Positions 1 through 64,000 of a stretch of DNA of 64,000 nucleotides are shown one piece after another. Positions within the stretch are counted from its first letter, which is position 1. Every line of letters begins with the position of its first letter. The stretch lies in assembly GCA_014534425.1 (NCBI GenBank), contig JACVRN010000007.1, positions 1 through 64,000 of the forward strand. Reading direction: 5' to 3'. The notes under the pieces were generated by a model. It worked only from the letters and a program-made list of their open reading frames with translations, had not been told where the DNA came from and did no database searches. This DNA comes from Pyrinomonadaceae bacterium. Its GTDB lineage: Bacteria > Acidobacteriota > Blastocatellia > Pyrinomonadales > Pyrinomonadaceae. The position numbers and the translations under genes are program-made.

Positions 1-1
1 C

Positions 2-133
2 GATGTGGAGGGGCACGAGCACGAGGAGATAGCGAGGATGCTGGGGTGCAGTGTTGGGACGAGTAAATCACAGCTTCATAAGGCGAGGATGAAATTACGC
101 GGGCTGCTCAGGCAACAGATTCAGCCTGAGTAG
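2..133 (+). CDS. ECF-type RNA polymerase sigma factor, C-terminal end (partial)
   Basis: Only the last 43 codons are in the window; the gene begins upstream. The visible segment is a sigma-70 region 4 helix-turn-helix: '[19 protein letters not shown]' followed by '[11 protein letters not shown]', the usual pattern of ECF (group 4) sigma factors that recognise the -35 element. The next gene is a zinc-finger anti-sigma factor, which fits the normal sigma/anti-sigma pairing. The family call is firm for this domain; the ECF subgroup cannot be told from the fragment. Confidence 0.85.
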
Positions 134-397
134 CTTCAAAAGGTGTCTGAAAGGGTTTCCGCCCTACTCCAGCCAACCCCCTGAAGCGGAAACCTGCGGA
201 TGCCACGCCATGTGGTACAAAAGAGAGCGCCCTTTCAAGCAACCGGAAGGAAAGGGAACCACCTTAGCTCTCTACAGGATTCAGCGCAGTCTCCCCAAGA
301 TTGCCGAAAGTTTGAAAGGACGAGCGCGCCGGTCGTATTCTTTAGGTCGCCTTGACCCTAAAAAGGCGCGCTTCGAGTGTTTGAGGTTATAAAGACA
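134..397. other. Gap between sigma factor and anti-sigma genes
   Basis: 264 bp without a convincing gene. It holds two inverted repeats: GGTTTCCGC (154-162) with GCGGAAACC (186-194), and AGCGCGCC (323-330) with GGCGCGCT (365-372). The second ends about 25 bases before the anti-sigma start codon and could influence its translation. A 60-codon open frame at 210-392 has no recognisable family, signal or ribosome binding site and is not called. Confidence 0.4.
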
Positions 398-1147
398 ATG
401 AACTGCGAGAAGTGTCAGGAGCTACTCAGCGACTTTCTCGACGGCGCGCTCACAGACGAAGAGCATCTGGCCCTGAGCGCGCACATGGAGGAGTGTCTTG
501 AGTGCTTTCATGTACGCAGAGAGCTTGATGAGATAGTCAGCTATTGCCGCGAGTCGCGCGGGCAATATGAAGCTCCCCCCAACGAGCGAGCCTTGTGGCT
601 TCGCATACGCAACACCATAGAGAGCCAGCCTAGCGCCGTGGCCTCCGGTGCCGCAGCTTCTCCTGCCACGCGCCGCGCACGCTTTGGCCTCTGGTCGCGT
701 TGGATGGACAGGCAGTGGGAGCTTACCCTGCCGCAGTTGGCCGCAGCCGTCTCGGTCATCATCATAGCCGTAGCGCTCGGCACAGCCTTCAGCCTGCAAC
801 AGGTCAGGAACAACTCACAGCAGGATTCGCAGGGAGTGGCTGGTAACGGAATGCAGGCCGGAGGCCCAGCGACCGGCCTGAAAGCCATGACGAGCGATGT
901 TGACGAGCGCCTGCGCCGCCAGCAGATAGCCATTGATTACTGGTACGACCGCGTCTCGCAGCGCAAGCGTCGCTGGAATCCTCAACTGCGCGAAGCGTTC
1001 GAGCGTAACCTGGGCGTGCTTGACCAGGCCGTAGAGGATTCACGCCAGCGTCTGAAGGTCAATCCCCACGACGAAATCTCGGAAGAGATGCTGAACGCCG
1101 CGCTCAATGATAAGATGGAGCTTCTCAAAGAGTTCTCAGATCAATAA
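398..1147 (+). CDS. Anti-sigma factor with N-terminal zinc finger (zf-HC2)
   Basis: Membrane-anchored anti-sigma factor expected to hold the upstream ECF sigma factor inactive until an envelope signal arrives. The N-terminus has the ZAS-type zinc site: C3/C6, then H29-x3-C33-x2-C36, followed by a cytoplasmic linker. One transmembrane helix lies near residues 112-132 (LAAAVSVIIIAVALGTAF). The C-terminal ~115 residues are periplasmic, charged and probably helical, with no named sensor domain. I start at ATG 398, which puts the zinc-finger cysteines at the very N-terminus as in the family; an in-frame GTG at 377 adds only seven residues. The gap to the sigma gene is unusually long (264 bp), so the two may not be tightly translationally coupled. 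Confidence 0.85.
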   Translation: MNCEKCQELLSDFLDGALTDEEHLALSAHMEECLECFHVRRELDEIVSYCRESRGQYEAPPNERALWLRIRNTIESQPSAVASGAAASPATRRARFGLWSRWMDRQWELTLPQLAAAVSVIIIAVALGTAFSLQQVRNNSQQDSQGVAGNGMQAGGPATGLKAMTSDVDERLRRQQIAIDYWYDRVSQRKRRWNPQLREAFERNLGVLDQAVEDSRQRLKVNPHDEISEEMLNAALNDKMELLKEFSDQ

Positions 1148-1331
1148 ACCTTAGAGGAAAGAGACCGAGCGCTCTGGAATGGTTGAGCGCTCGCGCCGCG
1201 AGAGCTTAACAGGAAAAGCGCCCGGCTCTTTTTTGTCTGCGACCCGACGAACAGGCCCGGACATCCCCTGGCAAGAAGTTGAAGAGTAATCGAGAGAGAT
1301 GAAGTTTCGCTTACCCGGCGGTGAAAAAAAG

Positions 1332-2072
1332 ATGATAGCTCGCGCCACGATTATGCTGGGCGCAGTCTTGATGCTCACCTTCACGCCGCTCGCCACGCTC
1401 GCACAGAAGAAGACCTTCTCTCGCCGCTATCCCGCAAGCAGAACAGTTCGCATCTCGCTCAAGAACGGCTACGGCACAATCCAGGTGCAGGCCTGGGAGC
1501 GTGACGAGATAAAGCTGGCCGCCGACATGGACTCGCCGCAGGCGCGCGTCATTCCAGAAGTCTCCGCCGACAGCGTGGAGATTAACGTCGTGCGCGACAA
1601 CCGCAGCAAAGACGATTCCGGCGAAGTCAACTTCCGCCTCTTCGTCCCAATGAACTCCACCGTCGACATAGAGACCAGGCGCGGCAACATCACCGTGCGC
1701 GACGTTCGCGGCGCAATGGTGCGCGCTCACATCTACACATCCGGCGACATAGAGTTGACTGGGATTCGCGCCGCCGTCGTGATGGCCGAGAACGTGAGCG
1801 GCGACATACTCTTTGACGGCGAGCTTGTCGGCGGCGGCAAGTACGAGTTCAAGACCTACAAGGGCGTCATCAACATACGCATCCCCAGCGATTCAGACTT
1901 TCGGCTGGTAGCCACCGCGCCCTCCTCCCGCAGCATCACTCTGGGGGCTTTCAACACGAGCGGACTGAAATTCAACGGCGATGGCCGACAGGTCACAGGC
2001 GCAGTCCGTGGCGGCTCCGCCTCTCTCACCATCAACAACTACCAAGGCGCAATCTACTTCTTACCCCGGTAA
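1332..2072 (+). CDS. Exported DUF4097-type putative adhesin
   Basis: The N-terminal signal peptide (MIARATIMLGAVLMLTFTPLATLAQ) is followed by a beta-rich repeat protein of the DUF4097 / 'head GIN' kind: alternating strands such as 'GDIELTGIRAAVVMAENVSGDI' form a right-handed beta-solenoid. Members are common next to anti-sigma factors and are thought to act at the cell surface or in the periplasm; the exact role is unknown. The start at ATG 1332 puts the signal peptide first; an in-frame ATG at 1299 would add eleven polar residues. It lies 184 bp after the anti-sigma gene and is followed by a second, longer protein of the same type, so the four genes probably form one envelope-stress regulon. 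Confidence 0.7.
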   Translation: MIARATIMLGAVLMLTFTPLATLAQKKTFSRRYPASRTVRISLKNGYGTIQVQAWERDEIKLAADMDSPQARVIPEVSADSVEINVVRDNRSKDDSGEVNFRLFVPMNSTVDIETRRGNITVRDVRGAMVRAHIYTSGDIELTGIRAAVVMAENVSGDILFDGELVGGGKYEFKTYKGVINIRIPSDSDFRLVATAPSSRSITLGAFNTSGLKFNGDGRQVTGAVRGGSASLTINNYQGAIYFLPR

Positions 2073-2077
2073 AGTTT

Positions 2078-2160
2078 AAGTCCCAAGTCTCAAATCCGAA
2101 GTCCCGAGCCGGAAAACTCTTTCTTTTGACCTGGAACTTTTGACTTGAGACTTGGGACTT
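2078..2160. repeat. Intergenic inverted repeat built of 7-nt units (AAGTCCC type)
   Basis: Left arm AAGTCCCAAGTCTCAA (2078-2093) pairs perfectly with TTGAGACTTGGGACTT (2145-2160). The left side is a tandem array with period 7: AAGTCCC, AAGTCTC, AAATCCG, AAGTCCC (2078-2105), and pairing continues imperfectly towards the centre. It fills the gap between the two DUF4097-type genes. Confidence 0.85.
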
Positions 2161-2180
2161 TTACAGGCACCATTACGCGT

Positions 2181-3110
2181 ATGAACCTATCTAAAAAATT
2201 TAGCGGCGCACGATTCGTTGCCATCGTCTTCATGTTTTTCTTCTGCACGCTGGCGGCCACCTTTACTGCGCCCCCTTCGTCTTCCGCGCAGCAGAAGGAT
2301 AAAAAGAGTGCGACGGCGCAGTCACAGCCCGCGCCGCAGTTGACGCGTAGCACCACCAAGCAGGAGACGCGGCGCTTCGGCTACGGCGGCTCCGTGACTT
2401 TAATCGGCGCGCCCAACGGCTCTATCACGATTGAAGCCTGGCCGCGCAGCGAGGTCGACATCACAGCCGACATAGAGCTTCGTGCGGGTACGGAAGAAGA
2501 ACTGTCGCAGCTTGCCGTAGTCAACGGCTTCATTCTTGATGAAGAGGTCAATCACCTCAGAATCCTCACCACCGGCACGCACGACAAACAGTTCATGAAG
2601 CGCGCCGCCAAAAACTTTCCAAAAAAGCTCATGGGCCTTCCCTGGAAGATTGATTACCACATAAAAGTCCCAGCCTTCACTGACCTCGAAGTCTCTGCCG
2701 GAAGCGGCCCCTTCAAGCTCACGGGCGTAGAGGGCACCATTCGCATCATGGCCGTTGACTCTCAAGCCGATTTGACGCTCGTAGGCGGATACGTCATGGC
2801 TACGATTGAGCGCGGCAGCGTTAACGTTCGCCTGACTACGCGCAACTGGCGCGGCGCGGGCACAAACATACGCCTCGCCTACGGCGACATGACGTTAGAG
2901 CTTCCCGCAGCCGCCAGCCTGGACATCAACGCCGACGTGCTACGCACAGGCCAGATAGAACGCACTTACGACGGCCTTGAGCCACGCGAACGCACAACCT
3001 TCACACCCCGCTCCATACGCGCACGCACCGGAGCCGGAGGCCCAACCCTCTCCTTCACCATCGCCGACGGCACCCTCAGAATCAAACAAAGAACAGAGAG
3101 CGAACCATAA
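2181..3110 (+). CDS. Exported DUF4097-type protein, second copy
   Basis: Signal peptide at residues 1-37 (hydrophobic core FVAIVFMFFFCTLAATF, then SSSAQ), then a Gln/Ser-rich linker and a beta-rich domain resembling the previous gene: 'GSITIEAWPRSEVDITADIEL' matches the phrase 'GTIQVQAWERDEIKLAADM' of its neighbour, indicating paralogy. Function unknown; likely periplasmic or surface-exposed. The start at ATG 2181 follows the end of the inverted repeat by 20 bp and begins right at the signal peptide; the in-frame TTG at 2145 lies inside the repeat arm and is unlikely. Probably co-regulated with the anti-sigma gene, although the repeat between them could act as a partial terminator. Confidence 0.65.
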   Translation: MNLSKKFSGARFVAIVFMFFFCTLAATFTAPPSSSAQQKDKKSATAQSQPAPQLTRSTTKQETRRFGYGGSVTLIGAPNGSITIEAWPRSEVDITADIELRAGTEEELSQLAVVNGFILDEEVNHLRILTTGTHDKQFMKRAAKNFPKKLMGLPWKIDYHIKVPAFTDLEVSAGSGPFKLTGVEGTIRIMAVDSQADLTLVGGYVMATIERGSVNVRLTTRNWRGAGTNIRLAYGDMTLELPAAASLDINADVLRTGQIERTYDGLEPRERTTFTPRSIRARTGAGGPTLSFTIADGTLRIKQRTESEP

Positions 3111-3112
3111 TA

Positions 3113-3161
3113 TTCATTGATTCATCGGTTCATCGATTCAATGAAGAAATGAACCGATGAA
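3113..3161. repeat. Intergenic inverted repeat built of 8-nt units (TTCATCGG type)
   Basis: TTCATCGGTTCAT (3121-3133) pairs perfectly with ATGAACCGATGAA (3149-3161). The left side has period 8: TTCATTGA, TTCATCGG, TTCATCGA, TTCAATGA (3113-3144). It starts three bases after the stop of the DUF4097-type gene and precedes dcd. Confidence 0.85.
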
Positions 3162-3213
3162 GCAATTCTTTCCCTTGCTTTTCCTTTTCCATCTTTTTCC
3201 TTATTATTGCAGC

Positions 3214-3804
3214 ATGACAGTCAAATCTGATCGCTGGATTCGCCGCATGTCCGAAGAGGCGCAACTGATTCAACCCTTCAGCCCGGCCCTCATACGCAAC
3301 ATAGAAGGCCGCCGCATCATCAGCGCCGGAGCATCCAGCTACGGCTACGACATGCAACTAGCCGACGACGGCTTCCGCGTCTTCTCCCCCATTCACGGGC
3401 GCGAGATTGACCCCAAAAACTTTGACGAAGACTCGCTTGTTGAACCTCCGCTTCGCACAGCCGACGACGGCTCGCGCTACTATCTCCTTCCGCCCCACTC
3501 CTACGCCCTCGGCGTGACAGTCGAAACCTTCCGCATGCCCCGCAACGTCACAGGCATCTGCATGTGCAAGTCCACCTACGCACGCGCGGGTCTCATGCTC
3601 AACACCACGCCGCTTGAAGCAGGCTGGACAGGCCGCCTCGTCATAGAACTAGGCAACCTCGCAGACCTCCCCTTGCGCGTCTACGTCAACGAAGGCATAG
3701 GCCAAGTGCTCTTCTTCGAATCCGACGAACAATGCGACACCTCCTACGAAGACCGAGGCGGCAAATACCAAGGCCAAACCGGACTGACCTATTCGCGTTT
3801 GTGA
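3214..3804 (+). CDS. dcd: dCTP deaminase
   Basis: Converts dCTP to dUTP (or dUMP in bifunctional forms) for thymidylate synthesis; cytoplasmic, normally a homotrimer. 196 residues, the usual family length. Family landmarks are all present: N-terminal 'KSDRWIRRM', 'SSYGYDMQL', the substrate-binding 'CKSTYARAGL', the catalytic block 'TPLEAGWTGRLVIELGN' with the active-site Glu, and the C-terminal 'GKYQGQTGL' that closes over the nucleotide. I chose ATG 3214 because it places 'MTVKSDRWI' at the N-terminus as in homologues; the longer frame from 3157 would add a spurious hydrophobic leader. It stands alone, between two intergenic hairpins. Whether it also hydrolyses the dUTP it makes cannot be judged from motifs alone. 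Confidence 0.92.
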   Translation: MTVKSDRWIRRMSEEAQLIQPFSPALIRNIEGRRIISAGASSYGYDMQLADDGFRVFSPIHGREIDPKNFDEDSLVEPPLRTADDGSRYYLLPPHSYALGVTVETFRMPRNVTGICMCKSTYARAGLMLNTTPLEAGWTGRLVIELGNLADLPLRVYVNEGIGQVLFFESDEQCDTSYEDRGGKYQGQTGLTYSRL

Positions 3805-3821
3805 TTATGGTTAGAGCCTAA

Positions 3822-3840
3822 CGCCGGTTGAATTCCGGCG
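3822..3840 (+). terminator. Short hairpin downstream of dcd
   Basis: CGCCGG (3822-3827), a 7-nt loop, CCGGCG (3835-3840), starting 17 bp after the dcd stop codon. There is no clear U-run after it, so it is at best a weak terminator. The loop resembles a tRNA T-arm by chance; no tRNA surrounds it. Confidence 0.35.
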
Positions 3841-3920
3841 CGGCGTGTAGAGTCTTTAGGTCTGTTTTGATTACGTGATGTGTTGCCGTAAGTGAATCGT
3901 GACGGCGATGAATTAATCAG

Positions 3921-4676
3921 TTAAGGGCCGACATCCACCACAACAACATTATCAATGATTGGGCCGCAGGTTCCTTCGTCGAGGCTTGAGAATGTAAGGT
4001 TCGTGTAGTTGGATTGCCCTGGCTTAAATTCCCAGGATGTTCTGACCCAACCCATATTGTTTATGCTTTTGCCTGCTGTGTCGAAGGTAAAGTCTTTATA
4101 TTTGTCACTGGCTGTAGAGACTCTCAGATGTGCTGGAGTCCCGCACTTAAAATTGCCCGCGAGGTCAAATCTAACTACGTATCTCCTTTTGGGTAAGGTC
4201 GTCAAAGTATAAGTGATGCTGCCCATGCCGGACTTAACTACTTGGCCCGCGTCGTTCGTGTTTTGTCCGGTAAGCTCTATACAGTGATCGCCTAGTGAAC
4301 AAGTTATCACCACTCCACTGAGCAGCCAATCTATGTTATTAGCAGTTATTTGCCAGTATAGAATCTTTCCTTGTTGTGTTGAATTGGCCGACAAATTGTA
4401 GTAACCCTTCTCTTGCAACTGCTCATTCATGATATCACGGTCTTTCTGAGACTCTGTTGTATAGTTATAGACCTCAAAACTACAGTTAGGTACCATGTTG
4501 CCTCCTTGAGTTAAACAATTCTCATCGGTAGCATACGGCCTCTTAGACGAATGATGCTGCGTATATTGAGCCGTAGTTGAAGATGTATTGCTACAGAGGC
4601 AGAGAGCGAAGACAAGGACTGTCGCCAGCGCGATGAATTTCCCGAAGCGTCTTTGAATGTGTGTAGTATAGGACAT
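3921..4676 (-). CDS. Exported protein with DUF642-like domain
   Basis: 251 residues. N-terminal signal peptide (core FIALATVLVFALCLCSNTSSTTAQ; the Cys pair near the cleavage region could also make it a lipoprotein). The mature part begins with 'NMVPNCSFEVYN' and contains 'LYWQITANNIDWLL', 'HCIELTGQNTNDAGQVV', 'RRYVVRFDLAGN' and a final 'CGPIIDNVVVVDV', the order of conserved blocks in DUF642 / choice-of-anchor beta-sandwich domains, which are thought to bind carbohydrate or mediate surface attachment. The gene is clearly AT-richer than its neighbours, with codons such as TTA, ATA and TAT, which suggests acquisition from elsewhere. It has its own promoter (4767-4795) and a good AAGGAG site before the ATG. 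Family call moderate, function unknown. Confidence 0.6.
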   Translation of the reverse strand: MSYTTHIQRRFGKFIALATVLVFALCLCSNTSSTTAQYTQHHSSKRPYATDENCLTQGGNMVPNCSFEVYNYTTESQKDRDIMNEQLQEKGYYNLSANSTQQGKILYWQITANNIDWLLSGVVITCSLGDHCIELTGQNTNDAGQVVKSGMGSITYTLTTLPKRRYVVRFDLAGNFKCGTPAHLRVSTASDKYKDFTFDTAGKSINNMGWVRTSWEFKPGQSNYTNLTFSSLDEGTCGPIIDNVVVVDVGP

Positions 4677-4766
4677 GAGAGTTACTCCTTAGTCGGGGAT
4701 GAATAGTTAAAGGAAGCGAGGCTTTACGAAGTGAGCTCCGACCACGTCTTGATGTTGAGCGCGGGA

Positions 4767-4795
4767 ACAATAAGCTTGCAGACAGGGAATGTCAA
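4767..4795 (-). promoter_or_regulatory. Sigma-70-like promoter for the DUF642-like gene
   Basis: Read on the minus strand: -35 TTGACA (4795-4790, perfect), 17-bp spacer, -10 TATTGT (4772-4767, four of six). It lies about 90 bp upstream of the start codon at 4676, in the right orientation. One of the best consensus promoters in the window. Confidence 0.55.
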
Positions 4796-4982
4796 TAATT
4801 ATTTTCATTAACCCGCGCGCAGCCGCTTGACCCGATTGTGCGTAACAAGTTTCATGACAATCCAGCCGTGCTTGCAGCATGGAACAGCGCGAGCCGCCTT
4901 GAGCGCGCTCCGGTAAGGAAAAAGCCGGATACGAACACACCGCCTCCCCCAAAGAGCTAAACTGCGACCAACGCACCACAAT

Positions 4983-5013
4983 CGTAGGGGCAGGGATAAG
5001 CCCTGCCCCTACG
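4983..5013. repeat. Perfect 13-bp inverted repeat, GTAGGGGCAGGG family (copy 1)
   Basis: CGTAGGGGCAGGG (4983-4995), 5-nt loop ATAAG, CCCTGCCCCTACG (5001-5013). It lies just past the stop codon side of the minus-strand gene at 5044-5496. A shorter copy with the same core and a near-identical loop (ACAAG) is at 16158-16178. Confidence 0.85.
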
Positions 5014-5043
5014 GTTATTCATTCAGTCATAATAAGAGTCGCT

Positions 5044-5496
5044 TCAGGAGACGAGGTATCCCCAGACGCTGACTTTTCTCTTTATCGCGGCTCGGTTGTA
5101 GACAAACACTTCTATGAACGGCCCCATCACGGGGAAGCGTGCGATGTATAAGCTTTTGTTGTGCGGGCTGCCGTGCCAACTGCCGCGCCCGGATACTTCT
5201 ATGAAGTTGGTGCTTTGCGGGCCACTGACATTCTGTTCCAGATTTACATAACGACGAGCGCCCATAGTGCCGTTGGCATCGAATGCAAACATCACCCCCA
5301 AATCCACAGGAGGTTCATCTGCTGCCGCCTGGCTGAACTGCACGAAGATGTTGATGTGACGGTATCCGTTGATGTCCGTGTATGGAGGGATGCTGATGCC
5401 TACGCTCGGCGGCACTTCGTGGTCGGTCATAAACCTGATGACGTTGGTGCAGGCCGGATTGCACGGGCCTGGATTGACGCTGGGTTTGCTAGACAT
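5044..5496 (-). CDS. Unknown 150-residue protein
   Basis: I do not recognise a family. The start at ATG 5496 is set by a near-perfect Shine-Dalgarno AAGGAGG (5509-5503) six bases upstream; the frame remains open to 5568 but without a site there. The product is not exported by any visible signal. It has a Pro/Cys-rich N-terminus ('PSVNPGPCNPACTN'), then an alternating hydrophobic pattern consistent with a single beta-sandwich: 'YRHINIFVQFSQ', 'DLGVMFAFDANGT', 'NFIEVSGRGSWHG', 'FIEVFVYNRAAI'. It has the look of a small carbohydrate- or structure-binding domain, but that is only a guess. Single gene; the repeat at 4983-5013 follows its stop. Confidence 0.6.
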   Translation of the reverse strand: MSSKPSVNPGPCNPACTNVIRFMTDHEVPPSVGISIPPYTDINGYRHINIFVQFSQAAADEPPVDLGVMFAFDANGTMGARRYVNLEQNVSGPQSTNFIEVSGRGSWHGSPHNKSLYIARFPVMGPFIEVFVYNRAAIKRKVSVWGYLVS

Positions 5497-5681
5497 ATAG
5501 AGCCTCCTTTGGCAGGAAGAGAAAACGTCGGACTGGCGATGGTGAAGACCACGCCAGCAGAAAATCAAAGAGATAGGTCGCGCTTAAGATACGCCTGCTG
5601 CGAATCTAAATCAATAGATAATAAGAGAAGCTGTTTGAATGGATTGTTAGACCGCGCCGGATAATATAGCGCCTTGTTTGA

Positions 5682-7049
5682 TTAGCGTGTGGCCTCAGGT
5701 CTGGGCAGGACTTGTGATTGCCAGCGCTGAAATTCAGTCCTCAGTTGAAGGAAAATTTCCGGGTTCTGTTCCTTGAAGTCCGCCTGCTCTCTCTGGTCAA
5801 TCGAGAGGTCGAAGAGATATTCCCTACGGCCATCATTTAAGTATTTCCATTTCCCCAGGCGCACGGCATCTTGGTTAGCGTTTCGCCAGAAAAGCTTACG
5901 CTCGTAGACGGCGCGCTCGCCCTTACTCGCTGGCAGCAGGTCGTCGCCGTCAAGGGGATAGTTTACGTCGGGTCTGGTTTGCGTGGCGGCAAGGATGGTC
6001 GCTGTCCAGTCCATAGTGATGGCTACCTGTTCTGTGGAGCGGCCTGCAGGAATGACGCCGGGCCAGCGCACAATCGCGGGCACGCGTATGCCGCCTTCGC
6101 GTAAATCAAACTTCTGTCCGGTGAAAGGCCAGTTGTAGGAAAAGCGCTCGCCTCCGTTGTCGCTGGTAAAGATAACCAGAGTGTCTCTGTCCAGTTTGGC
6201 TTTCCCTAACGCGCTCATCACCTGCCCCACGCCTTCATCCAGGCTCTTCATCATGGCGGCGTAGGTGGCGATTGAGCCTCCGGCTGTGAAGCCTTCGTAT
6301 CCTCTCTTCAACTTGCGGCTGGTCTCAATGTCTTCTCGTCCTTCCCAGGGCCAATGGGGCGCTGTGTAATGAAGGCTCAGATAAAAGGGGCGCGTGTGAC
6401 GGCGCGAGATGACTCCTACTGCGCGCGTCGTCAGCAGGTCTGTGAGATAGCCTATGCGCTCGACGGGAACTTTATCTTCAAAGAGGTCTGGTTCCCCGAA
6501 GGCGTCTTTGTAACTGAAATAATCTACGGCACCGCTCATGATGCCGAAGAATTCGTTGAAGCCGCTCTGAATCGGCCCGAACCTGGGGAGATAGCCCAAG
6601 TGCCACTTGCCCACCAGACTTGTAGCGTAACCGTTCTTCTTCAGCAGCGAAGCAATCGTTGGATGTTCGGGTGAGAGTCCAAGGACGTTTACCCTGTCGC
6701 CTAAATTCTTTTTCCACGCTAAAGGTTCTTCAAGCCCTACCGTAGTTCTTGCAGGATACCGGCCAGTGATGAAGGCGCAGCGCGTGGGCGTGCAGACGGG
6801 AGAGGCCGAGTATGCGTTGGTAAAGCGTATGCCTTGCTGCGCCAGGCGGTCTAAATTAGGAGTGCTGTAGTCGGGCCGACCGAAGCAGCTCAGGTCGCCA
6901 TAACCCAGGTCGTCAGCCAGAATGAACAGCACATTAGGGCGGCGTATATCAGAAGGCTTTGCTTTGGCTGCGGCTGTGAAAACCGTGCTGGCTACGGCGG
7001 CGCTGACAAACTGGCGGCGGCTGATTCCTTCCGATTTGTGCTTCGGCAT
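5682..7049 (-). CDS. Tat-exported sulfatase (arylsulfatase family S1)
   Basis: 455 residues. N-terminus has a twin-arginine signal (SRRQFVSAAVAS with a hydrophobic stretch ending AAAKA), so the enzyme is exported folded. Family S1 hallmarks follow: metal-binding 'ADDLGYGDLSCFG', the formylglycine site C86-T-P-T-R with the extended 'GRYPAR', 'GKWHLG', 'HYTAPHWPW' and 'TSDNGGE'. The site is CxPTR rather than the more common CxPSR; the cysteine would have to be matured by a formylglycine-generating enzyme not encoded here. Likely releases sulfate from sulfated glycans or other sulfate esters; the substrate cannot be predicted. It is a single gene, 42 bp downstream of the PilZ gene and in the same direction, so a shared transcript is possible. 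Confidence 0.88.
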   Translation of the reverse strand: MPKHKSEGISRRQFVSAAVASTVFTAAAKAKPSDIRRPNVLFILADDLGYGDLSCFGRPDYSTPNLDRLAQQGIRFTNAYSASPVCTPTRCAFITGRYPARTTVGLEEPLAWKKNLGDRVNVLGLSPEHPTIASLLKKNGYATSLVGKWHLGYLPRFGPIQSGFNEFFGIMSGAVDYFSYKDAFGEPDLFEDKVPVERIGYLTDLLTTRAVGVISRRHTRPFYLSLHYTAPHWPWEGREDIETSRKLKRGYEGFTAGGSIATYAAMMKSLDEGVGQVMSALGKAKLDRDTLVIFTSDNGGERFSYNWPFTGQKFDLREGGIRVPAIVRWPGVIPAGRSTEQVAITMDWTATILAATQTRPDVNYPLDGDDLLPASKGERAVYERKLFWRNANQDAVRLGKWKYLNDGRREYLFDLSIDQREQADFKEQNPEIFLQLRTEFQRWQSQVLPRPEATR

Positions 7050-7091
7050 CCAACTCTCCTGACTCTCATCTTCTTATGCCGCGCGCAGGCG

Positions 7092-7475
7092 TTAACGCTC
7101 TGCTTCGGCATTATCTTCCGTCGCTTCGCCTCCCAGATAAAACTCCACCAGGTCGTTGATGTGCCTTTCGTAGCCGGGCGGCAACTTCTTGAACTCTATC
7201 CCCAGCCCTACTTTGGGGAAATGATACGCGACCCTGCCCCAGACTATGCCTTCAATTACGCGCGAGCTTCCGGGCGCTAACATCAGGCGTATGAAGACAG
7301 GCTTTCCCTTGGCAATTTCCAGCGTCGTCTGTATAAAGCAGCCGCCCAGGCTGAGGCTCGTCACGCGCCCCTTGTGAACGCAGGCAGGCGTCTCGCCCAG
7401 GTCTACGTCTATCAGGATTTTGATGCGCGGAAACCTGCGGCGCTCGTCGTATGAGGAAGGGACAGGTGTTTTCAT
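7092..7475 (-). CDS. PilZ domain protein
   Basis: 127 residues, a single PilZ domain, the usual cyclic-di-GMP effector fold. The N-terminal arginine motif is present ('ERRRFPRIKI'). The second motif, normally (D/N)-x-S-x-x-G, reads S-L-S-L-G-G, so the first acidic/amide position is replaced by Ser and binding may be altered. The remaining sequence ('GRVAYHFPKVGLGIEFKKL') matches the barrel end of PilZ. Cytoplasmic. Nothing nearby (no diguanylate cyclase or motility gene) reveals its target. Confidence 0.8.
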   Translation of the reverse strand: MKTPVPSSYDERRRFPRIKILIDVDLGETPACVHKGRVTSLSLGGCFIQTTLEIAKGKPVFIRLMLAPGSSRVIEGIVWGRVAYHFPKVGLGIEFKKLPPGYERHINDLVEFYLGGEATEDNAEAER

Positions 7476-7618
7476 TGTCTCTCTCTGTAAAGGAAAGCTA
7501 ATTCCGCTCCGGTTGAGTGAACTGTCAGACTGCTACGTTTATCTAAGCGCGACCGCCGAGCTTTTTCATACTTCGGCAAACTCCTGTCTGTATCTTACCA
7601 ATCCCGTGCGCCCGCCTT

Positions 7619-8041
7619 CTACTTTATAGAGGAGACATAGCCGGGCGGGAGACCTGTGCGTCGGGCAAGGTCTCGGAGCCTTGATGCGTACTCAGGGTTT
7701 CGCTCTTCGGGCGAAGGCGGCTCCGGTAGATTGAAGCAGAGGGCAGCAGTGATGCTCCCGTCCTGTAGTTGCGCGGCCACGGCTTCCGGTCGGTAGGCGC
7801 TGACGGAAGATTCCGAGTAGAGCGCGTCTACCTCCGCGTGTGTCAACGAGAAGATTACGCCGTACGCCGTTTGGCCCGCGTGCGGGACGAGCGTGGCCCG
7901 CGCTCCTATGACCAGGGAAAAGTTCTCGACCGACGCCAGCCGACGATTCACAGGCTTCACACCCTTTTCTCTCAGGAGCGCTTCGTCCATGAAGAGGCCG
8001 TAGAAAAAAAGATCTATTCTTCTGACTTCTGCTTCAGTCAT
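7619..8041 (-). CDS. AIG2 / gamma-glutamylcyclotransferase-like protein
   Basis: 140 residues, length typical of the AIG2/GGCT-like fold. Starts with the signature 'DLFFYGLFMDEALL' (the YG-x-L/F-M loop that binds the gamma-glutamyl group), followed by 'ASVENFSLVIGARATLVPHAGQTAYGVIFSLT'. Family enzymes release 5-oxoproline from gamma-glutamyl compounds, but many bacterial members are uncharacterised and the catalytic Glu is not obvious here. Lies 143 bp upstream of the PilZ gene in the same direction. Confidence 0.7.
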   Translation of the reverse strand: MTEAEVRRIDLFFYGLFMDEALLREKGVKPVNRRLASVENFSLVIGARATLVPHAGQTAYGVIFSLTHAEVDALYSESSVSAYRPEAVAAQLQDGSITAALCFNLPEPPSPEERNPEYASRLRDLARRTGLPPGYVSSIK

Positions 8042-8150
8042 AAGTAATCACCCCGTCCTAACGTCAGAATTAAGCCTGCGGGAAGGATTGCGGCAATGCT
8101 CCTTTTATCTCACTTTGGACTTTCGGGCGCAACAATTAGTAGAAATTTTG

Positions 8151-8179
8151 TTGACACTGCACGCGCCGAGGCATAAGCT
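8151..8179 (+). promoter_or_regulatory. Putative sigma-70 promoter of the subtilase gene
   Basis: Perfect -35 TTGACA (8151-8156), 17-bp spacer and a weak -10 TAAGCT (8174-8179, three of six), about 70 bp upstream of the subtilase ATG at 8250. The -35 match and spacing are the evidence; the -10 is poor. Confidence 0.4.
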
Positions 8180-8249
8180 GCGGCCTGCTTTTCTACAAGG
8201 AACCTCGTTTTTCCAGCCCCTCAGTTCTTTAATTTAAAGGAGTCGCCCA

Positions 8250-11200
8250 ATGAGAGCACGTTCCCCCCGCTCCTTCTTTCTAGCGTGGCTGATAGTCTGC
8301 TCACTGCTGATTTCTTCAACCCTCTTCGTCGTCACGGGCAGCAACAGAGGCCCTGCGCGCTTTAACCCTCTATCGTTCCAGAACGAAGGCCAGAGGCTTC
8401 TTAAGCCTGAGAAGGTTCTGACGGGCGGCCCCGAAGCCGTCTCGGCTGCGAACGGCTTTCGACTGCTTCAACCCGGAGAGCTTGCCGTGGCGAGTTCCGC
8501 CGGGCAGCAAAGTAGCGCAGACGCTCAAGACGGAAACACCGCCGTCATCAAGCTCGGCAACGGCGAGCAGTACAGCCTCACTGCACAGGCGGACGGCAGC
8601 GCTGCTTCCGTGCTTGAAAACCGCGCCGACGTTTTTAGTTACGTGAAGGAAGGCGAGGGGCTGACGGTGCGCGACCTCTCTACGGCTCAGCCCTATGAAA
8701 AAATCGACTCGCGTTTGAAGCAGAACTCTCTGGCACCGGAGACGCCTGTCATCATTCGCTTTAATCTTCCTTACAAACATTTCTATCAAGGCGCAGGCCG
8801 TGGCGCTGCCGTCTTGTTTCAGAGGCGACAGGATTTCAATAACGCCCGCGCTCACATCGCAGGACTGCTGAACGGGAAGGGACACATCAAGCGCGACCTG
8901 CTTATCATTAACGGCGTGTCCGCGACGATTAACAAAGCGGCCTTGGAGCAATTAGCCGACGACAACATTATCGCCAGAGTCGAGCCGGATGTCATAGCGC
9001 GCATCACGCTGGACACGTCCGTAGACGAAATACACGCGCGCGAGACCTGGCAACTCTCGGACGGAAACAACAATCCCCTGACGGGAGTGGGCGAGCGCAT
9101 AGCCATCATAGACACAGGCGTCGATTACACGCACGCAGACCTTGGCGGGTGCCTTGGCCCCAACTGCAAGGTCATAGAGGGCTGGAATTTCATAGCCGAT
9201 AACAGCAACCCCATGGACGACAACGGCCACGGCACGCACGTAGCCGCCACCGCCGCAGGCAATGGCCTCCTGAAAGGCGTTGCGCCGGACGCGAACATAA
9301 TTGCCTACAAGGTCTGTAATTCAAGCGGCAATTGCGCTAGCTCAGACATCATCGGCGCTATAGATTACGCCACAGACCCGAACCGCGACGGCGACCCAAG
9401 CGATCACGTGAACGTTGCCAGCATGAGCATAGGCGGGAGCGGTAACCCGGACGACAGCATGAGCACAGCCGTAGATAACTCCACCAGCATGGGAGTCGTC
9501 TACACTATCGCTGCGGGCAACACAGGCCCTAGCGCGAGCACCATCAATTCGCCTGGCACGGCGCGCACGGCTATTACCGTCGCAGCCGCGTGCAAGCCTT
9601 CTCAGATTGGCGTGGACTCGCGCTGCTCCGGCCCCATAGCCTCTTTCAGTTCAAGAGGCCCGCTCTTCTGGAACAACGTGGATTTGCAGAAGCCGGATGT
9701 TTCAGCGCCGGGCGTGCTCATCTGCGCTGCGCGCTGGGGAACATCCTTCGCGGGCGAGCCTACGTGCTTTGATAATCAGCACGTACGCATCTCTGGAACT
9801 TCCATGGCAACGCCGCACGTAGCGGGCGCTGCCGCGCTGGTGCGACAGGCTTATCCGAACTACGACCCGGAACAGGTCAAGCAGTTGTTGAAAGCTACGG
9901 CCAGCAATCTCGGCGCGTCTGTCAACGACCAGGGCGCGGGGCAGATAAACTTGCAGGCAGCCATACCGGGCAGCATCAAGATTAACGCCAACCCGAATCT
10001 GTGGGAGGCTTACACAGACCCGACTGTGCAGGTCACTCAATTCGATAACTACTTTTTCGTGTCGCCTGCGGACGCGAGCGTGCAGACGGCGGACATCTCT
10101 GCCAACCTGAATGTTCCGGGCGTCACGATTAACTTCAGCAAGACCACCATCGACTTCAGTCAAGGCTATGACGAGTTTTTCGCCACCATGTACGTGGATA
10201 ACAACGTGGCGCGCACGGGCAATTATAGCGGCAGCATTGTCTTCAGCGAGGGAGGCGTGACCAAGGGGATTATTCCTATAGTCCTGCACGTCGCCTCCAC
10301 CATACAGGTCAGACCGTCGCCCGTTGTAGATTACGGAGTGGACAACCCGCTCTTAAGCTCATGGACTTCGCCCACTCAGACTTTAACCATCACGAATTTA
10401 AGGACTGACATCAGTCAGACTGTAAACCTCTCTTCTTCCACGTTCCCGACGGGGATAACTTTTCAGAGTCCGGGGTCTGTCACAGTAGGCCCGGATAGCT
10501 CCGTCAACGTGGGCACAAGCTTCCTGGTCGACAACACCGTCACCGCGAACGGCAGTTATAGCGGGAGCCTGCGCGTTTTCAACTCGACGGCTGACGCGAC
10601 CGTGGTTACGAAGTTCGTCAAGTTCTTCGTCCTGACCATCAGCGACAGCAACGGCACGGACATTCAAGGGACGACAGCTTTTCTGCACAACCGCAGCAAC
10701 ATGCAGTCGCTCTTTACCATCGGCTCCGCTTCGACGAGCATCTATCTTGACACGGTGGGGCCGTATGACCTTGTGCTCTACTATCCGAACAGGACGGACG
10801 CGAGCGGCACGCATGATTACGTGGTCTTCCGCGAAGGAATCTCTCTGGCGAGCGGCGCGGCCACCGTTTCCGTGAGTCGCAGCAACGCTTCGCTTCAGAC
10901 GAAGCTCGTGGGAACAAACACGAGCGGCTCGCTCACAGGCCCTCTGGGAACGCGCTATACCTTCGACCAGTACACGCCCGGGGGCATAGGTCTCTCCAGA
11001 ATCACTTTGGGCACAGATTACACCACCAACTATTTCTCCGCCGTAAGCTCCAATTACAGGCACAGCGAAATCTACGAGGGGCGCATACAGTCTGCGCCGA
11101 GCCTGGATTTCTACTACGGCGGCTTTACCGGCCTGAGCGCCTCTACGACTTACACGAACACACCCACAGACTTCAAGACGGGACAGATACGGGTGGACTC

Positions 11201-13274
11201 CAACCGTGATTCGGGCGCGGCTTTGCCAATTGTTTATAGCTGCCCGCCCGGCTCGAACACCTGCTTCTCGACCTACAACCGCAATAACACGATGATGGTT
11301 CCCGTAGTGCAGACGGTTAACACGCTGCTGCCTGCGGGCGCTTATCACCAGCAGGTCTCGGACGTTCTCAAGACGGATTGTCCGGCGAGCGGAGCCTGCC
11401 CGTATGTGTATCAGACTCCGTTTCTGGACTTCGCCACGCATGGGAGAAAGTCGAACATGCTGGATGCCGGTGGATATCCTGCTTGGCAGGGCAACACGGT
11501 TTACAACGGGCTTGGGCCTTCAATGTGGGTCGCCAAATTCAACAACAGCAGCAATGTCATACGGCTCGCGCCGTTTTACGGCTCGACTCCGGTGGCATTC
11601 CTCAGGCAGGACTTCGCCTTCCAGGATTACGCGCCCGTGCCGTATGTCATCACGACGGGCGGCGTAACTGTAGTCTCGCGCTCTCTGCCTGCGGTTTTCG
11701 CAACGGGGTCTTTCCCGCTCCTGCCTGCAAGCAGTGTGACGCCGGGCCAGTACCAGTTCACCCTCGCGGACTTCCCGTACTACATTCGCGGCCAGAGCAT
11801 GCACGCGAAGGTGAGCGCGAGCTTTGATACGACTCTGGCCGACCCGAACCCGCCTGCGTTGACACAGCTTCAATACAGCACGGGCGGAGTCAGAAGCGAA
11901 GTTCACGACAGCAGTACAAGCAATCAACTCTTCTTTGCTATGGATGCGGTCGGCGGCAGCCTCTCGCAAGTCTCTGCGGGCTTCTCAGGCGACGGCATGA
12001 ACTTTTCGCCTCTGGCACTGACGCCCACGGGCGGCGGCTACTCGGCCACAGTTCCGGCAGTCCCGTTCACCAAGCTCTCAATTAGACTAACGGGCGTGGA
12101 CAATTCCAACAACAGGCTCGACTACACCTTCGAGTTGCAGGCCATTAACCCCGTGCCCGACACGGAAGCTCCCACGACGAGCATCGCTTCGCCTGTGAAC
12201 GGGCAGACCGTGACGGGCGTAGTCGCCGTGCAGGTCAACGCGCAGGACAACGTGGGCGTCTCACTCGTTGAGCTTTATCAAGACAACGCTCTGGTGGGAA
12301 GCACCAGTTCAGGCCCGTACACGATTAACTGGAACACGGACGCGACCACGAACGGCAGCCACACGCTTGTCAGTAAAGCCTACGACGCTTCCGGCAATTC
12401 GGCCACGTCCGCGCCCGTCACCGTGACGGTCAATCACGATTCCATAGCGCCCACGACCAGCATCACCTCGCCTACAAACGGTCAGACCGTCACGGGTCTT
12501 GTGACCGTTCAGGCCAGCGCTACAGACAACGTAGGCGTCACTCGTGTAGAGCTATATCAGGACAATGCCTTGATAGGCACGGACACGAGCGCGCCCTACG
12601 CCTTCAGTTGGGACACGGATGCTATTACGAACGGCAGTCATACTCTGATGAGCAAAGCCTATGACGCTTCGGGCAATGTAGGAAGCTCTGCGACTGTGAC
12701 TGTCACCGTCAATCATGACCCGACGCCACCGACCGTGAGCCTGACTGCGCCCGCAGCCGGAGCTTCTTTGACGGGCATCGTCACCGTCTCCGCCGATGCC
12801 AGCGACAATAAAGGCGTCGCCCGTGTCGAGTTCTATAAGAACAACGTCCTTCTGGGCACGGACACGAGCGCGCCCTACAGCATACAGTGGAACACCGGCG
12901 CTGAAGTGCCGGGCAGCTACACGCTGACCGCGAAGGCTTACGACACTTCAGACAATACAACCACGTCCGCTCCGCGCAACGTGACCGTGCGGGACGTGAC
13001 GACACCAACGGTCAGTATCACCAGCCCCGCGAACAACGCTACCGTCAATCGCCGCAGCACCGTGACGATAGCGGCCAGCGCCACGGACAACGTGGGCGTG
13101 ACGCGCGTGGAGTTCTTCGTCAACAATGCTCTGACCTGTACGGACACGGTCGCGCCTTTCACCTGCGCGTGGACTGTGCCCAATACCAAGGGGAACTACA
13201 GCCTGCAAGCCAGAGGCTACGACGCCGCAGGCAACACGGGCACTTCGACCACAATCACCGTGACTGCCAAGTAG
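8250..13274 (+). CDS. Secreted subtilisin-family serine protease with C-terminal Ig-like repeats
   Basis: 1674 residues. Signal peptide 1-30; inhibitor-I9-like propeptide about 160-255; S8 catalytic domain about 265-580 with the full triad: Asp288 ('AIIDTGVDYTH'), His327 ('NGHGTHVAA') and Ser518 ('SGTSMATPHVAGAAALV'). After it come beta-rich domains of unknown type (580-1300) with Cys-containing segments, then four Ig-like repeats of about 95 residues starting near 1305, 1401, 1491 and 1586, each carrying phrases like 'DNVGVTRVELYQDNALIGTD' and 'YDASGN'. Repeats 1 and 2 are the most alike. The repeats probably bind or space the enzyme at the surface. Upstream AAAGGAG (8236-8242) supports the start. 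Monocistronic, with its own promoter-like site and a very strong terminator. Role inferred: extracellular protein degradation. Confidence 0.92.
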   Translation: MRARSPRSFFLAWLIVCSLLISSTLFVVTGSNRGPARFNPLSFQNEGQRLLKPEKVLTGGPEAVSAANGFRLLQPGELAVASSAGQQSSADAQDGNTAVIKLGNGEQYSLTAQADGSAASVLENRADVFSYVKEGEGLTVRDLSTAQPYEKIDSRLKQNSLAPETPVIIRFNLPYKHFYQGAGRGAAVLFQRRQDFNNARAHIAGLLNGKGHIKRDLLIINGVSATINKAALEQLADDNIIARVEPDVIARITLDTSVDEIHARETWQLSDGNNNPLTGVGERIAIIDTGVDYTHADLGGCLGPNCKVIEGWNFIADNSNPMDDNGHGTHVAATAAGNGLLKGVAPDANIIAYKVCNSSGNCASSDIIGAIDYATDPNRDGDPSDHVNVASMSIGGSGNPDDSMSTAVDNSTSMGVVYTIAAGNTGPSASTINSPGTARTAITVAAACKPSQIGVDSRCSGPIASFSSRGPLFWNNVDLQKPDVSAPGVLICAARWGTSFAGEPTCFDNQHVRISGTSMATPHVAGAAALVRQAYPNYDPEQVKQLLKATASNLGASVNDQGAGQINLQAAIPGSIKINANPNLWEAYTDPTVQVTQFDNYFFVSPADASVQTADISANLNVPGVTINFSKTTIDFSQGYDEFFATMYVDNNVARTGNYSGSIVFSEGGVTKGIIPIVLHVASTIQVRPSPVVDYGVDNPLLSSWTSPTQTLTITNLRTDISQTVNLSSSTFPTGITFQSPGSVTVGPDSSVNVGTSFLVDNTVTANGSYSGSLRVFNSTADATVVTKFVKFFVLTISDSNGTDIQGTTAFLHNRSNMQSLFTIGSASTSIYLDTVGPYDLVLYYPNRTDASGTHDYVVFREGISLASGAATVSVSRSNASLQTKLVGTNTSGSLTGPLGTRYTFDQYTPGGIGLSRITLGTDYTTNYFSAVSSNYRHSEIYEGRIQSAPSLDFYYGGFTGLSASTTYTNTPTDFKTGQIRVDSNRDSGAALPIVYSCPPGSNTCFSTYNRNNTMMVPVVQTVNTLLPAGAYHQQVSDVLKTDCPASGACPYVYQTPFLDFATHGRKSNMLDAGGYPAWQGNTVYNGLGPSMWVAKFNNSSNVIRLAPFYGSTPVAFLRQDFAFQDYAPVPYVITTGGVTVVSRSLPAVFATGSFPLLPASSVTPGQYQFTLADFPYYIRGQSMHAKVSASFDTTLADPNPPALTQLQYSTGGVRSEVHDSSTSNQLFFAMDAVGGSLSQVSAGFSGDGMNFSPLALTPTGGGYSATVPAVPFTKLSIRLTGVDNSNNRLDYTFELQAINPVPDTEAPTTSIASPVNGQTVTGVVAVQVNAQDNVGVSLVELYQDNALVGSTSSGPYTINWNTDATTNGSHTLVSKAYDASGNSATSAPVTVTVNHDSIAPTTSITSPTNGQTVTGLVTVQASATDNVGVTRVELYQDNALIGTDTSAPYAFSWDTDAITNGSHTLMSKAYDASGNVGSSATVTVTVNHDPTPPTVSLTAPAAGASLTGIVTVSADASDNKGVARVEFYKNNVLLGTDTSAPYSIQWNTGAEVPGSYTLTAKAYDTSDNTTTSAPRNVTVRDVTTPTVSITSPANNATVNRRSTVTIAASATDNVGVTRVEFFVNNALTCTDTVAPFTCAWTVPNTKGNYSLQARGYDAAGNTGTSTTITVTAK

Positions 13275-13292
13275 TCGCGGGAGAATTGTGTA

Positions 13293-13339
13293 AAAAAGCT
13301 GAAGGGGCTTTTGATAATCAAAAGCCCCTTCAGCTTTTT
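13293..13339 (+). terminator. Strong rho-independent terminator after the subtilase gene
   Basis: Perfect 23-bp inverted repeat: AAAAAGCTGAAGGGGCTTTT... (13293-13315) and its complement (13317-13339) around a single central A, ending in TTTTT. Because A-runs flank one side and T-runs the other, it could work in both directions. Confidence 0.92.
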
Positions 13340-13455
13340 CCGTGATAGAAATTTTAGATTATTCCTAAACCTGCGGGATAGAATCGCCTCTCTCAATCAA
13401 TCCTTACATAACTATTACAAACGAGCGGGCCATAAGTTGTTACGATGCCGTACTA

Positions 13456-13475
13456 AGCTCATCTAAAAATGAGCT
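13456..13475 (+). promoter_or_regulatory. Small hairpin in the desaturase leader
   Basis: AGCTCAT (13456-13462), 6-nt loop, ATGAGCT (13469-13475), about 33 bases before the desaturase start codon. It could be an operator or leader hairpin; no known regulator site is recognised. Confidence 0.3.
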
Positions 13476-13507
13476 AAGGGCGAAAACTTTTGATTAGAGG
13501 GGAAAGA

Positions 13508-14380
13508 ATGAGCGAAACGAGGACAGTGAATCAGGAGGCGGGCGTCAACTGGACGACGACCGTCTGGATGATAATTTTTCATACGGCGGCCATCATCGCG
13601 CTCTTTATGTTTAGCTGGAAGGCGCTCTTTATCACACTCTTTCTGTGGTGGGTCTCTGGAAGTCTGGGGATAGGCATGGGCTTTCATCGTCTGCTGACGC
13701 ACAGAGGCTACAAGACGCCTAAGGCCGTGGAGTATTTTCTGACGTTGTGCGGAACGCTTGCGCTCGAAGGCGGCGCTATCAACTGGGTGGTGACGCACCG
13801 CATTCATCACGCGCACACGGAAGTGCCGGGGCTTGACCCGCACACGCCGCGAGAGGGTCGCTGGTGGTCGCACATGGGCTGGATTCTGAGGGGCACGGCT
13901 CAGCAGCACGAAGACGCAGTGCTCTGGCGTTATGCTCCAGACCTGATGCGAGACCGCTTTCACTTCTGGCTCAACCGTCTCTATTTCATTCCGCTAGTAG
14001 CCCTGGGAATCATTCTGTTCGCGTGGGGCGGCTGGGGCCTGATGATGTGGGGAACCTTCCTGCGCGTCACCATAGGATTACATGCCACTTGGCTAGTCAA
14101 CTCCGCTACGCACCTCTGGGGCAGCCGCCGCTTTGAGAGCAGCGACGATTCCACGAACAATCTTTGGGTGGCGCTCATCACCTTCGGCGAAGGATGGCAC
14201 AACAACCATCACGCGCACCCGCGCGCAGCACGCCACGGCGTAGCCTGGTACGAAATAGACATCAACTGGTGGGGCATACGCGCGCTCCAACTCCTCGGCC
14301 TGGCAAAGGACATCAAGCTCATAGACACATCAAGACGAGCCGCGCCAGCCGAAACAACCCAGCTTCGCAAAGCGGCCTGA
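13508..14380 (+). CDS. Acyl-CoA / fatty acid delta-9-type desaturase
   Basis: 290 residues, integral membrane di-iron desaturase that introduces a double bond into acyl chains, adjusting membrane fluidity. Three histidine boxes are present in the order and spacing of the stearoyl-CoA desaturase family: 'HRLLTHRG', 'HRIHHAHT' and 'EGWHNNHHAHP'. Hydrophobic segments near residues 20-50 and 150-190 fit the usual four helices. The start at ATG 13508 follows AGGGGAAAG; an in-frame TTG at 13490 would add six residues. No electron-transfer partner (ferredoxin/rubredoxin) is adjacent. The small hairpin in its leader could mediate temperature or transcription-factor control, but nothing shows this directly. 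Confidence 0.88.
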   Translation: MSETRTVNQEAGVNWTTTVWMIIFHTAAIIALFMFSWKALFITLFLWWVSGSLGIGMGFHRLLTHRGYKTPKAVEYFLTLCGTLALEGGAINWVVTHRIHHAHTEVPGLDPHTPREGRWWSHMGWILRGTAQQHEDAVLWRYAPDLMRDRFHFWLNRLYFIPLVALGIILFAWGGWGLMMWGTFLRVTIGLHATWLVNSATHLWGSRRFESSDDSTNNLWVALITFGEGWHNNHHAHPRAARHGVAWYEIDINWWGIRALQLLGLAKDIKLIDTSRRAAPAETTQLRKAA

Positions 14381-14390
14381 GAAGAACGGA

Positions 14391-14448
14391 AGGTCAGAGG
14401 TCAGAGGTCAAGTCGAGAGTCTTTCTTTCGACTTGGCCTCTGACCTCT
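14391..14448. repeat. Inverted repeat built of 7-nt units (AGGTCAG type), terminator-like
   Basis: Left arm 14396-14416 pairs with 14428-14448 over 21 bp with one mismatch/wobble, loop 11 nt. The left side is AGGTCAG, AGGTCAG, AGGTCAA (14391-14411), period 7. T-rich sequence follows (14447-14470). It separates the desaturase from the histidine kinase gene. Related sequence at 42039-42091. Confidence 0.85.
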
Positions 14449-14482
14449 TTTCTTTTGTCTTTTGCCTTCTTACAATGTTCGC

Positions 14483-15382
14483 ATGCGTTTCAGCGCTCGA
14501 AGGAAGTCTGTTTACTTCTTCATCACGCTTGGCTCCTGCCTGGTGGCGCTGTCGGTTGCGCTGAACGTTGGCTGGATTCTGCTGAACTGGCGAGAGGTGG
14601 CGCTCCTAGTCCTCGGCATAGTCTTTTTCGGGCTGATTATCACGGGCCTTGTGCTCAATACCACTTTTCTGATTCGGGAAATCAGGCGCAACGAGCAGCA
14701 CGATGCTTTCATCAACGCCGTGACGCACGAGTTGAAGACGCCCATCACCTCCATACGCCTTTACCTTGAGACACTGAAAACCCGCGAGCTTAGTGAGACG
14801 CAGCGCGAAGAGTTTTACGAGATAATACTAGCCGACACCAACCGCTTGCTGCACACCGTCGAGCAGGTCTTGCACGCGGGACGCACAGGACACAAGCGAC
14901 GCGCGCTGAACCGTGCGAACGTTGATTTGAGTGAGATGGTCAGAGAGTGCCTTGACCTGACGCGCATACGGCACAAGCTGGACGAGGGCGCGCTCCGTTA
15001 CAGCGAATCGCTGGACGCAAGCGGTGCGCGTGTGGTGGGCGACGCCGACGAACTTCGCACGGCTGTCTCGAACCTGCTGGACAATGCCGTCAGGTACTCG
15101 GACAGGGAAGTTTCTGTTTCCGTAGAGGTGGCCGCGCTTGACGAAAAGCGCGTGGCCGTTCGCATAAAGGATAGCGGCATAGGCATCTCAAGCTCACAGC
15201 TTAAACGCATCTTCAAACGCTTCTACAGGGTACAGGGCGCATTTATGGCGCGCGTCAAGGGCACCGGCCTTGGGCTTTTCATAGTCCACTCGATTGTCAA
15301 AAAGCACGGAGGCCGCGTCTTTGCCGAAAGCAACGGCCCCGGCCACGGCAGCACTTTCACCATCCAACTTCCCAGAGCCTGA
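14483..15382 (+). CDS. Sensor histidine kinase
   Basis: 299 residues. Two transmembrane helices near the N-terminus (about 12-33 and 40-65) with almost no periplasmic loop, so it probably senses within the membrane or through a partner. The HisKA domain has the phospho-acceptor His82 in 'HELKTPITSIRLYLE'; the HATPase domain shows the N box ('AVSNLLDNAVRYS'), G1 ('IKDSGIGIS'), F region ('KRFYRV') and G2 ('GTGLGLFIVHSIVKKHGG'). The start at ATG 14483 places a basic 'MRFSARRKS' before the first helix. It is followed after 11 bp by the response regulator, a normal kinase/regulator operon. The stimulus is not evident. Confidence 0.92.
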   Translation: MRFSARRKSVYFFITLGSCLVALSVALNVGWILLNWREVALLVLGIVFFGLIITGLVLNTTFLIREIRRNEQHDAFINAVTHELKTPITSIRLYLETLKTRELSETQREEFYEIILADTNRLLHTVEQVLHAGRTGHKRRALNRANVDLSEMVRECLDLTRIRHKLDEGALRYSESLDASGARVVGDADELRTAVSNLLDNAVRYSDREVSVSVEVAALDEKRVAVRIKDSGIGISSSQLKRIFKRFYRVQGAFMARVKGTGLGLFIVHSIVKKHGGRVFAESNGPGHGSTFTIQLPRA

Positions 15383-15393
15383 GGCCGAAACGA

Positions 15394-16149
15394 GTGAGCG
15401 CGATACTGATTGTAGAAGACGAGAAGCATCTGGCCGACGGCCTGCGTTTTAACCTTGAGGCGGAAGGCTACGTGGTGGAAACGGTCGGCGACGGCGAAGC
15501 GGCGCTCGCACTTTTGCTTGAAGAGCGCGAGCGTTTCGACGTGGTCATTCTGGACGTGATGCTTCCGGGCGTAAACGGCTTCACGGTCGTCTCGGACTTG
15601 CGACGCGCAGGGCAGTTCGTGCCCGTGCTGATGCTGACGGCGCGCGGCCAGCCCGAAGATGTCCTGCGCGGCTTTGAGGCTGGCGCGGACGATTACCTAG
15701 CGAAGCCTTTTGATTTGTCGGTGCTGACTGCGCGCATCAACGGGCTGCTCCGCCGTCGCCAGTGGTTTCACCTGGATCAGAATAATTTGAGCGCGACGGA
15801 CGCTAACACCAAGAACGATGTAAAAGAAGAGAGCGGCGCGGCGGACGAGTTGTTTGTCTTCAACGGGCGGACGATTGATTTCGGAGCGCTTGAGCTTCGC
15901 ACGTCCGAGCAGACTGTGCGGCTGACGCTGATGGAGGCGGAAGTCCTGCGCTATCTGCTCAGGCACGAGGGCCGCGTAGTCCCGCGCAAGGCGCTGCTCG
16001 AAGATGTCTGGGGACTGCATGAAGACACGGACACTCGCGCCATAGATAACTTCATCGTTCGATTGAGAAAGTACCTCGAAGATGAACCCACCAAGCCAAA
16101 GCACCTGCTCACGGTCAGAGGCGTTGGCTACCGCTTCGTCACACAATAA
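15394..16149 (+). CDS. OmpR/PhoB-family response regulator
   Basis: 251 residues, GTG start 11 bp after the kinase stop codon. Receiver domain 1-120 with acidic pocket 'VEDEKH', phospho-acceptor Asp54 ('VVILDVMLPGVNG'), Thr in 'LMLTARG' and Lys in 'LAKPFDL'. A 40-residue linker precedes a winged-helix DNA-binding domain (about 155-250) with the typical 'LTLMEAEVLRYLLRHEGRVVPR' and 'VRLRKYLEDEPTKPKHLLTVRGVGYRF'. Partner of the upstream kinase; target genes unknown. Its gene is closed by the GGGCAGGG hairpin at 16158-16178. Confidence 0.93.
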   Translation: MSAILIVEDEKHLADGLRFNLEAEGYVVETVGDGEAALALLLEERERFDVVILDVMLPGVNGFTVVSDLRRAGQFVPVLMLTARGQPEDVLRGFEAGADDYLAKPFDLSVLTARINGLLRRRQWFHLDQNNLSATDANTKNDVKEESGAADELFVFNGRTIDFGALELRTSEQTVRLTLMEAEVLRYLLRHEGRVVPRKALLEDVWGLHEDTDTRAIDNFIVRLRKYLEDEPTKPKHLLTVRGVGYRFVTQ

Positions 16150-16157
16150 ATGACAAC

Positions 16158-16178
16158 GGGCAGGGACAAGCCCTGCCC
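16158..16178. terminator. GGGCAGGG hairpin between convergent genes (copy 2 of the family at 4983)
   Basis: GGGCAGGG (16158-16165), loop ACAAG, CCCTGCCC (16171-16178), followed by CTAC. It sits exactly between the stop codons of two convergent genes and shares core and loop with 4983-5013. It probably terminates one or both, but has no U-run. Confidence 0.6.
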
Positions 16179-16655
16179 CTACTGATTGTTTGTCTGTTGT
16201 GCTGCGAGGCGCGCTCGCTCCTGGTTAGTCCAGTCGCAGATGGCCTTTTTGTCTGCATCCGAGAGATTGGCCGAAGGATGTAGCACCAGGTAAGACTTCA
16301 AGGGCATCTCGTCCCTGTTGACCTGCTCGCAAATCTCGTCCAGCTTGCGCGTGGCGCGTCTAGCATCATACTTAGCCCAGTCCGAGACGTTCAATTCCCT
16401 GCGGCCCTGATTCACATGGCGAACCAGATACCAGGAGATGGGAGTCACCTGGCTGTACCAGGGCCACGTGGTCTTGTTGGAGTGACAGTCGTTGCAGGAG
16501 CGCTCCAGGATGGCGTAGACCTCCGGGCTGACTTGCGCCTTAGCCTGAAGCGTGCGGCTTTCGTCAACCGGCGGGTTGGTCATGGATGGCCGTATGACCT
16601 GCGCCGCAAGAAAAAGAATAACGAGGGCTATGCTCACGCGCTTTAACCACTTCAT
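16179..16655 (-). CDS. Haem-binding domain protein (Haem_bd), exported
   Basis: 158 residues. An N-terminal signal-anchor (VSIALVILFLAAQVI) leads to a periplasmic domain with a single c-type haem motif C-N-D-C-H ('ERSCNDCHSNKTTWPWYSQVTPISWYL'), and the following 'WYLVRHVNQGRRELN' and 'DEMPLKSYLVLHPSANLS' typical of the Haem_bd family. Members are small monohaem cytochromes of unknown redox partners. The gene converges on the response-regulator gene with the GGGCAGGG hairpin between the stops. Confidence 0.85.
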   Translation of the reverse strand: MKWLKRVSIALVILFLAAQVIRPSMTNPPVDESRTLQAKAQVSPEVYAILERSCNDCHSNKTTWPWYSQVTPISWYLVRHVNQGRRELNVSDWAKYDARRATRKLDEICEQVNRDEMPLKSYLVLHPSANLSDADKKAICDWTNQERARLAAQQTNNQ

Positions 16656-16692
16656 CTAAAAATTTCCTTGACCGCTTCGAAGAGCTTTTCGA

Positions 16693-17316
16693 TTAGCTGG
16701 AGTAACCCCAGAGCTTTGCCAGCGCATCCATGTCGCCGTTGAACTGGTCTCGGTCGCAGTTGCCTACGCCCGTAACCGAGTGCGGCTCAGGGCCGACCGA
16801 GCCGTCCGTGTATTGCCACATAGTCCACGTAGGCCAGTTGGGCGGAACGTGCGCCGTAGGCCCGTACTCCGAGAGCCAGAACCAGCAGTTCGCAAGCGTC
16901 TCGTTCGTGTTCTCGCCGAGCAGTTGCTTGATGTATGCGCCGGAATAGAAGCCGGGCCAGCGCCCCGTGGCCTGCTGAACGTGCGTGACGAACTGCTCTG
17001 CGCCGCTCACGCTCATGCTGCTGCCCTCCGGGTTCTGCTCGAAGTCAAGCACGAGCAGGTCAGTCGGGCCGGGATTGACGAAGGAGAGAAAATGCTCTGC
17101 CTGTGCTATGGCGTCGTCGCCGGTTGCGAAGTGATAAGCGCCCCACCAGAGTCCTGCGGCCTGAGCCGCGCTTTTGTGCGCGAGGTATGTGGAGTCTGTT
17201 TCACTCAAGCCCTCCGTAGCTTTGTGAATGATTCCGACAATGCCATCGGCTTTGATTTCCTCAAAGCTTGTGACCTGATTGAAGTGGGACAAGTCTATGA
17301 CCGCGTTAATCGTCAT
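16693..17316 (-). CDS. GH25-family muramidase-like protein without signal peptide
   Basis: 207 residues, a full glycoside hydrolase 25 (Chalaropsis-type lysozyme) barrel. 'NAVIDLSHFNQV' holds the first catalytic-site Asp, 'LLVLDFEQNPEG' the Asp/Glu pair of the active site, and 'WTMWQYTDGS' the usual C-terminal Trp/Gln block. Such enzymes cleave peptidoglycan between MurNAc and GlcNAc. There is no signal peptide or transmembrane segment, and no holin or phage gene adjoins, so export would need lysis or a non-classical route, or it acts on imported or intracellular material. Start ATG 17316. Confidence 0.85.
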   Translation of the reverse strand: MTINAVIDLSHFNQVTSFEEIKADGIVGIIHKATEGLSETDSTYLAHKSAAQAAGLWWGAYHFATGDDAIAQAEHFLSFVNPGPTDLLVLDFEQNPEGSSMSVSGAEQFVTHVQQATGRWPGFYSGAYIKQLLGENTNETLANCWFWLSEYGPTAHVPPNWPTWTMWQYTDGSVGPEPHSVTGVGNCDRDQFNGDMDALAKLWGYSS

Positions 17317-17422
17317 CTTTGAGCCTCCATAAGAGAGAGAGTTTTATCCCTTTGCCCGTAACGCGCGGAAGATAATAACACCAAAATTCTTGAAGGCAAT
17401 TATTGTAAGCCGTAAGCGCGGC

Positions 17423-17932
17423 TCAATCTTCAATCTCCGCAGTGCCTATGCTGTCCACGGCGTCGCGCAGTATTGATTCGTCAACGCGGCCCAGTGCGGC
17501 TATGCGACGCGCGGCACGGTCTGCAGCCTCCTGTATGATATGGCCCGCGTGCCCCTTGGCCCACTCCCAGGTTATCTGATGAGGACGAGCGGCACTATCC
17601 AGCTTCTCCCACCACTCAAGATTGGACTTGCGTCGAAAGCGGCCCGACATGGTCTCAACAACGTAGCGCGAATCTGTGACGACGCGCACGCGGCAAGGCT
17701 CTCTGAGAGCGCTGAGGCCCAGCGCTGCGGCTGCAATCTCCGCCTGCTGGTTGGTGGCCGTCCCAAGATATGTTCCGAACGCGCGCCAAAGTCCCCTGTA
17801 GCCTAGGAGAGCAACGCCCGCCGCTCGCGTGGCCGCCTGTCCGTTCCCCAGACTTGAGCCGTCGCAGAAGATAGTTACAAGCTTCGATGGCTGAGGGCTG
17901 CCGGAAGAATGAGCGCTCGCCTTCTTATTCAT
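17423..17932 (-). CDS. rnhA: Ribonuclease HI
   Basis: 169 residues; cleaves RNA in RNA/DNA hybrids. The four catalytic carboxylates are visible: Asp in 'IFCDGSSLGNG', Glu in 'NQQAEIAA', Asp in 'VVTDSRYV' and Asp in 'EAADRAARR'. The handle/substrate region 'RRKSNLEWWEKL' and 'WEWAKGHAGH' are present. The N-terminal 15 residues are a Ser/Pro-rich extension. The start codon overlaps the stop of the upstream ATPase gene (ATGA, 17929-17932), so the two are translationally coupled. Confidence 0.9.
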   Translation of the reverse strand: MNKKASAHSSGSPQPSKLVTIFCDGSSLGNGQAATRAAGVALLGYRGLWRAFGTYLGTATNQQAEIAAAALGLSALREPCRVRVVTDSRYVVETMSGRFRRKSNLEWWEKLDSAARPHQITWEWAKGHAGHIIQEAADRAARRIAALGRVDESILRDAVDSIGTAEIED

Positions 17933-20900
17933 CCTTCAGCCTTGGCCCTTTCCGCTTCCGGCCTCAACATCTGCTGAGCCACAGCGCCGCCTCCGTCATC
18001 GCTGCTGCCGTTACCGCTACTGCGCGTAACGTGTATGACGTGGTCAACGCTGCCCTCGAAGGTGTCGTCGTGAGAGATGACGAAGAGTTGGTCGAAGTGC
18101 TGTACCTGTCCTATCTGCTGCGCCAGGCGCTCGCGTCGCTCGGCGTCCATGTTGACCGTCGGCTCGTCGAAGAAGGCCATGCGAATGTCTGAGAGTTGTT
18201 TGAGAAGCGCAAGGCGTATGGAGAGCGCCGCAGCCATCTGCTCGCCGCCGGAAAGATTCTGGAAAGAGCGCTCGTGCCCCTCTTCCTCAAGAATAATCTC
18301 GTAATCGCGCGACCAACGAAGCGCACGGCTGGCCTCGCCCGTTATCTCGCGGAACAACTGGTTAGCCTCAATCGAGATGTTATAGAGATAGCTTTCGGTG
18401 ATGATGGGGCCTGCCTGCTTTAAAGTGTCGCGTATAAAATCTGTCGCTTCGTCCAGCCTCTCCAATCTCTCCTTGGCGCGGAATTCCTCGCGCATCTCTT
18501 CGCGCACCTTTGCGAGCCTGTCAATCTCCGTCTTAAGACTCGATTCGCGTGTGTGCGCTGCGTCAAGTTGAGCAGACAGAGCGGCGGCACGCTCTCGAAC
18601 AAGCGCAAGCGCGCCGCGCTCAAGCGAATGCTGCTCGCGGTTGTAAGCGGCAGCAAGCCGCTCGGTCTCCTCCCTTGCGCTTCTTTCATCAGCCGCGATG
18701 CGCCGGGCCTCTTCCTCAGCCTTCTTCACAACGTCTTCACGCGCGGGCAGAGTGTCCGCAATGGCTTTGCTCGTCAGATATTCTCTGTGAGCATCAGCCG
18801 TGCGGTCTCTAATGTCGCGCGCCTCTTCCCAACGCGCGTCGAGCTTCGTGTAGGCTTTAAGTTGAAGGCGAAGCTCTGCGGCCTTCTCTTCCAGCGAGCG
18901 CAGGGCGTCGCGTGCGCCCTCCAACTCGTCGCGCCGTGCGCTTTCAGCCTCGGCCTCCGCGCGTAAACTCGCGGCACGACCGCGCGGATCTTGAAGCTTT
19001 CTGAGTCTCTCTTCCGTCTCCTCTATATCTTTCTGAAGATTGCCGACCGCCTCGGCGTTGGCTGCCGCCGTGGCGCGCTCGTCTCGCTTGCGCTTGCCTT
19101 CCTGTTCTATCTCCGCCAGGCGTTGCTGCAAGGGCTTCAACTGCGCGTAGCGCATAGCAGCCTCGCGCACCAGAATCAACTCGCCGTCCACGCCCATAAG
19201 CTGTGCCTTCAACTCGCTCAAGCGTTCACGCGAGGCTGGCGGGAGCGCCTTTATCTCGCCGTCGAGACGCGCGATTGCGGCCTCTCGCTCTTTGAGCCGC
19301 TCCTCGGTGCTTGAAGCTTGTGCGCGCAAGCTCTCAAGCACAGACATCTCGCGCTCTGCCTCGCGCGCCTCTTTGAGCAGGAGGTTGAGGCTCGCGCGCT
19401 CGCTTTCAAGAACTCCAAGCTGCGCTGTGTTGGTGGCGAACTGTCCCTTGAAATAGTCTTCGAGCGTTTGGCCTTCGCCTATGTTCAGGCACTTTTCGGA
19501 GAGAATCGGGCAGAGACCGTTTTTGACTTCACGTCGAAACTTCTCGTCGCGCGCAATCTCTGCGCGCAAGCTGGCGAGTTGTTCCGTCAACTCCGTTTCG
19601 CGCGTCACAAGCCTGACGACCTCCGCAGCCTTCGCTGCGCGCCTCTCAAGCTCCGCAATCTGCCGCGCTTGCGTCCCCAGTTCGCGTCGCAGGCGCGCGG
19701 CTTCCTGCTCTTCGCCCTTGCGTTGTTGAGAGAGATGCCTGAGGCTGGTCGCCGCCTTCTCGGTTTTGCTCAGAGTCGTCTCTACGTGAAGACGCTCGCT
19801 CTCAAGCTTCGCCACTCTGTCTTCCGCGCCCTGTCCCTGCTCGGCCTCTTTGACGCGGCCCTTCACCTGCTCGTACTGCGCCCGCAACTCCTTCAACTCC
19901 GCATCAAGCTGCGACATGCGCGCACGCTCGCTCAAAGCCTGGGCGCGCAGGTCACGAAGGCGCTCGCGCTCGCGCTCCAGTTCTTCCTGTTCCGCGATTT
20001 GAGGCGTTAAGACTTTGATGGCGGCGGCGGCCTTAACAGCCCTCTCCAGCGCCTCTTCGATGCGGCGCACGTCTCCGCGCGCGGCTTCCAACAGGCGAGA
20101 GACATCAGCCTCGCTGGCCCGCAACTGGTCGCGCGCCTGCCGCTCTTCGTCAAGGCGCGTCAGAGTGGCCGTGGCTTCGAGGTGTATTTTGTAATCGGCT
20201 TCGACCGCTTGCTGGCGCTCGCTTGCGCGAAGCGCGGCGTCACGCTCTACGCGCGCGTCCGAGAGTCTTCGCTCCGCAGCATCGCTCTCAACCTTCAGGC
20301 GCTCGGCGCGCGAGCGTGTTTCCATGAGCTTCGCTTCGCGCTCGTCCAACTCCTCGACCGTGCGCTCGCGCGTGAGTATCTCTTTCTTCAACTCGTTAAG
20401 TTGAGCGCTCAACTCCTTGGCTTCTCGCTCGGCCTCTTTGTGCTCTTCCACAAACTCGTCGTAGCGCGCAAGCTGTCCTTCGGCTCGCCCTATGCGAACG
20501 CTGACATCGTTCAGCCGATCATTTATGAGGTTGACAGTCTCGCGCAGCCGCTCTGCCGAGTCGCGGTACTCTTCCACTTTCAGCAGTCGGTCGAAGCTTG
20601 CCTTGCGCTGGTTCGCGGGCCTGAGGAAGTCAGCCGTGAAAGTCCCTTGAGGAACGCCTATAGCGGAATTGAAGAGCGCTTTGATGTCCGTGCCAGGCTC
20701 CTCTATGCCGAGCAGTTGACGAAGCTTGCCGGACACGTCCACCTTCTTCTCGGCAATCTTCATCCCCAGCCCGTGGTCAAAGATGTAATAGCCGTTGCCC
20801 GTGTCACGATAAACCGTGTAGAGCCGCTCGTCAGTTTCGCTGCTGATGAAAGAGACGCGCACGACGCCCTTCTTAGCGCCGCGCCGCAGGAAATCCTCCT

Positions 20901-21063
20901 TGCTGTAATCCAGCGTGTCGAAGAGCGTCCACGCTATGGCTTCCAGAATAGTAGTTTTCCCTGCGCCGTTTTCGCCCGTGATGGCCGTCGTCCCGCGCTC
21001 GAAATCAAACTCCGAGTGGACGTGCGACTTGATGTTTTCGAGTTCAACCCGTGTGACGTGCAT
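17929..21063 (-). CDS. Rad50/SbcC-type SMC-like ATPase
   Basis: 1044 residues. Head-coil-hook-coil-head layout: Walker A 'GENGAGKTT' near residue 31, about 480 residues of charged coiled coil, a central zinc-hook region, a second coiled coil, then 'LSGGEQMAAALSIRLALL' (ABC signature), Walker B 'MAFFDEPTVNMD' and the H-loop 'FVISHDD'. The hook has Cys518 and Cys525 (C-P-I-L-S-E-K-C), spacing CX6C instead of the canonical CXXC. The family works with an Mre11/SbcD nuclease in double-strand break and hairpin processing; no such nuclease gene is adjacent here, and rnhA overlaps its 3' end instead. Start ATG 21063 directly at 'MHVTRVELENIKSH', the normal N-terminus. Confidence 0.88.
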   Translation of the reverse strand: MHVTRVELENIKSHVHSEFDFERGTTAITGENGAGKTTILEAIAWTLFDTLDYSKEDFLRRGAKKGVVRVSFISSETDERLYTVYRDTGNGYYIFDHGLGMKIAEKKVDVSGKLRQLLGIEEPGTDIKALFNSAIGVPQGTFTADFLRPANQRKASFDRLLKVEEYRDSAERLRETVNLINDRLNDVSVRIGRAEGQLARYDEFVEEHKEAEREAKELSAQLNELKKEILTRERTVEELDEREAKLMETRSRAERLKVESDAAERRLSDARVERDAALRASERQQAVEADYKIHLEATATLTRLDEERQARDQLRASEADVSRLLEAARGDVRRIEEALERAVKAAAAIKVLTPQIAEQEELERERERLRDLRAQALSERARMSQLDAELKELRAQYEQVKGRVKEAEQGQGAEDRVAKLESERLHVETTLSKTEKAATSLRHLSQQRKGEEQEAARLRRELGTQARQIAELERRAAKAAEVVRLVTRETELTEQLASLRAEIARDEKFRREVKNGLCPILSEKCLNIGEGQTLEDYFKGQFATNTAQLGVLESERASLNLLLKEAREAEREMSVLESLRAQASSTEERLKEREAAIARLDGEIKALPPASRERLSELKAQLMGVDGELILVREAAMRYAQLKPLQQRLAEIEQEGKRKRDERATAAANAEAVGNLQKDIEETEERLRKLQDPRGRAASLRAEAEAESARRDELEGARDALRSLEEKAAELRLQLKAYTKLDARWEEARDIRDRTADAHREYLTSKAIADTLPAREDVVKKAEEEARRIAADERSAREETERLAAAYNREQHSLERGALALVRERAAALSAQLDAAHTRESSLKTEIDRLAKVREEMREEFRAKERLERLDEATDFIRDTLKQAGPIITESYLYNISIEANQLFREITGEASRALRWSRDYEIILEEEGHERSFQNLSGGEQMAAALSIRLALLKQLSDIRMAFFDEPTVNMDAERRERLAQQIGQVQHFDQLFVISHDDTFEGSVDHVIHVTRSSGNGSSDDGGGAVAQQMLRPEAERAKAEG

Positions 21064-21197
21064 CTTTACATCTGTAGAGGTTTTCGCCCGCCGCAGGATA
21101 AGGCTCAGAGAGCTAGTCTTATGCTCACTTGCTGCGACCCGGTAAGACTAGCACGATTTTATCCTTTTACTCTAATTAGCCAGATTGCGATAGCTGA

Positions 21198-21734
21198 TTA
21201 ATCGTCCAGCTTAAAGAGGATGCCGCCGATAGCCATTACGATAAAGCCTAAAAACGGAAACGTAGGGAAAAAGCCTATGGTATTCCCAGCATACAGAAAG
21301 ATGCCCAGCAGGAATACCAGAGCGCCCAGGACTTTTATAAGCGTGACTCCGACTCTGGATTTTTCATGCCGGTATGGCTGAATCACCATGTAGAGATCAC
21401 CCGGCGGGCCGTCTCCAATGGCCTCATCTCCGTGACCAGGCAAGCACAGGCGCGTGCCCGGTTGGATGCCGGGCGGGATATTGACCTCTATTGTCCTTAA
21501 CACCTCTACACGGCGTTGGCCTTTGCAGTTCTTGCAAGAGGTATCAGAAGAATGCGATGCCACGTCGGTTCCCATACATGCGCCGCACTTTTCAAGGCGA
21601 CGGGCTTGCGCCTTTGTCTTTATTCCTGTCGAGACACTGGCCGGAGAGGTTGTGAGAGTAATATAACGGTCTGCGCCGCGCGTAGTCGCGGGCGCTCGAT
21701 TCGCCTGAAACTGTTTTGCACCGTCATCCATCAA
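21198..21734 (-). CDS. DnaJ C-terminal-domain-like membrane protein lacking the J domain
   Basis: 178 residues. Residues about 18-125 follow the DnaJ substrate-binding region: 'RGADRYITLTTSPASVSTG', then a shortened zinc region with only two C-x-x-C pairs (CGAC, CKNC) instead of four, and 'VNIPPGIQPGTRLCLPGHG' with 'GPPGDLYMVI', which are the strand and turn motifs of DnaJ CTD I/II. No HPD-containing J domain precedes it. The C-terminal ~50 residues form two transmembrane helices (VLGALVFLLGIFLYAG and FPFLGFIVMAIGGILF). So it could present a peptide-binding domain at the membrane, but cannot stimulate DnaK by itself. Function unknown; single gene. Confidence 0.7.
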   Translation of the reverse strand: MMDDGAKQFQANRAPATTRGADRYITLTTSPASVSTGIKTKAQARRLEKCGACMGTDVASHSSDTSCKNCKGQRRVEVLRTIEVNIPPGIQPGTRLCLPGHGDEAIGDGPPGDLYMVIQPYRHEKSRVGVTLIKVLGALVFLLGIFLYAGNTIGFFPTFPFLGFIVMAIGGILFKLDD

Positions 21735-21827
21735 GTATCAAAGGCCACCTGACAAATGTGTGGGTTACGGCTGAGCAGTTAAAATTATCACGCGAGGGGA
21801 GCGGCAACAATAAAAATTTCGGTCGAA

Positions 21828-23627
21828 TTACTCATTCACTTTCAGCACGGCCAGGAAAGCCTCTTGCGGAATCTCTACGCGGCCTACCTTTTTCATGCGC
21901 TTCTTGCCCTCTTTCTGTTTTTCTAGGAGCTTGCGCTTACGGGTTATGTCGCCGCCGTAACATTTGGCGAGCACGTTCTTGCCGAGCGCCTTGACGGTTT
22001 CGCGCGCTATGACCTTGTTGCCTATGGCCGCCTGAATCGGGACTTCGAAGAGTTGGCGCGGGATAAGCTGCTTCATCTTTTCGACGAGCGCGCGGCCCTT
22101 GGTCGTGGAGGTGCCGCGATGAAGTATGAGAGAGAGCGCGTCTACGGGTTCGCCGGAAACCAGCACGTCCAGCTTAACCAAATCGGATTCCCAGTAGCCT
22201 GCGAAGTGATAATCCAGAGAGGCGTAGCCGCGCGAGACGGACTTCAGTCGATCATAAAAATCGAGCACTATCTCGTTCAGAGGAAGCTCGTAGGTGAGCA
22301 TCACGCGGGTCGAAGAGATGTACTCGAACTTCTTCTGTATGCCGCGCTTTTCTTCCAGCAGTGGAAGGATGCCGCCCAGGAAATCGTTCGGCGTGAGGAT
22401 GGTCGCAAGGATGATTGGCTCTTCTATCTTGGCTATGTTGACGGGGTCGGGCATCTTCGCGGGCGAGTCGACTTCAATCACGTCGCCCTTGGTCGTCGTC
22501 ACAACGTAGCGCACGCCCGGAGCCGTCGTAATCAACTCCAGATTGAACTCGCGCTCCAATCTCTCCTGCACAATCTCCATGTGTAGGAGTCCGAGAAAGC
22601 CGCAGCGAAAACCGAAGCCGAGCGCCGCAGAGGATTCCGGCTCGTAGAAAAACGAGGCGTCATTTAACCTCAGCTTGTCAAGCGCATCGCGCAACTCTTC
22701 ATACTGGCCCGTGTCCACAGGATAAAGCCCGGCGAAGACCATAGGCTTGATTTCCTGAAAGCCCGGAAAGGGTTCCTTCGTGGGATTCTGGCTCGACGTG
22801 ATGGTGTCGCCTATCTGCACATCCGCGACTTCTTTGATTGAAGCGGTGAGAAAGCCCACCTCGCCCACGCTCAATTTATCAATCGGAGTCGGGCGCGGGC
22901 GATTAACGCCGAGCGTTTCCACCTGATAATCGCGCCCCGTGTTGAAGAAGCGAATCTTCATGCCCTTTGCGATGGAGCCGTCGATGACGCGGAAGAGAAC
23001 TATCACGCCCCTGTAAGAGTCGTACCAGGAATCGAAGATGAGAGCCTTGAGCGGAGCGTCTGATTCGCCCTTGGGCTGCGGCACATCGCGCACGATGGCT
23101 TCCAGCACTTCGTCCACGCCGACGCCGGTCTTGGCGGATGTCAGCACGGCGTTGTGCGTCTCAAGCCCTATGACGTTCTCAATCTGCTCCATAGCCTTCT
23201 CAGGCTCCGCGCCCGGAAGGTCTATCTTGTTGATGACCGGAATAAGCTCAAGATTATTTTCAATCGCAAGATAAGTATTGGCGAGCGTCTGAGCCTCCAC
23301 GCCCTGCGAAGCGTCCACCACCAGCAGCGCGCCCTCGCATGCCGAAAGCGAGCGCGAGACTTCGTAACTGAAATCAACGTGTCCGGGCGTGTCAATCAGA
23401 TTGAGCACGTAAGATTGACCATCGCGCGCCTTGTAATCCAAACGCACGGCATGAGCCTTAATCGTAATGCCCCGCTCGCGCTCCAAATCCATGTTGTCCA
23501 ACACCTGGTCAGACATCTCGCGCTCTGTGAGAGCGCCCGTCTGCTCAAGGAGCCTATCGGCCAGCGTGGACTTCCCGTGGTCAATGTGCGCGATGATAGA
23601 AAAATTTCTGATGCGTTCAGGATGCAT
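21828..23627 (-). CDS. lepA: Elongation factor 4 (LepA)
   Basis: 599 residues, the normal length. A translational GTPase that back-translocates or remodels stalled ribosomes. G1 'AHIDHGKST', G2 region '[12 protein letters not shown]', G3 '[12 protein letters not shown]', G4 'NKIDLPGA' and G5 'SAKTG' are present, followed by EF-G-like domains and the LepA-specific C-terminal domain ending '[23 protein letters not shown]'. Start ATG 23627 gives '[22 protein letters not shown]', the usual N-terminus. It stands alone; the heptad-type inverted repeat 23643-23706 lies in its leader region. Confidence 0.97.
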
Positions 23628-23642
23628 AAAAAAAATAGAATT

Positions 23643-23706
23643 CAGAACTCGGGAGTCAGAAGTCAGAAGAGAAGACAGTTGTTCTTATTCTGACTCCTGA
23701 GTTCTG
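23643..23706. repeat. Inverted repeat built of 7-nt units (CAGAAGT type)
   Basis: CAGAACTCGGGAGTCAGA (23643-23660) pairs with 23689-23706 with one mismatch. The left side reads CAGAACT, CGGGAGT, CAGAAGT, CAGAAGA (23643-23670), period 7. It lies 15 bases upstream of the lepA start codon, downstream of the next minus-strand gene. Confidence 0.85.
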
Positions 23707-23787
23707 GATTCTGACTGCTTCATTTATAACAAAACGGGCGCGAAACCGCACGCGCCCGTCCTCAGGATTAAAGTTTGGTGGAACGAT

Positions 23788-24375
23788 TTATCGCAAGCCG
23801 CCTCCGGGTTTGATGCGGTTGCCGGGCATCATCATGTTGGCGATTTCGCGCAGGGCTTCAAGGTGGTTGCTGGTCAACTCGAACTTGGTCATGCCTAGCT
23901 GCGCCGAGACCCTCTTGCCCTGTATCAGGTTGACGAGGCTGTCGTAGGTGAGCGTGACCTTTGTTATCTCAAGATAGACGCCGCCGGATTGTTTCTGAGA
24001 TGAGTACTGGACGGGGGCGGCTACGGGCCAGGGCAGCCCGTCAATCAGGAGCGAGAGCGCGTGCGAGAACTCGAAGCGCGGCGTCTTTGACATGGAGACG
24101 AAAGAGATGTCTACGGTAGGCTTCGTCTTCAGGCGCGGGTCTTGAAAGGCGAAATCTGCGGCCAGGTAAACGGGGTCGCCTACGCTCGTCAGACTCTTAG
24201 GGTGCTGCATGAAGACTTTCCATTGTTTCGTCTTGGGGTCTTGCCTGGTTACTATCTGCGCGTTATGGCGAAAAGGCGAAGGCGGCGGAATGGGACAGGC
24301 CCTCTGCGCGTAATTGACTCCGGCGAACAGGAAAAGGATGGCGGCAATCAGGGGGACGCGTATGTAAGTTTTCAA
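23788..24375 (-). CDS. Exported protein of unknown function
   Basis: About 195 residues from the proposed TTG start at 24375, which has a GGAGA site a few bases upstream and begins directly with a signal peptide (LKTYIRVPLIAAILFLFAGVNYAQ). The frame stays open to ATG 24495, but the extra 40 residues are low-complexity Ser/Ala and would bury the signal. The mature protein is mostly beta with a Pro-rich beginning ('CPIPPPSPF') and phrases such as 'LEITKVTLTYDSLVNLIQGKRVSAQLG'; I do not recognise the family. Secreted or periplasmic. The preceding 224-bp gap contains a candidate structured RNA in its leader. Confidence 0.6.
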   Translation of the reverse strand: MKTYIRVPLIAAILFLFAGVNYAQRACPIPPPSPFRHNAQIVTRQDPKTKQWKVFMQHPKSLTSVGDPVYLAADFAFQDPRLKTKPTVDISFVSMSKTPRFEFSHALSLLIDGLPWPVAAPVQYSSQKQSGGVYLEITKVTLTYDSLVNLIQGKRVSAQLGMTKFELTSNHLEALREIANMMMPGNRIKPGGGLR

Positions 24376-24495
24376 TTCTTTTACTCTCCACAGGGAAGCT
24401 TCAGGGTTGACCCCTTCAAGGGTTTCGCTTGAGCGAGAGAGAGCGGAGCGCCCGTGCTTGGCGCTGCTGGAATAGAAGGGGGAAGTAGCACTCAT

Positions 24496-24719
24496 TTTTA
24501 GATTCGTCGGGAAAATCTACAACTGCTGGAAATTGGAATCCGCACAATTCCATCTTGAGCGCAGACCGAGAAAGGTCTACATCAAAGGCTTGGCTCGAAT
24601 TGTGGGGCCGTGAACAAACGGGTCTTGCCCGGAGGGGCTACCGGCAAGACGTGGGCATAATAACCGAAAACTCCCCGGTAGCAAACATAAAATTTAAGCT
24701 CTCGGCTACAACTAATTGG
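24496..24719. other. Structured intergenic region, candidate RNA element
   Basis: 224 bp without a gene. GTCTTGCC (24622-24629) can pair with GGCAAGAC (24643-24650); the loop between them contains GCTACC (24637-24642), complementary to GGTAGC (24677-24682), so a pseudoknot or two competing stems are possible. Smaller stems: AGACC/GGTCT (24563-24567, 24574-24578) and TGGAAT/ATTCCA near 24533-24551. On the minus strand it would be the leader of the exported unknown gene. No known riboswitch consensus was recognised. Confidence 0.35.
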
Positions 24720-25601
24720 TCAGCGCGTCGCGCGCATCCACTCTATGCAGCGCTCAAGATGAGAGCGCATGCCTGGCCGTGTGTCGCTGTGAATGCGCCC
24801 GTGGCCGGGCAGCACCCACTCGAAACTGTAATCCAGCAGCTTCTCCATAGAGCGCGTCTGCTCCGTCCATGAATACCAGCAGGCGCTCCTGAAGGCCGTC
24901 AGCGTCTCGCGCACGGGCGACCATGCCAGGTGATCGCCGGTGAACAGGTACTTGTCGCGGTAGAGCAGAACCATGTGGCCTCGCGTGTGGCCTGGAACGG
25001 GGATGATGGTCAAGTCACGGTCGAGTCGCACGGCCTCGTCCGTCTCTATGACGCGCTCCACGTCGTAGCGGCGTCCGGCTCCGTCGCGTGCGTGCATGAC
25101 GCGCTCCACGCGGAACTTCTTTGCGAAGCGCTCGTGGTCGGCCACGTCGTCCTGGTGCGTGAGGAACATCAAACGCGCGCCGCCCAGAGCCTCTATCTTC
25201 TTCACCAACTGCGAGGCGTAGCGCGGAGAGTCAACTAGGATGTTGCCGCCCTCTTCTTCCGGGCGCACTATCAGATAACTCCACGCGCCGAAGCTCGATT
25301 CCGAAGTAAAGCCGCAAAAGTATATGTTTTCGTCAATCAGGGAAGGGAAGGCGTCAATGCCCGCGCGCATGTCGTGCTTCTTCATGACGCCTATCGAAGC
25401 CGTGGGACAGGCTACAAGAGCCATCAGCGCGAGGCGAGTTTCTTCCTCTGTTTTTGGCTGGGCGTAGACTACGGACTGGTCGCCCGCGTCTCGAAAAGTG
25501 GCGGGCGCAATCTGCCTGCACGCGTCACAGTCTATGCAGGTCGTGTCCACGTAAAAATCGTCGCCAACATTCTCCGCCAAACGGCGCTCCGGTAATGCCA
25601 T
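24720..25601 (-). CDS. Ferredoxin-metallo-beta-lactamase fold fusion protein
   Basis: 293 residues. Residues about 15-75 form a ferredoxin-like cluster domain: C-I-D-C-D-A-C and a later 'ACPTASIG', so four cysteines for a [4Fe-4S] cluster. The rest is a metallo-beta-lactamase domain: 'FLTHQDDVADHERF' (the HxHxDH motif altered to H-x-D-D-x-x-D-H), 'VPGHTRGHMVLL', 'LFTGDHL' and 'VLPGHGRIH'. The fusion suggests an electron-transfer or redox-regulated hydrolase, and the motif change implies an altered metal site. Start ATG 25601 after a TTG two codons earlier. Divergent from the patatin gene. Confidence 0.85.
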   Translation of the reverse strand: MALPERRLAENVGDDFYVDTTCIDCDACRQIAPATFRDAGDQSVVYAQPKTEEETRLALMALVACPTASIGVMKKHDMRAGIDAFPSLIDENIYFCGFTSESSFGAWSYLIVRPEEEGGNILVDSPRYASQLVKKIEALGGARLMFLTHQDDVADHERFAKKFRVERVMHARDGAGRRYDVERVIETDEAVRLDRDLTIIPVPGHTRGHMVLLYRDKYLFTGDHLAWSPVRETLTAFRSACWYSWTEQTRSMEKLLDYSFEWVLPGHGRIHSDTRPGMRSHLERCIEWMRATR

Positions 25602-25666
25602 AACCAAAGTTTACCGCGAAAGGCTTCCCGCGCGCACGCCTAGACTCGGCGGGCGCGAAAATTTAG

Positions 25667-25696
25667 TTGTTGATTCTCTTTCTGACGGACTATAAT
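25667..25696 (+). promoter_or_regulatory. Putative sigma-70 promoter of the patatin gene
   Basis: Perfect -10 TATAAT (25691-25696) with a weak -35 TTGTTG (25667-25672) at 18-bp spacing. It lies in the divergent gap, about 155 bp before the patatin start. A leader hairpin AAGGCTTC/GAAGCCTT (25786-25793, 25802-25809) follows. Confidence 0.4.
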
Positions 25697-25852
25697 CGCC
25701 GCCGTTTATCAGGAATCTCCACACGTCCTCGGCGCTCTTGATTCTTGCCGGGCTTGAACGGACTTCCCGCATACATCCTTTGAAAAAGGCTTCTCTGCCC
25801 GGAAGCCTTGCCCATCGTTAAAGTCTTCACTTGAATGAGAGGAAGCGAAAAC

Positions 25853-28800
25853 ATGCCAGCCGCGCAGCCCAAGCGAAAAGCCCTCTTTGTGCGATTAGAG
25901 AAGCCCAGCCACGGCGACCTGAAGATTATCACTCACCTGAAGGGGCTTCATTTCGATGTCACTTCCATAGACGACGAGAAAGCGTGGACGAGGCCCGATA
26001 ATAAAAAGATAGAACTCATCGTCATCTCTTCGACGGCGAAGGCAGATGTGCTGAAGGACAGATTCGCCGAAACTCCAGTGCCGGTCGTAGTCCTGGACGT
26101 TGAACTCTTCAGATTCATGGGCCTCTCCGAGATGACGGAAAACAGCACGTCGAAAATCACAGAGCTGGACATCACTGGGCCGGGCCATCCTCTGGCCGCA
26201 CGTCTCATAGGCAAGGTCAAGGTCTGTAATAAAGAAACGACCATCTATTATGGAAGCCCCGGAGAGAAGGCCCAGGTGATTGCCTGTCTGCCCGACGAGC
26301 CGCAACACTCGGCCATCTTCGCTTACGAGGTGGAGGAAGAGATGGCTGGCGGCTTTCGAGCGCCCGCGCGCCGCGTCGCCATGACCTTTAAGGACGACAT
26401 CATCGATGAAGGCACCCCTCAGATGTGGGAGTTGTTCGAGCAGGCAGTCCTCTGGGCGGTCGGAGACGCAGACCCCTACGGCCCGAAAAAATTCTATGAA
26501 ATCTTCAGAGAGGAGTGGGGAGAGATACTGGATCGCAGGTGCAGGCTGGCTATGTCGCGCGCCGAGAATACAGGTCAGCACGTCACTTGCGCCACTGTCG
26601 GAGATAGCCCGCCTGAGAATCTTGTAGGGCTTGCTCTGTCGGGCGGCGGGATACGCAGCGCGACTTTCGCGCTCGGACTTTTGCAGAGACTAAAAGCCAA
26701 AGGGATGCTCCCAATCTTCGACTATCTTTCGACCGTTTCGGGCGGAGGTTATCTGGGAGGTTGGTGGAGCGCCTGGCTTGCGCGCGAGCTTCAGAAGGAG
26801 GCTCTGCCTATAAGGTTGACTGCCTGCCCGAATTTTTGGAGCGTGTTGCGGGCAGACCCTCAATATCAAGCGCTGATTCTGACTTTATGGGCAAAGCTCA
26901 AGGAGGACAAGACAAAGAAGAAGGAGAAAGAGAAGCTCCCAATTTTTCCGCCGCCCGAAAAGATTATGCACGCGCGCGACGACGAGATGCATCAGAGCGT
27001 CGGATACGAAGAGAGGCCGCCGCTCGCCACCGGAGAAGAAGTCACGGAAGGCTCCCTGTTTGCCGGGCACGACCCCATTCATCACCTGCGTCTTTTCTCC
27101 AACTACCTCACGCCCAGAAAGGGGACGCTGAGCGCAGACACCTGGCGCGCCGTAGCCATCGTCACGCGCAACATCATCATGACGTGGCTCATACTCGTCC
27201 CCATGCTGTTTGCGGCAGTCGTAGCCGGCCAGCTTTACTTCATAGTGCAGCCGACGGGTAGTGATATGTTCGTACACTACCCTAAGTCTACGCCTACACC
27301 GGCTGAAGCTTCCACGCCCGCGCCGACGCCCGCTCCGGCCGGTGAATTGAGTTTCAAAGCGACCATCACAGAGGAATCCGAGGTCAAATTGCAGGCGACG
27401 GCTGCGCCCACGCCGGGGCCTACGCCCGCGAGCAGTATCGTTCATCACTACTCTGAGCCGAAGGTGTTGCAGCAGCGCGCCCTGTTTGCCTCCGTGCCCC
27501 TGCTGGCGCTCGCGGGCTGGATCATCATCATGATCTCTTACTGGATGACGAAGAACACGAGCGGCTCGCCGCACATGAATGATTTCGGCGCTCATTCGCT
27601 GGGCTTTCTGGGCGGCGTAGTCACTTGGACGCTGCTAGTGCTCTTCATCTATTGGGGCTGGCCCAATCAGAATTTAATGGAGAATTTGAATGACTTCTGG
27701 GTCAAGGTTATTAAAGCTTATTGGATGGGAATAAGTTTGTGGGTCGTGATTGGCATTATTCTCATAGTGCATGCTCGTCGGCGTCACGAGGCGGAAAGCA
27801 TAAAGGGCGGCGGTGCCCTGAAACAGTTCCGCGACCGCTTTGTCAGAGACTTTAAAGCTAACAGAAGGTGGCGCAGAGAGGTCATACGTAATCAGATTAT
27901 TCGCATACACGCTTCGCTCCTGGTGGTCTTCGTTGTCCTGGCCTTCGTGCTGTTGATAGCAGGCTTCGGCCACGAGATAGCGGAGTTTCTCTTTGAAGCC
28001 GGAAGCGGTTACGTGAAGAAGGCCGGGGGCGTGTTGGCCGTGCTGCTCTCCGGGTTGGGCGCTATATACATGGCTATCAAGGCTTCGCCGTCGGGCGGAG
28101 GCAGCGCGGGCGAAGGCCGCACCACGCTCACGACCCGGCTCATCTTCGCGCTCACGCCGCCGCTTGTCATAGTCGTGTTGACGATTGCGCTCGCATGGGC
28201 GTCGCACATGCTGCTCTATTACTTCGCCCAGTCTGGAAAGATTGAGCGGCTTCACCCGCTTGACCTCGCGGCCTTTACTGCCATCTTTCTGGCTCTGGTG
28301 TTCGCCATCGCAGAGATTAAGTGGTGGCCGCCTACGCGCTGGTGGCACAGCATAAGGTTCTGGGCCTTTCTGGTGGTCGGCCTGACGGTCGGTGCCCTGC
28401 TAATTACGGGCGGCATTCTCTGGCGACGGAATTTTGAATATAGGCTTCTGTGGTTCGTTTGGCCCGCCACGCTCGCGCTTCTGGCGATGACCGGCATAAT
28501 GATTTTGACGCGGCTGGCCTTCCTGGAAGTAAATAAAGATGCGAAGGGTGTCAGGGAGACGAAAGATAAAAGGGAGAGACGCTTTCGGTTCTTCCTTAAA
28601 GGCTGGTACAAAGAGAACAAGCCGCGCCCGCGCACGCTGCTGTTCATAGCGTTGGCCCTTATCCTGTTGACGCTGGCAGCCGGAATCCTGCTCGCGCTGA
28701 CTTATGATTCAGCATACCTCAAGCTGGTCGAACAGCAGATTCAGTCAAGATATTTACTTCTGACGATTGCATCCGGCGCTGTGCTGGCGCTGTGTCTGGG

Positions 28801-30118
28801 GACGGTTGTTCTGGAGCTATTCTTCGCGCTCGGCCAGAACCGTCTCTCGCTCTGGCTAATCTTCTCCGTCTTCGTGCTCACATCGGCCATACTGCTGTTG
28901 AGCACTTCAACTGCCGCCGCGACTTATGACTCCGAGATTCTGGCGCACGCGGCGATAGGATTGATGGCACTGGCGCTCGGTTGGGTCATAGCGCTCGGCT
29001 GGATGGCAGACCCGAACATGCTCTCGCTTCACTCTTTCTACAAAGAGCGGCTGGTGCGCGCTTACATGGGCGCGTCCAACGGCACGCGCAATATTCAGCA
29101 GGCAGAGATTACAGAGGCCGTGGAGAATGACGACGTGCCGCTCAAAATGCTGAATAACTGTCGGCGTGGCGCGCCGTATCATCTGATTAACACGACGCTC
29201 AATCTGGTAGGAGGCCGAGACCTCACCACAGCGCAGCGCTCGTCCGTGATGTTCGTTCTCTCGAAGCGCTTCTGCGGCTCCACGCGAACCTTTTATCGTC
29301 GCACGGCGGAGTACATGAGCGGGCAAATGATGCTCGGCACCGGAGTAGCCATCTCCGGCGCAGCCGCCAGCCCCAACATGGGAGCCTTGAAGACGACTTC
29401 GGCGCAGGCCATGCTCCTGACTCTTCTCAACGTGCGGCTCGGATACTGGGCACCGACGCCGAAAAAAGAGCAGTGGAAGTCTTCGCACGCGCGCCTCTGG
29501 CCCTTCTACATGCTCAGGGAATTCCTGTCGCAGACGAACGACCTGTCCAGCTACTGCTACCTGACGGACGGCGGCCACTTCGACAACCTGGGCCTCTACT
29601 CTTTAGTCGAGCGCGGCTGCCGCCTGATAGTCATCTCGGACGCGACCGCAGACCCTAAGCCCTGCTTCAGCGACCTGGGCGCGGTCATTCGGCGCTGCCG
29701 CATAGATTTCGGCGCGCAGATTAATCTGGTCGTAGACGACATGCGTAGAAATAAGGATACGAAAGAGGCAGAGACCTTCGTCGTCGGCACCATTGATTAC
29801 TCGGATGAGCACAGGAACGCTCTGGGCTGGGATACCGGCGACGACCCGCGCAAACACAGGGGCATCATCGTTCTCATCAAGCCCGCTATGAAAGCAGGCG
29901 TCAACGCAGACCTGCGCCAGTACTCGCTGGAGAACGACGACTTCCCCGACCAGACCACTGGCGACCAGTTCTTCGACGAAGCTCAATTCGAGAGCTACAG
30001 AAAGATGGGCGAATTCTGCGCCGACCAGGCGTTCGGAAACGTCAAGTTCAATGGCGATGAAACATTCGACCGCGTGCTGGAGACGATGGGCTGGAGCGAG
30101 AAGCTGGAAAAGGACTGA
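25853..30118 (+). CDS. Large membrane patatin-like phospholipase with N-terminal ThuA-like domain
   Basis: 1421 residues. Residues 1-210 resemble the ThuA/GATase-like fold often attached to surface proteins ('ELDITGPGHPLAARLIGKVKV', 'GEKAQVIACLP', 'APARRVAM'). The patatin domain is split: glycine-rich oxyanion site 'LSGGGIRSATFALGLLQRL' (Ser263 region), nucleophile Ser296 in 'TVSGGGYLGG', then about a dozen transmembrane helices (440-1060) with a Pro/Thr-rich loop, and finally the catalytic Asp1239 in 'TDGGHFDNLGLYSLVERGC'. So the dyad partners are separated by a long membrane insert. Predicted lipid acyl hydrolase acting at the membrane. Start at 25853, nine bases after AGAGGAAG; an ATG at 25835 adds six residues. 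Monocistronic. Confidence 0.85.
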   Translation: MPAAQPKRKALFVRLEKPSHGDLKIITHLKGLHFDVTSIDDEKAWTRPDNKKIELIVISSTAKADVLKDRFAETPVPVVVLDVELFRFMGLSEMTENSTSKITELDITGPGHPLAARLIGKVKVCNKETTIYYGSPGEKAQVIACLPDEPQHSAIFAYEVEEEMAGGFRAPARRVAMTFKDDIIDEGTPQMWELFEQAVLWAVGDADPYGPKKFYEIFREEWGEILDRRCRLAMSRAENTGQHVTCATVGDSPPENLVGLALSGGGIRSATFALGLLQRLKAKGMLPIFDYLSTVSGGGYLGGWWSAWLARELQKEALPIRLTACPNFWSVLRADPQYQALILTLWAKLKEDKTKKKEKEKLPIFPPPEKIMHARDDEMHQSVGYEERPPLATGEEVTEGSLFAGHDPIHHLRLFSNYLTPRKGTLSADTWRAVAIVTRNIIMTWLILVPMLFAAVVAGQLYFIVQPTGSDMFVHYPKSTPTPAEASTPAPTPAPAGELSFKATITEESEVKLQATAAPTPGPTPASSIVHHYSEPKVLQQRALFASVPLLALAGWIIIMISYWMTKNTSGSPHMNDFGAHSLGFLGGVVTWTLLVLFIYWGWPNQNLMENLNDFWVKVIKAYWMGISLWVVIGIILIVHARRRHEAESIKGGGALKQFRDRFVRDFKANRRWRREVIRNQIIRIHASLLVVFVVLAFVLLIAGFGHEIAEFLFEAGSGYVKKAGGVLAVLLSGLGAIYMAIKASPSGGGSAGEGRTTLTTRLIFALTPPLVIVVLTIALAWASHMLLYYFAQSGKIERLHPLDLAAFTAIFLALVFAIAEIKWWPPTRWWHSIRFWAFLVVGLTVGALLITGGILWRRNFEYRLLWFVWPATLALLAMTGIMILTRLAFLEVNKDAKGVRETKDKRERRFRFFLKGWYKENKPRPRTLLFIALALILLTLAAGILLALTYDSAYLKLVEQQIQSRYLLLTIASGAVLALCLGTVVLELFFALGQNRLSLWLIFSVFVLTSAILLLSTSTAAATYDSEILAHAAIGLMALALGWVIALGWMADPNMLSLHSFYKERLVRAYMGASNGTRNIQQAEITEAVENDDVPLKMLNNCRRGAPYHLINTTLNLVGGRDLTTAQRSSVMFVLSKRFCGSTRTFYRRTAEYMSGQMMLGTGVAISGAAASPNMGALKTTSAQAMLLTLLNVRLGYWAPTPKKEQWKSSHARLWPFYMLREFLSQTNDLSSYCYLTDGGHFDNLGLYSLVERGCRLIVISDATADPKPCFSDLGAVIRRCRIDFGAQINLVVDDMRRNKDTKEAETFVVGTIDYSDEHRNALGWDTGDDPRKHRGIIVLIKPAMKAGVNADLRQYSLENDDFPDQTTGDQFFDEAQFESYRKMGEFCADQAFGNVKFNGDETFDRVLETMGWSEKLEKD

Positions 30119-30124
30119 CCGGGT

Positions 30125-30152
30125 TTGCTAAAAGGGCGCTTGAGAATATAAT
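30125..30152 (+). promoter_or_regulatory. Putative sigma-70 promoter of the hybrid kinase gene
   Basis: -35 TTGCTA (30125-30130), 16-bp spacer, perfect -10 TATAAT (30147-30152), about 100 bp upstream of the kinase start codon at 30255. Confidence 0.4.
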
Positions 30153-30254
30153 CAGCCGGACTCGTGCGGTAATTCTAAGGCTCGTCACTCTTCAATCCCC
30201 TAAAGAGCTTTCGATTCCGGGCGGTATAGAGCGCTCTGGGGTTTTAACCAGAAG

Positions 30255-33200
30255 ATGCGTGAGGTAAAACGTTCCCCCTTTCTACGCTACGCCATAGCCA
30301 TTCTGCTGGTGGCAGTGGCGACCCTCATCACCTGGAGTCTTCAGGCGGAGCACGCGCGCACTCCCTTCGCCTTCTATTTCATAGTGGTCGTGGCCGCGAC
30401 CATCTACGGCGGGCGCGGCCCAGGGCTTCTGGCCATCGCGCTCTCGGCCATTTTAAGCAGCTACTTTATTCTCCCGCCGCGCTTCAGCTTCCTTATAGGC
30501 TACGAGGGAATTGTACAGCTAGGAGTCTTCCTCTTCGTCGCGCTCGTCATCAGTTCTCTGGCCGAGCGTGCGAGCGGCGCTGAGCGTAAGACGCGCATGA
30601 GCGAAGCCAGCCTTCGCATAACTCTTCAGAGCATAGGCGACGCCGTGATAGCCACGGACGCCAAGGGTCGCATCACCTTCATGAATCAGGTGGCGCAGGA
30701 GTTGACGGGCTGGCGGCTGGAGGAAGTGAGCGGCAGAGATTTAGCGGAAGTCTTCCACATCATCAACGAGCAATCGCGCCGTAGGGTTGAAAGCCCCGCC
30801 GAGAAAGTGCTGCGCGAAGGCGTGGTCGTCGGCCTTGCCAATCACACCATGCTCGTCACGCGCGACGGGCTTGAGATTCCCATAGACGATAGCGGCGCTC
30901 CCATCAAGGACGAAGATGGAAACGTCACAGGCGTCGTGCTTGTCTTTCACGACATCACGCAGCGTCGTCTGGGCGAAGAGGCCACGCTCAGGCTGGCCGC
31001 CATAGTGGAGTCTACCGAAGACGCAATCTTCGGCAAGACGCTGGACGGCATCATCGCCAGTTGGAACAAGGGCGCGGAAAGGCTCTACGGTTACGCGGCG
31101 GAAGAGATGATAGGTAAAAGCATCTCCATTCTGTTGCCGCCGGACAGACCCGAAGAGCTAAAGCTCATTCTGGAAACAGTCAGACGCGGCGAGCACATAA
31201 AACAGTTCGAGACCGTTCGCGTACGCAAAGACGGCAGGCGCATCAATGTTTCGCTGACCATCTCTCCTATAAAGAATGAGGGCAGAATCGTAGGGGTTTC
31301 CACCATCGCTCGCAACATCACAGAGCAGAAGCAGGCGGAAGAGATGTTCCGCCTCGCTGTGGAGTCTGCGCCGAACGCCATGGTGATGGTTGATGAAAGC
31401 GGCTCAATCGTGCTCATCAACTCGCAGGCCGAGAAGCTCTTCGGCTACAGCCGCGAAGAATTAATCGGGCAGTCTGCAGAGATACTTGTGCCGGAGCGTT
31501 TCCGCAAGTCTCAGCCCGAATACAAGCAAGTGTTCGCGGCCCAACCGCAGGCCAGGGTGATGGGCGCGGGGATTAGTCTTTACGGGCTGCGAAAAGACGG
31601 CACGGAGGTTCCTGTAGAGATAGGACTCAACTCCATTGAGACGGAGAAGGGACGACTGGTCTTAAGCTCAATCGTAGACATCACGGAGCGCAAGCGAGCC
31701 GAAGCCGCCCTGCGCGAATCCGAAGAACGCTTTGCCAAAGCTTTTGAATCAAGCCCGCTCGCTCTGACCATCACGTCGCTCAAGACGGGGCGGCTGCTTG
31801 AAGTCAACGACACCTTCACGCAGCTTTCCGGCTACACGCGCGACGAGGCAGTGGGCCACACCACTCTTGAACTGGGCCTGTGGTCTAAGCCTTCTGACCG
31901 CGAATCCGAGCTTGGGATGATTGCCGAGCGCGGGCGCGTGCACAATATAGAATATCGCTTCCGCATGAGAGATGGCCGCGAGCTTGTGGGACTACTCTCA
32001 GCCGAGCGCATTGAAATCGGCGGCGAGCCTTGCGCGCTGACCGTCATACAGGATGTGACGGAGCGCAAGCAGGCAGAGGTGGAGCGCGAGCGGCTCCTGC
32101 AACGCGAGCGTCGTGCGCGCGAAGAGGCCGAAGAGGCCAACCGTCTCAAGGACGAATTCCTCGCCACGCTCTCGCACGAACTGAGAACGCCTTTGACGGC
32201 GATGCTCGGCTGGACGCGCATGCTGCGAACAAAGCAGTTGGACGAGAACACATCCATTCACGCGCTTGAGACCATAGAGCGCAACGTGCGCGCCCAGACG
32301 CAGCTTATAGAAGACCTGCTGGATGTCTCGCGCATCATCACCGGCAAGCTTCGCCTGGAGACGCGGCCCGTTGAGCTTGTGCCCGTCATAGAAGCCGCGA
32401 TTGATTCCATTCAACCGGCAGCCGAAGCCAAAGAGATTGTCCTGGAGAGAGCGCTTGACCCTACGGCCAGCCCCGTGCTCGGCGATACCGCTCGCTTGCA
32501 GCAGGTGGTCTGGAACCTGCTTTCAAACGCCGTCAAGTTCACGCCCAAGGGCGGGCGCGTACGCGTCTCTCTGGAGCGCAGCGACTCTTACGCAGCCATC
32601 AGTGTGACGGACACGGGTGTAGGCATCAGCCAGGAATTTTTACCCTACGTCTTCGACCGCTTTCGTCAGGCCGATAGCTCAAGCACAAGGGCGCACGGCG
32701 GCCTCGGGCTGGGGCTTGCGATTGTGCGGCATCTTGTTGAACTGCACGGCGGGATTGTGAGCGCAACCAGCGACGGCACGCAGCGCGGCGCGCGCTTTAC
32801 CGTCAATCTTCCCCTGATGGCCGTTAACGTGAGAAGACCGATGCTGGCGGAGACGGACGGCGACGGCGATGAAAGTGAAGGGGCGCTTCTCGAATGCCCT
32901 TCGCTCTTGCAGGGCGTTCGCATACTGGTCGTGGATGATGAAGCCGATGCCAGGCAGCTTCTCTCTACAATCCTGGGTCAGTGTGAGGCGGTGGTCGAAG
33001 TGGCCGCCAACGCGAAGCAGGCTATCGAAGCCCTGAAGCGTAAGCCGCCCGACCTGCTCATCAGCGACATAGGAATGCCGGACGAAGACGGCTACGGTCT
33101 CTTACAAAAACTGCGCTCGGATGAAGACCCCAGGTTGAAAGAACTGCCTGCGCTTGCTCTCACTGGATACGCGAGCGAAGAAGACCGCACCCGCACGCTC

Positions 33201-33293
33201 AACGCGGGCTTTCAGATTCACCTGGCTAAGCCCGTCGACCCTCAATCCCTGATAGCTGCCTGCGAGCAGTTGGTCAAAAAAGATAAGTCCTGA
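30255..33293 (+). CDS. Multi-PAS hybrid sensor histidine kinase
   Basis: 1012 residues. N-terminal four-helix DUF4118 domain (about 10-100), as in KdpD-like sensors, then four PAS domains (roughly 115-240, 245-365, 365-490, 490-615) with typical 'SIGDAVIATDAKGRITFMN' starts. HisKA with phospho-acceptor His641 ('LATLSHELRTPLTAMLGW'), HATPase with 'NLLSNAVKFTPKGG' and 'GGLGLGLAIVRHLVELHGG', and a C-terminal receiver with Asp938 ('DLLISDIGMPDEDGYGLL'). No DNA-binding output domain; it would pass phosphate to another protein or act through the receiver. PAS number suggests sensing of redox, light or small molecules. It converges with the TPR regulator gene downstream, leaving 19 bp. Confidence 0.93.
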   Translation: MREVKRSPFLRYAIAILLVAVATLITWSLQAEHARTPFAFYFIVVVAATIYGGRGPGLLAIALSAILSSYFILPPRFSFLIGYEGIVQLGVFLFVALVISSLAERASGAERKTRMSEASLRITLQSIGDAVIATDAKGRITFMNQVAQELTGWRLEEVSGRDLAEVFHIINEQSRRRVESPAEKVLREGVVVGLANHTMLVTRDGLEIPIDDSGAPIKDEDGNVTGVVLVFHDITQRRLGEEATLRLAAIVESTEDAIFGKTLDGIIASWNKGAERLYGYAAEEMIGKSISILLPPDRPEELKLILETVRRGEHIKQFETVRVRKDGRRINVSLTISPIKNEGRIVGVSTIARNITEQKQAEEMFRLAVESAPNAMVMVDESGSIVLINSQAEKLFGYSREELIGQSAEILVPERFRKSQPEYKQVFAAQPQARVMGAGISLYGLRKDGTEVPVEIGLNSIETEKGRLVLSSIVDITERKRAEAALRESEERFAKAFESSPLALTITSLKTGRLLEVNDTFTQLSGYTRDEAVGHTTLELGLWSKPSDRESELGMIAERGRVHNIEYRFRMRDGRELVGLLSAERIEIGGEPCALTVIQDVTERKQAEVERERLLQRERRAREEAEEANRLKDEFLATLSHELRTPLTAMLGWTRMLRTKQLDENTSIHALETIERNVRAQTQLIEDLLDVSRIITGKLRLETRPVELVPVIEAAIDSIQPAAEAKEIVLERALDPTASPVLGDTARLQQVVWNLLSNAVKFTPKGGRVRVSLERSDSYAAISVTDTGVGISQEFLPYVFDRFRQADSSSTRAHGGLGLGLAIVRHLVELHGGIVSATSDGTQRGARFTVNLPLMAVNVRRPMLAETDGDGDESEGALLECPSLLQGVRILVVDDEADARQLLSTILGQCEAVVEVAANAKQAIEALKRKPPDLLISDIGMPDEDGYGLLQKLRSDEDPRLKELPALALTGYASEEDRTRTLNAGFQIHLAKPVDPQSLIAACEQLVKKDKS

Positions 33294-33312
33294 AACTCGC
33301 CACCTTTGAGCT

Positions 33313-35622
33313 TCAGGGTCTTTTGGCCCGTTCCGCGCCTTCGATTTTATTGCGCCGGATGATGCTGCGCCTGCGCGGTGTGGCGGGGACTCTGGCCTCC
33401 AGCAAATTCCTGTGCTTGGTCTCAATCAGCGAAGATAGGGATTCGTGATGCTTGAACCCAAGCAGTCGCGCAGCCTTTGAGACGTGTCCCTTCGCTTCCT
33501 TGAGCGCCAGTTCTATAAAGCGCGACTCCAACTGCCGCACCTCTTCTTTGAGCGAGAAGCCTTCCCAGGGATTCGCAAAGCTTGCGCGCTTAGAGCGCCG
33601 CAGCCCCGCCGTCTCAACCGCCTCCGGCGTGATGACTGCGCCGTCGCTTGCCGCCAGCAGCGTGCGCTCAATCAACATCTGCAACTCTCTTGCGTTTCCT
33701 TCCATGGGAAGCCTACGCATAGCCTGTATGGCTTCGGGCGTAAAGACGATTCTCTTCGAGTCCTGCTTGAGCGCTTCAGTGATGAAATGTTTTGCTAGCG
33801 CCTCTATGTCTTCTGGGCGCTCGCGCAAAGGCGGAATCTCTACGTGAAATGCCTGTAGCCTGTAAAAAAGGTCTTCGCGGAAGCTGCCCTTCTCAACTCT
33901 CTTCTTAAGGTCGTGGTTGGTGGAAGCTATGATACGCACGTCCACGTATTCGGGCACAGGCTCGCCCAGCGTGTGTATCTCGCCGTGCTCTATCACGCGC
34001 AGCAGCTTGGCCTGCGCGCTCGGGCTTAGCTCTGCAATCTCATCCAGGAGCAGAGTCCCGCCCGCAGCCTGGCGCACCAGGCCCGGATTATCCGAAGCCC
34101 TTTCGCTAAAGCCTTCCCAACGATTGCCGAACAACTCAGTTTCGCACGCGCTGTCCGTGAGCGCGCCGCAATTGACTGCCACAAACTCGCCAGCACGCCC
34201 GCTCCATTCGTGAACAAGACGCGCCAGCAACTCCTTGCCAGTGCCAGGCTCGCCCGAAATCAGAAGAGGATGCAGGGTCGTAGCAATCCTGTGCGCGCGT
34301 TTCAGAAGCTCCGCCATCTCGTCCGAAGCGTAAACGAAATTCGGCCAGCGCCGTTTATCCGCTTGAGGCGTGCTCGCGGGCTTTGAAGCCTGTAGCGCCT
34401 TACGAGCCGCCAGCCTCAGGCGCGAAAGAATCCCCGGATGCTGTGATTGCGAGAGCAACTGATCCGCGCGCTCATAAATTCCTAACTTCTCTTCACGCTC
34501 TAGCTGCTCGCTCAACTCTTCCAGCAAGGTCAGCGCGGCCACGCCTGCGCCCGCGATGTCGCCTGCCTGATAAGCCACCTCGCCCGCGCGCTCAAGCATA
34601 CGGCGCGCTTCGTCCGGCTTGCCAAGCCGCGCCAGCGCAACGCCCCACGTCGTCAAAGCCTCGGCCAGATGCGCCTGCTCGCCGCCCTCTTCCAGCACTC
34701 TTACCGTCACGCGCACGACCTTTTCGGCTTCCGCGTTCTTGCCCTCTTCCAGAAACGCACGCGCACGCGTCTCGTCCACCTGCGCCACGCTGCCTTTGTC
34801 TTTGAGACTGGCGAAGAGCCTGCGTGCGCGGTCTAGATGCTCGTGCGCCTCCGACAATCTACCGTTGGTCAGAAACAGGAAGCCCAGATTATTTTCCACG
34901 CGGGCCTTGTAACGCACGTTACCGGCCTCGCCGTAATGAAAGCTGGCGGCGGCGTATTCGACCAGAGAGCGGTCAATGTAATCGCTGCGCCCCTGCGTTG
35001 TCCCTAATTCATTTAAGACGGAGGCAAGCTGCGTGTGAAAACTACCCCTGAAGGAGTGTTTATCTACTGACTCAATCAGGGGCGAAGAGTCAACCAGGAT
35101 GCGAAGCGCGTCTATGTGCCGGTTAGCCCCTCTCTCGACCATGGCGAGGTTGATTAAAGCCCTGCCTTTTTGTAACCCGCAGGCATCGTCCAGCCTGGTA
35201 ATCACGTTATTAAGGACGATGCGGGCCTCGTCAAACGCGCCCTCGCGCCAGTAACAGATAGCCAGGGTGATTTGAGCCTCGCACTCTTTTTCCACGTCCT
35301 GAAGCTCTTGATAGAGGCCTATGCTCTGGCTGATGAGATCTTTGGCTATCTCCTGCGAGCCTTCTATCTGTCTGGAACTGCCAATCCATCCCGATAAAGA
35401 CCCTGCTCGAAGGAGAAGCTCGGCGGCTGTAAGCTTGTTTAATCCTTCTATTTCAGGCCGTTCGCCCACGCGCTGCCACAGGCTCTCAAGGACGCTCCGA
35501 GCGGCCTCGTAATTACCCGCCTCTTCCATTTCTTTAGCCAAATGACAGCGAATCTGCACGCGTTCGTCGTGGGTAAGGTCGGGATTGGCTAGCTGTTGAA
35601 GCAGAGAAGAAGCTAAGTTCAT
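33313..35622 (-). CDS. TPR-AAA+ regulator of the sigma-54 activator type with degenerate GAFTGA loop
   Basis: 769 residues. Residues about 1-400 are tetratricopeptide-like helical repeats, the kind used to bind peptides or proteins. Then an AAA+ domain: Walker A 'GEPGTGKE' (457-464), 'VAVNCGALTDS', 'ELFGN', Walker B 'GGTLLLDEIAELS', 'IIASTNHDLKKRV', 'FREDLFYRLQAFHVEIPPLRERPEDI'. Where sigma-54 activators have GAFTGA after ELFGHERG, this protein reads W-E-G-F-S-E-R, so contact with sigma-54 is doubtful. C-terminal Fis-type helix-turn-helix with 'HVSKAARLLGFKHHESL'. Probable DNA-binding regulator. It is divergent from a small exported peptide gene, with a double TTGCAA site 25-41 bases upstream of its start. 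Confidence 0.85.
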   Translation of the reverse strand: MNLASSLLQQLANPDLTHDERVQIRCHLAKEMEEAGNYEAARSVLESLWQRVGERPEIEGLNKLTAAELLLRAGSLSGWIGSSRQIEGSQEIAKDLISQSIGLYQELQDVEKECEAQITLAICYWREGAFDEARIVLNNVITRLDDACGLQKGRALINLAMVERGANRHIDALRILVDSSPLIESVDKHSFRGSFHTQLASVLNELGTTQGRSDYIDRSLVEYAAASFHYGEAGNVRYKARVENNLGFLFLTNGRLSEAHEHLDRARRLFASLKDKGSVAQVDETRARAFLEEGKNAEAEKVVRVTVRVLEEGGEQAHLAEALTTWGVALARLGKPDEARRMLERAGEVAYQAGDIAGAGVAALTLLEELSEQLEREEKLGIYERADQLLSQSQHPGILSRLRLAARKALQASKPASTPQADKRRWPNFVYASDEMAELLKRAHRIATTLHPLLISGEPGTGKELLARLVHEWSGRAGEFVAVNCGALTDSACETELFGNRWEGFSERASDNPGLVRQAAGGTLLLDEIAELSPSAQAKLLRVIEHGEIHTLGEPVPEYVDVRIIASTNHDLKKRVEKGSFREDLFYRLQAFHVEIPPLRERPEDIEALAKHFITEALKQDSKRIVFTPEAIQAMRRLPMEGNARELQMLIERTLLAASDGAVITPEAVETAGLRRSKRASFANPWEGFSLKEEVRQLESRFIELALKEAKGHVSKAARLLGFKHHESLSSLIETKHRNLLEARVPATPRRRSIIRRNKIEGAERAKRP

Positions 35623-35644
35623 CTATAATTTGCCTTTCCGTTAG

Positions 35645-35663
35645 CTTGCAACATTCTTGCAAG
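35645..35663. promoter_or_regulatory. Double TTGCAA site in the divergent promoter region
   Basis: CTTGCAA (35645-35651) and CTTGCAAG (35656-35663) repeat with 11-bp spacing, one helical turn; each TTGCAA core is itself palindromic. The site lies 25-41 bp upstream of the regulator start, well placed for autoregulation. Which protein binds it is inferred, not shown. Confidence 0.4.
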
Positions 35664-35776
35664 GCTATAAATTTACCATAAGACGGTGCTATGATGCGCC
35701 GGCTTGTTTTTTGTTCTTGTTAGGTTCACCGCCAACTTAAACCTTTTACTACTAAAAATTGCTCAGGAGACTAACA

Positions 35777-36028
35777 ATGAGGAAACTCGAACAACTCTGC
35801 GCCGCCACAGTGCTGACATTAGCGCTTTCGTTCACCGCCTTCGCAGGCATCATGGACACTCCGGCTGCTTCGTCCCCGCCGCCGGCACCGCAGAGTTCTA
35901 CGCCAGGTGCCATAGACACATCTGGGGTACTCTTAAGTGAAACGCCAAATAGCGAGACGGAAGCCACGGATTCGGTAACAGTTTTTACCTTCTACCTTTT
36001 CGATAGCATGATGTCTTCGATTTTTTAG
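35777..36028 (+). CDS. Small exported peptide (83 residues)
   Basis: ATG 35777 follows AGGAGA (35765-35770). Residues 1-22 are a signal peptide (MRKLEQLCAATVLTLALSFTAFA). The mature part of ~60 residues has a Pro/Ser-rich middle ('AASSPPPAPQSSTPG'), an acidic/Thr-rich segment, and a strongly hydrophobic end 'VTVFTFYLFDSMMSSIF'. No cysteine pair, no catalytic motif. It is divergent from the TPR-AAA+ regulator gene, and no other gene is in the transcript before the gap at 36029. It could be a secreted signal peptide precursor, a surface peptide or a small periplasmic protein; the position beside a TPR regulator favours the first, without proof. Confidence 0.65.
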   Translation: MRKLEQLCAATVLTLALSFTAFAGIMDTPAASSPPPAPQSSTPGAIDTSGVLLSETPNSETEATDSVTVFTFYLFDSMMSSIF

Positions 36029-36222
36029 TGGCCCGTTCATAAAGGTCTTTCCAAGCTGTTCGATGAGGGAACTCACCGACGGCCATGTTGTTGTGTGTGA
36101 AAAGTCGCCGGAAAGGTAATGCGGACGCCCGGCGAGGAGGCTATTTAAGCAACGCGAAGCTTAACCCGTCCGGCATGTATTTGCAAGATATTTTGCCAGG
36201 CTTCGGCATTGCTGCTTCTCGC

Positions 36223-37344
36223 TTAAGGCTTCTTCTCCGGCTTCGGTGATTGTTCGGGCGTCGGAGGCTCTTCGTCTCCAACGTCTTCTATAATCTTGAC
36301 CTCGGTTCCATACTTCTGATAGTTGCGGAACCGTATCTCGTTGCGGGCCTGTACCAGTTGGTCGCTTCCTTCCACGCGCGTGGTCATGCGAAGGTCTACA
36401 GTGATGGGGAGAAGATACTGCCGCTCTGCGATTGTTATCCAGTCGTAGTCGGTCAGGCTGGTCTTCGCCCGTATGGGAAAGTCGGGGGAGATGTCTGTTG
36501 CTATGTCTTCGATGCGTAGCACGCGGTAGTTCTCGCGGTCTATCCAGACGCGCCCGCGATAGCCGACCGTTATCGTGCGGTTGCCGTTGGTAGTTAGAGT
36601 TTGGCGTGAATTAATCTTTTTGACTTCGAACTCGTAGACGATGGCGCGGCGATTACGTATCAGGTCTGTGTCTACGGCCTGAAAGATGGTTTGGCTTTCA
36701 GGACGAAAGAGCAGGAAGAGCGCTGTGACGTATTCGCCCGAAGAGCTTGTCCCGCCCAACTCCTGATAGGAGCGCCCTTCCTTTATCTCTTTGTTCGGCG
36801 GCATGCCGTTGACGGCCAGCACTCTGTAATCTTCGCCCTGGCTGGCGCGGTAAGTGACTATGATGGTCAAGCGGTCGCTCGTCTGCCAGTTCTCCGTGTT
36901 GCCCAGAGCGTAGGAGCGTATTATCTGCTGGCGGACTATGAAATCCGGCATGGCTTCTGTGGCGGCGAGTGTAGCCACTCGGGCCTTCTCTAAAACCGCG
37001 CTGGCCTCTGCGGCTGAAGGCGGTTGAAAGGCCGAAGGATTCTGACGGCGGCGCTCAGCCTCTTCAATAGTGCGACGCAGTAGCGCGTCGTTGCCGCTCT
37101 TGGTTGCAATCAGAGAGCGCAGCCCGTCGGTCAATGGAAAACTGATGCCGCGCCGCCTGACCTCATCTATCAGCGCATCCCTCGTCTGCGGATATTTCGG
37201 TAGCTGGTAAAGAAGACGCACGAACTCCTGGTTAGTGAGCGGAGCCTCGGCTTGCGTCTGCGCGTATGAAGCTGCACAAGCAGAAAAGAGCAGGCCGCAA
37301 GCGAGCGCCCACGTTAAAAGCCGTCTGTGAATTCTAGAGAACAT
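36223..37344 (-). CDS. Exported protein, lipoprotein-sorting-like family (paralogue of 41197-42027)
   Basis: 373 residues. Signal peptide with a Cys in its core and end ('CGLLFSACAASYAQ'). The C-terminal half follows the order seen in the protein at 41197-42027: 'GRVWIDRENYRVLRIE', a segment with '...YLLPITVDLRM', then 'RFRNYQKYGTEVKIIEDV'. This resembles LolA-like beta-barrel folds that carry lipid or lipoprotein in the periplasm, but conserved lipid-binding residues cannot be verified. The N-terminal 100 residues are helical and Gln/Glu-rich. A Pro/Lys-rich tail closes it. Function unknown. Confidence 0.6.
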   Translation of the reverse strand: MFSRIHRRLLTWALACGLLFSACAASYAQTQAEAPLTNQEFVRLLYQLPKYPQTRDALIDEVRRRGISFPLTDGLRSLIATKSGNDALLRRTIEEAERRRQNPSAFQPPSAAEASAVLEKARVATLAATEAMPDFIVRQQIIRSYALGNTENWQTSDRLTIIVTYRASQGEDYRVLAVNGMPPNKEIKEGRSYQELGGTSSSGEYVTALFLLFRPESQTIFQAVDTDLIRNRRAIVYEFEVKKINSRQTLTTNGNRTITVGYRGRVWIDRENYRVLRIEDIATDISPDFPIRAKTSLTDYDWITIAERQYLLPITVDLRMTTRVEGSDQLVQARNEIRFRNYQKYGTEVKIIEDVGDEEPPTPEQSPKPEKKP

Positions 37345-37428
37345 AAAGATGAATGCCTGAAAAATGCCTTTCAGTAGATGACTTGCCGCCTCTTTATGGT
37401 TGCTACAAAGAATACACCTGATACTTCG

Positions 37429-38553
37429 TCACATACAAAAGCGCTCGACGGCGCGGCGCAAGATAAGCGCGCATCCGTGCAGTTCATCTACGGGCACGAA
37501 TTCGCCTGTGCGATGCGCGACGCGTATATCGCCCGGGCCGAAGACTACTGCCTCGGCTCCGAGCGCTATCATCTGCGGCGCTTCCGTGCCGAAGGCTACC
37601 GAGCCTGCCGAGCGACCGGAGGTTTCTTCCAGGTGTCGAACGAGCAGGGAATCGGCAGCAGTCTCCATGCCTTCGTCCAGTCGAAGCGGTTTAATCTCGC
37701 AGGCGAAATCACCGTCGAGCCTTCGTTCTTCCTCAACAGCTTCTCTTAAAAGTTCAAGCACGCGCTCTGCGCTCTGGCCCGGAACGGGCCGCCATTCGAG
37801 CGTGAAGCGACATTCTCCGGCGATGATGTTCTTGGCCGTGCCGCCCGTGATAAGCCCCACGTTCAGGGTCGTGTAAGGCGGGTCAAAGCCTGCGCGCTCG
37901 TCCCGTTTGAGCTTCAGGGCGATTCTTTCCAGATGATTGACGAGGCGCGCGGCGCGAAAGATGGCGGACGCGCCCGTCTGCGGATAAGCGCTGTGGCCTT
38001 CGCGTCCACGGACGCGCACTTCCGCCAGGCAGTAACCTTTGCCCGCGCGCATGGGCTGCAAGGAAGTCGGCTCGCCTACAATCGCGTAGCGCGCATGGAT
38101 GGGGCGTTCGTCCTCCAGCCTTTTAGCTCCGAGACACCCCACCTCTTCGTCCGCAGTGAAAATGAGCGCGAGGGGCTTTCGCAAGCTCTTCAGGTCAACC
38201 GTTTTGGCAACGGTGAGAGCGGCTGCAATGTAAGCCTTCGTGTCGCACGCGCCGCGACCATAAAGCTTTCCCTCGCGCTCTGTGAGCCGCAGGGCTTCTG
38301 TCCAGGCGGCGTCGAAGGGGACTGTGTCCGTGTGGCCTACGAGCGCTAATTCGGCTTCATCGAAGGACTGTGTGCCCGCTACGGCAATCATGTTCGCCTT
38401 CTCTACATCGTGCTCGTCCCTGTAGGAAAGAAGGCGCACGCGCATGCCCGCTCTCTCTGCACGCGCAGAGAGATATTCGATTATCTCAAGATTGGAATTG
38501 GCGGAGACGGAGTTGAAACTGACAAGCTCCGCAAGGGTCTCTTCAATCGTCAT
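37429..38553 (-). CDS. M20-family amidohydrolase (ArgE/DapE-like deacylase)
   Basis: 374 residues. Zinc-dependent deacylase of the M20 peptidase family: 'LVGHTDTVPFD' (metal-binding His and Asp), 'YGRGACDTKAYIAAAL' (bridging Asp), 'FTADEEVGCLGAKRL' (catalytic Glu), 'VGEPTSLQP', the dimerisation domain near 'GREGHSAYPQTGASAI', and 'AVVFGPGDIRVAHRTGEFV' with the final His. This combination is that of ArgE-like enzymes (N-acetylornithine deacetylase). It starts seven bases after hutF in the same direction, so the two form one operon. In that context the substrate might be N-formyl-glutamate rather than N-acetylornithine; this is an inference from position alone. Confidence 0.85.
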   Translation of the reverse strand: MTIEETLAELVSFNSVSANSNLEIIEYLSARAERAGMRVRLLSYRDEHDVEKANMIAVAGTQSFDEAELALVGHTDTVPFDAAWTEALRLTEREGKLYGRGACDTKAYIAAALTVAKTVDLKSLRKPLALIFTADEEVGCLGAKRLEDERPIHARYAIVGEPTSLQPMRAGKGYCLAEVRVRGREGHSAYPQTGASAIFRAARLVNHLERIALKLKRDERAGFDPPYTTLNVGLITGGTAKNIIAGECRFTLEWRPVPGQSAERVLELLREAVEEERRLDGDFACEIKPLRLDEGMETAADSLLVRHLEETSGRSAGSVAFGTEAPQMIALGAEAVVFGPGDIRVAHRTGEFVPVDELHGCALILRRAVERFCM

Positions 38554-38560
38554 GTGACTT

Positions 38561-39985
38561 TTAACTCCAAAGCCTTTTCTGGAGCGCTATGAATTTTTCT
38601 ATAATCTCGCGCTCCGAGCGGTGATGCCCGTCTTCGATTATCATGCGGCCACCGACTACCGTTTCGCGCACGGCGCTGGCGGGAAGCGAGAAGACTATGT
38701 GCGCGAGCAAATCTTCGGGCGCGGCCCCGGCGATTGACGGATGATGAAGGTCAACCGTGAAGAAGTCCGCAGCCTGTCCGGCTTCAAGCGTGCCGCCGCC
38801 GCGAATGCCTATGCTCTCGGCACCGTGACGCGTGGCGGAATCGAAGAGGCTCGCGGCGAGCGCGGAAGGCTCATCGCTCGTTCGGTTGAGCACTACACGT
38901 TCAAGCTTCTGAAGCCGCATGTTGTATTCAAGCTCGCGTGCGTCTTCCAGTAAATCCGCCTGAGTGTGGCTGTCCGTGCCGAGCGAGACGCGCACGCCTT
39001 CTTGAAAGAGAAGCTCTGCGGGAACGATGCCGTCGCCCAGGTTGCGCTCGGTAGTCGGGCAGGCGCAGACGAGTGAGCGTGCGCGAGCGAGCGCGCGTGT
39101 CTCTTCCACGTTGATGTGTATGCCGTGAACGCCGGTGAAGCGCTCGCTCAGAAGCCCTTCCGTCTCAAGCAGAGCGACGGGCGTGCGTTTATGCTCCTTC
39201 ATGCAGGCTTCGATTTCGGCTGGCTGTTCCGCCACGTGCATGTGAACGGGAAGCTGGTGCTCTTCGGCGTAACGGAAACATTCGCGCAGGTAATCTAGCG
39301 GCACGGCGCGAACGCTGTGCGGCGCAAGACCGACCCAGGCGCGCCCCGCGTGTGCTTTTGCTACCTCGGCTCTTAAACTGTCTGCGTGACTGAGAAAGCT
39401 TTGCGGGTCTTCTTCTATGAAGCGAAGCTGTCTGGGATTCGGCTCCGTGGCGAAGCCTGAGCGCGCATAGCTGACGCGCAGGAGACAGATTTTCAGGCCC
39501 ACGTCGAGCGCAGCCCGTATGACCGTCTTCGATAGAAGGTTCGGGTCGTCATAAGGCACGCCGTCGGGCGCGTGATGTATGTAGTGAAACTCCGCGCAGC
39601 TTGTGATGCCGCCAAGTGCCATCTCAAGAAATATCATGCGCGAGGCGTCGTAGAGGTCTGCGGGCGAGAGACGAGTCGCGGCCCTGTACATCATCTCGCG
39701 CCACGTCCAGAAATCGTCGCTTCCTTTTCCGGTGCGGTACTCGGTGCGCCCGCGTATGACGCGCTGGAAGGCGTGCGAGTGCCCGTTAACCAGACCTGGA
39801 AGAATCGCGCGATGTTTTAGACGCACGAGCTTTCCGTCTCCAACTTCGCTGGCACGCGCCAGCCCCGCGATGCGGCCCGACCAGTCGCAGAGGAGCGCCA
39901 CGCCGCTCTCAAAACGCCCGCCCGTGTAAACTAGTTCGGGCAGCCACGCAAGCTCAAACTCATCCTGCTTCATCATGAAATCCAT
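38561..39985 (-). CDS. hutF: Formimidoylglutamate deiminase (HutF)
   Basis: 474 residues, amidohydrolase superfamily. The metal site starts with 'LVNGHSHAFQRVIRGRTEYR', which is the HutF signature, and continues with 'VHMHVAEQP', 'GVHGIHI' and 'SLGTDSHTQADLL'. HutF hydrolyses N-formimidoyl-L-glutamate to N-formyl-L-glutamate and ammonia in histidine degradation. No other hut gene is in the window; the following gene is an M20 deacylase. Several start codons are possible (39985, 39976, 39973); the later two ATGs lack only a few residues. Related deaminases (e.g. guanine or cytosine-type) are less likely given the HSHAFQR motif. Confidence 0.85.
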   Translation of the reverse strand: MDFMMKQDEFELAWLPELVYTGGRFESGVALLCDWSGRIAGLARASEVGDGKLVRLKHRAILPGLVNGHSHAFQRVIRGRTEYRTGKGSDDFWTWREMMYRAATRLSPADLYDASRMIFLEMALGGITSCAEFHYIHHAPDGVPYDDPNLLSKTVIRAALDVGLKICLLRVSYARSGFATEPNPRQLRFIEEDPQSFLSHADSLRAEVAKAHAGRAWVGLAPHSVRAVPLDYLRECFRYAEEHQLPVHMHVAEQPAEIEACMKEHKRTPVALLETEGLLSERFTGVHGIHINVEETRALARARSLVCACPTTERNLGDGIVPAELLFQEGVRVSLGTDSHTQADLLEDARELEYNMRLQKLERVVLNRTSDEPSALAASLFDSATRHGAESIGIRGGGTLEAGQAADFFTVDLHHPSIAGAAPEDLLAHIVFSLPASAVRETVVGGRMIIEDGHHRSEREIIEKFIALQKRLWS

Positions 39986-40098
39986 CTTATACGGAAAGGC
40001 TAGGGCATTTTAGAGGGATAAAAGGTAAAAGGGAAACGGGTAACTTTCGTGAAGTTTTGGTGAGCACCACTGGCGCATTCTGGGGCATCTAAAGCCAG

Positions 40099-41055
40099 AT
40101 GAGTTTATCCGCATCCGAGATCAAGACCTATGCGCGTTTTGCGCGCCAGCACGCGCGGCGTTTTCTGGGAGAGCGTGTGCGCGAGGCAGGCACGCCCATT
40201 CCGCAGGCTCCGCACAAGCCTGAGCCTGCCACCTGGAGCGACGAGCATCTGACGGTTGCCTGGCTGGGCCACGCCACGGTTCTGATAAATTTTTACGGCA
40301 CCTGGCTTTTAACAGACCCCGTGCTGCGCTCGCGCGTGGGCGTGCGCGTGGCGGGCGTAACTATAGGGCCTCGCCGTCTGGTTAAGCCTGCGCTCGGCAT
40401 CAAAGAGCTTCCGCCACTGGATGCCGTGCTGGTCTCTCACTCGCACATGGATCACTGCGACATGGCGACGCTCAAGCGATTGCCAAAGGCCACGCACGCC
40501 ATCGTTCAGAAGGGTAACCGAGACCTTGTGCGCCGCTTTCGTCGCGTGGACGACCTGGCGTGGGGAGAGTCTGTGGAAGTTAACGGGGCGCGCATAGAGG
40601 CTATTGAAGTCAATCACTGGGGCGCGCGTCGCCTGACGGACAAGCACAGAGGCTACGGCGGTTTTCTTGTGGAGAAGCGCGGGCGGGCGCTCGTCTTCGG
40701 CGGCGACACGGCTTTCACGCACGCCTTCGCAAGCCTGCGACATCGCGCAAGGGTTGACCTCGCAATCCTGCCCATAGGCGCGTATGACCCCTGGATTTAC
40801 GCGCACGCCAACCCGGAACAGTCCTGGACTATGGCGCGCGAGATGGGCGCAAAGTACATACTGCCCATGCATCACTCCACGTTCCGCCTGAGCCGCGAGC
40901 CTGTAGGTGAGCCAATCGAGCGGCTCGAAAGAATTGCTGGCCGCGAGCGCTGGCGCATAGCACTGCGCGAGCCTGGAGAAACCTGGGAACTTCCCGAAGA
41001 ATCCGATACGCGCCACGAAGAGGACGAACGCGACCTTGTAGCTTTAAGAAATTAG
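40099..41055 (+). CDS. MBL-fold metal-dependent hydrolase (NAPE-PLD/UlaG-like)
   Basis: 318 residues. 'AWLGHATVLINFYGTWLLTDPVL' and 'LVSHSHMDHCDMATLKRL' (HxHxDH), 'GDTAFTH' and 'LPMHHSTFRLS' are the four metal-ligand blocks of this subfamily, which includes N-acyl-phosphatidylethanolamine phospholipase D-like proteins. No signal peptide. Probably hydrolyses a phosphodiester or lactone; the substrate is open. Monocistronic; 113 bp separate it from hutF's start. Confidence 0.85.
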   Translation: MSLSASEIKTYARFARQHARRFLGERVREAGTPIPQAPHKPEPATWSDEHLTVAWLGHATVLINFYGTWLLTDPVLRSRVGVRVAGVTIGPRRLVKPALGIKELPPLDAVLVSHSHMDHCDMATLKRLPKATHAIVQKGNRDLVRRFRRVDDLAWGESVEVNGARIEAIEVNHWGARRLTDKHRGYGGFLVEKRGRALVFGGDTAFTHAFASLRHRARVDLAILPIGAYDPWIYAHANPEQSWTMAREMGAKYILPMHHSTFRLSREPVGEPIERLERIAGRERWRIALREPGETWELPEESDTRHEEDERDLVALRN

Positions 41056-41196
41056 TTTGAATCTCCTGGGATTCTTCTTTATTGCTAGACTGGCAACAAA
41101 CGGAAAGCCGAAAACATCTGAAGATTTAAGTCTGCCCCTTCGTAGAGTCTTTGCGCTTATGACGGGGGCGTTTCTTAACTTTCTGGCTGGAACAAT

Positions 41197-42027
41197 ATGA
41201 AACGTTTTCTCTCTTTATTCGCAGTGGCGCTTGTCGCCTGTGTCCTGACGGCGACCGCCCCGCGCGCAGGGTTCGCTCAGCAAACGACCAAGACTTCTTC
41301 TACGACGCCTGCCAGCAGCAGTAGCAGCAGCGCGCCCGTGGATGTGCCGCGAATCATCAGCGCCTTTTCCGCCAAGGAGACGGAGTTCCGACAGGCTTTG
41401 AGCAACTATGCCTTCACGCGCGACGTGACCATACAGTCCATTGGATTGGGCGGCGAGGCTAAAGGCGAATATCGCCGCGTCTCAAGCTTTGTCTTCGACG
41501 ACAAGGGCGCTCGCTACGAGAAGATTACCTTCTTCCCAATGCCTACGCTGACCGACCTGCTCATTACGCAGGACGATTTGGAAGACCTCGGCGGCATACA
41601 GCCTTACGCGCTGGAAGCCTCCAAGATAGACCAGTACAAATTTACTTACATAGGCAAGGAGCGCATAGACGAGCTTGACCTTTACGTCTTTGACGTTCAG
41701 CCGAAGGTGATGCCCGACCCTAAGAAGACGAAAGAGAGATTCTTTCAGGGGCGCATCTGGGTTGACGATAAAGATTTGCAGATAGTAAAGGTGCGCGGCA
41801 AAGCTATTCCAGAGACGAAGAACGCGCGCTTTCCCACCTTTGAGACCTACCGTGAGCAGGTGGACGGGCGCTACTGGTTCCCGACTTACACTTACGCGGA
41901 CGAAGACCTCGTATTTAAAGAGGGCACCATACACATGCGAATGTCCGTGCGCTACAAGGACTATAAGAAGTTCGGAAGCACCGTCATCATCAAGGACGTT
42001 GACCCGGACGAGAAAGACCCTAACTAA
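41197..42027 (+). CDS. Exported lipoprotein-sorting-like protein (paralogue of 36223-37344)
   Basis: 276 residues. Signal peptide (FLSLFAVALVACVLTATAPRAGFAQ) and a Ser/Thr-rich linker, then a beta-rich domain: 'KGEYRRVSSFVFDDKGARYEKITFFPMPTL', 'GRIWVDDKDLQIVKVRG', 'RYWFPTYTYAD' and 'RYKDYKKFGSTVIIKDVD'. The last three phrases align with the protein at 36223-37344, so the pair are paralogues. Resembles outer-membrane lipoprotein-sorting folds; function unknown. A TTGAAT/TATTGC promoter-like pair precedes it, too weak to call. The inverted repeat at 42039-42091 follows its stop by 11 bp. Confidence 0.6.
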   Translation: MKRFLSLFAVALVACVLTATAPRAGFAQQTTKTSSTTPASSSSSSAPVDVPRIISAFSAKETEFRQALSNYAFTRDVTIQSIGLGGEAKGEYRRVSSFVFDDKGARYEKITFFPMPTLTDLLITQDDLEDLGGIQPYALEASKIDQYKFTYIGKERIDELDLYVFDVQPKVMPDPKKTKERFFQGRIWVDDKDLQIVKVRGKAIPETKNARFPTFETYREQVDGRYWFPTYTYADEDLVFKEGTIHMRMSVRYKDYKKFGSTVIIKDVDPDEKDPN

Positions 42028-42038
42028 TTTTTCAAAGA

Positions 42039-42091
42039 ACAGAGGACAGAGATTAGAGGTCAGTAGAAGAACTTGCTTTTACTGGCCTCTA
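42039..42091. repeat. Inverted repeat built of 7-nt units (ACAGAGG/TAGAGG type)
   Basis: TAGAGGTCAGTA (42054-42065) pairs with TACTGGCCTCTA (42080-42091), 11 of 12 with one G-U type mismatch. The left side has period 7: ACAGAGG, ACAGAGA, TTAGAGG, TCAGTAG (42039-42066). It shares the AGAGGTCAG core with 14391-14448. Confidence 0.8.
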
Positions 42092-42101
42092 CTTTATTAG
42101 G

Positions 42102-42659
42102 ATGATTGAGATGAGAGAGAACGGCCCCTGGAAGATAAAGAGCACGACGGCGAAATACAAGAGCGAGTTGATAGAGCTTTATGAAGACGAGGTCATTAAG
42201 CCCAACGGGGAACACGGCACCTACTCCACTGTGCGCGTCAAGGCCGGAGTTTCGGTGCTCCCTCTGGACGAGGAAGGCTTTGTCTATCTAGCCAGGGACT
42301 TTCGCTATGCCGCCCGCCGCGAGTGCATAGAGACGGTGGCGGGCGCGATTGACGAAGGCGAATCAAGAATCGAAGCCGCGCGCCGCGAGTTGAAAGAAGA
42401 ACTCGGTATAGAAGCCACAGAGTTTATAGAACTCGGACAGGTAGACCCCATGACTTCACTGGTCGATTCTCCGTCCTATCTTTTTCTCGCACGGGGCCGC
42501 CTCAAATTCAAAGAGAAAGAGCTTGAGGGAGGCGAGAACATCAGAACCCTGAAAGTAAAACTCGCGGAAGCAGTCCGCATGGTCATGCAAAGCGAGATTA
42601 CACACGGCGCAAGCTGCGTCCTGATTCTGCGCGCGAGCGACTACGTGAAGAGCAAATAG
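42102..42659 (+). CDS. Nudix hydrolase (ADP-ribose pyrophosphatase type)
   Basis: 185 residues, intracellular. The Nudix box is complete: G-x5-E-x7-R-E-L-x-E-E-x-G ('GAIDEGESRIEAARRELKEELG'), preceded by 'VYLARDFRYAARRECIETVAG', which is typical of ADP-ribose/NADH pyrophosphatases. Cleaves nucleoside diphosphates linked to another moiety. An in-frame ATG at 42111 is an alternative start. Convergent with the PNPOx-like gene (1-bp gap). Confidence 0.85.
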   Translation: MIEMRENGPWKIKSTTAKYKSELIELYEDEVIKPNGEHGTYSTVRVKAGVSVLPLDEEGFVYLARDFRYAARRECIETVAGAIDEGESRIEAARRELKEELGIEATEFIELGQVDPMTSLVDSPSYLFLARGRLKFKEKELEGGENIRTLKVKLAEAVRMVMQSEITHGASCVLILRASDYVKSK

Positions 42660-42660
42660 G

Positions 42661-43146
42661 TCAAGAACGGCCTGCATTCACTTCGTATGATTGGTCGCGC
42701 ACGACTGCCGTTTCTGGCTCGAAGCGGATAAAGATGTAGTCGGTGTCGCCCAGTATCTCTACGAAGCGGGAATCCCAGTTCTTCGTCTCTCCCATGTAGC
42801 GGCTCAGGAGGCGCGTCATTCTGTCTGCGTCGTGCGGCTCTAATGTTGCGCGACCGCGAAAGCCTACGTGCTGCACAAGCCCCGTGGAAGAGTCGTAATC
42901 AACAATCCCTATCGCAGCGCGTCCGTCCGTCTCGATGCGTTTGGGAAAAGAGTCCGTGCGGTAGTTGCCTATAATCCAGAGCGCGTCGTCTTCCCACAGG
43001 AACCAGACGGGCGACTCGCGCGGCCCCTCTTCCGCCTGCGTCGCCAGATGCGCGAACAGAGGCCGCGCCAGAATCTCTCTCATCAATTGACGCGCAGCCT
43101 CTTCATCAAGATCAAAGTGGCTTCCCGTGCGATTAATTATTTTCAT
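42661..43146 (-). CDS. Pyridoxamine 5'-phosphate oxidase-like flavoprotein
   Basis: 161 residues, the split-barrel PNPOx-like fold that binds FMN or F420. 'ILARPLFAHLATQAEEGPRESPVWFLWED' is the usual N-terminal strand pair of the family, followed by 'DSFPKRIETDGRAAIGIVDYD' and 'RATLEPHDADRMTRLLSRY'. No extra catalytic residues visible; could be a reductase or a flavin-binding protein. It lies 23 bp upstream of the GT39 gene's stop and in the same direction. Confidence 0.75.
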   Translation of the reverse strand: MKIINRTGSHFDLDEEAARQLMREILARPLFAHLATQAEEGPRESPVWFLWEDDALWIIGNYRTDSFPKRIETDGRAAIGIVDYDSSTGLVQHVGFRGRATLEPHDADRMTRLLSRYMGETKNWDSRFVEILGDTDYIFIRFEPETAVVRDQSYEVNAGRS

Positions 43147-43169
43147 TTCTGCGTACGTCCCGACAGACT

Positions 43170-44678
43170 TTATCGCTTACGCTTAATCGTAGCATAAACA
43201 AGTTGGTCGGCCTCGGCCAGCACTTGAATATCATAATCTGCCGACAGCCGTTCGACATTCTCTTTACTGAGAATTATGCGTTTGGCGTCCGCGTCGCGCA
43301 TGATGTCCGCCAGATTCTCGTAATGGACGTAGCGTTTGGCGTCTGAGCTTTCCTGTCTTGAAAACGCGTAAGCCTGCTGAATGGGACGGTCGCTGTAAAA
43401 GAGCGGCGTCTGTGCATAGAAGGGTTCGGCTTCGGAGAGCAGTATCAGTGAATCTTTATCCTGATGGGTCGCGCTCCTGGCTTCGCGCGCAAGCCTTGCG
43501 ACAGGCTCTTCCGGCCTGTAGTTGAGATAGAGCGAGGCGAAACTGTACAGGCCGCCCGTGATGATTAGAAAGACGGAAGCGGCAATGATGATACGACGGT
43601 AAACGGCGCGCGATTGATAAGCTCTATAAAGGTTCGTGAGGAAGGCCGCTATCATAATGCTCAATGCCGGATAGAGAGGGACTATGTACCAGGGGCGTCT
43701 GGTCGGAATCAAAGTGTAGACGCCGAAGACCAGTGCAGCCAGAATCAGCAGCACCCAGGACTGCGAGCGTTCTTTAAGATTTCGCCTGACGAATGAAAAG
43801 ACGGCGAACGGCACCACCAGGCACCAGGGAAAGAAACCGTCAACCAGCTTTCCTACGAAGTAGAGATAGCTTGACGGATGCCCTTCCAGCGTACGGGTCG
43901 AGCGCTCTATAATGTGATAGCCTATGTACTCGTCTACAAAGACGCGCCCGTACCACAGATACATCAGAGCGTGCCACGGCGCGACTATCAACACGGCCAG
44001 CAAGCTTGCGAGCCAGAAATGTTTTGCGCGCACGGCGTAGGCGAAGCGGCGGTCGAAAATCAACGCTAGCAGGATGCTCGCGGGCGCTATGATGCCCCCT
44101 GCTCCTTTCGCCATCAGTGCCAGAGCGCACGAGCACCAGATTAAATACCACCAACGCTGATTCTCATCTTCACGCAGGCGCAGGTACGCGTAAACGGCTA
44201 CGCAGGTGAAGAGCGCCAGCATGACATCCATCGTGCCGAAGCGAGAGAAGGACAGAAAGTGGTAACAGGTCAGCAGGACTATAGCCGACAGCAATCCTAC
44301 GCGCCTGCCGTGCGAGAGCCTGCCTATTAAATATGTGACCCACAGAAGCGCAAGGCCGGAGAGCGCCGAGGCAAGTCTTGCCGTGAATTCGCTGACGCCG
44401 AACAGGCTGTAAAAAAGCGCCGTCATCCACATCAGCAAAGGCGGCTTCTCGAACCAGGGCTTGTACTGCCAGTGCAGCGTCAACCAGTCGCGCCTGCTCA
44501 ACATCTCTTTTGAGACCTGCGCGTAAATGGCTTCGTCCCACGCCGCAAGACTGCCTGCGCCGAGTTTCCAAAGAAGCGCGACGATGGCTATTAAAAAGAG
44601 GCAGAGGAGAGGTAGGGAGTTTGAGAAGAATCGCTTCCCGCTCACGGACTCTGTCGGAGTCATAGGCCGACCGCTCAT
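43170..44678 (-). CDS. Glycosyltransferase family 39-type membrane protein
   Basis: 502 residues, about 10-12 transmembrane helices. Near the N-terminus 'SLAAWDEAIYAQVSKEML' holds the acidic site that binds the lipid-linked sugar, and 'YKPWFEKPPLLMWMTALFY' is the typical P-P-L-x-x-W motif of the ArnT/GT39 group. The C-terminal ~120 residues form a soluble periplasmic domain. Transfers a sugar from a polyprenyl-phosphate carrier to a lipid or protein at the outer face of the inner membrane; acceptor unknown. Start at 44678; ATG 44663 is an alternative. Confidence 0.85.
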   Translation of the reverse strand: MSGRPMTPTESVSGKRFFSNSLPLLCLFLIAIVALLWKLGAGSLAAWDEAIYAQVSKEMLSRRDWLTLHWQYKPWFEKPPLLMWMTALFYSLFGVSEFTARLASALSGLALLWVTYLIGRLSHGRRVGLLSAIVLLTCYHFLSFSRFGTMDVMLALFTCVAVYAYLRLREDENQRWWYLIWCSCALALMAKGAGGIIAPASILLALIFDRRFAYAVRAKHFWLASLLAVLIVAPWHALMYLWYGRVFVDEYIGYHIIERSTRTLEGHPSSYLYFVGKLVDGFFPWCLVVPFAVFSFVRRNLKERSQSWVLLILAALVFGVYTLIPTRRPWYIVPLYPALSIMIAAFLTNLYRAYQSRAVYRRIIIAASVFLIITGGLYSFASLYLNYRPEEPVARLAREARSATHQDKDSLILLSEAEPFYAQTPLFYSDRPIQQAYAFSRQESSDAKRYVHYENLADIMRDADAKRIILSKENVERLSADYDIQVLAEADQLVYATIKRKR

Positions 44679-44804
44679 TTCATCCGCAGATTTTAAGCAA
44701 ACAACTTCGTATGAGCTTTAGACAACCGCAGCCGTGAGATTGTTCCTGACCTTAAGAATTTAAATAGTGGGTCAGTTTGAAAGTGAGTGTCATGAGAATT
44801 GATT

Positions 44805-44899
44805 TTCACCACAGAGGCACAGAGTTCTCAGAGATAGCACAGAGGATTGAATCTCAACCCTCTGTGCCCCCTCTGCGTCCTCTGTGTCTCTGTGGTGAA
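44805..44899. repeat. 95-bp inverted repeat, CACAGAGG type
   Basis: TTCACCACAGAGGCACAGAG (44805-44824) pairs with 44880-44899 with one mismatch; inside, GCACAGAGG near 44838 pairs with CCTCTGTGC near 44860. Repeating CACAGAG / CTCTGTG units at about 8-10 nt spacing make up both arms. It lies between the GT39 gene's start and the stop of rtcA. Confidence 0.85.
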
Positions 44900-44923
44900 T
44901 TGCAAGTTTCTCTACTCTCTACT

Positions 44924-45958
44924 TCAAACTGTCCCACTACCAGAATTTATCTCCATTCTCCAGACATCACTTCCCAGGGACGCGAGGTTAATCTCCACGT
45001 CCAGGAACATCTTGATGATTTCTATGTTGGTGGTGGTGTGAAGCGAGGGCGGGCCTGTGGTGTAGGAGCCGCCACCCGCCAGAGCCAAAGGGATGAGTAG
45101 CTGGTCTGCTAGATGTTCGCCAACGGGCGCGCCGATTGAAAGATAGTTCGCGGCTTCCGTGGCGGCTTGCTCGGCCACCATCTCTGCGCGCACGCCGCGC
45201 TCGCCAACGCTGGTGAAGACTTCCGTCAGGTGCTCGGTGCGAATCTCTATCATGACGACGTTGCCGGGGCTGAGCGCGTTTGCGGAACTCTCTACCTGAA
45301 GCTCTTCGTCGGCCCAAGCGAGGCGCTCGCGTATAACCTGAAGCTCTCGCTCCGCGATTGATGTGGGAAGCTTGACGACCAAGGCCCTGGCGCATCTGTC
45401 TTCGATTGCGCCGCGCGTCTCTATCTCCAAACGCCGAGGCTCGCTGCGCGGCTCTATGTAGACGTTTATGCGCCCGCCGCCGGGAGGATAAAAGCCGTAG
45501 CGCTCAAGTTCCAGGGAGACGTGCGGGCCTGTGCGATTGACTAGCGGCAGGAAGGCTTTCTGTAGAAAGTCGAAGGGCGGCGCGTGCTTGTTGTGCGTTC
45601 CGCCTTCGAGCGTAATGACGCTTGGCTCCTTTGCAATCATCAAGGGCGGCAGCACCGTTTGCAGCACGAGCATCGTCGCGCCAGCCGTGCCAATGGCGAA
45701 GTGATATTCGCCTGGCGCAACCTCGCCCGGAACAAAAGTGAACTCGCGCGACCCTACTGCGGCTCCGTCCACGCGGGCGCAGCCTATCTCTGCGGCTGCC
45801 GTCACGGCGGTCAAGTGCTGCGGTTTGAGTCCGGGCTTCTCTCGCCCCGCGCGAACGTTGTAGATGCGAAAAGGCTTTCCGGTAATCAAAGAGAGCGCGA
45901 GCGAGCTTCTAATAATCTGTCCCCCGCCTTCACCGAACGAGCCGTCAATCGTCAGCAT
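44924..45958 (-). CDS. rtcA: RNA 3'-terminal phosphate cyclase
   Basis: 344 residues, the normal family length. Converts RNA 3'-phosphate to 2',3'-cyclic phosphate with ATP. Signature blocks: 'DGSFGEGGGQIIRSSLALS', 'RAGREKPGLKPQHL', 'GTAGATMLVLQTVLP', 'FYPPGGGRI' and the active-site His in 'SLHTTTNIEII'. RtcA usually works with the RtcB ligase; no rtcB is present. Divergent from a DUF434 gene and near an exonuclease gene, which together suggests an RNA-repair or decay group. The start codon ATG 45958 is the only one at the proper N-terminus ('MLTIDGSFGEGGG'). Confidence 0.93.
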   Translation of the reverse strand: MLTIDGSFGEGGGQIIRSSLALSLITGKPFRIYNVRAGREKPGLKPQHLTAVTAAAEIGCARVDGAAVGSREFTFVPGEVAPGEYHFAIGTAGATMLVLQTVLPPLMIAKEPSVITLEGGTHNKHAPPFDFLQKAFLPLVNRTGPHVSLELERYGFYPPGGGRINVYIEPRSEPRRLEIETRGAIEDRCARALVVKLPTSIAERELQVIRERLAWADEELQVESSANALSPGNVVMIEIRTEHLTEVFTSVGERGVRAEMVAEQAATEAANYLSIGAPVGEHLADQLLIPLALAGGGSYTTGPPSLHTTTNIEIIKMFLDVEINLASLGSDVWRMEINSGSGTV

Positions 45959-46057
45959 TCGCCGTAGCCTCTACCAAATCGGTTTCCATAATCTTAAGAA
46001 TAAGTATAGCTTTGAAGGTCTGGAACGAAGAAGCACTGAGAATCGGAAAAGAGAGAA

Positions 46058-46789
46058 GTGAGTCCTGATAAACGCCAGCACAGGGGCGCGCATCCTGCGG
46101 ACAGGGAGTTGTTCGGCGCGGAGAGGCTGCCCGTTCTGCGCCGCGCGACGGCAGAGCTTTCATGGCTCATGAGTCGCGGCTATGCCATAGTCGCAGCGCT
46201 GAAATTGGTGGGCGACCGCTACGGCTTAACGCATCGCCAGCGACTTGCAGTCTCGCGCGCGGCCTGTTCGAACGAGCAACGCGCCTCTCGCGCCTCACGT
46301 TGTCTTTCAATCGAAGAGGCCGAAGGGAAGAGCCTGATTGTTGACGGCTTCAATCTAATCATCACCGTGGAGGCCGCCATGAGCGCGGGGCTGCTGATAC
46401 TTGCGCGCGACCTGTGCGTCAGGGATTTGTCCAGCGTTCACGGCTCCTACAGGTCTGTGGAGGAAACGCAGAGCGCCATTGGTCTGATTGGAGAAGCGCT
46501 TGAGGCAATACGGCCCGCGAGCGTGCGCTGGCTTCTAGATAGACCCGTCTCGAATAGCGGGCGGCTGGCGCAGAGAATCAAAGAGATGGGCGAAGAGCGC
46601 GGCTGGCCCTGGTCTGTCGAAACCGTCTTCAACCCGGACAATCTCATACAGACTTCCTCTTCAGTCGCCATCACCTCCGACTCCGTGATTCTGGATTCGG
46701 CCCCACGCTGGCTCAACTTGAATCAGCACTTGATAACACGCTATCTTTCAGACTCGTGGTTGATAGACCTCTCTTTTGAGGAAGAGTAA
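46058..46789 (+). CDS. DUF434 family protein with NYN/PIN-like motif
   Basis: 243 residues, GTG start (MSPDKRQ). The N-terminal half is the DUF434 helical domain ('LRRATAELSWLMSRGYAIVAALKLVGDRYGLTHRQRLAVSRAA'). The second half resembles DUF5616: 'SLIVDGFNLIITVEAAMSAG' (as in NYN/PIN nucleases' D-G-x-N-x-I), 'SVHGSYRSVEETQSAI', 'RWLLDRPVSNSG', and 'VAITSDSVILDS' near the end with Asp residues in the place of PIN-domain ligands. Function is unproved; a nuclease is possible. Divergent from rtcA (99-bp gap) and 25 bp before the DEDDh exonuclease. Confidence 0.65.
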   Translation: MSPDKRQHRGAHPADRELFGAERLPVLRRATAELSWLMSRGYAIVAALKLVGDRYGLTHRQRLAVSRAACSNEQRASRASRCLSIEEAEGKSLIVDGFNLIITVEAAMSAGLLILARDLCVRDLSSVHGSYRSVEETQSAIGLIGEALEAIRPASVRWLLDRPVSNSGRLAQRIKEMGEERGWPWSVETVFNPDNLIQTSSSVAITSDSVILDSAPRWLNLNQHLITRYLSDSWLIDLSFEEE

Positions 46790-46814
46790 AGCAAGCCAGA
46801 TTGTTCCGCGCCTG

Positions 46815-47363
46815 ATGTATTTCAATACCAAACAGCTTTACACTCCCGCGCTCGCCATCTACGAGTTCAACGAAAGGTCGCTCATTGTTGATACTGAAAC
46901 GGTGGGGGCGGGCGGCACGACAGAGATAATCGAGATTGCTTTCGGAGACGCAAAGGGCGAGATAGTCTTTCAGTCGCTAGTGCGTCCGGTCTTCAACACA
47001 AGGACACGCCTGCCAAAAGAGAGCCGCTTTGAAAGGGAAGAACTGGAGGCTGCGCCTTACTGGACGGACATCTGGCCGCAAGTCAGAGAGCTTGTACGCA
47101 ACCGCTTGCTCATAGCCTACAACGCAGGCTTCGACCGTCGCGCGCTGGCCGCCTCTTGCTCGCGCCACAATCATCAGACAGAGGAGCGCGGCTGGCGCTG
47201 CGCCATGCAACTTGTCAAACAGGTGGCGGGCGTAAAAAAGTCTCTGCCGTTGGCGGAAGCCTGCGCGCTCTATGGCCTGCCCGGCGGTACACACCGCGCC
47301 GCCGCAGATGTCCGGGCCACTTATAACCTGCTCAACGCTCTGAAGAATTCCATCCGCGATTAA
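46815..47363 (+). CDS. DEDDh-type 3'-5' exonuclease
   Basis: 182 residues. The DEDD motifs are visible: 'IVDTETVG' (Asp-Glu), 'IAYNAGFDRRAL' (Asp) and 'HRAAADV' (His and Asp). This is the DnaQ/RNase T superfamily; ribonuclease or proofreading-like activity. ATG 46815 avoids overlap with the DUF434 gene; a frame from TTG 46776 would overlap it by 14 bp. Located in the same group as rtcA and DUF434. Confidence 0.85.
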   Translation: MYFNTKQLYTPALAIYEFNERSLIVDTETVGAGGTTEIIEIAFGDAKGEIVFQSLVRPVFNTRTRLPKESRFEREELEAAPYWTDIWPQVRELVRNRLLIAYNAGFDRRALAASCSRHNHQTEERGWRCAMQLVKQVAGVKKSLPLAEACALYGLPGGTHRAAADVRATYNLLNALKNSIRD

Positions 47364-47463
47364 CCCGCGAGCGGGCAGTTGTATTAATATAAGCATACGT
47401 CTTCCGCTTGCCGAACCCGGGGGTTATGAATCTATTCCATCTTTTCGTAGAGGACAAAACCTC

Positions 47464-50175
47464 ATGTCAGAGAGCAGCAATCGTAAATGGGTTTATCTTT
47501 TTGAAGAGGGAAGCGGTGAACAGAAATCACTTCTCGGCGGCAAAGGCGCTGGCCTTGCCGACATGACGCGCGCAGGATTGCCTGTGCCTCCGGGCTTCGT
47601 CGTCACGACCGAAGCTTGCAACGCCTTTTACTCAAACGGCAAACAGTTCCCGGAAGGAATGTGGGAGCAGGTGGAGGCAGGACTCCGCGCCATTGAAGAG
47701 AAGGTCGGAAAGCGCTTTGGCGATCCCGCGAATCCCTTGCTGGTTTCCGTGCGCTCGGGCGCAGCCTTCTCAATGCCTGGCATGATGGACACCGTGCTCA
47801 ACCTTGGACTCAACGAGCAGACCGTGCAGGGGCTTGCCGAGCAGACAGGAGACCTGCGCTTTGCTCTGGATGCTTACCGCCGCTTTGCTTCTCTCTTCGG
47901 AGAGATAGTCATGGGCGTGGCGCACGAGAAGTTCGAGCGCGTGATGGATAGATATAAAGCGCGCACGCGCGGAGGACGCGACACAGACCTTGAGCCTGAG
48001 CAACTGCGCGAAATCATAGCCGCCGAAAAGCAGATTATCTTTGCAGAGCAGCGCGGCACCGCAATCCCCGAAGACCCTTACGAGCAGCTACGCGTGGCAA
48101 TCGCCGCCGTCTTCAATTCCTGGATGGGACGCCGCGCCGTAGATTACCGAAGGGTGCATCGCATCTCGGACGAACTCGGCACAGCCGTCAACGTGCAGGC
48201 TATGGTCTTCGGCAACATGGGGGCCGAAAGCGGCACGGGCGTAGCCTTCACACGCAATCCTTCAACGGGCGAAAAGGCTCTCTACGGCGAGTATCTTTTG
48301 AACGCGCAGGGCGAAGACGTGGTCGCGGGCATTCGCACTCCGAACGCAATCAGCCAGCTTCAGAAAGAACTGCCGGAAGTTTATAAGCAGTTCGCCTCGA
48401 TTGCCGAGCGGCTTGAGCGGCACTACAGGGATATGCAGGACGTGGAGTTCACAATAGAGCGCGGGCATCTGTGGATGCTTCAAACCCGCACGGGCAAGCG
48501 GACGGGCGCTGCCGCAGTGCGCGTGGCCGTAGACATGGTTCACGAAAACCTGATTGACCGCGCGACGGCAGTGCAGCGCGTCACACCCGAACAGCTTGAC
48601 CAGCTTCTTCACCCAACGGTTGACCCGAACAACGACGCTACGGTCTTGGCGACGGGACTTCCGGCCAGCCCCGGCGCGGCCCAGGGCTGCGTGGTCTTCG
48701 ACCCGGACGAGGCCGAAGAGATGGCGCGGGGCGGCGCGAAGGTCGTGCTTGTTCGACAGGAAACAAGCCCCGACGATTTTCACGGCATGGTAGCGGCGCA
48801 GGCCATAGTCACTGCGCGCGGCGGTATGACCAGCCACGCGGCTGTCGTTGCGCGCGGCATGGGCAAGTCTTGCGTCAGTGGCGCAGGACAGCTTGATATT
48901 GATTACGGCCAGCAGCAGTTCAGCGTTGACGGAACGGTCGTCACCAAAGGCGAGTGGATTACCGTTGACGGCTCTACGGGCCGCGTCTACCTGGGACAGG
49001 TTCCAACCGTTCAGCCCACGCTCGGCACTGACTTCACAGAGTTGATGAGTTGGGCGGACGAGTTCAGGCAGTTGCGCGTGCGCGCCAACGCAGACACGCC
49101 GCACGACTCGCAGGTAGCCAGGGATTACGGAGCCGAAGGCATAGGACTGTGCCGCACAGAGCACATGTTCTTCGGTGACGAAAGACTCGCTGCCATGCGG
49201 CAGATGATTCTGGCCGACGGCGTAGGCGCACGCGAGAAGGCGCTCGAAAAATTGTTGCCGCTCCAGCGCAAAGATTTCGTAGGCATCTTTCAGGCTATGG
49301 CCGGATTGCCCGTGACCATAAGACTGCTAGACCCGCCGCTTCACGAATTCCTGCCGAACTTGCAGGAGCTTCTGGAAGAGTTGTCGGAGATGAAGCTCAC
49401 CTTGCAGCGCTCAGGCTCTATTCGAGAGATGGACAGGCTGCTCGACGAGATTGACGAGAAGCGTAGGCTGCTGCAACAGGTCGAACGCCTGCGCGAGAAC
49501 AATCCGATGCTGGGGCATCGCGGCTGTCGTCTGGGCCTTGTCTATCCTGAAGTGACGCGCATGCAGACGCGCGCCATCTTCGAGGCGGCTTGCCAGGTGC
49601 AGGGCGAAGGCATAATCGTGAAGCCGGAAATCATGGTGCCGCTCGTCTCCACAGCCGAAGAGCTACGCAACCAGGCAGACCTCATACGCGAAGTCGCGCG
49701 CGAAGTCACGGGCGAGTACGGGATGACGATTGATTTCAAGGTCGGCACGATGATAGAGCTTCCGCGCGCCGCGCTCACGGCAGACAAGATAGCCGAGTAC
49801 GCAGACTTCTTCTCCTTCGGCACGAACGACCTGACGCAGACCACCTTCGGCCTGAGCCGGGACGATTCGGGCCGCTTCCTCTCGCTCTACGTAGAGCACA
49901 AGATTCTGCCCGACGATCCCTTTCAGGTCTTAGACCCTGACGGCGTGGGCCAGCTTGTCAGGATAGGCACGGAGCGCGGGCGAAGCGTCAAACCGAAACT
50001 CAAGGTGGGCATCTGCGGCGAGCACGGAGGCGAGCCTCGCTCCATAGCCTTCTGCAACGAGATAGGTCTGGACTACGTCAGTTGCTCGCCCTTCCGCGTC
50101 CCCATCGCACGCCTCGCCGCAGCCCAGGCCACGCTCAGCCGTGAAGGCGAGATGATAAAAGAGGCGAGCGCCTAA
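47464..50175 (+). CDS. ppdK: Pyruvate, phosphate dikinase
   Basis: 903 residues, the standard length. Interconverts pyruvate + ATP + Pi and phosphoenolpyruvate + AMP + PPi. N-terminal nucleotide-binding domain ('LLGGKGAGLADMTRAGLPVPPGFVV'), phospho-His458 in 'GGMTSHAAVVARGMGK', and PEP-binding barrel with 'CRTEHMFFG', 'SFGTNDLTQTTFG' and catalytic Cys851 in 'GICGEHGGEP'. Cytoplasmic; gluconeogenic or glycolytic direction depends on the organism's metabolism. Monocistronic, 100 bp after the exonuclease gene; the strong hairpin 50181-50238 follows. Confidence 0.96.
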   Translation: MSESSNRKWVYLFEEGSGEQKSLLGGKGAGLADMTRAGLPVPPGFVVTTEACNAFYSNGKQFPEGMWEQVEAGLRAIEEKVGKRFGDPANPLLVSVRSGAAFSMPGMMDTVLNLGLNEQTVQGLAEQTGDLRFALDAYRRFASLFGEIVMGVAHEKFERVMDRYKARTRGGRDTDLEPEQLREIIAAEKQIIFAEQRGTAIPEDPYEQLRVAIAAVFNSWMGRRAVDYRRVHRISDELGTAVNVQAMVFGNMGAESGTGVAFTRNPSTGEKALYGEYLLNAQGEDVVAGIRTPNAISQLQKELPEVYKQFASIAERLERHYRDMQDVEFTIERGHLWMLQTRTGKRTGAAAVRVAVDMVHENLIDRATAVQRVTPEQLDQLLHPTVDPNNDATVLATGLPASPGAAQGCVVFDPDEAEEMARGGAKVVLVRQETSPDDFHGMVAAQAIVTARGGMTSHAAVVARGMGKSCVSGAGQLDIDYGQQQFSVDGTVVTKGEWITVDGSTGRVYLGQVPTVQPTLGTDFTELMSWADEFRQLRVRANADTPHDSQVARDYGAEGIGLCRTEHMFFGDERLAAMRQMILADGVGAREKALEKLLPLQRKDFVGIFQAMAGLPVTIRLLDPPLHEFLPNLQELLEELSEMKLTLQRSGSIREMDRLLDEIDEKRRLLQQVERLRENNPMLGHRGCRLGLVYPEVTRMQTRAIFEAACQVQGEGIIVKPEIMVPLVSTAEELRNQADLIREVAREVTGEYGMTIDFKVGTMIELPRAALTADKIAEYADFFSFGTNDLTQTTFGLSRDDSGRFLSLYVEHKILPDDPFQVLDPDGVGQLVRIGTERGRSVKPKLKVGICGEHGGEPRSIAFCNEIGLDYVSCSPFRVPIARLAAAQATLSREGEMIKEASA

Positions 50176-50180
50176 CAAAG

Positions 50181-50238
50181 AAGGCTCCGTAGGAGCGATA
50201 TGTAATTGATTTGAAACATGTCGCTCCTACGGAGCTTT
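50181..50238. terminator. Long hairpin after ppdK (GTAGGAGCGA type)
   Basis: Left 50181-50203 pairs with 50216-50238: core GCTCCGTAGGAGCGA (50184-50198) perfectly complementary to 50221-50235, extended by near matches to 23 bp, loop 12 nt, right arm ending in TTT. Likely terminator for ppdK and a repeat-like element: a second part with the same GCTCC/GGAGC core follows at 50270. Confidence 0.7.
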
Positions 50239-50269
50239 AATTTATGTTCGTAGCCGACAACTATAAACA

Positions 50270-50291
50270 TTTAGCTCCTGACGGAGCTAAA
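50270..50291. repeat. Second GGAGCT hairpin downstream of ppdK
   Basis: TTTAGCTCC (50270-50278), loop TGAC, GGAGCTAAA (50283-50291), perfect 9 bp. It shares GCTCC/GGAGC with the hairpin at 50181-50238 and is preceded by CTATAAACA. Confidence 0.6.
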
Positions 50292-50399
50292 GAAGATTTG
50301 TGTACTTCATCATTGCTTTTGCTTTCCTGTTTTGGCTTGTGTTACCTTTTGCAGCCGCCCGTTTGGGAATCTTTTTGGTGAAGCGCCTTAAGCTAAGAG

Positions 50400-50897
50400 A
50401 TGTCAAACCGAGCTAAGACTATCAGCCTACGCCCATCGACCCCCGAAGACGAAGCTTTCCTCTACGAAGTTTACAAGAGCACGCGCGCCGAAGAGATGGC
50501 CGCGTGGGGCTGGCCCACCGCGCAGCAGGATGCTTTCCTACAGTTGCAGTTCAAAGCCCAACAGATGAGCTATCAGATGGAGGACGGGCAATCAGGCACG
50601 CAGATTATCCTCCTCGACGGCCAACCCGTAGGACAACTCATAGTCAACCGAACCGAGAGCGAAATCCATCTCACGGACATATCTCTGTTGACGGAGCATA
50701 GAAGCGGCGGCATAGGAACTCTGCTCATCAAGGAACTCTTTGAAGAGGCGGCGGCGGAGGGCAAGGTCGTCGAGCTTCACGTCTTGAAAACGAACCGGGC
50801 CATGCGGCTGTACGAGCGGCTTGGGTTCAAGACCATAGGCGAGAGCGGGATGCATTTCCAGATGCAGTGGGTTCCCGGCACAGAGCGCCCAGCCTGA
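50400..50897 (+). CDS. GNAT-family N-acetyltransferase (first of a pair)
   Basis: 165 residues. GNAT fold with 'LRPSTPEDEAFLYEVYKSTR' at the start and the acetyl-CoA-binding 'EHRSGGIGTLLIKELFEEA' (Q/R-x-x-G-x-G/A), ending in 'NRAMRLYERLGFKTIGES'. It shares the opening, 'TRAEEMA', 'ILL' and 'LLIKEL' blocks with the gene at 51253, so the two are paralogues on either side of a DUF6916 gene. It starts a block of six genes ending at 53610. Acceptor unknown: a tail-collar protein or a small molecule. Confidence 0.85.
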   Translation: MSNRAKTISLRPSTPEDEAFLYEVYKSTRAEEMAAWGWPTAQQDAFLQLQFKAQQMSYQMEDGQSGTQIILLDGQPVGQLIVNRTESEIHLTDISLLTEHRSGGIGTLLIKELFEEAAAEGKVVELHVLKTNRAMRLYERLGFKTIGESGMHFQMQWVPGTERPA

Positions 50898-50936
50898 CTT
50901 ACGGAAATTAGAAACTATTTAGACGGAGACTACTTT

Positions 50937-51242
50937 ATGAAAGACCTGCACCTGTCCTCTTTTTCCGAGCACCTGAATACGAAGTTCCGCATTCATCCAG
51001 ACGATTCCACTATTGTAGAAGTCGAGTTGATAGAGGCCACAGACGTTGGCTCGACGCCCAGGCAGGAGCGCTTCTCTTTAATCTTCCGTGGGCCGCGCGA
51101 GCCTTTCCTTCCGCAGAACATGTACAGGATGGAGCACGACAAGATTGAGACTCTCAACCTGTTCCTCGTCCCCGTAGCAAATGACGAGGAGGACGGCTTT
51201 CAATACGAGGCCGTCTTCAATCGCCTTCATAAAGTAAAGTGA
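50937..51242 (+). CDS. DUF6916-like small protein
   Basis: 101 residues, beta-rich: 'FRIHPDDSTIVEVELIEATD', 'QERFSLIFRGPREPFLPQNMYRMEHDKI', 'LNLFLVPVANDEEDGFQYEAVFNR'. This is the pattern of the DUF6916 family, which in Acidobacteria often stands beside tail-collar proteins. No signal peptide. Function unknown. It is followed 10 bp later by the second acetyltransferase gene, so the genes are cotranscribed. Confidence 0.7.
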   Translation: MKDLHLSSFSEHLNTKFRIHPDDSTIVEVELIEATDVGSTPRQERFSLIFRGPREPFLPQNMYRMEHDKIETLNLFLVPVANDEEDGFQYEAVFNRLHKVK

Positions 51243-51252
51243 GCCGCGAGCG

Positions 51253-51744
51253 ATGGAAGAAAAGCTTGATGAAAGAAGCGCGCCCGTTACCTTGAGACCC
51301 GCGACAGATGAAGACGAGCCTTTCCTCTTCGCAGTCTACGCCAGCACACGCGCCGAAGAGATGGCTGTGGTGCCCTGGGACGACGCGCAGAAAGAAGCCT
51401 TCCTCAAAATGCAGTTCACAGCGCAGCAGACGCACTACAGGAATTTCTACACGGGAACCAGCCACGACATAATTCTTCTCGGCGAGCAGGCAGTCGGTCG
51501 TCTCTACGTCTCAAGAGGAGAGAGTGAGATTCGCATTCTGGACATAACTATCCTGCCAGAGTATCGCAGCAAGGGTATAGGCACGCCGCTCATTAAAGAG
51601 TTGATGACGGAGGCAGAGCGCGAGGCGAAGTCGCTCACCATTCATGTGGAATCCTACAATCCTTCGCTCAGGCTCTTCGAGCGACTTGGGTTCTCAAAGA
51701 TTGCGGACGAGGGCATTTATCACCTCATGGAACGGCGGCCATGA
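51253..51744 (+). CDS. GNAT-family N-acetyltransferase (second of a pair)
   Basis: 163 residues. Same fold as 50400-50897, with 'LRPATDEDEPFLFAVYASTRAEEMAV' and 'EYRSKGIGTPLIKELMTEAERE', final 'NPSLRLFERLGFSKI'. The shared TRAEEM, SEI and IGT-LIKEL blocks show a tandem duplication with the DUF6916 gene inserted. The gene lies 10 bp after DUF6916 and about 265 bp before the first tail-collar gene. Together they suggest a unit where acetylation and collar proteins are linked, although no direct evidence shows this. Confidence 0.85.
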   Translation: MEEKLDERSAPVTLRPATDEDEPFLFAVYASTRAEEMAVVPWDDAQKEAFLKMQFTAQQTHYRNFYTGTSHDIILLGEQAVGRLYVSRGESEIRILDITILPEYRSKGIGTPLIKELMTEAEREAKSLTIHVESYNPSLRLFERLGFSKIADEGIYHLMERRP

Positions 51745-51781
51745 TGAAGAGCGTGGCGGGTCGGGGATTTGAAAAATTATC

Positions 51782-51810
51782 TTGTATTGAGAAGAGCTTA
51801 GGTTTACAAT
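51782..51810 (+). promoter_or_regulatory. Putative promoter upstream of the tail-collar genes
   Basis: -10 TACAAT (51805-51810, five of six) with a weak -35 TTGTAT (51782-51787) at 17 bp. A 7-bp leader hairpin, TGCCGCA (51869-51875) / TGCGGCA (51881-51887), lies between it and the first collar gene. The gene starts at 52010, so the leader would be about 200 nt. Confidence 0.4.
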
Positions 51811-52009
51811 CCCCGCGCCTCGTAGTTGCAAGTAAGCAATACCCTGACAGCCGATGCCTTAATTGCGCTGCCGCAGGACATGCGGCAAAGGCGTAGGCTT
51901 CACTTCTGCCAAAGGCACTCTTGCAAGCGGTTCGCTTTCTTCAAGGGGCGTTCTTTTCCCGATCAATCTGTAAATTTCCACCAGTAAGTTTAAGCTAAGA
52001 GGAGAAATT

Positions 52010-52528
52010 ATGGGCACACCATATTTGGGTGAGATCAAGATCATCTCGTGGAACTTCGCCCCGAAGGGATGGGCGTTCTGTAACGGGCAGTTGTTGCCAA
52101 TCAACCAGAACCAGGCGCTCTTCTCTATCCTGGGCACGACATACGGCGGCAACGGGCAGACGAACTTCGCCCTGCCGGACTTTCGCAGCAGGATACCCAT
52201 CAGTTTTGGCGAGGGTTACAACCTCGGGCAAGCCGGTGGCGAAGAGTTCCATACTGTTATCCAGTCGGAGATGCCCGCTCACAACCACTTCGTCAACGCC
52301 TCGACCCAACAGGCCGACACCACCTTTATTGAGACGGCTCAGCCGCCATCCAATAATGTCTTCGGAACGGTGGTGGGCGGCATCTACGGAAATTACGCCG
52401 CGCTCACGAGCATCTCCCCCGAGACGATTTCAAATGTGGGCGGCAGCCAGCCGCACGAGAACCGCCAGCCCTATCTCGTGCTCAATTTCATCATCGCCCT
52501 TCAGGGCGTCTTCCCGTCGCGGAACTAA
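52010..52528 (+). CDS. Phage tail-collar domain protein 1 (MdpB-like)
   Basis: 172 residues. Tail-collar domain: 'GEIKIISWNFAPKGWAFCNGQLLPINQNQALFSILGTTYGGNGQTNFALPDFRSRIP', then 'SEMPAHNHFV' and the C-terminal 'GGSQPHENRQPYLVLNFIIALQGVFPSRN'. This is the microcystin-dependent/MdpB-like branch of tail fibre tips, which exists in many non-phage bacterial loci. No signal peptide. It starts 9 bases after AGAGGAGA. Two similar genes follow. Confidence 0.88.
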   Translation: MGTPYLGEIKIISWNFAPKGWAFCNGQLLPINQNQALFSILGTTYGGNGQTNFALPDFRSRIPISFGEGYNLGQAGGEEFHTVIQSEMPAHNHFVNASTQQADTTFIETAQPPSNNVFGTVVGGIYGNYAALTSISPETISNVGGSQPHENRQPYLVLNFIIALQGVFPSRN

Positions 52529-52543
52529 AAGGAGACTTCAATT

Positions 52544-53065
52544 ATGAGCGACCCCTATGTCGGAGAAATCAGAATGTTCGGCGGCAACTTTGCGCCCGTT
52601 GGCTGGGCCATGTGCCAAGGACAGTTAGTGCCCATCTCACAGAACGACACTCTCTTCAATCTCATCGGGACTACCTACGGCGGCGACGGGCAGGAGACCT
52701 TCGGTCTTCCTGACCTACAGGGGCGTGCGCCTATGCATCAGGGACAAGGCCCGGGAATTAAACAGAATTACGTCATCGGCGAGAAGGCTGGCGTGGAGAG
52801 CGTGACTTTGACGACGCAGCAGATACCTGTACACAACCACGCTTGCATAGCCTCTACCAACACGGCCACTGCGACGACCGCCAACGGCAACATTACGGCG
52901 GCCACCAACCAGCTCAAGATTTACACCGAGCAGGCTGTCTCCAAGCATTTCGCCTCGGGCACCGTCCAGCCTGTCGGCGGCAGCCAGCCGCACGAGAACA
53001 TGCAGCCGTATCTGGTTATCACCTTTATCCTTTCACTGTACGGCATATACCCGACGCAAAGCTAA
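52544..53065 (+). CDS. Phage tail-collar domain protein 2
   Basis: 173 residues, homologous to the first: 'GEIRMFGGNFAPVGWAMCQGQLVPISQNDTLFNLIGTTYGGDGQETFGLPDLQGRAP', 'TQQIPVHNHACIAST', 'PVGGSQPHENMQPYLVITFILSLYGIYPTQS'. The central variable part has Ala/Thr-rich residues 'NTATATTANGNITAATN'. AAGGAG lies just before the ATG, 15 bp after the first gene's stop, so translation is linked. Confidence 0.88.
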   Translation: MSDPYVGEIRMFGGNFAPVGWAMCQGQLVPISQNDTLFNLIGTTYGGDGQETFGLPDLQGRAPMHQGQGPGIKQNYVIGEKAGVESVTLTTQQIPVHNHACIASTNTATATTANGNITAATNQLKIYTEQAVSKHFASGTVQPVGGSQPHENMQPYLVITFILSLYGIYPTQS

Positions 53066-53082
53066 GAAGGAGAGAAAACAAT

Positions 53083-53610
53083 ATGTCAGCACCATTTGTA
53101 GCAGAAATCAGAATGTTTGCGGGAAACTTCGCTCCCACAGGTTGGGCGCTTTGTGCCGGACAGTTAATGCCCATCTCACAGAACACGGCTCTCTTCTCTT
53201 TGCTCGGCACCTATTACGGCGGCGACGGCAAATCCACCTTCGCCCTGCCGAACCTTCAGGGGAATACGCCGCTCGGCCAAGGGCAGGGAAGCGGACTCAG
53301 TGACTACTTCCTGGGCCAGCAGGCAGGATCGCCATACGTCACCCTGCTTCAGTCGGAGATGCCCTTTCACAACCATCAGATGGGCGGAGGGTTCAACCAG
53401 GCTGACCTCAACGGGCCGACGCCGCTCAGCGTCTACACGCGCTCGACGCCGGGCAACGCCTACATGACCAACTCCACTCAGAACCTGACGCAGATGAACT
53501 TCCAGATGTTGTCCGTCGCCGGCGCAAGCTTACCTCATAATAATATGATGCCATACCTTACGGTTACTTTTATCATAGCCCTTCAGGGCGTCTTCCCGGC
53601 GCGGCAGTAA
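53083..53610 (+). CDS. Phage tail-collar domain protein 3
   Basis: 175 residues. 'AEIRMFAGNFAPTGWALCAGQLMPISQNTALFSLLGTYYGGDGKSTFALPNLQGNTP', 'SEMPFHNHQMGGG', ending 'ASLPHNNMMPYLTVTFIIALQGVFPARQ'. ATG 53083 follows AAGGAGAG. The three collar proteins share N-terminal and C-terminal blocks but differ in the loop region, which in tail tips contacts the target. Last gene of the block; a terminator follows. Confidence 0.88.
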   Translation: MSAPFVAEIRMFAGNFAPTGWALCAGQLMPISQNTALFSLLGTYYGGDGKSTFALPNLQGNTPLGQGQGSGLSDYFLGQQAGSPYVTLLQSEMPFHNHQMGGGFNQADLNGPTPLSVYTRSTPGNAYMTNSTQNLTQMNFQMLSVAGASLPHNNMMPYLTVTFIIALQGVFPARQ

Positions 53611-54116
53611 GGGCGCGAGCGCTCGCGGCTCCCCAGGCGAGATTGTCAGGCTAAAGAAGGGCGAAGCAGCCAAAGCCGCGTGCTTCGTCCTTCTTTTCCG
53701 TTTAGCGGACAGGGGAGATTCCGTGGACAGGAGCGTTTTGCCTGAGCGCCAGCAGGCATGCTTAATCTGGCCCATTCAGGTTTTAACATGGAAAAGTGGC
53801 CCAAAGACTTGTTGACCGCCCACAACTTATGTTACCTTTATAGTTCCTCGGGAGAGCGCCCGCGTGTTCTTCCTCGCTTTCATTCTTTAGGGTTTGAAAA
53901 AGTAACGCAGTAATGTTCAGCCAATAATCGTTCTAACAATTGGTTTTCTTCGTGCCTGATTGCTTAAACCGATAATCTTTATAGAGCAGCGTTATTCCCC
54001 TCTAAAGCGGTCAAGCCCGACCATCAGCGCCCGAAACAACTAACATTTACCCGATTGTCTAAAAGACCCGCCACACCTAGCCACGCGGACGCGCGCATAG
54101 TTTGAAGGAGAGTAAG
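53611..54116. other. 506-bp gap before the giant adhesin gene
   Basis: Contains the terminator of the tail-collar operon (53653-53696). The rest, AT-richer towards its 3' end, should hold the adhesin's promoter, but I see no convincing -35/-10 pair: TTGACC (53812) has no well-spaced -10. GAAGGAGAG immediately before 54117 is the adhesin's ribosome binding site. Confidence 0.5.
53653..53696 (+). terminator. Rho-independent terminator after the tail-collar genes
   Basis: AAAGAAGGGCGAAGC (53653-53667) pairs with GCTTCGTCCTTCTTT (53682-53696), 15 bp with one G-U wobble, loop 14 nt, ending in a T-run. It starts 43 bp after the third collar gene's stop. Confidence 0.8.
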
Positions 54117-57100
54117 ATGAAGAGCTTTTCCCCGCCTCCCCCCTCGTTCGGTTCTTTGAGAGTTTTCACCGCCAGCCTACTCTCTTTCCTAATGCTCGTA
54201 ACGCCTCTGGCAACGCTCGCCGCGCCGGTTAATTTGCCCGTCGCGCCGCAGCCCTCTACCACTACAGCAGCCGACACCAACCGGCAGCCCGTGCAAGAGG
54301 CCAGGGCCGCAGCCCAGTCGTTTGACCTTCGCAACTCCGTCTTCGCAGGCTTTGTCGCTCCGCTCGCTCCCGTAGGCGGCCCCGTCACGGCCAACATGCA
54401 GGACATTTTCACAGACCCGGACAACGACGGTGCGGACAAGGGACAGACAATCACCTATCAGACTACGATTACCAATGTTCAGGGAAGCCAGCTTACCGGC
54501 GTGGAGTTTCAGGACACGCCCGATGCGAACACGACGCTCGTAAACGGTTCAATCCACGCTTCGCCCGTAGCCTTCGACGACACTTACAACTGGGTCTGCA
54601 ACACGCAGCTTGACACTTCCGCAAGGTCGCTCCCCAGCATCACAGCCAACGACGTAGCAATTAATCCTGCGGGCGGCACTGACACCTTCAACCTGAACAC
54701 CACGCCGACGGTCGCGCCCACGAAGGGTTCTGTCACTCTCTCCTCCAACGGCCATTTCGTTTACACGCCGAATGTTGGAGCCACCGGCTCGGATACATTC
54801 TCTTACGCGATTACCAACTCGTCGGACGCGTCGCTTGTAGGCACGGGTACTGTGACTATAAATATGCCTACGTGCGTCTGGTATTTGCAGGGCGGCGCTT
54901 CGGGCGACGGTCGAAGCAATACTCCTTCGGGCAATCCGGCCACCATCTCGGGGCTTGCCAACGCGACGACGGACATCTTCTACGTCTTCTCTTCCGGCAA
55001 CACTTTGAACGGCCCCTTCACGCTGGACAATAGCCAGCAACTACTGGGGCAGGGAGTTGCGCTGCAGCTTACTCTGGGCGGCACTCCGACCACGCTCTTC
55101 AATGCGAGCACAACTCCGACCATAGCCAGCAGCGCGAGCGGCAACGCCGTCACCCTGGGGACGGGCAACACTCTTAACGGCTTCAACATTGGCACCACTA
55201 GTGGCTTTGCTATTTCCGGCTCGAACGTAGGCACGCTCAGCGTCAGCAACGTTTCGATTAACACCACGGGCGGCGGCCTTGACCTGACCGGCGTCTCTAC
55301 GCCTACCGTCAATGTCGCTTTAGGCTCTTTGACTGCGAGCGGCGGGACGAACAACGTCAAGCTCTCCGGCCTGAACGGAACTATCAATCTAGGCTCAAGC
55401 GGCGCTTTGACCGGCACGAATTCTGGCACAGCGTTTTTGGTTTCGGGCGGCGGCGCGACCATCAGCTACGGCGGCACGGTTTCGCAGAGCAATGCTCAGA
55501 AAGTCGTTGACATTGCGAACACAACGGGCGGAAGCGTCACCTTCAGCAACACGGTCACAGGCACCAGCAACTGCACGGGCGTCAATCTCAACACCAACAC
55601 TGGCAACGTCAGCTTCACCACGCTCAACCTGGGCACGTCAGGCACGCGCCTCGGCAGCACGGCTGTGACGATTACGGGCGGCTCGGGTACTAAGTCTCTG
55701 GGCACTGTCAGCATCTTCACGACGAGCGGGAGCGGAACCGGCATCTCTTCCAGCAACAGCACGGGCGCTGTCACGGTTACAGGCGGCGACGTGAACTCGG
55801 CGGGTGCACCTGCCCTTAACATCGTCGGCGTAAGCAACGTGAGCACTACGCCCGTCAACCTGGTGTTTACAAGTGTCAGCGCCAACGGCGGACAGCGCGG
55901 CATCGTTCTGACTAACGTTTCTTCGTCCGGCGGCGGTGGGTTAACGGTCAACGGCACAGGCTCAACCGGGGGCAGTGGCGGCACAATTCAGAACACTACG
56001 AACAACGGCATCCAACTGACCACGGCGGTGAACGTCACGCTCAAGAACATGAACCTGACGAACAACGCCACGACGCAGACGGCGACGAACAACCAGTGCG
56101 GCAACAACCTGGTCGCGGGCGACACGACGCTGTGCGTCGCCAACCTCTACTTGAACAGCGTCACGACCGTTTCGCTGACTAACCTCTCGGTCACAGGCTC
56201 GGCGCAAGAAGGAATCGCGGGCACGTCCGTTTCCGGCTTCACGCTCGCCAACTCAAGCATCACCGGCAACGGCGGCGAGGACTACGAGAACGGATTGCTC
56301 TTCAAGAACCTGACGGGCACGGTCTCTATCACCAACACGACTGTTCAGAATAACTTCTCGCGGCAGTCGCACATCTACAACAGCGCAGGCACTCTGACGC
56401 TGAACGTCACAGGCTCCACCTTCGGGCGCAACGTTGCGCCGGGAGTCTCGTCGCAGCAGGGCATGCTGCTTGAACTGGCGGGCACTTCCACTTCGTCTAT
56501 AGACATAGGGACATCTACATTTATTAAGAACGGCAACGGCAACGGTCTTGCTGTCGCCGTCACAGGCTCGGCAAACGTCGGCACTGCGGGCACGCACAGC
56601 AGTCTTCATAACAGCACTAATTTATCCGAGAACGCCGCGCACGTCTTCATCTCCAATAGCGGCAGTGGCGACGTGTACTTCGATGTCATGAACAACAGCG
56701 CCATGACGAAGGCGGGGCTGCAATCGATTGACTACTTCAGCAACAGCAGTAGCGCCGCAGGCAGCCTGACGGGCATCATACAGGGCAACACCATCGGCAC
56801 TAGCGGCTCACTCGGCTCTGCCTGTAACCGCGCGGTGACGGGCGGCGGCTGCGACGGCATGACCCTCGACAAAGACCTCGCGGGTTCAATGAGCCTGCGT
56901 ATCCAGGGCAACACGATTCAGCAGGTTGAGACCAACGGCATCGCGCTCGGCTCCACGCAAAGCAACACGCTGGACGCCACCATCATCGGCAACACCATAC
57001 GCGAGCCTGGCAACACGGCGGGCATCAACTCGCAGGGCAACGCCATGTTGTTCAACGTCGGCGCTAACAGTGGCTCGACGACGACCGCCTGTCTCAACAT

Positions 57101-60100
57101 AGGCGTCTCGCCCAATCAGAACACAATTCAGGACACGGCCAGTAAGACTTGGGACATCAACGGGTCGGCTGCGGCAATCTACTTAAATACTAAGAACTCT
57201 ACGACGACTCGTCTTCCGGGCATGGGCGGAAGCGGAGCGGCTGCGGCTCAAACATTCATCACAGGCAATAATACTTTCAATTTAGTCGGCGGCGCATCGC
57301 CCGTTCTGGCATCCGTATTCAACGGCAGCCAGATTACAGGCGGCGCGGCTTGCACCACGCCTCTGCTGCTGGCAGAAGGTGGTGTCGAAGCTCTAATTAA
57401 TACGCCATCCATTCTATCCAATTTTGATTTAGCTTCTTCTCAGAACAACTCGTCGCTTGAGGCGGGAGCCTTCGTCTCGAATGAAAGCGGCGCGACTATC
57501 AATATTGCTCCGGCGGCTAACATGGTCGCTGGCGAGCTTACGCAGTCGCAGCTAGACGCGATTGTCAATGCAGCCATAGAGCGTTGGGAGGCTACAGGAT
57601 TAACAGCCGAGCAGCGCGCGACCCTTCGCAGCATTCGCTTTGAAGTCGCCAACCTCTCAAGCTCATACCTGGGCGAAGCCACAGGCAGCCGCATACAGGT
57701 TGACGTGGACGCGGGCGGCAAGGGCTGGTATATAGGCGCAGACGCGGCGAGCGACATGGTCTTTAGTCACGTCGTCTCTTCGACGCGCCGCTACACAGAA
57801 GCGACCGCAGCGCCTGCGGGCCGCATAGACCTGCTGACCGTCATCTCGCACGAGATGGGCCACAGGTTGAGACTCGATGACACCTACGCTGAGAAAGACC
57901 GCGACAACCTGATGTACGGCTACCTGACGATGGGCGAGAGAAGATTGCCCGCTCAGGGTCAGGCCGCAGGCGCTCACGCCAATAATCTCTCAGGCTCGCA
58001 CTTCATAGCGCTGTCGAATAACGAGGGCGCGAAGAAGCAGGCTGGCAATAAGAGCAACGCGCTTAACAGTGCCACGACGCTCCAGCCTCAGCCGCTTCCT
58101 CCGGCACCGGTTGATGTAGTCATAGGCACGTTGCCCACCGGCAAGGCTGTGACCATCAAGTTCCAGGTGACGGTCAATAATTCGCTGACGCCTGCTTCTA
58201 CAACTTCGGTTCAGACGCAAGGGTCAGTGCTGGTGACGGGCTTTGCCAACACGCCGACGAACGATCCTGACACCGTCGCTGCTGACGATGCGACCGTTAC
58301 GCCGCTTGCGCGCACAGACGTGGCGGTAACGAGCGTCACGGACGGCCTGACTTCGACCACGCCAGGCTCAACGCTGAGCTACACCATCAACTACTCGAAT
58401 CCTGGCCGCGCGGCTACGGGCGTGCAGTTGACGGAGACAGTGCCGACCGGCACCACCTTCAACGCAGCCGGAAGCGACGCGGGCTGGACAGAGACCCCGT
58501 CAGGCTCCGGCATCTATAAACTGACCGTGGGCAGCCTTGCTCACTCGGCAAACGGCTCGAAGGTCTTCGCAGTGACGGTAAATAATCCGGCACCTGCGGG
58601 GCTGAACAACATCTCCAACACGGCGAGCATAGCCGACGACGGGGCGTACGAGCCTGACGTTGACACGAGCAACAACAGCGCCAGTGACACGAACACGGTG
58701 CTTAACGCTGCGCCTGCCTTCGGAACATTCACGAAGTCTGACGGCGTGACATCTACTACGCCCGGCTCTACGCTGACCTATACAATCAACTACACGAACA
58801 CCGGCAATCAGGACGCGACGGGTGTCGTGCTGACGGATACTGTGCCCACTGGCACGACCTTCAACGCCGGAGCGAGCACTGCAGGCTGGACGGAGACTCC
58901 GTCAGGCTCCGGCATCTACAAGCTAACTGTCGGCGCAGTTGCCGGCGGCGGCGGAACCGGCTCAGCCACTTTCGTTGTCGTTGTGAATAACCCTGTGGCG
59001 GCGGGTCTCGCAAACATCGTCAACAATGCGAGCATTACGGACGACGGCACGAACAGTCCTTCAGCCGTGACAGCTAATGCTTCGGATACGGATACGCTCA
59101 ACGCGGTGCCGGATTTGGCGCTGACGAAGACGCCGGATGTCGCCAACACTTCGGCGGGTCAGACGATAACCTACACGCTCAACTACTCTAACAGTGGTAC
59201 TCAGGGAGCTACGGGCGTCGTCTTGACTGAGACTGTTCCGGCCAACACCGTCTACAACGCAGTAGCGACTCCGGGCTGGACTTGTACTCCTGTAGCCGGT
59301 GCTGCGGGCGCGACCTGCACCAAGACCGTCGGCGCGCTCGCAGGCGGCGGCGGAAGCGGCTCGACTACTTTCGCTGTCACGGTGGTTAGCCCCGTACCAG
59401 GCGGCACGACCCAGATTACCAACGTCGCTACCATTGCGGACGATAACGCCAACGGCGCGGACGCGAACAACGCCAACAACAGCACGGGCAACGTCAACAC
59501 TGCTGTCTGTGCAAGCACTGCGACCGTGACGAACACAGCCGATAGCGGCAGTGGCTCTCTGCGTGATGCCATCACGAACATCTGTCCGGGCGGCACCATC
59601 ACCATCACGGCTACCGGAACGATTCAACTGGCGAGCGCTCTACCCGACATAGACAAGAACATGACTATCAACGGGCCGGGCGCGAATCAGCTAGAGATCA
59701 AGGGTAAGATCGCAACCGTGGGCGACCCGACGGAATACCGCGTCTTCAACATCACGAGCGCGGTAACCGACACCAAAATCAACGACCTGACCATCAGCAA
59801 CGGTGGCGACGCCACAGGCGGCGGCGGCATCAAGAACGCAGGCCAGATATTCCTCAACAGAGTCACGGTCAAGAACAACACCACCACCTCCACAGGCGGC
59901 GGCATACTGAACTCCGGCGTCGTAAACCTCAACAACAGTACCGTCAGCAACAACGTTGCCTCTTTGCAGGGCGGCGGCATCTACAATACCGGTGACATGG
60001 GCATAGGCAACACCACCATCAGCACCAACACTGCGAACGTCGCTGGCGTCGGTCTTGGCGGAGGCTTTTACAATGCCACCACCATAAACAATGTAATATT

Positions 60101-63100
60101 CAATAACGTGACCATCGCCAACAACTCGGCGGATGCGTCCGGCGGCGGCGTCTACAACGCCAGCGGTACTATTCGGATGGACAACACCATCGCCGCGAAC
60201 AATACCGCGACCGCCAGCCCGGACCTCTCTGGAGCGGGCACGTTCCAATCGGATGACTACAACCTGGTCGAGAACAGCACGGTAGTCTTTACCGGCACGA
60301 CGGCGCACAACATTACGGGCGTTGACCCTGTCTTGGGCGGGCTTGCGAACAACGGTGGCCCGACCTACACGCACGCGCTGCTCGACGGCAGCCCGGCCAT
60401 TGACAAGGGTAAAACGAATAAGACCACTGACCAGCGCAACTTTACGCGCCCCGTAGATAATCCGAACGTGGCAAACGTCAGTGTTAGCGGCGCAGACGGT
60501 GATGACATAGGCGCGTACGAAGCCTCGGCTCCGTCCGACGCACCAGACCTTGACGCAGCGTCAGATACGGGCGCGAGCGACACGGACAACATCACCAACG
60601 ACAACACTCCGAGCTTTACCATCACGGGTGTGACAAACGGCGCGACCGTTGACCTCCTGCTTGACGGCAATCCTATTCCGGTCGTCTCGGGCGTGGCTGC
60701 GGGCACGAGCATTCAACTGGTCGTCCCGAACGGCACGCCTGTCGCGGACGGCATGCACACCTTCACGGCAAGGCAGACGGTCAACGGCGGCACAAGCCCC
60801 GTGTCAGCAGGTCTGTCTGTGACGATTGATACGGTTGCGCCGACAATCAACATCGGCGCTCCGTCAGTATCGAGCGCTAACGCAAGCATCGGCACAGTGA
60901 CCTATACGGTGACCTATGGCGGCGCTGACGCGGTTACTCTGGCCGATATTAATGTCGCGGTGAACACATCAGGCACGGCTACGGCTACGGCTGGGGTTTC
61001 TGGCTCCGGCACTGTCACTCGCACGGTCACACTGAGCAGTCTCAGTGGCACAGGCACGCTGGGCATCTCGATTGCCACCGGTACTGCGAGCGATACGGCT
61101 GGTAATACGGCTGGCGCGGCAGGCCCGAGCGCTACCTTTACGGTAGACGCAGACCCGCCGACAGTAGCTATGAACTCGGCAGCCGGTGACCCGACGAGCA
61201 CTTCGCCGATTCCAGTGACGGTGACCTTTAGCGAAAGCGTCACAGGCTTTACTTCGGGCGACATCACGGCTGGCAACGGCACGGTGAGCAACTTCGCCGG
61301 AAGCGGAGCGAACTACACATTCGACCTTGTGCCTACGGGCCAGGGCCTTGTGACGGCGGATATAGGCGCTGGCGTGGCTCAGGACGGAGCAGGCAACGGT
61401 AATACTGCCGCGACTCAGTTCAGCCGCACCTACGACAGCGATGCTCCGAGCGTCTCTATGAGTTCGGTGATTACTAACCCGACCAACACCTCTCCGATTC
61501 CAGTGACGGTGACGTTCAGCGAAAGCGTCACAGGCTTTACTTCGGGCGACATCGTGGCTGGCAACGGCACGGTGAGCAACTTCGCCGGAAGCGGAGCGAA
61601 CTACACATTCGACCTTGTGCCTACGGGCCAGGGCCTTGTGACGGCGGACATTGGCGCGGGCGTGGCTCAGGACGGAGCAGGCAACAGTAATACTGCTGCC
61701 ACGCAGTTCAGCCGCACCTACGACACAGTCGGGCCGACCGTGACGATTAATCAGGCTTCGACGCAGGCCGACCCTGTGACGAACGCTGCGACTATCAACT
61801 TCACGGTGGTCTTCAACGAGCCTGTGACGGGCTTCGACTCTGCGGATGTCAGCTTCTCAGGCGCGGGCGCGACCACAGCAACCGTGACCGAGATTGCGCC
61901 GATGGATGACACGACCTACAACGTAGCCATCACAGGCATGAACACGTCCGGCCACGTCACGGCCAGCGTCAACGCGAACGCCGCGCAGGACGGCGCGGGC
62001 AACCTCAGCGCCGCTTCGACCAGCACGGACAACGATGTGCTTAACCAGCAGGACACCGCGACCACCTTCGAGGTCAACTCGACCGATGATACGGACGATG
62101 GTGCCTGTGCGCCTTTCGGCACGGGCAACGGCTGCACGCTCAGAGAAGCCATAAAGGCAGCCAATCTGGACGGCGGAGCAGCCGAGACGATTACCTTCGC
62201 GCCTGCTCTCACGTCCGGCGGGGCCGCGCTGATTACGCTCACCGGATCGCCGCTACCCGAAATCACGGACAGCGTGACCATCGTTGGGCCGACCGACAAT
62301 ACTCTGACCATCGACGGTGGTTCGACCTCGGGCATCTTCGAGATAGCTGCGAGCGTCACGGTCAATATCTCCAACGTGACGGTCAAGAATGGTGACTCGG
62401 GCGGCAACGGCGGAGGCATCAGAAATAGCGGAACGCTGACGCTTGATAAAGTCACTGTCGCAGATAACAACGCGAACGGTAGCTTAGGCGGCGGTATCTA
62501 CAATGACACAGGCGCTACGCTGACCATCACGAACAGCACCATTGACGGCAACACTGCCCAGGGCGGTCACGGAGGCGGCATCTACAACCTGGGGACGCTG
62601 ACCATCAGGAACAGCACCCTCTCGAACAACTATGCCAAGCTGGCGGCGGGTGTGGGCGGCGACGGCGGCGCGATTGATAGTGACGGCGGCACGCTGACCA
62701 TCTACAACTCCACCATCAGCGCCAACAAGGCTGATGGCGGCGGTGGCGGCATACACCACTGCGGCAATTCGACGGGAGTACTGCTGAACGTCACAATCAC
62801 TGGCAACCGCTCCGACAATGACAACGCTTTGCCGGGTGAGGGCGGCGGTATAGAGCAGGTAAGCAGCAACTCTATAGCGCTCCGCAATACCATAGTGGCG
62901 GGCAACTTCAAGGGCACGGGCGCGACCGCAGATGATTTAAGCGGTGCCACGTTCGACACGCAGAACAGCCTGATACAGACTCCGGGCACGGCGACCATCA
63001 ACGACCTCGGAGGCAACATACTGAACCAGAACCCGCAGCTTGGGGCGCTGGCCCTCAACGGCGGACTGACCAAGACGCATCTGCTGTTGCCTGGCAGCCA

Positions 63101-64000
63101 GGCCATCAACGCGGGCAGCAACACTCTGACCAACGCCGCCGTTCCGGCTCTGACCACAGACCAGCGCGGCGCAGGCTTCCCGCGCTTCGTCGGCACGGTT
63201 GACATGGGCGCAGTCGAGGTCAATTACAGCATCTCGGCCACGGCTGGCACGCCGCAGTCTGCGGTCATAGGCAATGCGTTCGCCACGCAACTGGCGGCTA
63301 CGGTCACAGAGTCCGGCAATACTGTGAGCGGTGTCTCCGTGACCTTCACGGCACCAGGCGCAGGGGCTAGCGGCATCTTCGCCGCAAGCTCCACGGTCAC
63401 GACGGACGTGAACGGAGTGGCGACGGCTCCTATCTTTACGGCGAACGCCATAGCGGGCGGCCCGTACAACGTGACCGCGAGCCTGACCGGCGGCTCGCCT
63501 TCCACCAACTTTGCTCTGACCAATACGAAGGCTGATCAGATGATTACCTTCGGGCCTTTGGCGGGCAAGACGTTTGGCGACGCTCCGTTTATGGTCAACG
63601 CCACGGGCGGAGGCTCAAGCAGTCCCGTCACCTTCAGTTCCACAACGCCGGGCATCTGCTCCGTCAGTGGCAACACGGTGACGATACTGGGCGCAGGTCT
63701 CTGCACCATCAATGCGTCACAGGCAGGCGACGGCAACTTCAACGCTGCGCCGGATGTCCCGCAGAGCTTTACAGTAGCGAAGGCCAATTCTACGACGACT
63801 GTCACCGTCAGCAACGCTACCTTTGACAACAACCCGCACGGCGGCACGGCAGCCGCTACCGGCGCGGGCGGTCTCAACCAGAGCCTGACGGTCAGCTACG
63901 TGGGTCGCAACGGAACCGTTTACGGCCCGTCTACGACCGCGCCTACGAACGCCGGTGATTACACCGCATCGGCTACCTTCGCAGGCGATGCCAACCACAA
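54117..64000 (+). CDS. Giant exported adhesin with beta-helix, DUF11, CSLREA-type and metzincin-like domains (partial)
   Basis: At least 3294 residues; the gene runs off the window. Signal peptide 1-36. Then Ig/cadherin-like domains (80-230), a long parallel beta-helix rich in G/S/T/N (270-1100), a metzincin-like domain (about 1125-1281; zinc motif from His1245 'HEMGHRLRLDD' and a Met-turn-like 'NLMYGYL'), three DUF11 repeats (1398-1795), a second beta-helix introduced by 'SGSLRDAI' (from ~1811), Ig-like domains (2142-2645) including an almost identical tandem pair, a CSLREA-like 'CTLREAIKAAN' followed by a third beta-helix (~2651-3035), and Ig-/MBG-like domains to the window end. Likely a cell-surface or secreted adhesin with possible proteolytic activity; the C-terminal anchor is not visible. 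Strong GAAGGAGAG site. Confidence 0.9.
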   Translation, partial: MKSFSPPPPSFGSLRVFTASLLSFLMLVTPLATLAAPVNLPVAPQPSTTTAADTNRQPVQEARAAAQSFDLRNSVFAGFVAPLAPVGGPVTANMQDIFTDPDNDGADKGQTITYQTTITNVQGSQLTGVEFQDTPDANTTLVNGSIHASPVAFDDTYNWVCNTQLDTSARSLPSITANDVAINPAGGTDTFNLNTTPTVAPTKGSVTLSSNGHFVYTPNVGATGSDTFSYAITNSSDASLVGTGTVTINMPTCVWYLQGGASGDGRSNTPSGNPATISGLANATTDIFYVFSSGNTLNGPFTLDNSQQLLGQGVALQLTLGGTPTTLFNASTTPTIASSASGNAVTLGTGNTLNGFNIGTTSGFAISGSNVGTLSVSNVSINTTGGGLDLTGVSTPTVNVALGSLTASGGTNNVKLSGLNGTINLGSSGALTGTNSGTAFLVSGGGATISYGGTVSQSNAQKVVDIANTTGGSVTFSNTVTGTSNCTGVNLNTNTGNVSFTTLNLGTSGTRLGSTAVTITGGSGTKSLGTVSIFTTSGSGTGISSSNSTGAVTVTGGDVNSAGAPALNIVGVSNVSTTPVNLVFTSVSANGGQRGIVLTNVSSSGGGGLTVNGTGSTGGSGGTIQNTTNNGIQLTTAVNVTLKNMNLTNNATTQTATNNQCGNNLVAGDTTLCVANLYLNSVTTVSLTNLSVTGSAQEGIAGTSVSGFTLANSSITGNGGEDYENGLLFKNLTGTVSITNTTVQNNFSRQSHIYNSAGTLTLNVTGSTFGRNVAPGVSSQQGMLLELAGTSTSSIDIGTSTFIKNGNGNGLAVAVTGSANVGTAGTHSSLHNSTNLSENAAHVFISNSGSGDVYFDVMNNSAMTKAGLQSIDYFSNSSSAAGSLTGIIQGNTIGTSGSLGSACNRAVTGGGCDGMTLDKDLAGSMSLRIQGNTIQQVETNGIALGSTQSNTLDATIIGNTIREPGNTAGINSQGNAMLFNVGANSGSTTTACLNIGVSPNQNTIQDTASKTWDINGSAAAIYLNTKNSTTTRLPGMGGSGAAAAQTFITGNNTFNLVGGASPVLASVFNGSQITGGAACTTPLLLAEGGVEALINTPSILSNFDLASSQNNSSLEAGAFVSNESGATINIAPAANMVAGELTQSQLDAIVNAAIERWEATGLTAEQRATLRSIRFEVANLSSSYLGEATGSRIQVDVDAGGKGWYIGADAASDMVFSHVVSSTRRYTEATAAPAGRIDLLTVISHEMGHRLRLDDTYAEKDRDNLMYGYLTMGERRLPAQGQAAGAHANNLSGSHFIALSNNEGAKKQAGNKSNALNSATTLQPQPLPPAPVDVVIGTLPTGKAVTIKFQVTVNNSLTPASTTSVQTQGSVLVTGFANTPTNDPDTVAADDATVTPLARTDVAVTSVTDGLTSTTPGSTLSYTINYSNPGRAATGVQLTETVPTGTTFNAAGSDAGWTETPSGSGIYKLTVGSLAHSANGSKVFAVTVNNPAPAGLNNISNTASIADDGAYEPDVDTSNNSASDTNTVLNAAPAFGTFTKSDGVTSTTPGSTLTYTINYTNTGNQDATGVVLTDTVPTGTTFNAGASTAGWTETPSGSGIYKLTVGAVAGGGGTGSATFVVVVNNPVAAGLANIVNNASITDDGTNSPSAVTANASDTDTLNAVPDLALTKTPDVANTSAGQTITYTLNYSNSGTQGATGVVLTETVPANTVYNAVATPGWTCTPVAGAAGATCTKTVGALAGGGGSGSTTFAVTVVSPVPGGTTQITNVATIADDNANGADANNANNSTGNVNTAVCASTATVTNTADSGSGSLRDAITNICPGGTITITATGTIQLASALPDIDKNMTINGPGANQLEIKGKIATVGDPTEYRVFNITSAVTDTKINDLTISNGGDATGGGGIKNAGQIFLNRVTVKNNTTTSTGGGILNSGVVNLNNSTVSNNVASLQGGGIYNTGDMGIGNTTISTNTANVAGVGLGGGFYNATTINNVIFNNVTIANNSADASGGGVYNASGTIRMDNTIAANNTATASPDLSGAGTFQSDDYNLVENSTVVFTGTTAHNITGVDPVLGGLANNGGPTYTHALLDGSPAIDKGKTNKTTDQRNFTRPVDNPNVANVSVSGADGDDIGAYEASAPSDAPDLDAASDTGASDTDNITNDNTPSFTITGVTNGATVDLLLDGNPIPVVSGVAAGTSIQLVVPNGTPVADGMHTFTARQTVNGGTSPVSAGLSVTIDTVAPTINIGAPSVSSANASIGTVTYTVTYGGADAVTLADINVAVNTSGTATATAGVSGSGTVTRTVTLSSLSGTGTLGISIATGTASDTAGNTAGAAGPSATFTVDADPPTVAMNSAAGDPTSTSPIPVTVTFSESVTGFTSGDITAGNGTVSNFAGSGANYTFDLVPTGQGLVTADIGAGVAQDGAGNGNTAATQFSRTYDSDAPSVSMSSVITNPTNTSPIPVTVTFSESVTGFTSGDIVAGNGTVSNFAGSGANYTFDLVPTGQGLVTADIGAGVAQDGAGNSNTAATQFSRTYDTVGPTVTINQASTQADPVTNAATINFTVVFNEPVTGFDSADVSFSGAGATTATVTEIAPMDDTTYNVAITGMNTSGHVTASVNANAAQDGAGNLSAASTSTDNDVLNQQDTATTFEVNSTDDTDDGACAPFGTGNGCTLREAIKAANLDGGAAETITFAPALTSGGAALITLTGSPLPEITDSVTIVGPTDNTLTIDGGSTSGIFEIAASVTVNISNVTVKNGDSGGNGGGIRNSGTLTLDKVTVADNNANGSLGGGIYNDTGATLTITNSTIDGNTAQGGHGGGIYNLGTLTIRNSTLSNNYAKLAAGVGGDGGAIDSDGGTLTIYNSTISANKADGGGGGIHHCGNSTGVLLNVTITGNRSDNDNALPGEGGGIEQVSSNSIALRNTIVAGNFKGTGATADDLSGATFDTQNSLIQTPGTATINDLGGNILNQNPQLGALALNGGLTKTHLLLPGSQAINAGSNTLTNAAVPALTTDQRGAGFPRFVGTVDMGAVEVNYSISATAGTPQSAVIGNAFATQLAATVTESGNTVSGVSVTFTAPGAGASGIFAASSTVTTDVNGVATAPIFTANAIAGGPYNVTASLTGGSPSTNFALTNTKADQMITFGPLAGKTFGDAPFMVNATGGGSSSPVTFSSTTPGICSVSGNTVTILGAGLCTINASQAGDGNFNAAPDVPQSFTVAKANSTTTVTVSNATFDNNPHGGTAAATGAGGLNQSLTVSYVGRNGTVYGPSTTAPTNAGDYTASATFAGDANH
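61206..61730 (+). repeat. Near-identical 288-bp tandem repeat inside the adhesin gene
   Basis: The segment starting at 61206 recurs at 61494, offset exactly 288 bp (96 residues), with only scattered substitutions (e.g. ATCACGGCT vs ATCGTGGCT, AACGGT vs AACAGT). Both copies encode 'PIPVTVTFSESVTGF' through 'AATQFSRTYD'. The low divergence, including at third positions, indicates a recent duplication. Confidence 0.9.

Follow-up and report, generated by a model that had tools for sequence, protein, structure and literature searches.

The divergent gene pair at positions 33313–36028 of the window (the whole stretch of 64,000 bp that was analysed) encodes a regulator with a TPR domain and a small exported precursor, and very probably constitutes one of many channels in a family of peptide signalling systems. 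It is a member of a large gene-pair family of soil Acidobacteriota that is apparently undescribed, and the likely ligand of the TPR groove, as judged by comparing sequences across the family, is a short unit at the mature N-terminus of the precursor and not the C-terminal end. Four lines of sequence evidence support this reading: conservation of the pair, predicted Sec export of the small protein, selection acting on the unit, and co-variation between unit and groove that predicts which partners belong together. We infer the remaining steps, namely that the peptide leaves the cell, that an Opp-type importer brings it back in, that transcription is affected, the sign of this regulation, and a part in sensing a population.

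The regulator gene (33313–35622, reverse strand) encodes a 769-aa protein with four paralogues in the same genome, and Pfam domain matches bear out the TPR, AAA+ and Fis-type HTH domains assigned to it in the initial annotation. The TPR domain (residues 1–395; 34438–35622, reverse strand) is a predicted ligand-binding superhelix on the basis of Pfam TPR families and an AlphaFold2 model (mean pLDDT 94.6, pTM 0.89). The AAA+ domain (residues 431–599; 33826–34332, reverse strand), in which Sigma54_activat matches residues 431–594 (E 6e-51), has a degenerate GAFTGA loop (WEGFSERA); an AAA lid is also present, and the Fis-type HTH_8 spans residues 695–722 (33457–33540, reverse strand). Downstream of the regulator gene are genes for a 1012-aa PAS hybrid histidine kinase (30255–33293) and a 1427-aa patatin-like multi-membrane protein (25835–30118).

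The precursor gene (35777–36028, forward strand) starts with an ATG at 35777 and encodes 83 residues followed by a stop codon. It had been described as a divergent gene with a signal peptide and a hydrophobic end, and this description holds. Homologues are present, and a ribosome-binding site, AGGAGA (35765–35770, forward strand), is located 7 bp 5′ of the ATG. Residues 1–23 (35777–35845) form a predicted signal peptide, with predicted cleavage between AFA and G, and the repeat analysis places a first copy of the signal unit, GIMDTPA (35846–35866), directly after it and a second, degenerate copy, GAIDTS (35906–35923), further along. The last 16 residues (35978–36025) form a hydrophobic C-terminal tail, and the stretch between the signal peptide and this hydrophobic end is GIMDTPAASSPPPAPQSSTPGAIDTSGV; all of these features are on the forward strand. 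On the opposite strand beyond the precursor gene is a reading frame for a 373-aa predicted exported protein without a Pfam match (36223–37344).

The genome containing the window has five paralogous divergent regulator-precursor pairs including the one described here, each of the four other precursor homologues being divergent from a homologous TPR regulator. The units of the five precursors are GIMDTPA (window), GQVECPG, GDILCPG, GKVDCPG and GTIPYPG. Two of the seven own-genome matches to the small protein (L006 and L007) were rejected as chance out-of-frame matches. In the family set of 119 genomes (titled Pyrinomonadaceae, Blastocatellia and Acidobacteria) close homologues of the regulator are present in 43, and the same 43 match the precursor profile; one genome beyond these also matches the profile, which is likely a chance peptide match. 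Using a strict criterion, a divergent small exported ORF is present at 82 of 85 sampled regulators compared with 38 of 850 shuffled upstream regions, and the expectation that the small gene is conserved beside the regulator in relatives is thus well founded. There are up to nine pairs per genome, and the receptor was not found outside the family in class and phylum searches at the thresholds used. Distant TPR homologues that were intended as a peptide-free outgroup also have precursors, and served instead as a held-out test set. Some precursor matches have no regulator nearby, and part of these lie in tandem arrays or where a contig ends. There are several instances of tandem precursors by a single receptor, with three in L229 and two in L230 and L232, and L231 has an extra precursor copy further from the receptor; the units within such an array (L229–L232) are often similar. 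Six contigs classed as viral (L298–L303, from the viral collection) carry regulators with an adjacent precursor, and in L303 the unit GDSQTV is present twice.

Across the family the precursors contain one to six copies of a Gly-initial unit of 6–7 residues, with the pattern G-x-(I/M/V/T)-x-x-x, directly after the signal peptide. Between two and six copies were recognised in 73 of 124 precursors and a single copy in 51 of 124. Examples include GDIGVG in four copies in L105, GDMGTG in four copies in L249, GDLGTD in five copies in L242, GTITGS in six copies in L241, and GNITSRT in five copies in L237, the last of which reads GNITSRA. In 93 of 122 precursors the unit starts exactly where signal peptidase is predicted to cut. 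When the first unit is searched for further along its own precursor, the best match scores 21.8, as against 13.1 between precursors (z=16). Where identical hexamers recur within one precursor, their codons differ in 260 of 576 comparisons (45%), compared with 390 (68%) expected if they were unrelated; because the codons have diverged while the residues remain identical, the repeats are for the most part long-standing copies whose amino acids have been maintained. The comparison thus supports a unit kept by selection and not fresh DNA duplications. In the genomes sampled, the paralogues all have distinct units (e.g. 8 of 8 and 7 of 7), and in recent paralogues of one genus the signal peptide, linker and tail are near-constant and it is the unit that varies, with changes often occurring in both copies together.

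Couplings between TPR columns and unit columns were analysed in 122 receptor-precursor pairs. The leading ones connect residue 204 (TPR4 position 12; codon 35011–35013) with unit position 2, residue 164 (TPR3 position 12; 35131–35133) with position 4, residue 197 (TPR4 position 5) with position 5, and residue 122 (TPR2 position 9; 35257–35259) with position 6; residue 198 (TPR4 position 6), whose codon together with that of 197 occupies 35029–35034, co-varies with unit position 4. All of these codons are on the reverse strand. The strongest coupling is 0.348, compared with maxima of 0.124 when shuffling is complete and 0.175 when it is confined to genera. Positions 2, 5, 9, 12 and 13 of the TPR motif are ligand-facing (PMC1261162), and ligand-facing positions account for six of the ten top coupled columns where 1.2 are expected (p=3e-4). 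In a test of co-change between sister pairs (58 disjoint pairs), the link of 197 to unit position 5 ranked first and that of 204 to position 2 ranked second of 2178 tests (p~2e-6 each). Comparing whole-matrix trees did not discriminate the unit from the tail, since it is the tail that tracks ancestry more tightly, and we therefore relied on couplings between columns, co-change in sister pairs and matching with whole genera left out. We note that the TPR domain also has an Asn pair, Asn244-Asn245 (TPR5 positions 5–6; 34888–34893, reverse strand), the second of which is present in all 122 receptors; an Asn at TPR position 6 is known from TPR complexes to touch the backbone of the ligand (PMC1261162).

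A mechanism that fits these observations is that the small gene would give rise to a Sec-exported precursor, and that cleavage by signal peptidase would expose the Gly-initial unit of 6–7 residues at the new N-terminus, with further copies being freed, or presented, from the Pro-rich stretch. Free Gly-initial peptides could then re-enter the cell via an Opp-type importer (the genome encodes six SBP_bac_5 oligopeptide-binding proteins) and bind in the concave groove of the cognate TPR head. The bound peptide would span TPR2 to TPR5 in a roughly antiparallel orientation, which places residue 122 near unit position 6, residues 164 and 198 near position 4, residue 197 near position 5 and residue 204 near position 2, and its binding is predicted to alter the output domain of the receptor. 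The main alternative, in our view unlikely, is that the TPR head binds the unit of precursor that has not been secreted, acting as an internal sensor of export that reports how much secretion capacity or precursor its own cell has, with no intercellular signal. The co-variation indicates that the groove reads the unit and is silent on where it does so, and repeats within a single chain could engage several receptors at once. However, the exact start of the unit at the predicted signal peptidase site in most precursors means that a free N-terminal Gly would arise only after export, and generic secretion sensing would need fewer distinct units than are kept in each genome.

The identity of the part recognised by the receptor can be approached by partner matching, in which a score from the top six couplings is trained on other genera with close homologues removed. 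Matching by unit gives a mean relative rank of 0.274 within genomes (0.5 random; n=93, p=4e-9), with four of the links being selected in all 19 folds and the link of 198 to unit position 4 in 15. The A-helix columns of the TPRs give 0.258 and the B-helix columns 0.451. The HTH columns also have weak predictive power for the unit (0.429, p=0.02), so the test is not wholly free of shared ancestry, and there is one genome (G140) in which matching fails. Partners are identified neither by the tail (0.494, p=0.48) nor by the signal peptide (0.46). The initial annotation had pointed to the C-terminal end as the part that is recognised, and a hydrophobic end matured into a pheromone for the TPR domain would resemble the short hydrophobic peptides of streptococci. 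The tail is indeed present in nearly all precursors, and its similarity strongly tracks that of the TPR domain (partial r 0.45), but its matching is no better than random, its couplings are weak and, like those of the signal peptide, are not enriched at ligand-facing positions, and it stays near-constant in recent paralogues in which the unit changes. We consider it very unlikely that the tail is the signal; the unit, unlike the tail, co-varies with the groove and identifies partners, and is thus the likely ligand.

The link between residue 204 and unit position 2 takes the form of a charge rule, in which Lys or Arg is present at 204 in 63 of 66 receptors whose units have Asp or Glu at position 2, compared with 12 of 56 for other units (p=3e-18). 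The window pair has an Asn at 204 and an Ile at unit position 2. A distant clade (~20–30% identity) that was found later and took no part in deriving the rule obeys it in 20 of 20 cases, with Lys or Arg in 13 of 13 receptors for Asp/Glu units and in 0 of 7 others (p=1.3e-5); here the units had been assigned by eye, using the list of precursors, before we looked at residue 204. Among the six viral-collection loci there is one clear exception to the rule (L302). The proposed linkage of precursor variation to the TPR domain is therefore upheld by the couplings, the sister-pair co-change, the leave-genus-out matching and the charge rule. The same observations bear on whether the small protein could be an effector (e.g. 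a bacteriocin-like or surface peptide) under the control of its neighbour, with the co-variation reflecting shared ancestry only. Its export, Pro-rich linker and hydrophobic end fit a secreted effector, and the pair is inherited together, but ancestry would not give leave-genus-out matching, sister-pair co-change or the restriction to ligand-facing positions, and would not be expected to produce the charge rule in so distant a clade. The tail and signal peptide moreover share this ancestry yet fail in partner matching, and an effector role strikes us as highly improbable.

The TPR heads of the 122 receptors are joined to several types of output: a Fis-type HTH alone (58), HTH with a receiver (38), AAA+ with HTH (19), a hybrid histidine kinase (6) and GGDEF-EAL (1), these counts being drawn from length and sequence motifs together with Pfam scans of representative receptors. 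The AAA+ activator scaffold that was given prominence initially is thus present in the window regulator but is not central to the family, since only 19 of 122 receptors have AAA+. The GGDEF-EAL output is in L242 (801–3449) and the hybrid histidine kinases are in L236–L241; the precursors of L236–L242 have strongly repeated units and are placed further upstream (about 340–500 bp). In the distant clade, the C-terminal domain of L205, L208, L212, L214 and L303 resembles by eye the C-terminal fold of LexA/S24 peptidases, with no Pfam match in the three that were scanned (L205, L212 and L214), and the receptors of L206, L207 and L210 stop right after the TPR domain. An exact GAFTGA motif is present in none of the 122 homologues (WEGFSERA in the window, GSFTDA in its paralogues), and because the AAA+ versions lack it, classical sigma54 activation by these receptors appears unlikely from their sequences, although rpoN is present in the genome. 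That the window regulator is an ordinary NtrC-type sigma54 enhancer-binding activator with an accidental neighbour would agree with its Sigma54_activat match and with rpoN, but is most improbable given the degenerate motif, the absence of the AAA+ domain from 103 of 122 homologues and an adjacent promoter that looks sigma70-like. Sigma54_activat, the AAA lid and the Fis-type HTH are nevertheless shared by the window protein and 18 others of the 122 with the NtrC family of sigma54 activators, from which they differ in that GAFTGA is degenerate in all, most members lack AAA+, and the TPR domain stands in place of the usual sensor.

Published surveys place RRNPP systems, in which TPR receptors sense peptide pheromones inside the cell, in Bacillota and the mobile elements of these bacteria (PMC9765709, PMC10075063). 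Some of their propeptides contain several pheromone copies, and more than one propeptide gene can serve a single receptor (PMC9765709, PMC11343458). In comparison with RRNPP/RRNPPA systems (Rap-Phr, NprR-NprX, PlcR-PapR, AimR-AimP, Rgg-SHP, ComR-ComS and PrgX), the family described here similarly has a small exported propeptide adjoining a TPR receptor with a DNA-binding or other output, a predicted ligand just a few residues long, numerous paralogous channels, multi-copy propeptides and, in some cases, several propeptide genes for one receptor. A Foldseek search also gave a match to Rap of Phi3T with its pheromone (E about 1e-5, TM 0.50–0.58). There are also differences. The hosts are Acidobacteriota and not Bacillota; the TPR domain is N-terminal with the Fis-type HTH or other output C-terminal, whereas RRNPP receptors have an N-terminal HTH or three-helix bundle and a C-terminal TPR domain; the unit is at the mature N-terminus of a precursor with a separate C-terminal tail, whereas RRNPP pheromones are at the propeptide C-terminus; and the gene order is divergent, with outputs that include receiver, hybrid kinase and GGDEF-EAL domains. 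Among PDB chains, a profile search matched kinesin light chain and designed TPRs of consensus sequence (E<=1e-8) and gave no match to an RRNPP receptor. By analogy, the family would work like RRNPP signalling, but by domain order, sequence homology and signal position it is not a member of RRNPP. The superhelical TPR groove is shared with LGN/Pins, kinesin light chain and HOP, and the coupled positions correspond to TPR positions 5, 6, 9, 12 and 13 that are known to face ligands (PMC1261162), although those proteins are eukaryotic adaptors, not transcription regulators, and have unrelated ligands.

In a search that covered open-access papers, no comparable system in Acidobacteriota was found. 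On balance we favour the view that this is an independently evolved, RRNPP-like family of intercellular peptide signalling in diderm Acidobacteriota, with channels of distinct units (up to nine per genome), multi-copy precursors of hexa- or heptapeptides, a residue-to-residue specificity code, and one type of TPR sensor with transcriptional, kinase or cyclic-di-GMP outputs. If so, an abundant soil phylum in which cell-cell communication is little known would use many parallel peptide channels. The co-variation data yield a specificity code that is directly testable, the predicted ligands are short enough for immediate synthesis, and the modular outputs suggest that the sensors are swappable.

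The region between the two window genes contains the double TTGCAA reported just upstream of the regulator, whose two copies are indeed located at 35646–35651 and 35657–35662, 11 bp apart from start to start. Together they read as a dyad, CTTGCAA-N5-TTGCAAG (CTTGCAACATTCTTGCAAG; 35645–35663), which is the proposed operator of the regulator. By chance the window should contain 0.01 instances of TTGCAA-N5-TTGCAA, and the entire 5.4-Mb genome has a single one; no further CTTGCAACATTCTTGCAAG dyads are present in the genome even allowing one mismatch, and since the dyad is unique to this locus no wider regulon could be proposed. A -10-like element of the proposed precursor promoter, TATGAT (35690–35695, forward strand), follows ~27 bp after the dyad. 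The AAA+-Fis HTH output probably acts at this dyad, just 5′ of the sigma70-like -10, and the pair would thus regulate itself. A reading of the TTGCAA repeat as a sigma54 site was rejected because it lacks the -24 GG and has the wrong spacing, and because the GAFTGA motif is degenerate.

Among 81 intergenic regions of pairs, TTGCAA is present in 38 (7.3 expected), CTTGCAAG in 22 (0.6 expected), TATGATGC in 12 (0.1 expected) and AGGAGA in 45 (3.0 expected). When all 122 receptor-precursor pairs are considered, only 49 intergenic regions contain TTGCAA, and its presence associates with HTH residues, without a clean pattern in the recognition helix. In other clades (L118–L133 and L152–L168) different inverted repeats, such as CCTATC...GATAGG or CCGCCA...TGGCGG, take the place of the TTGCAA dyad near the regulator start.
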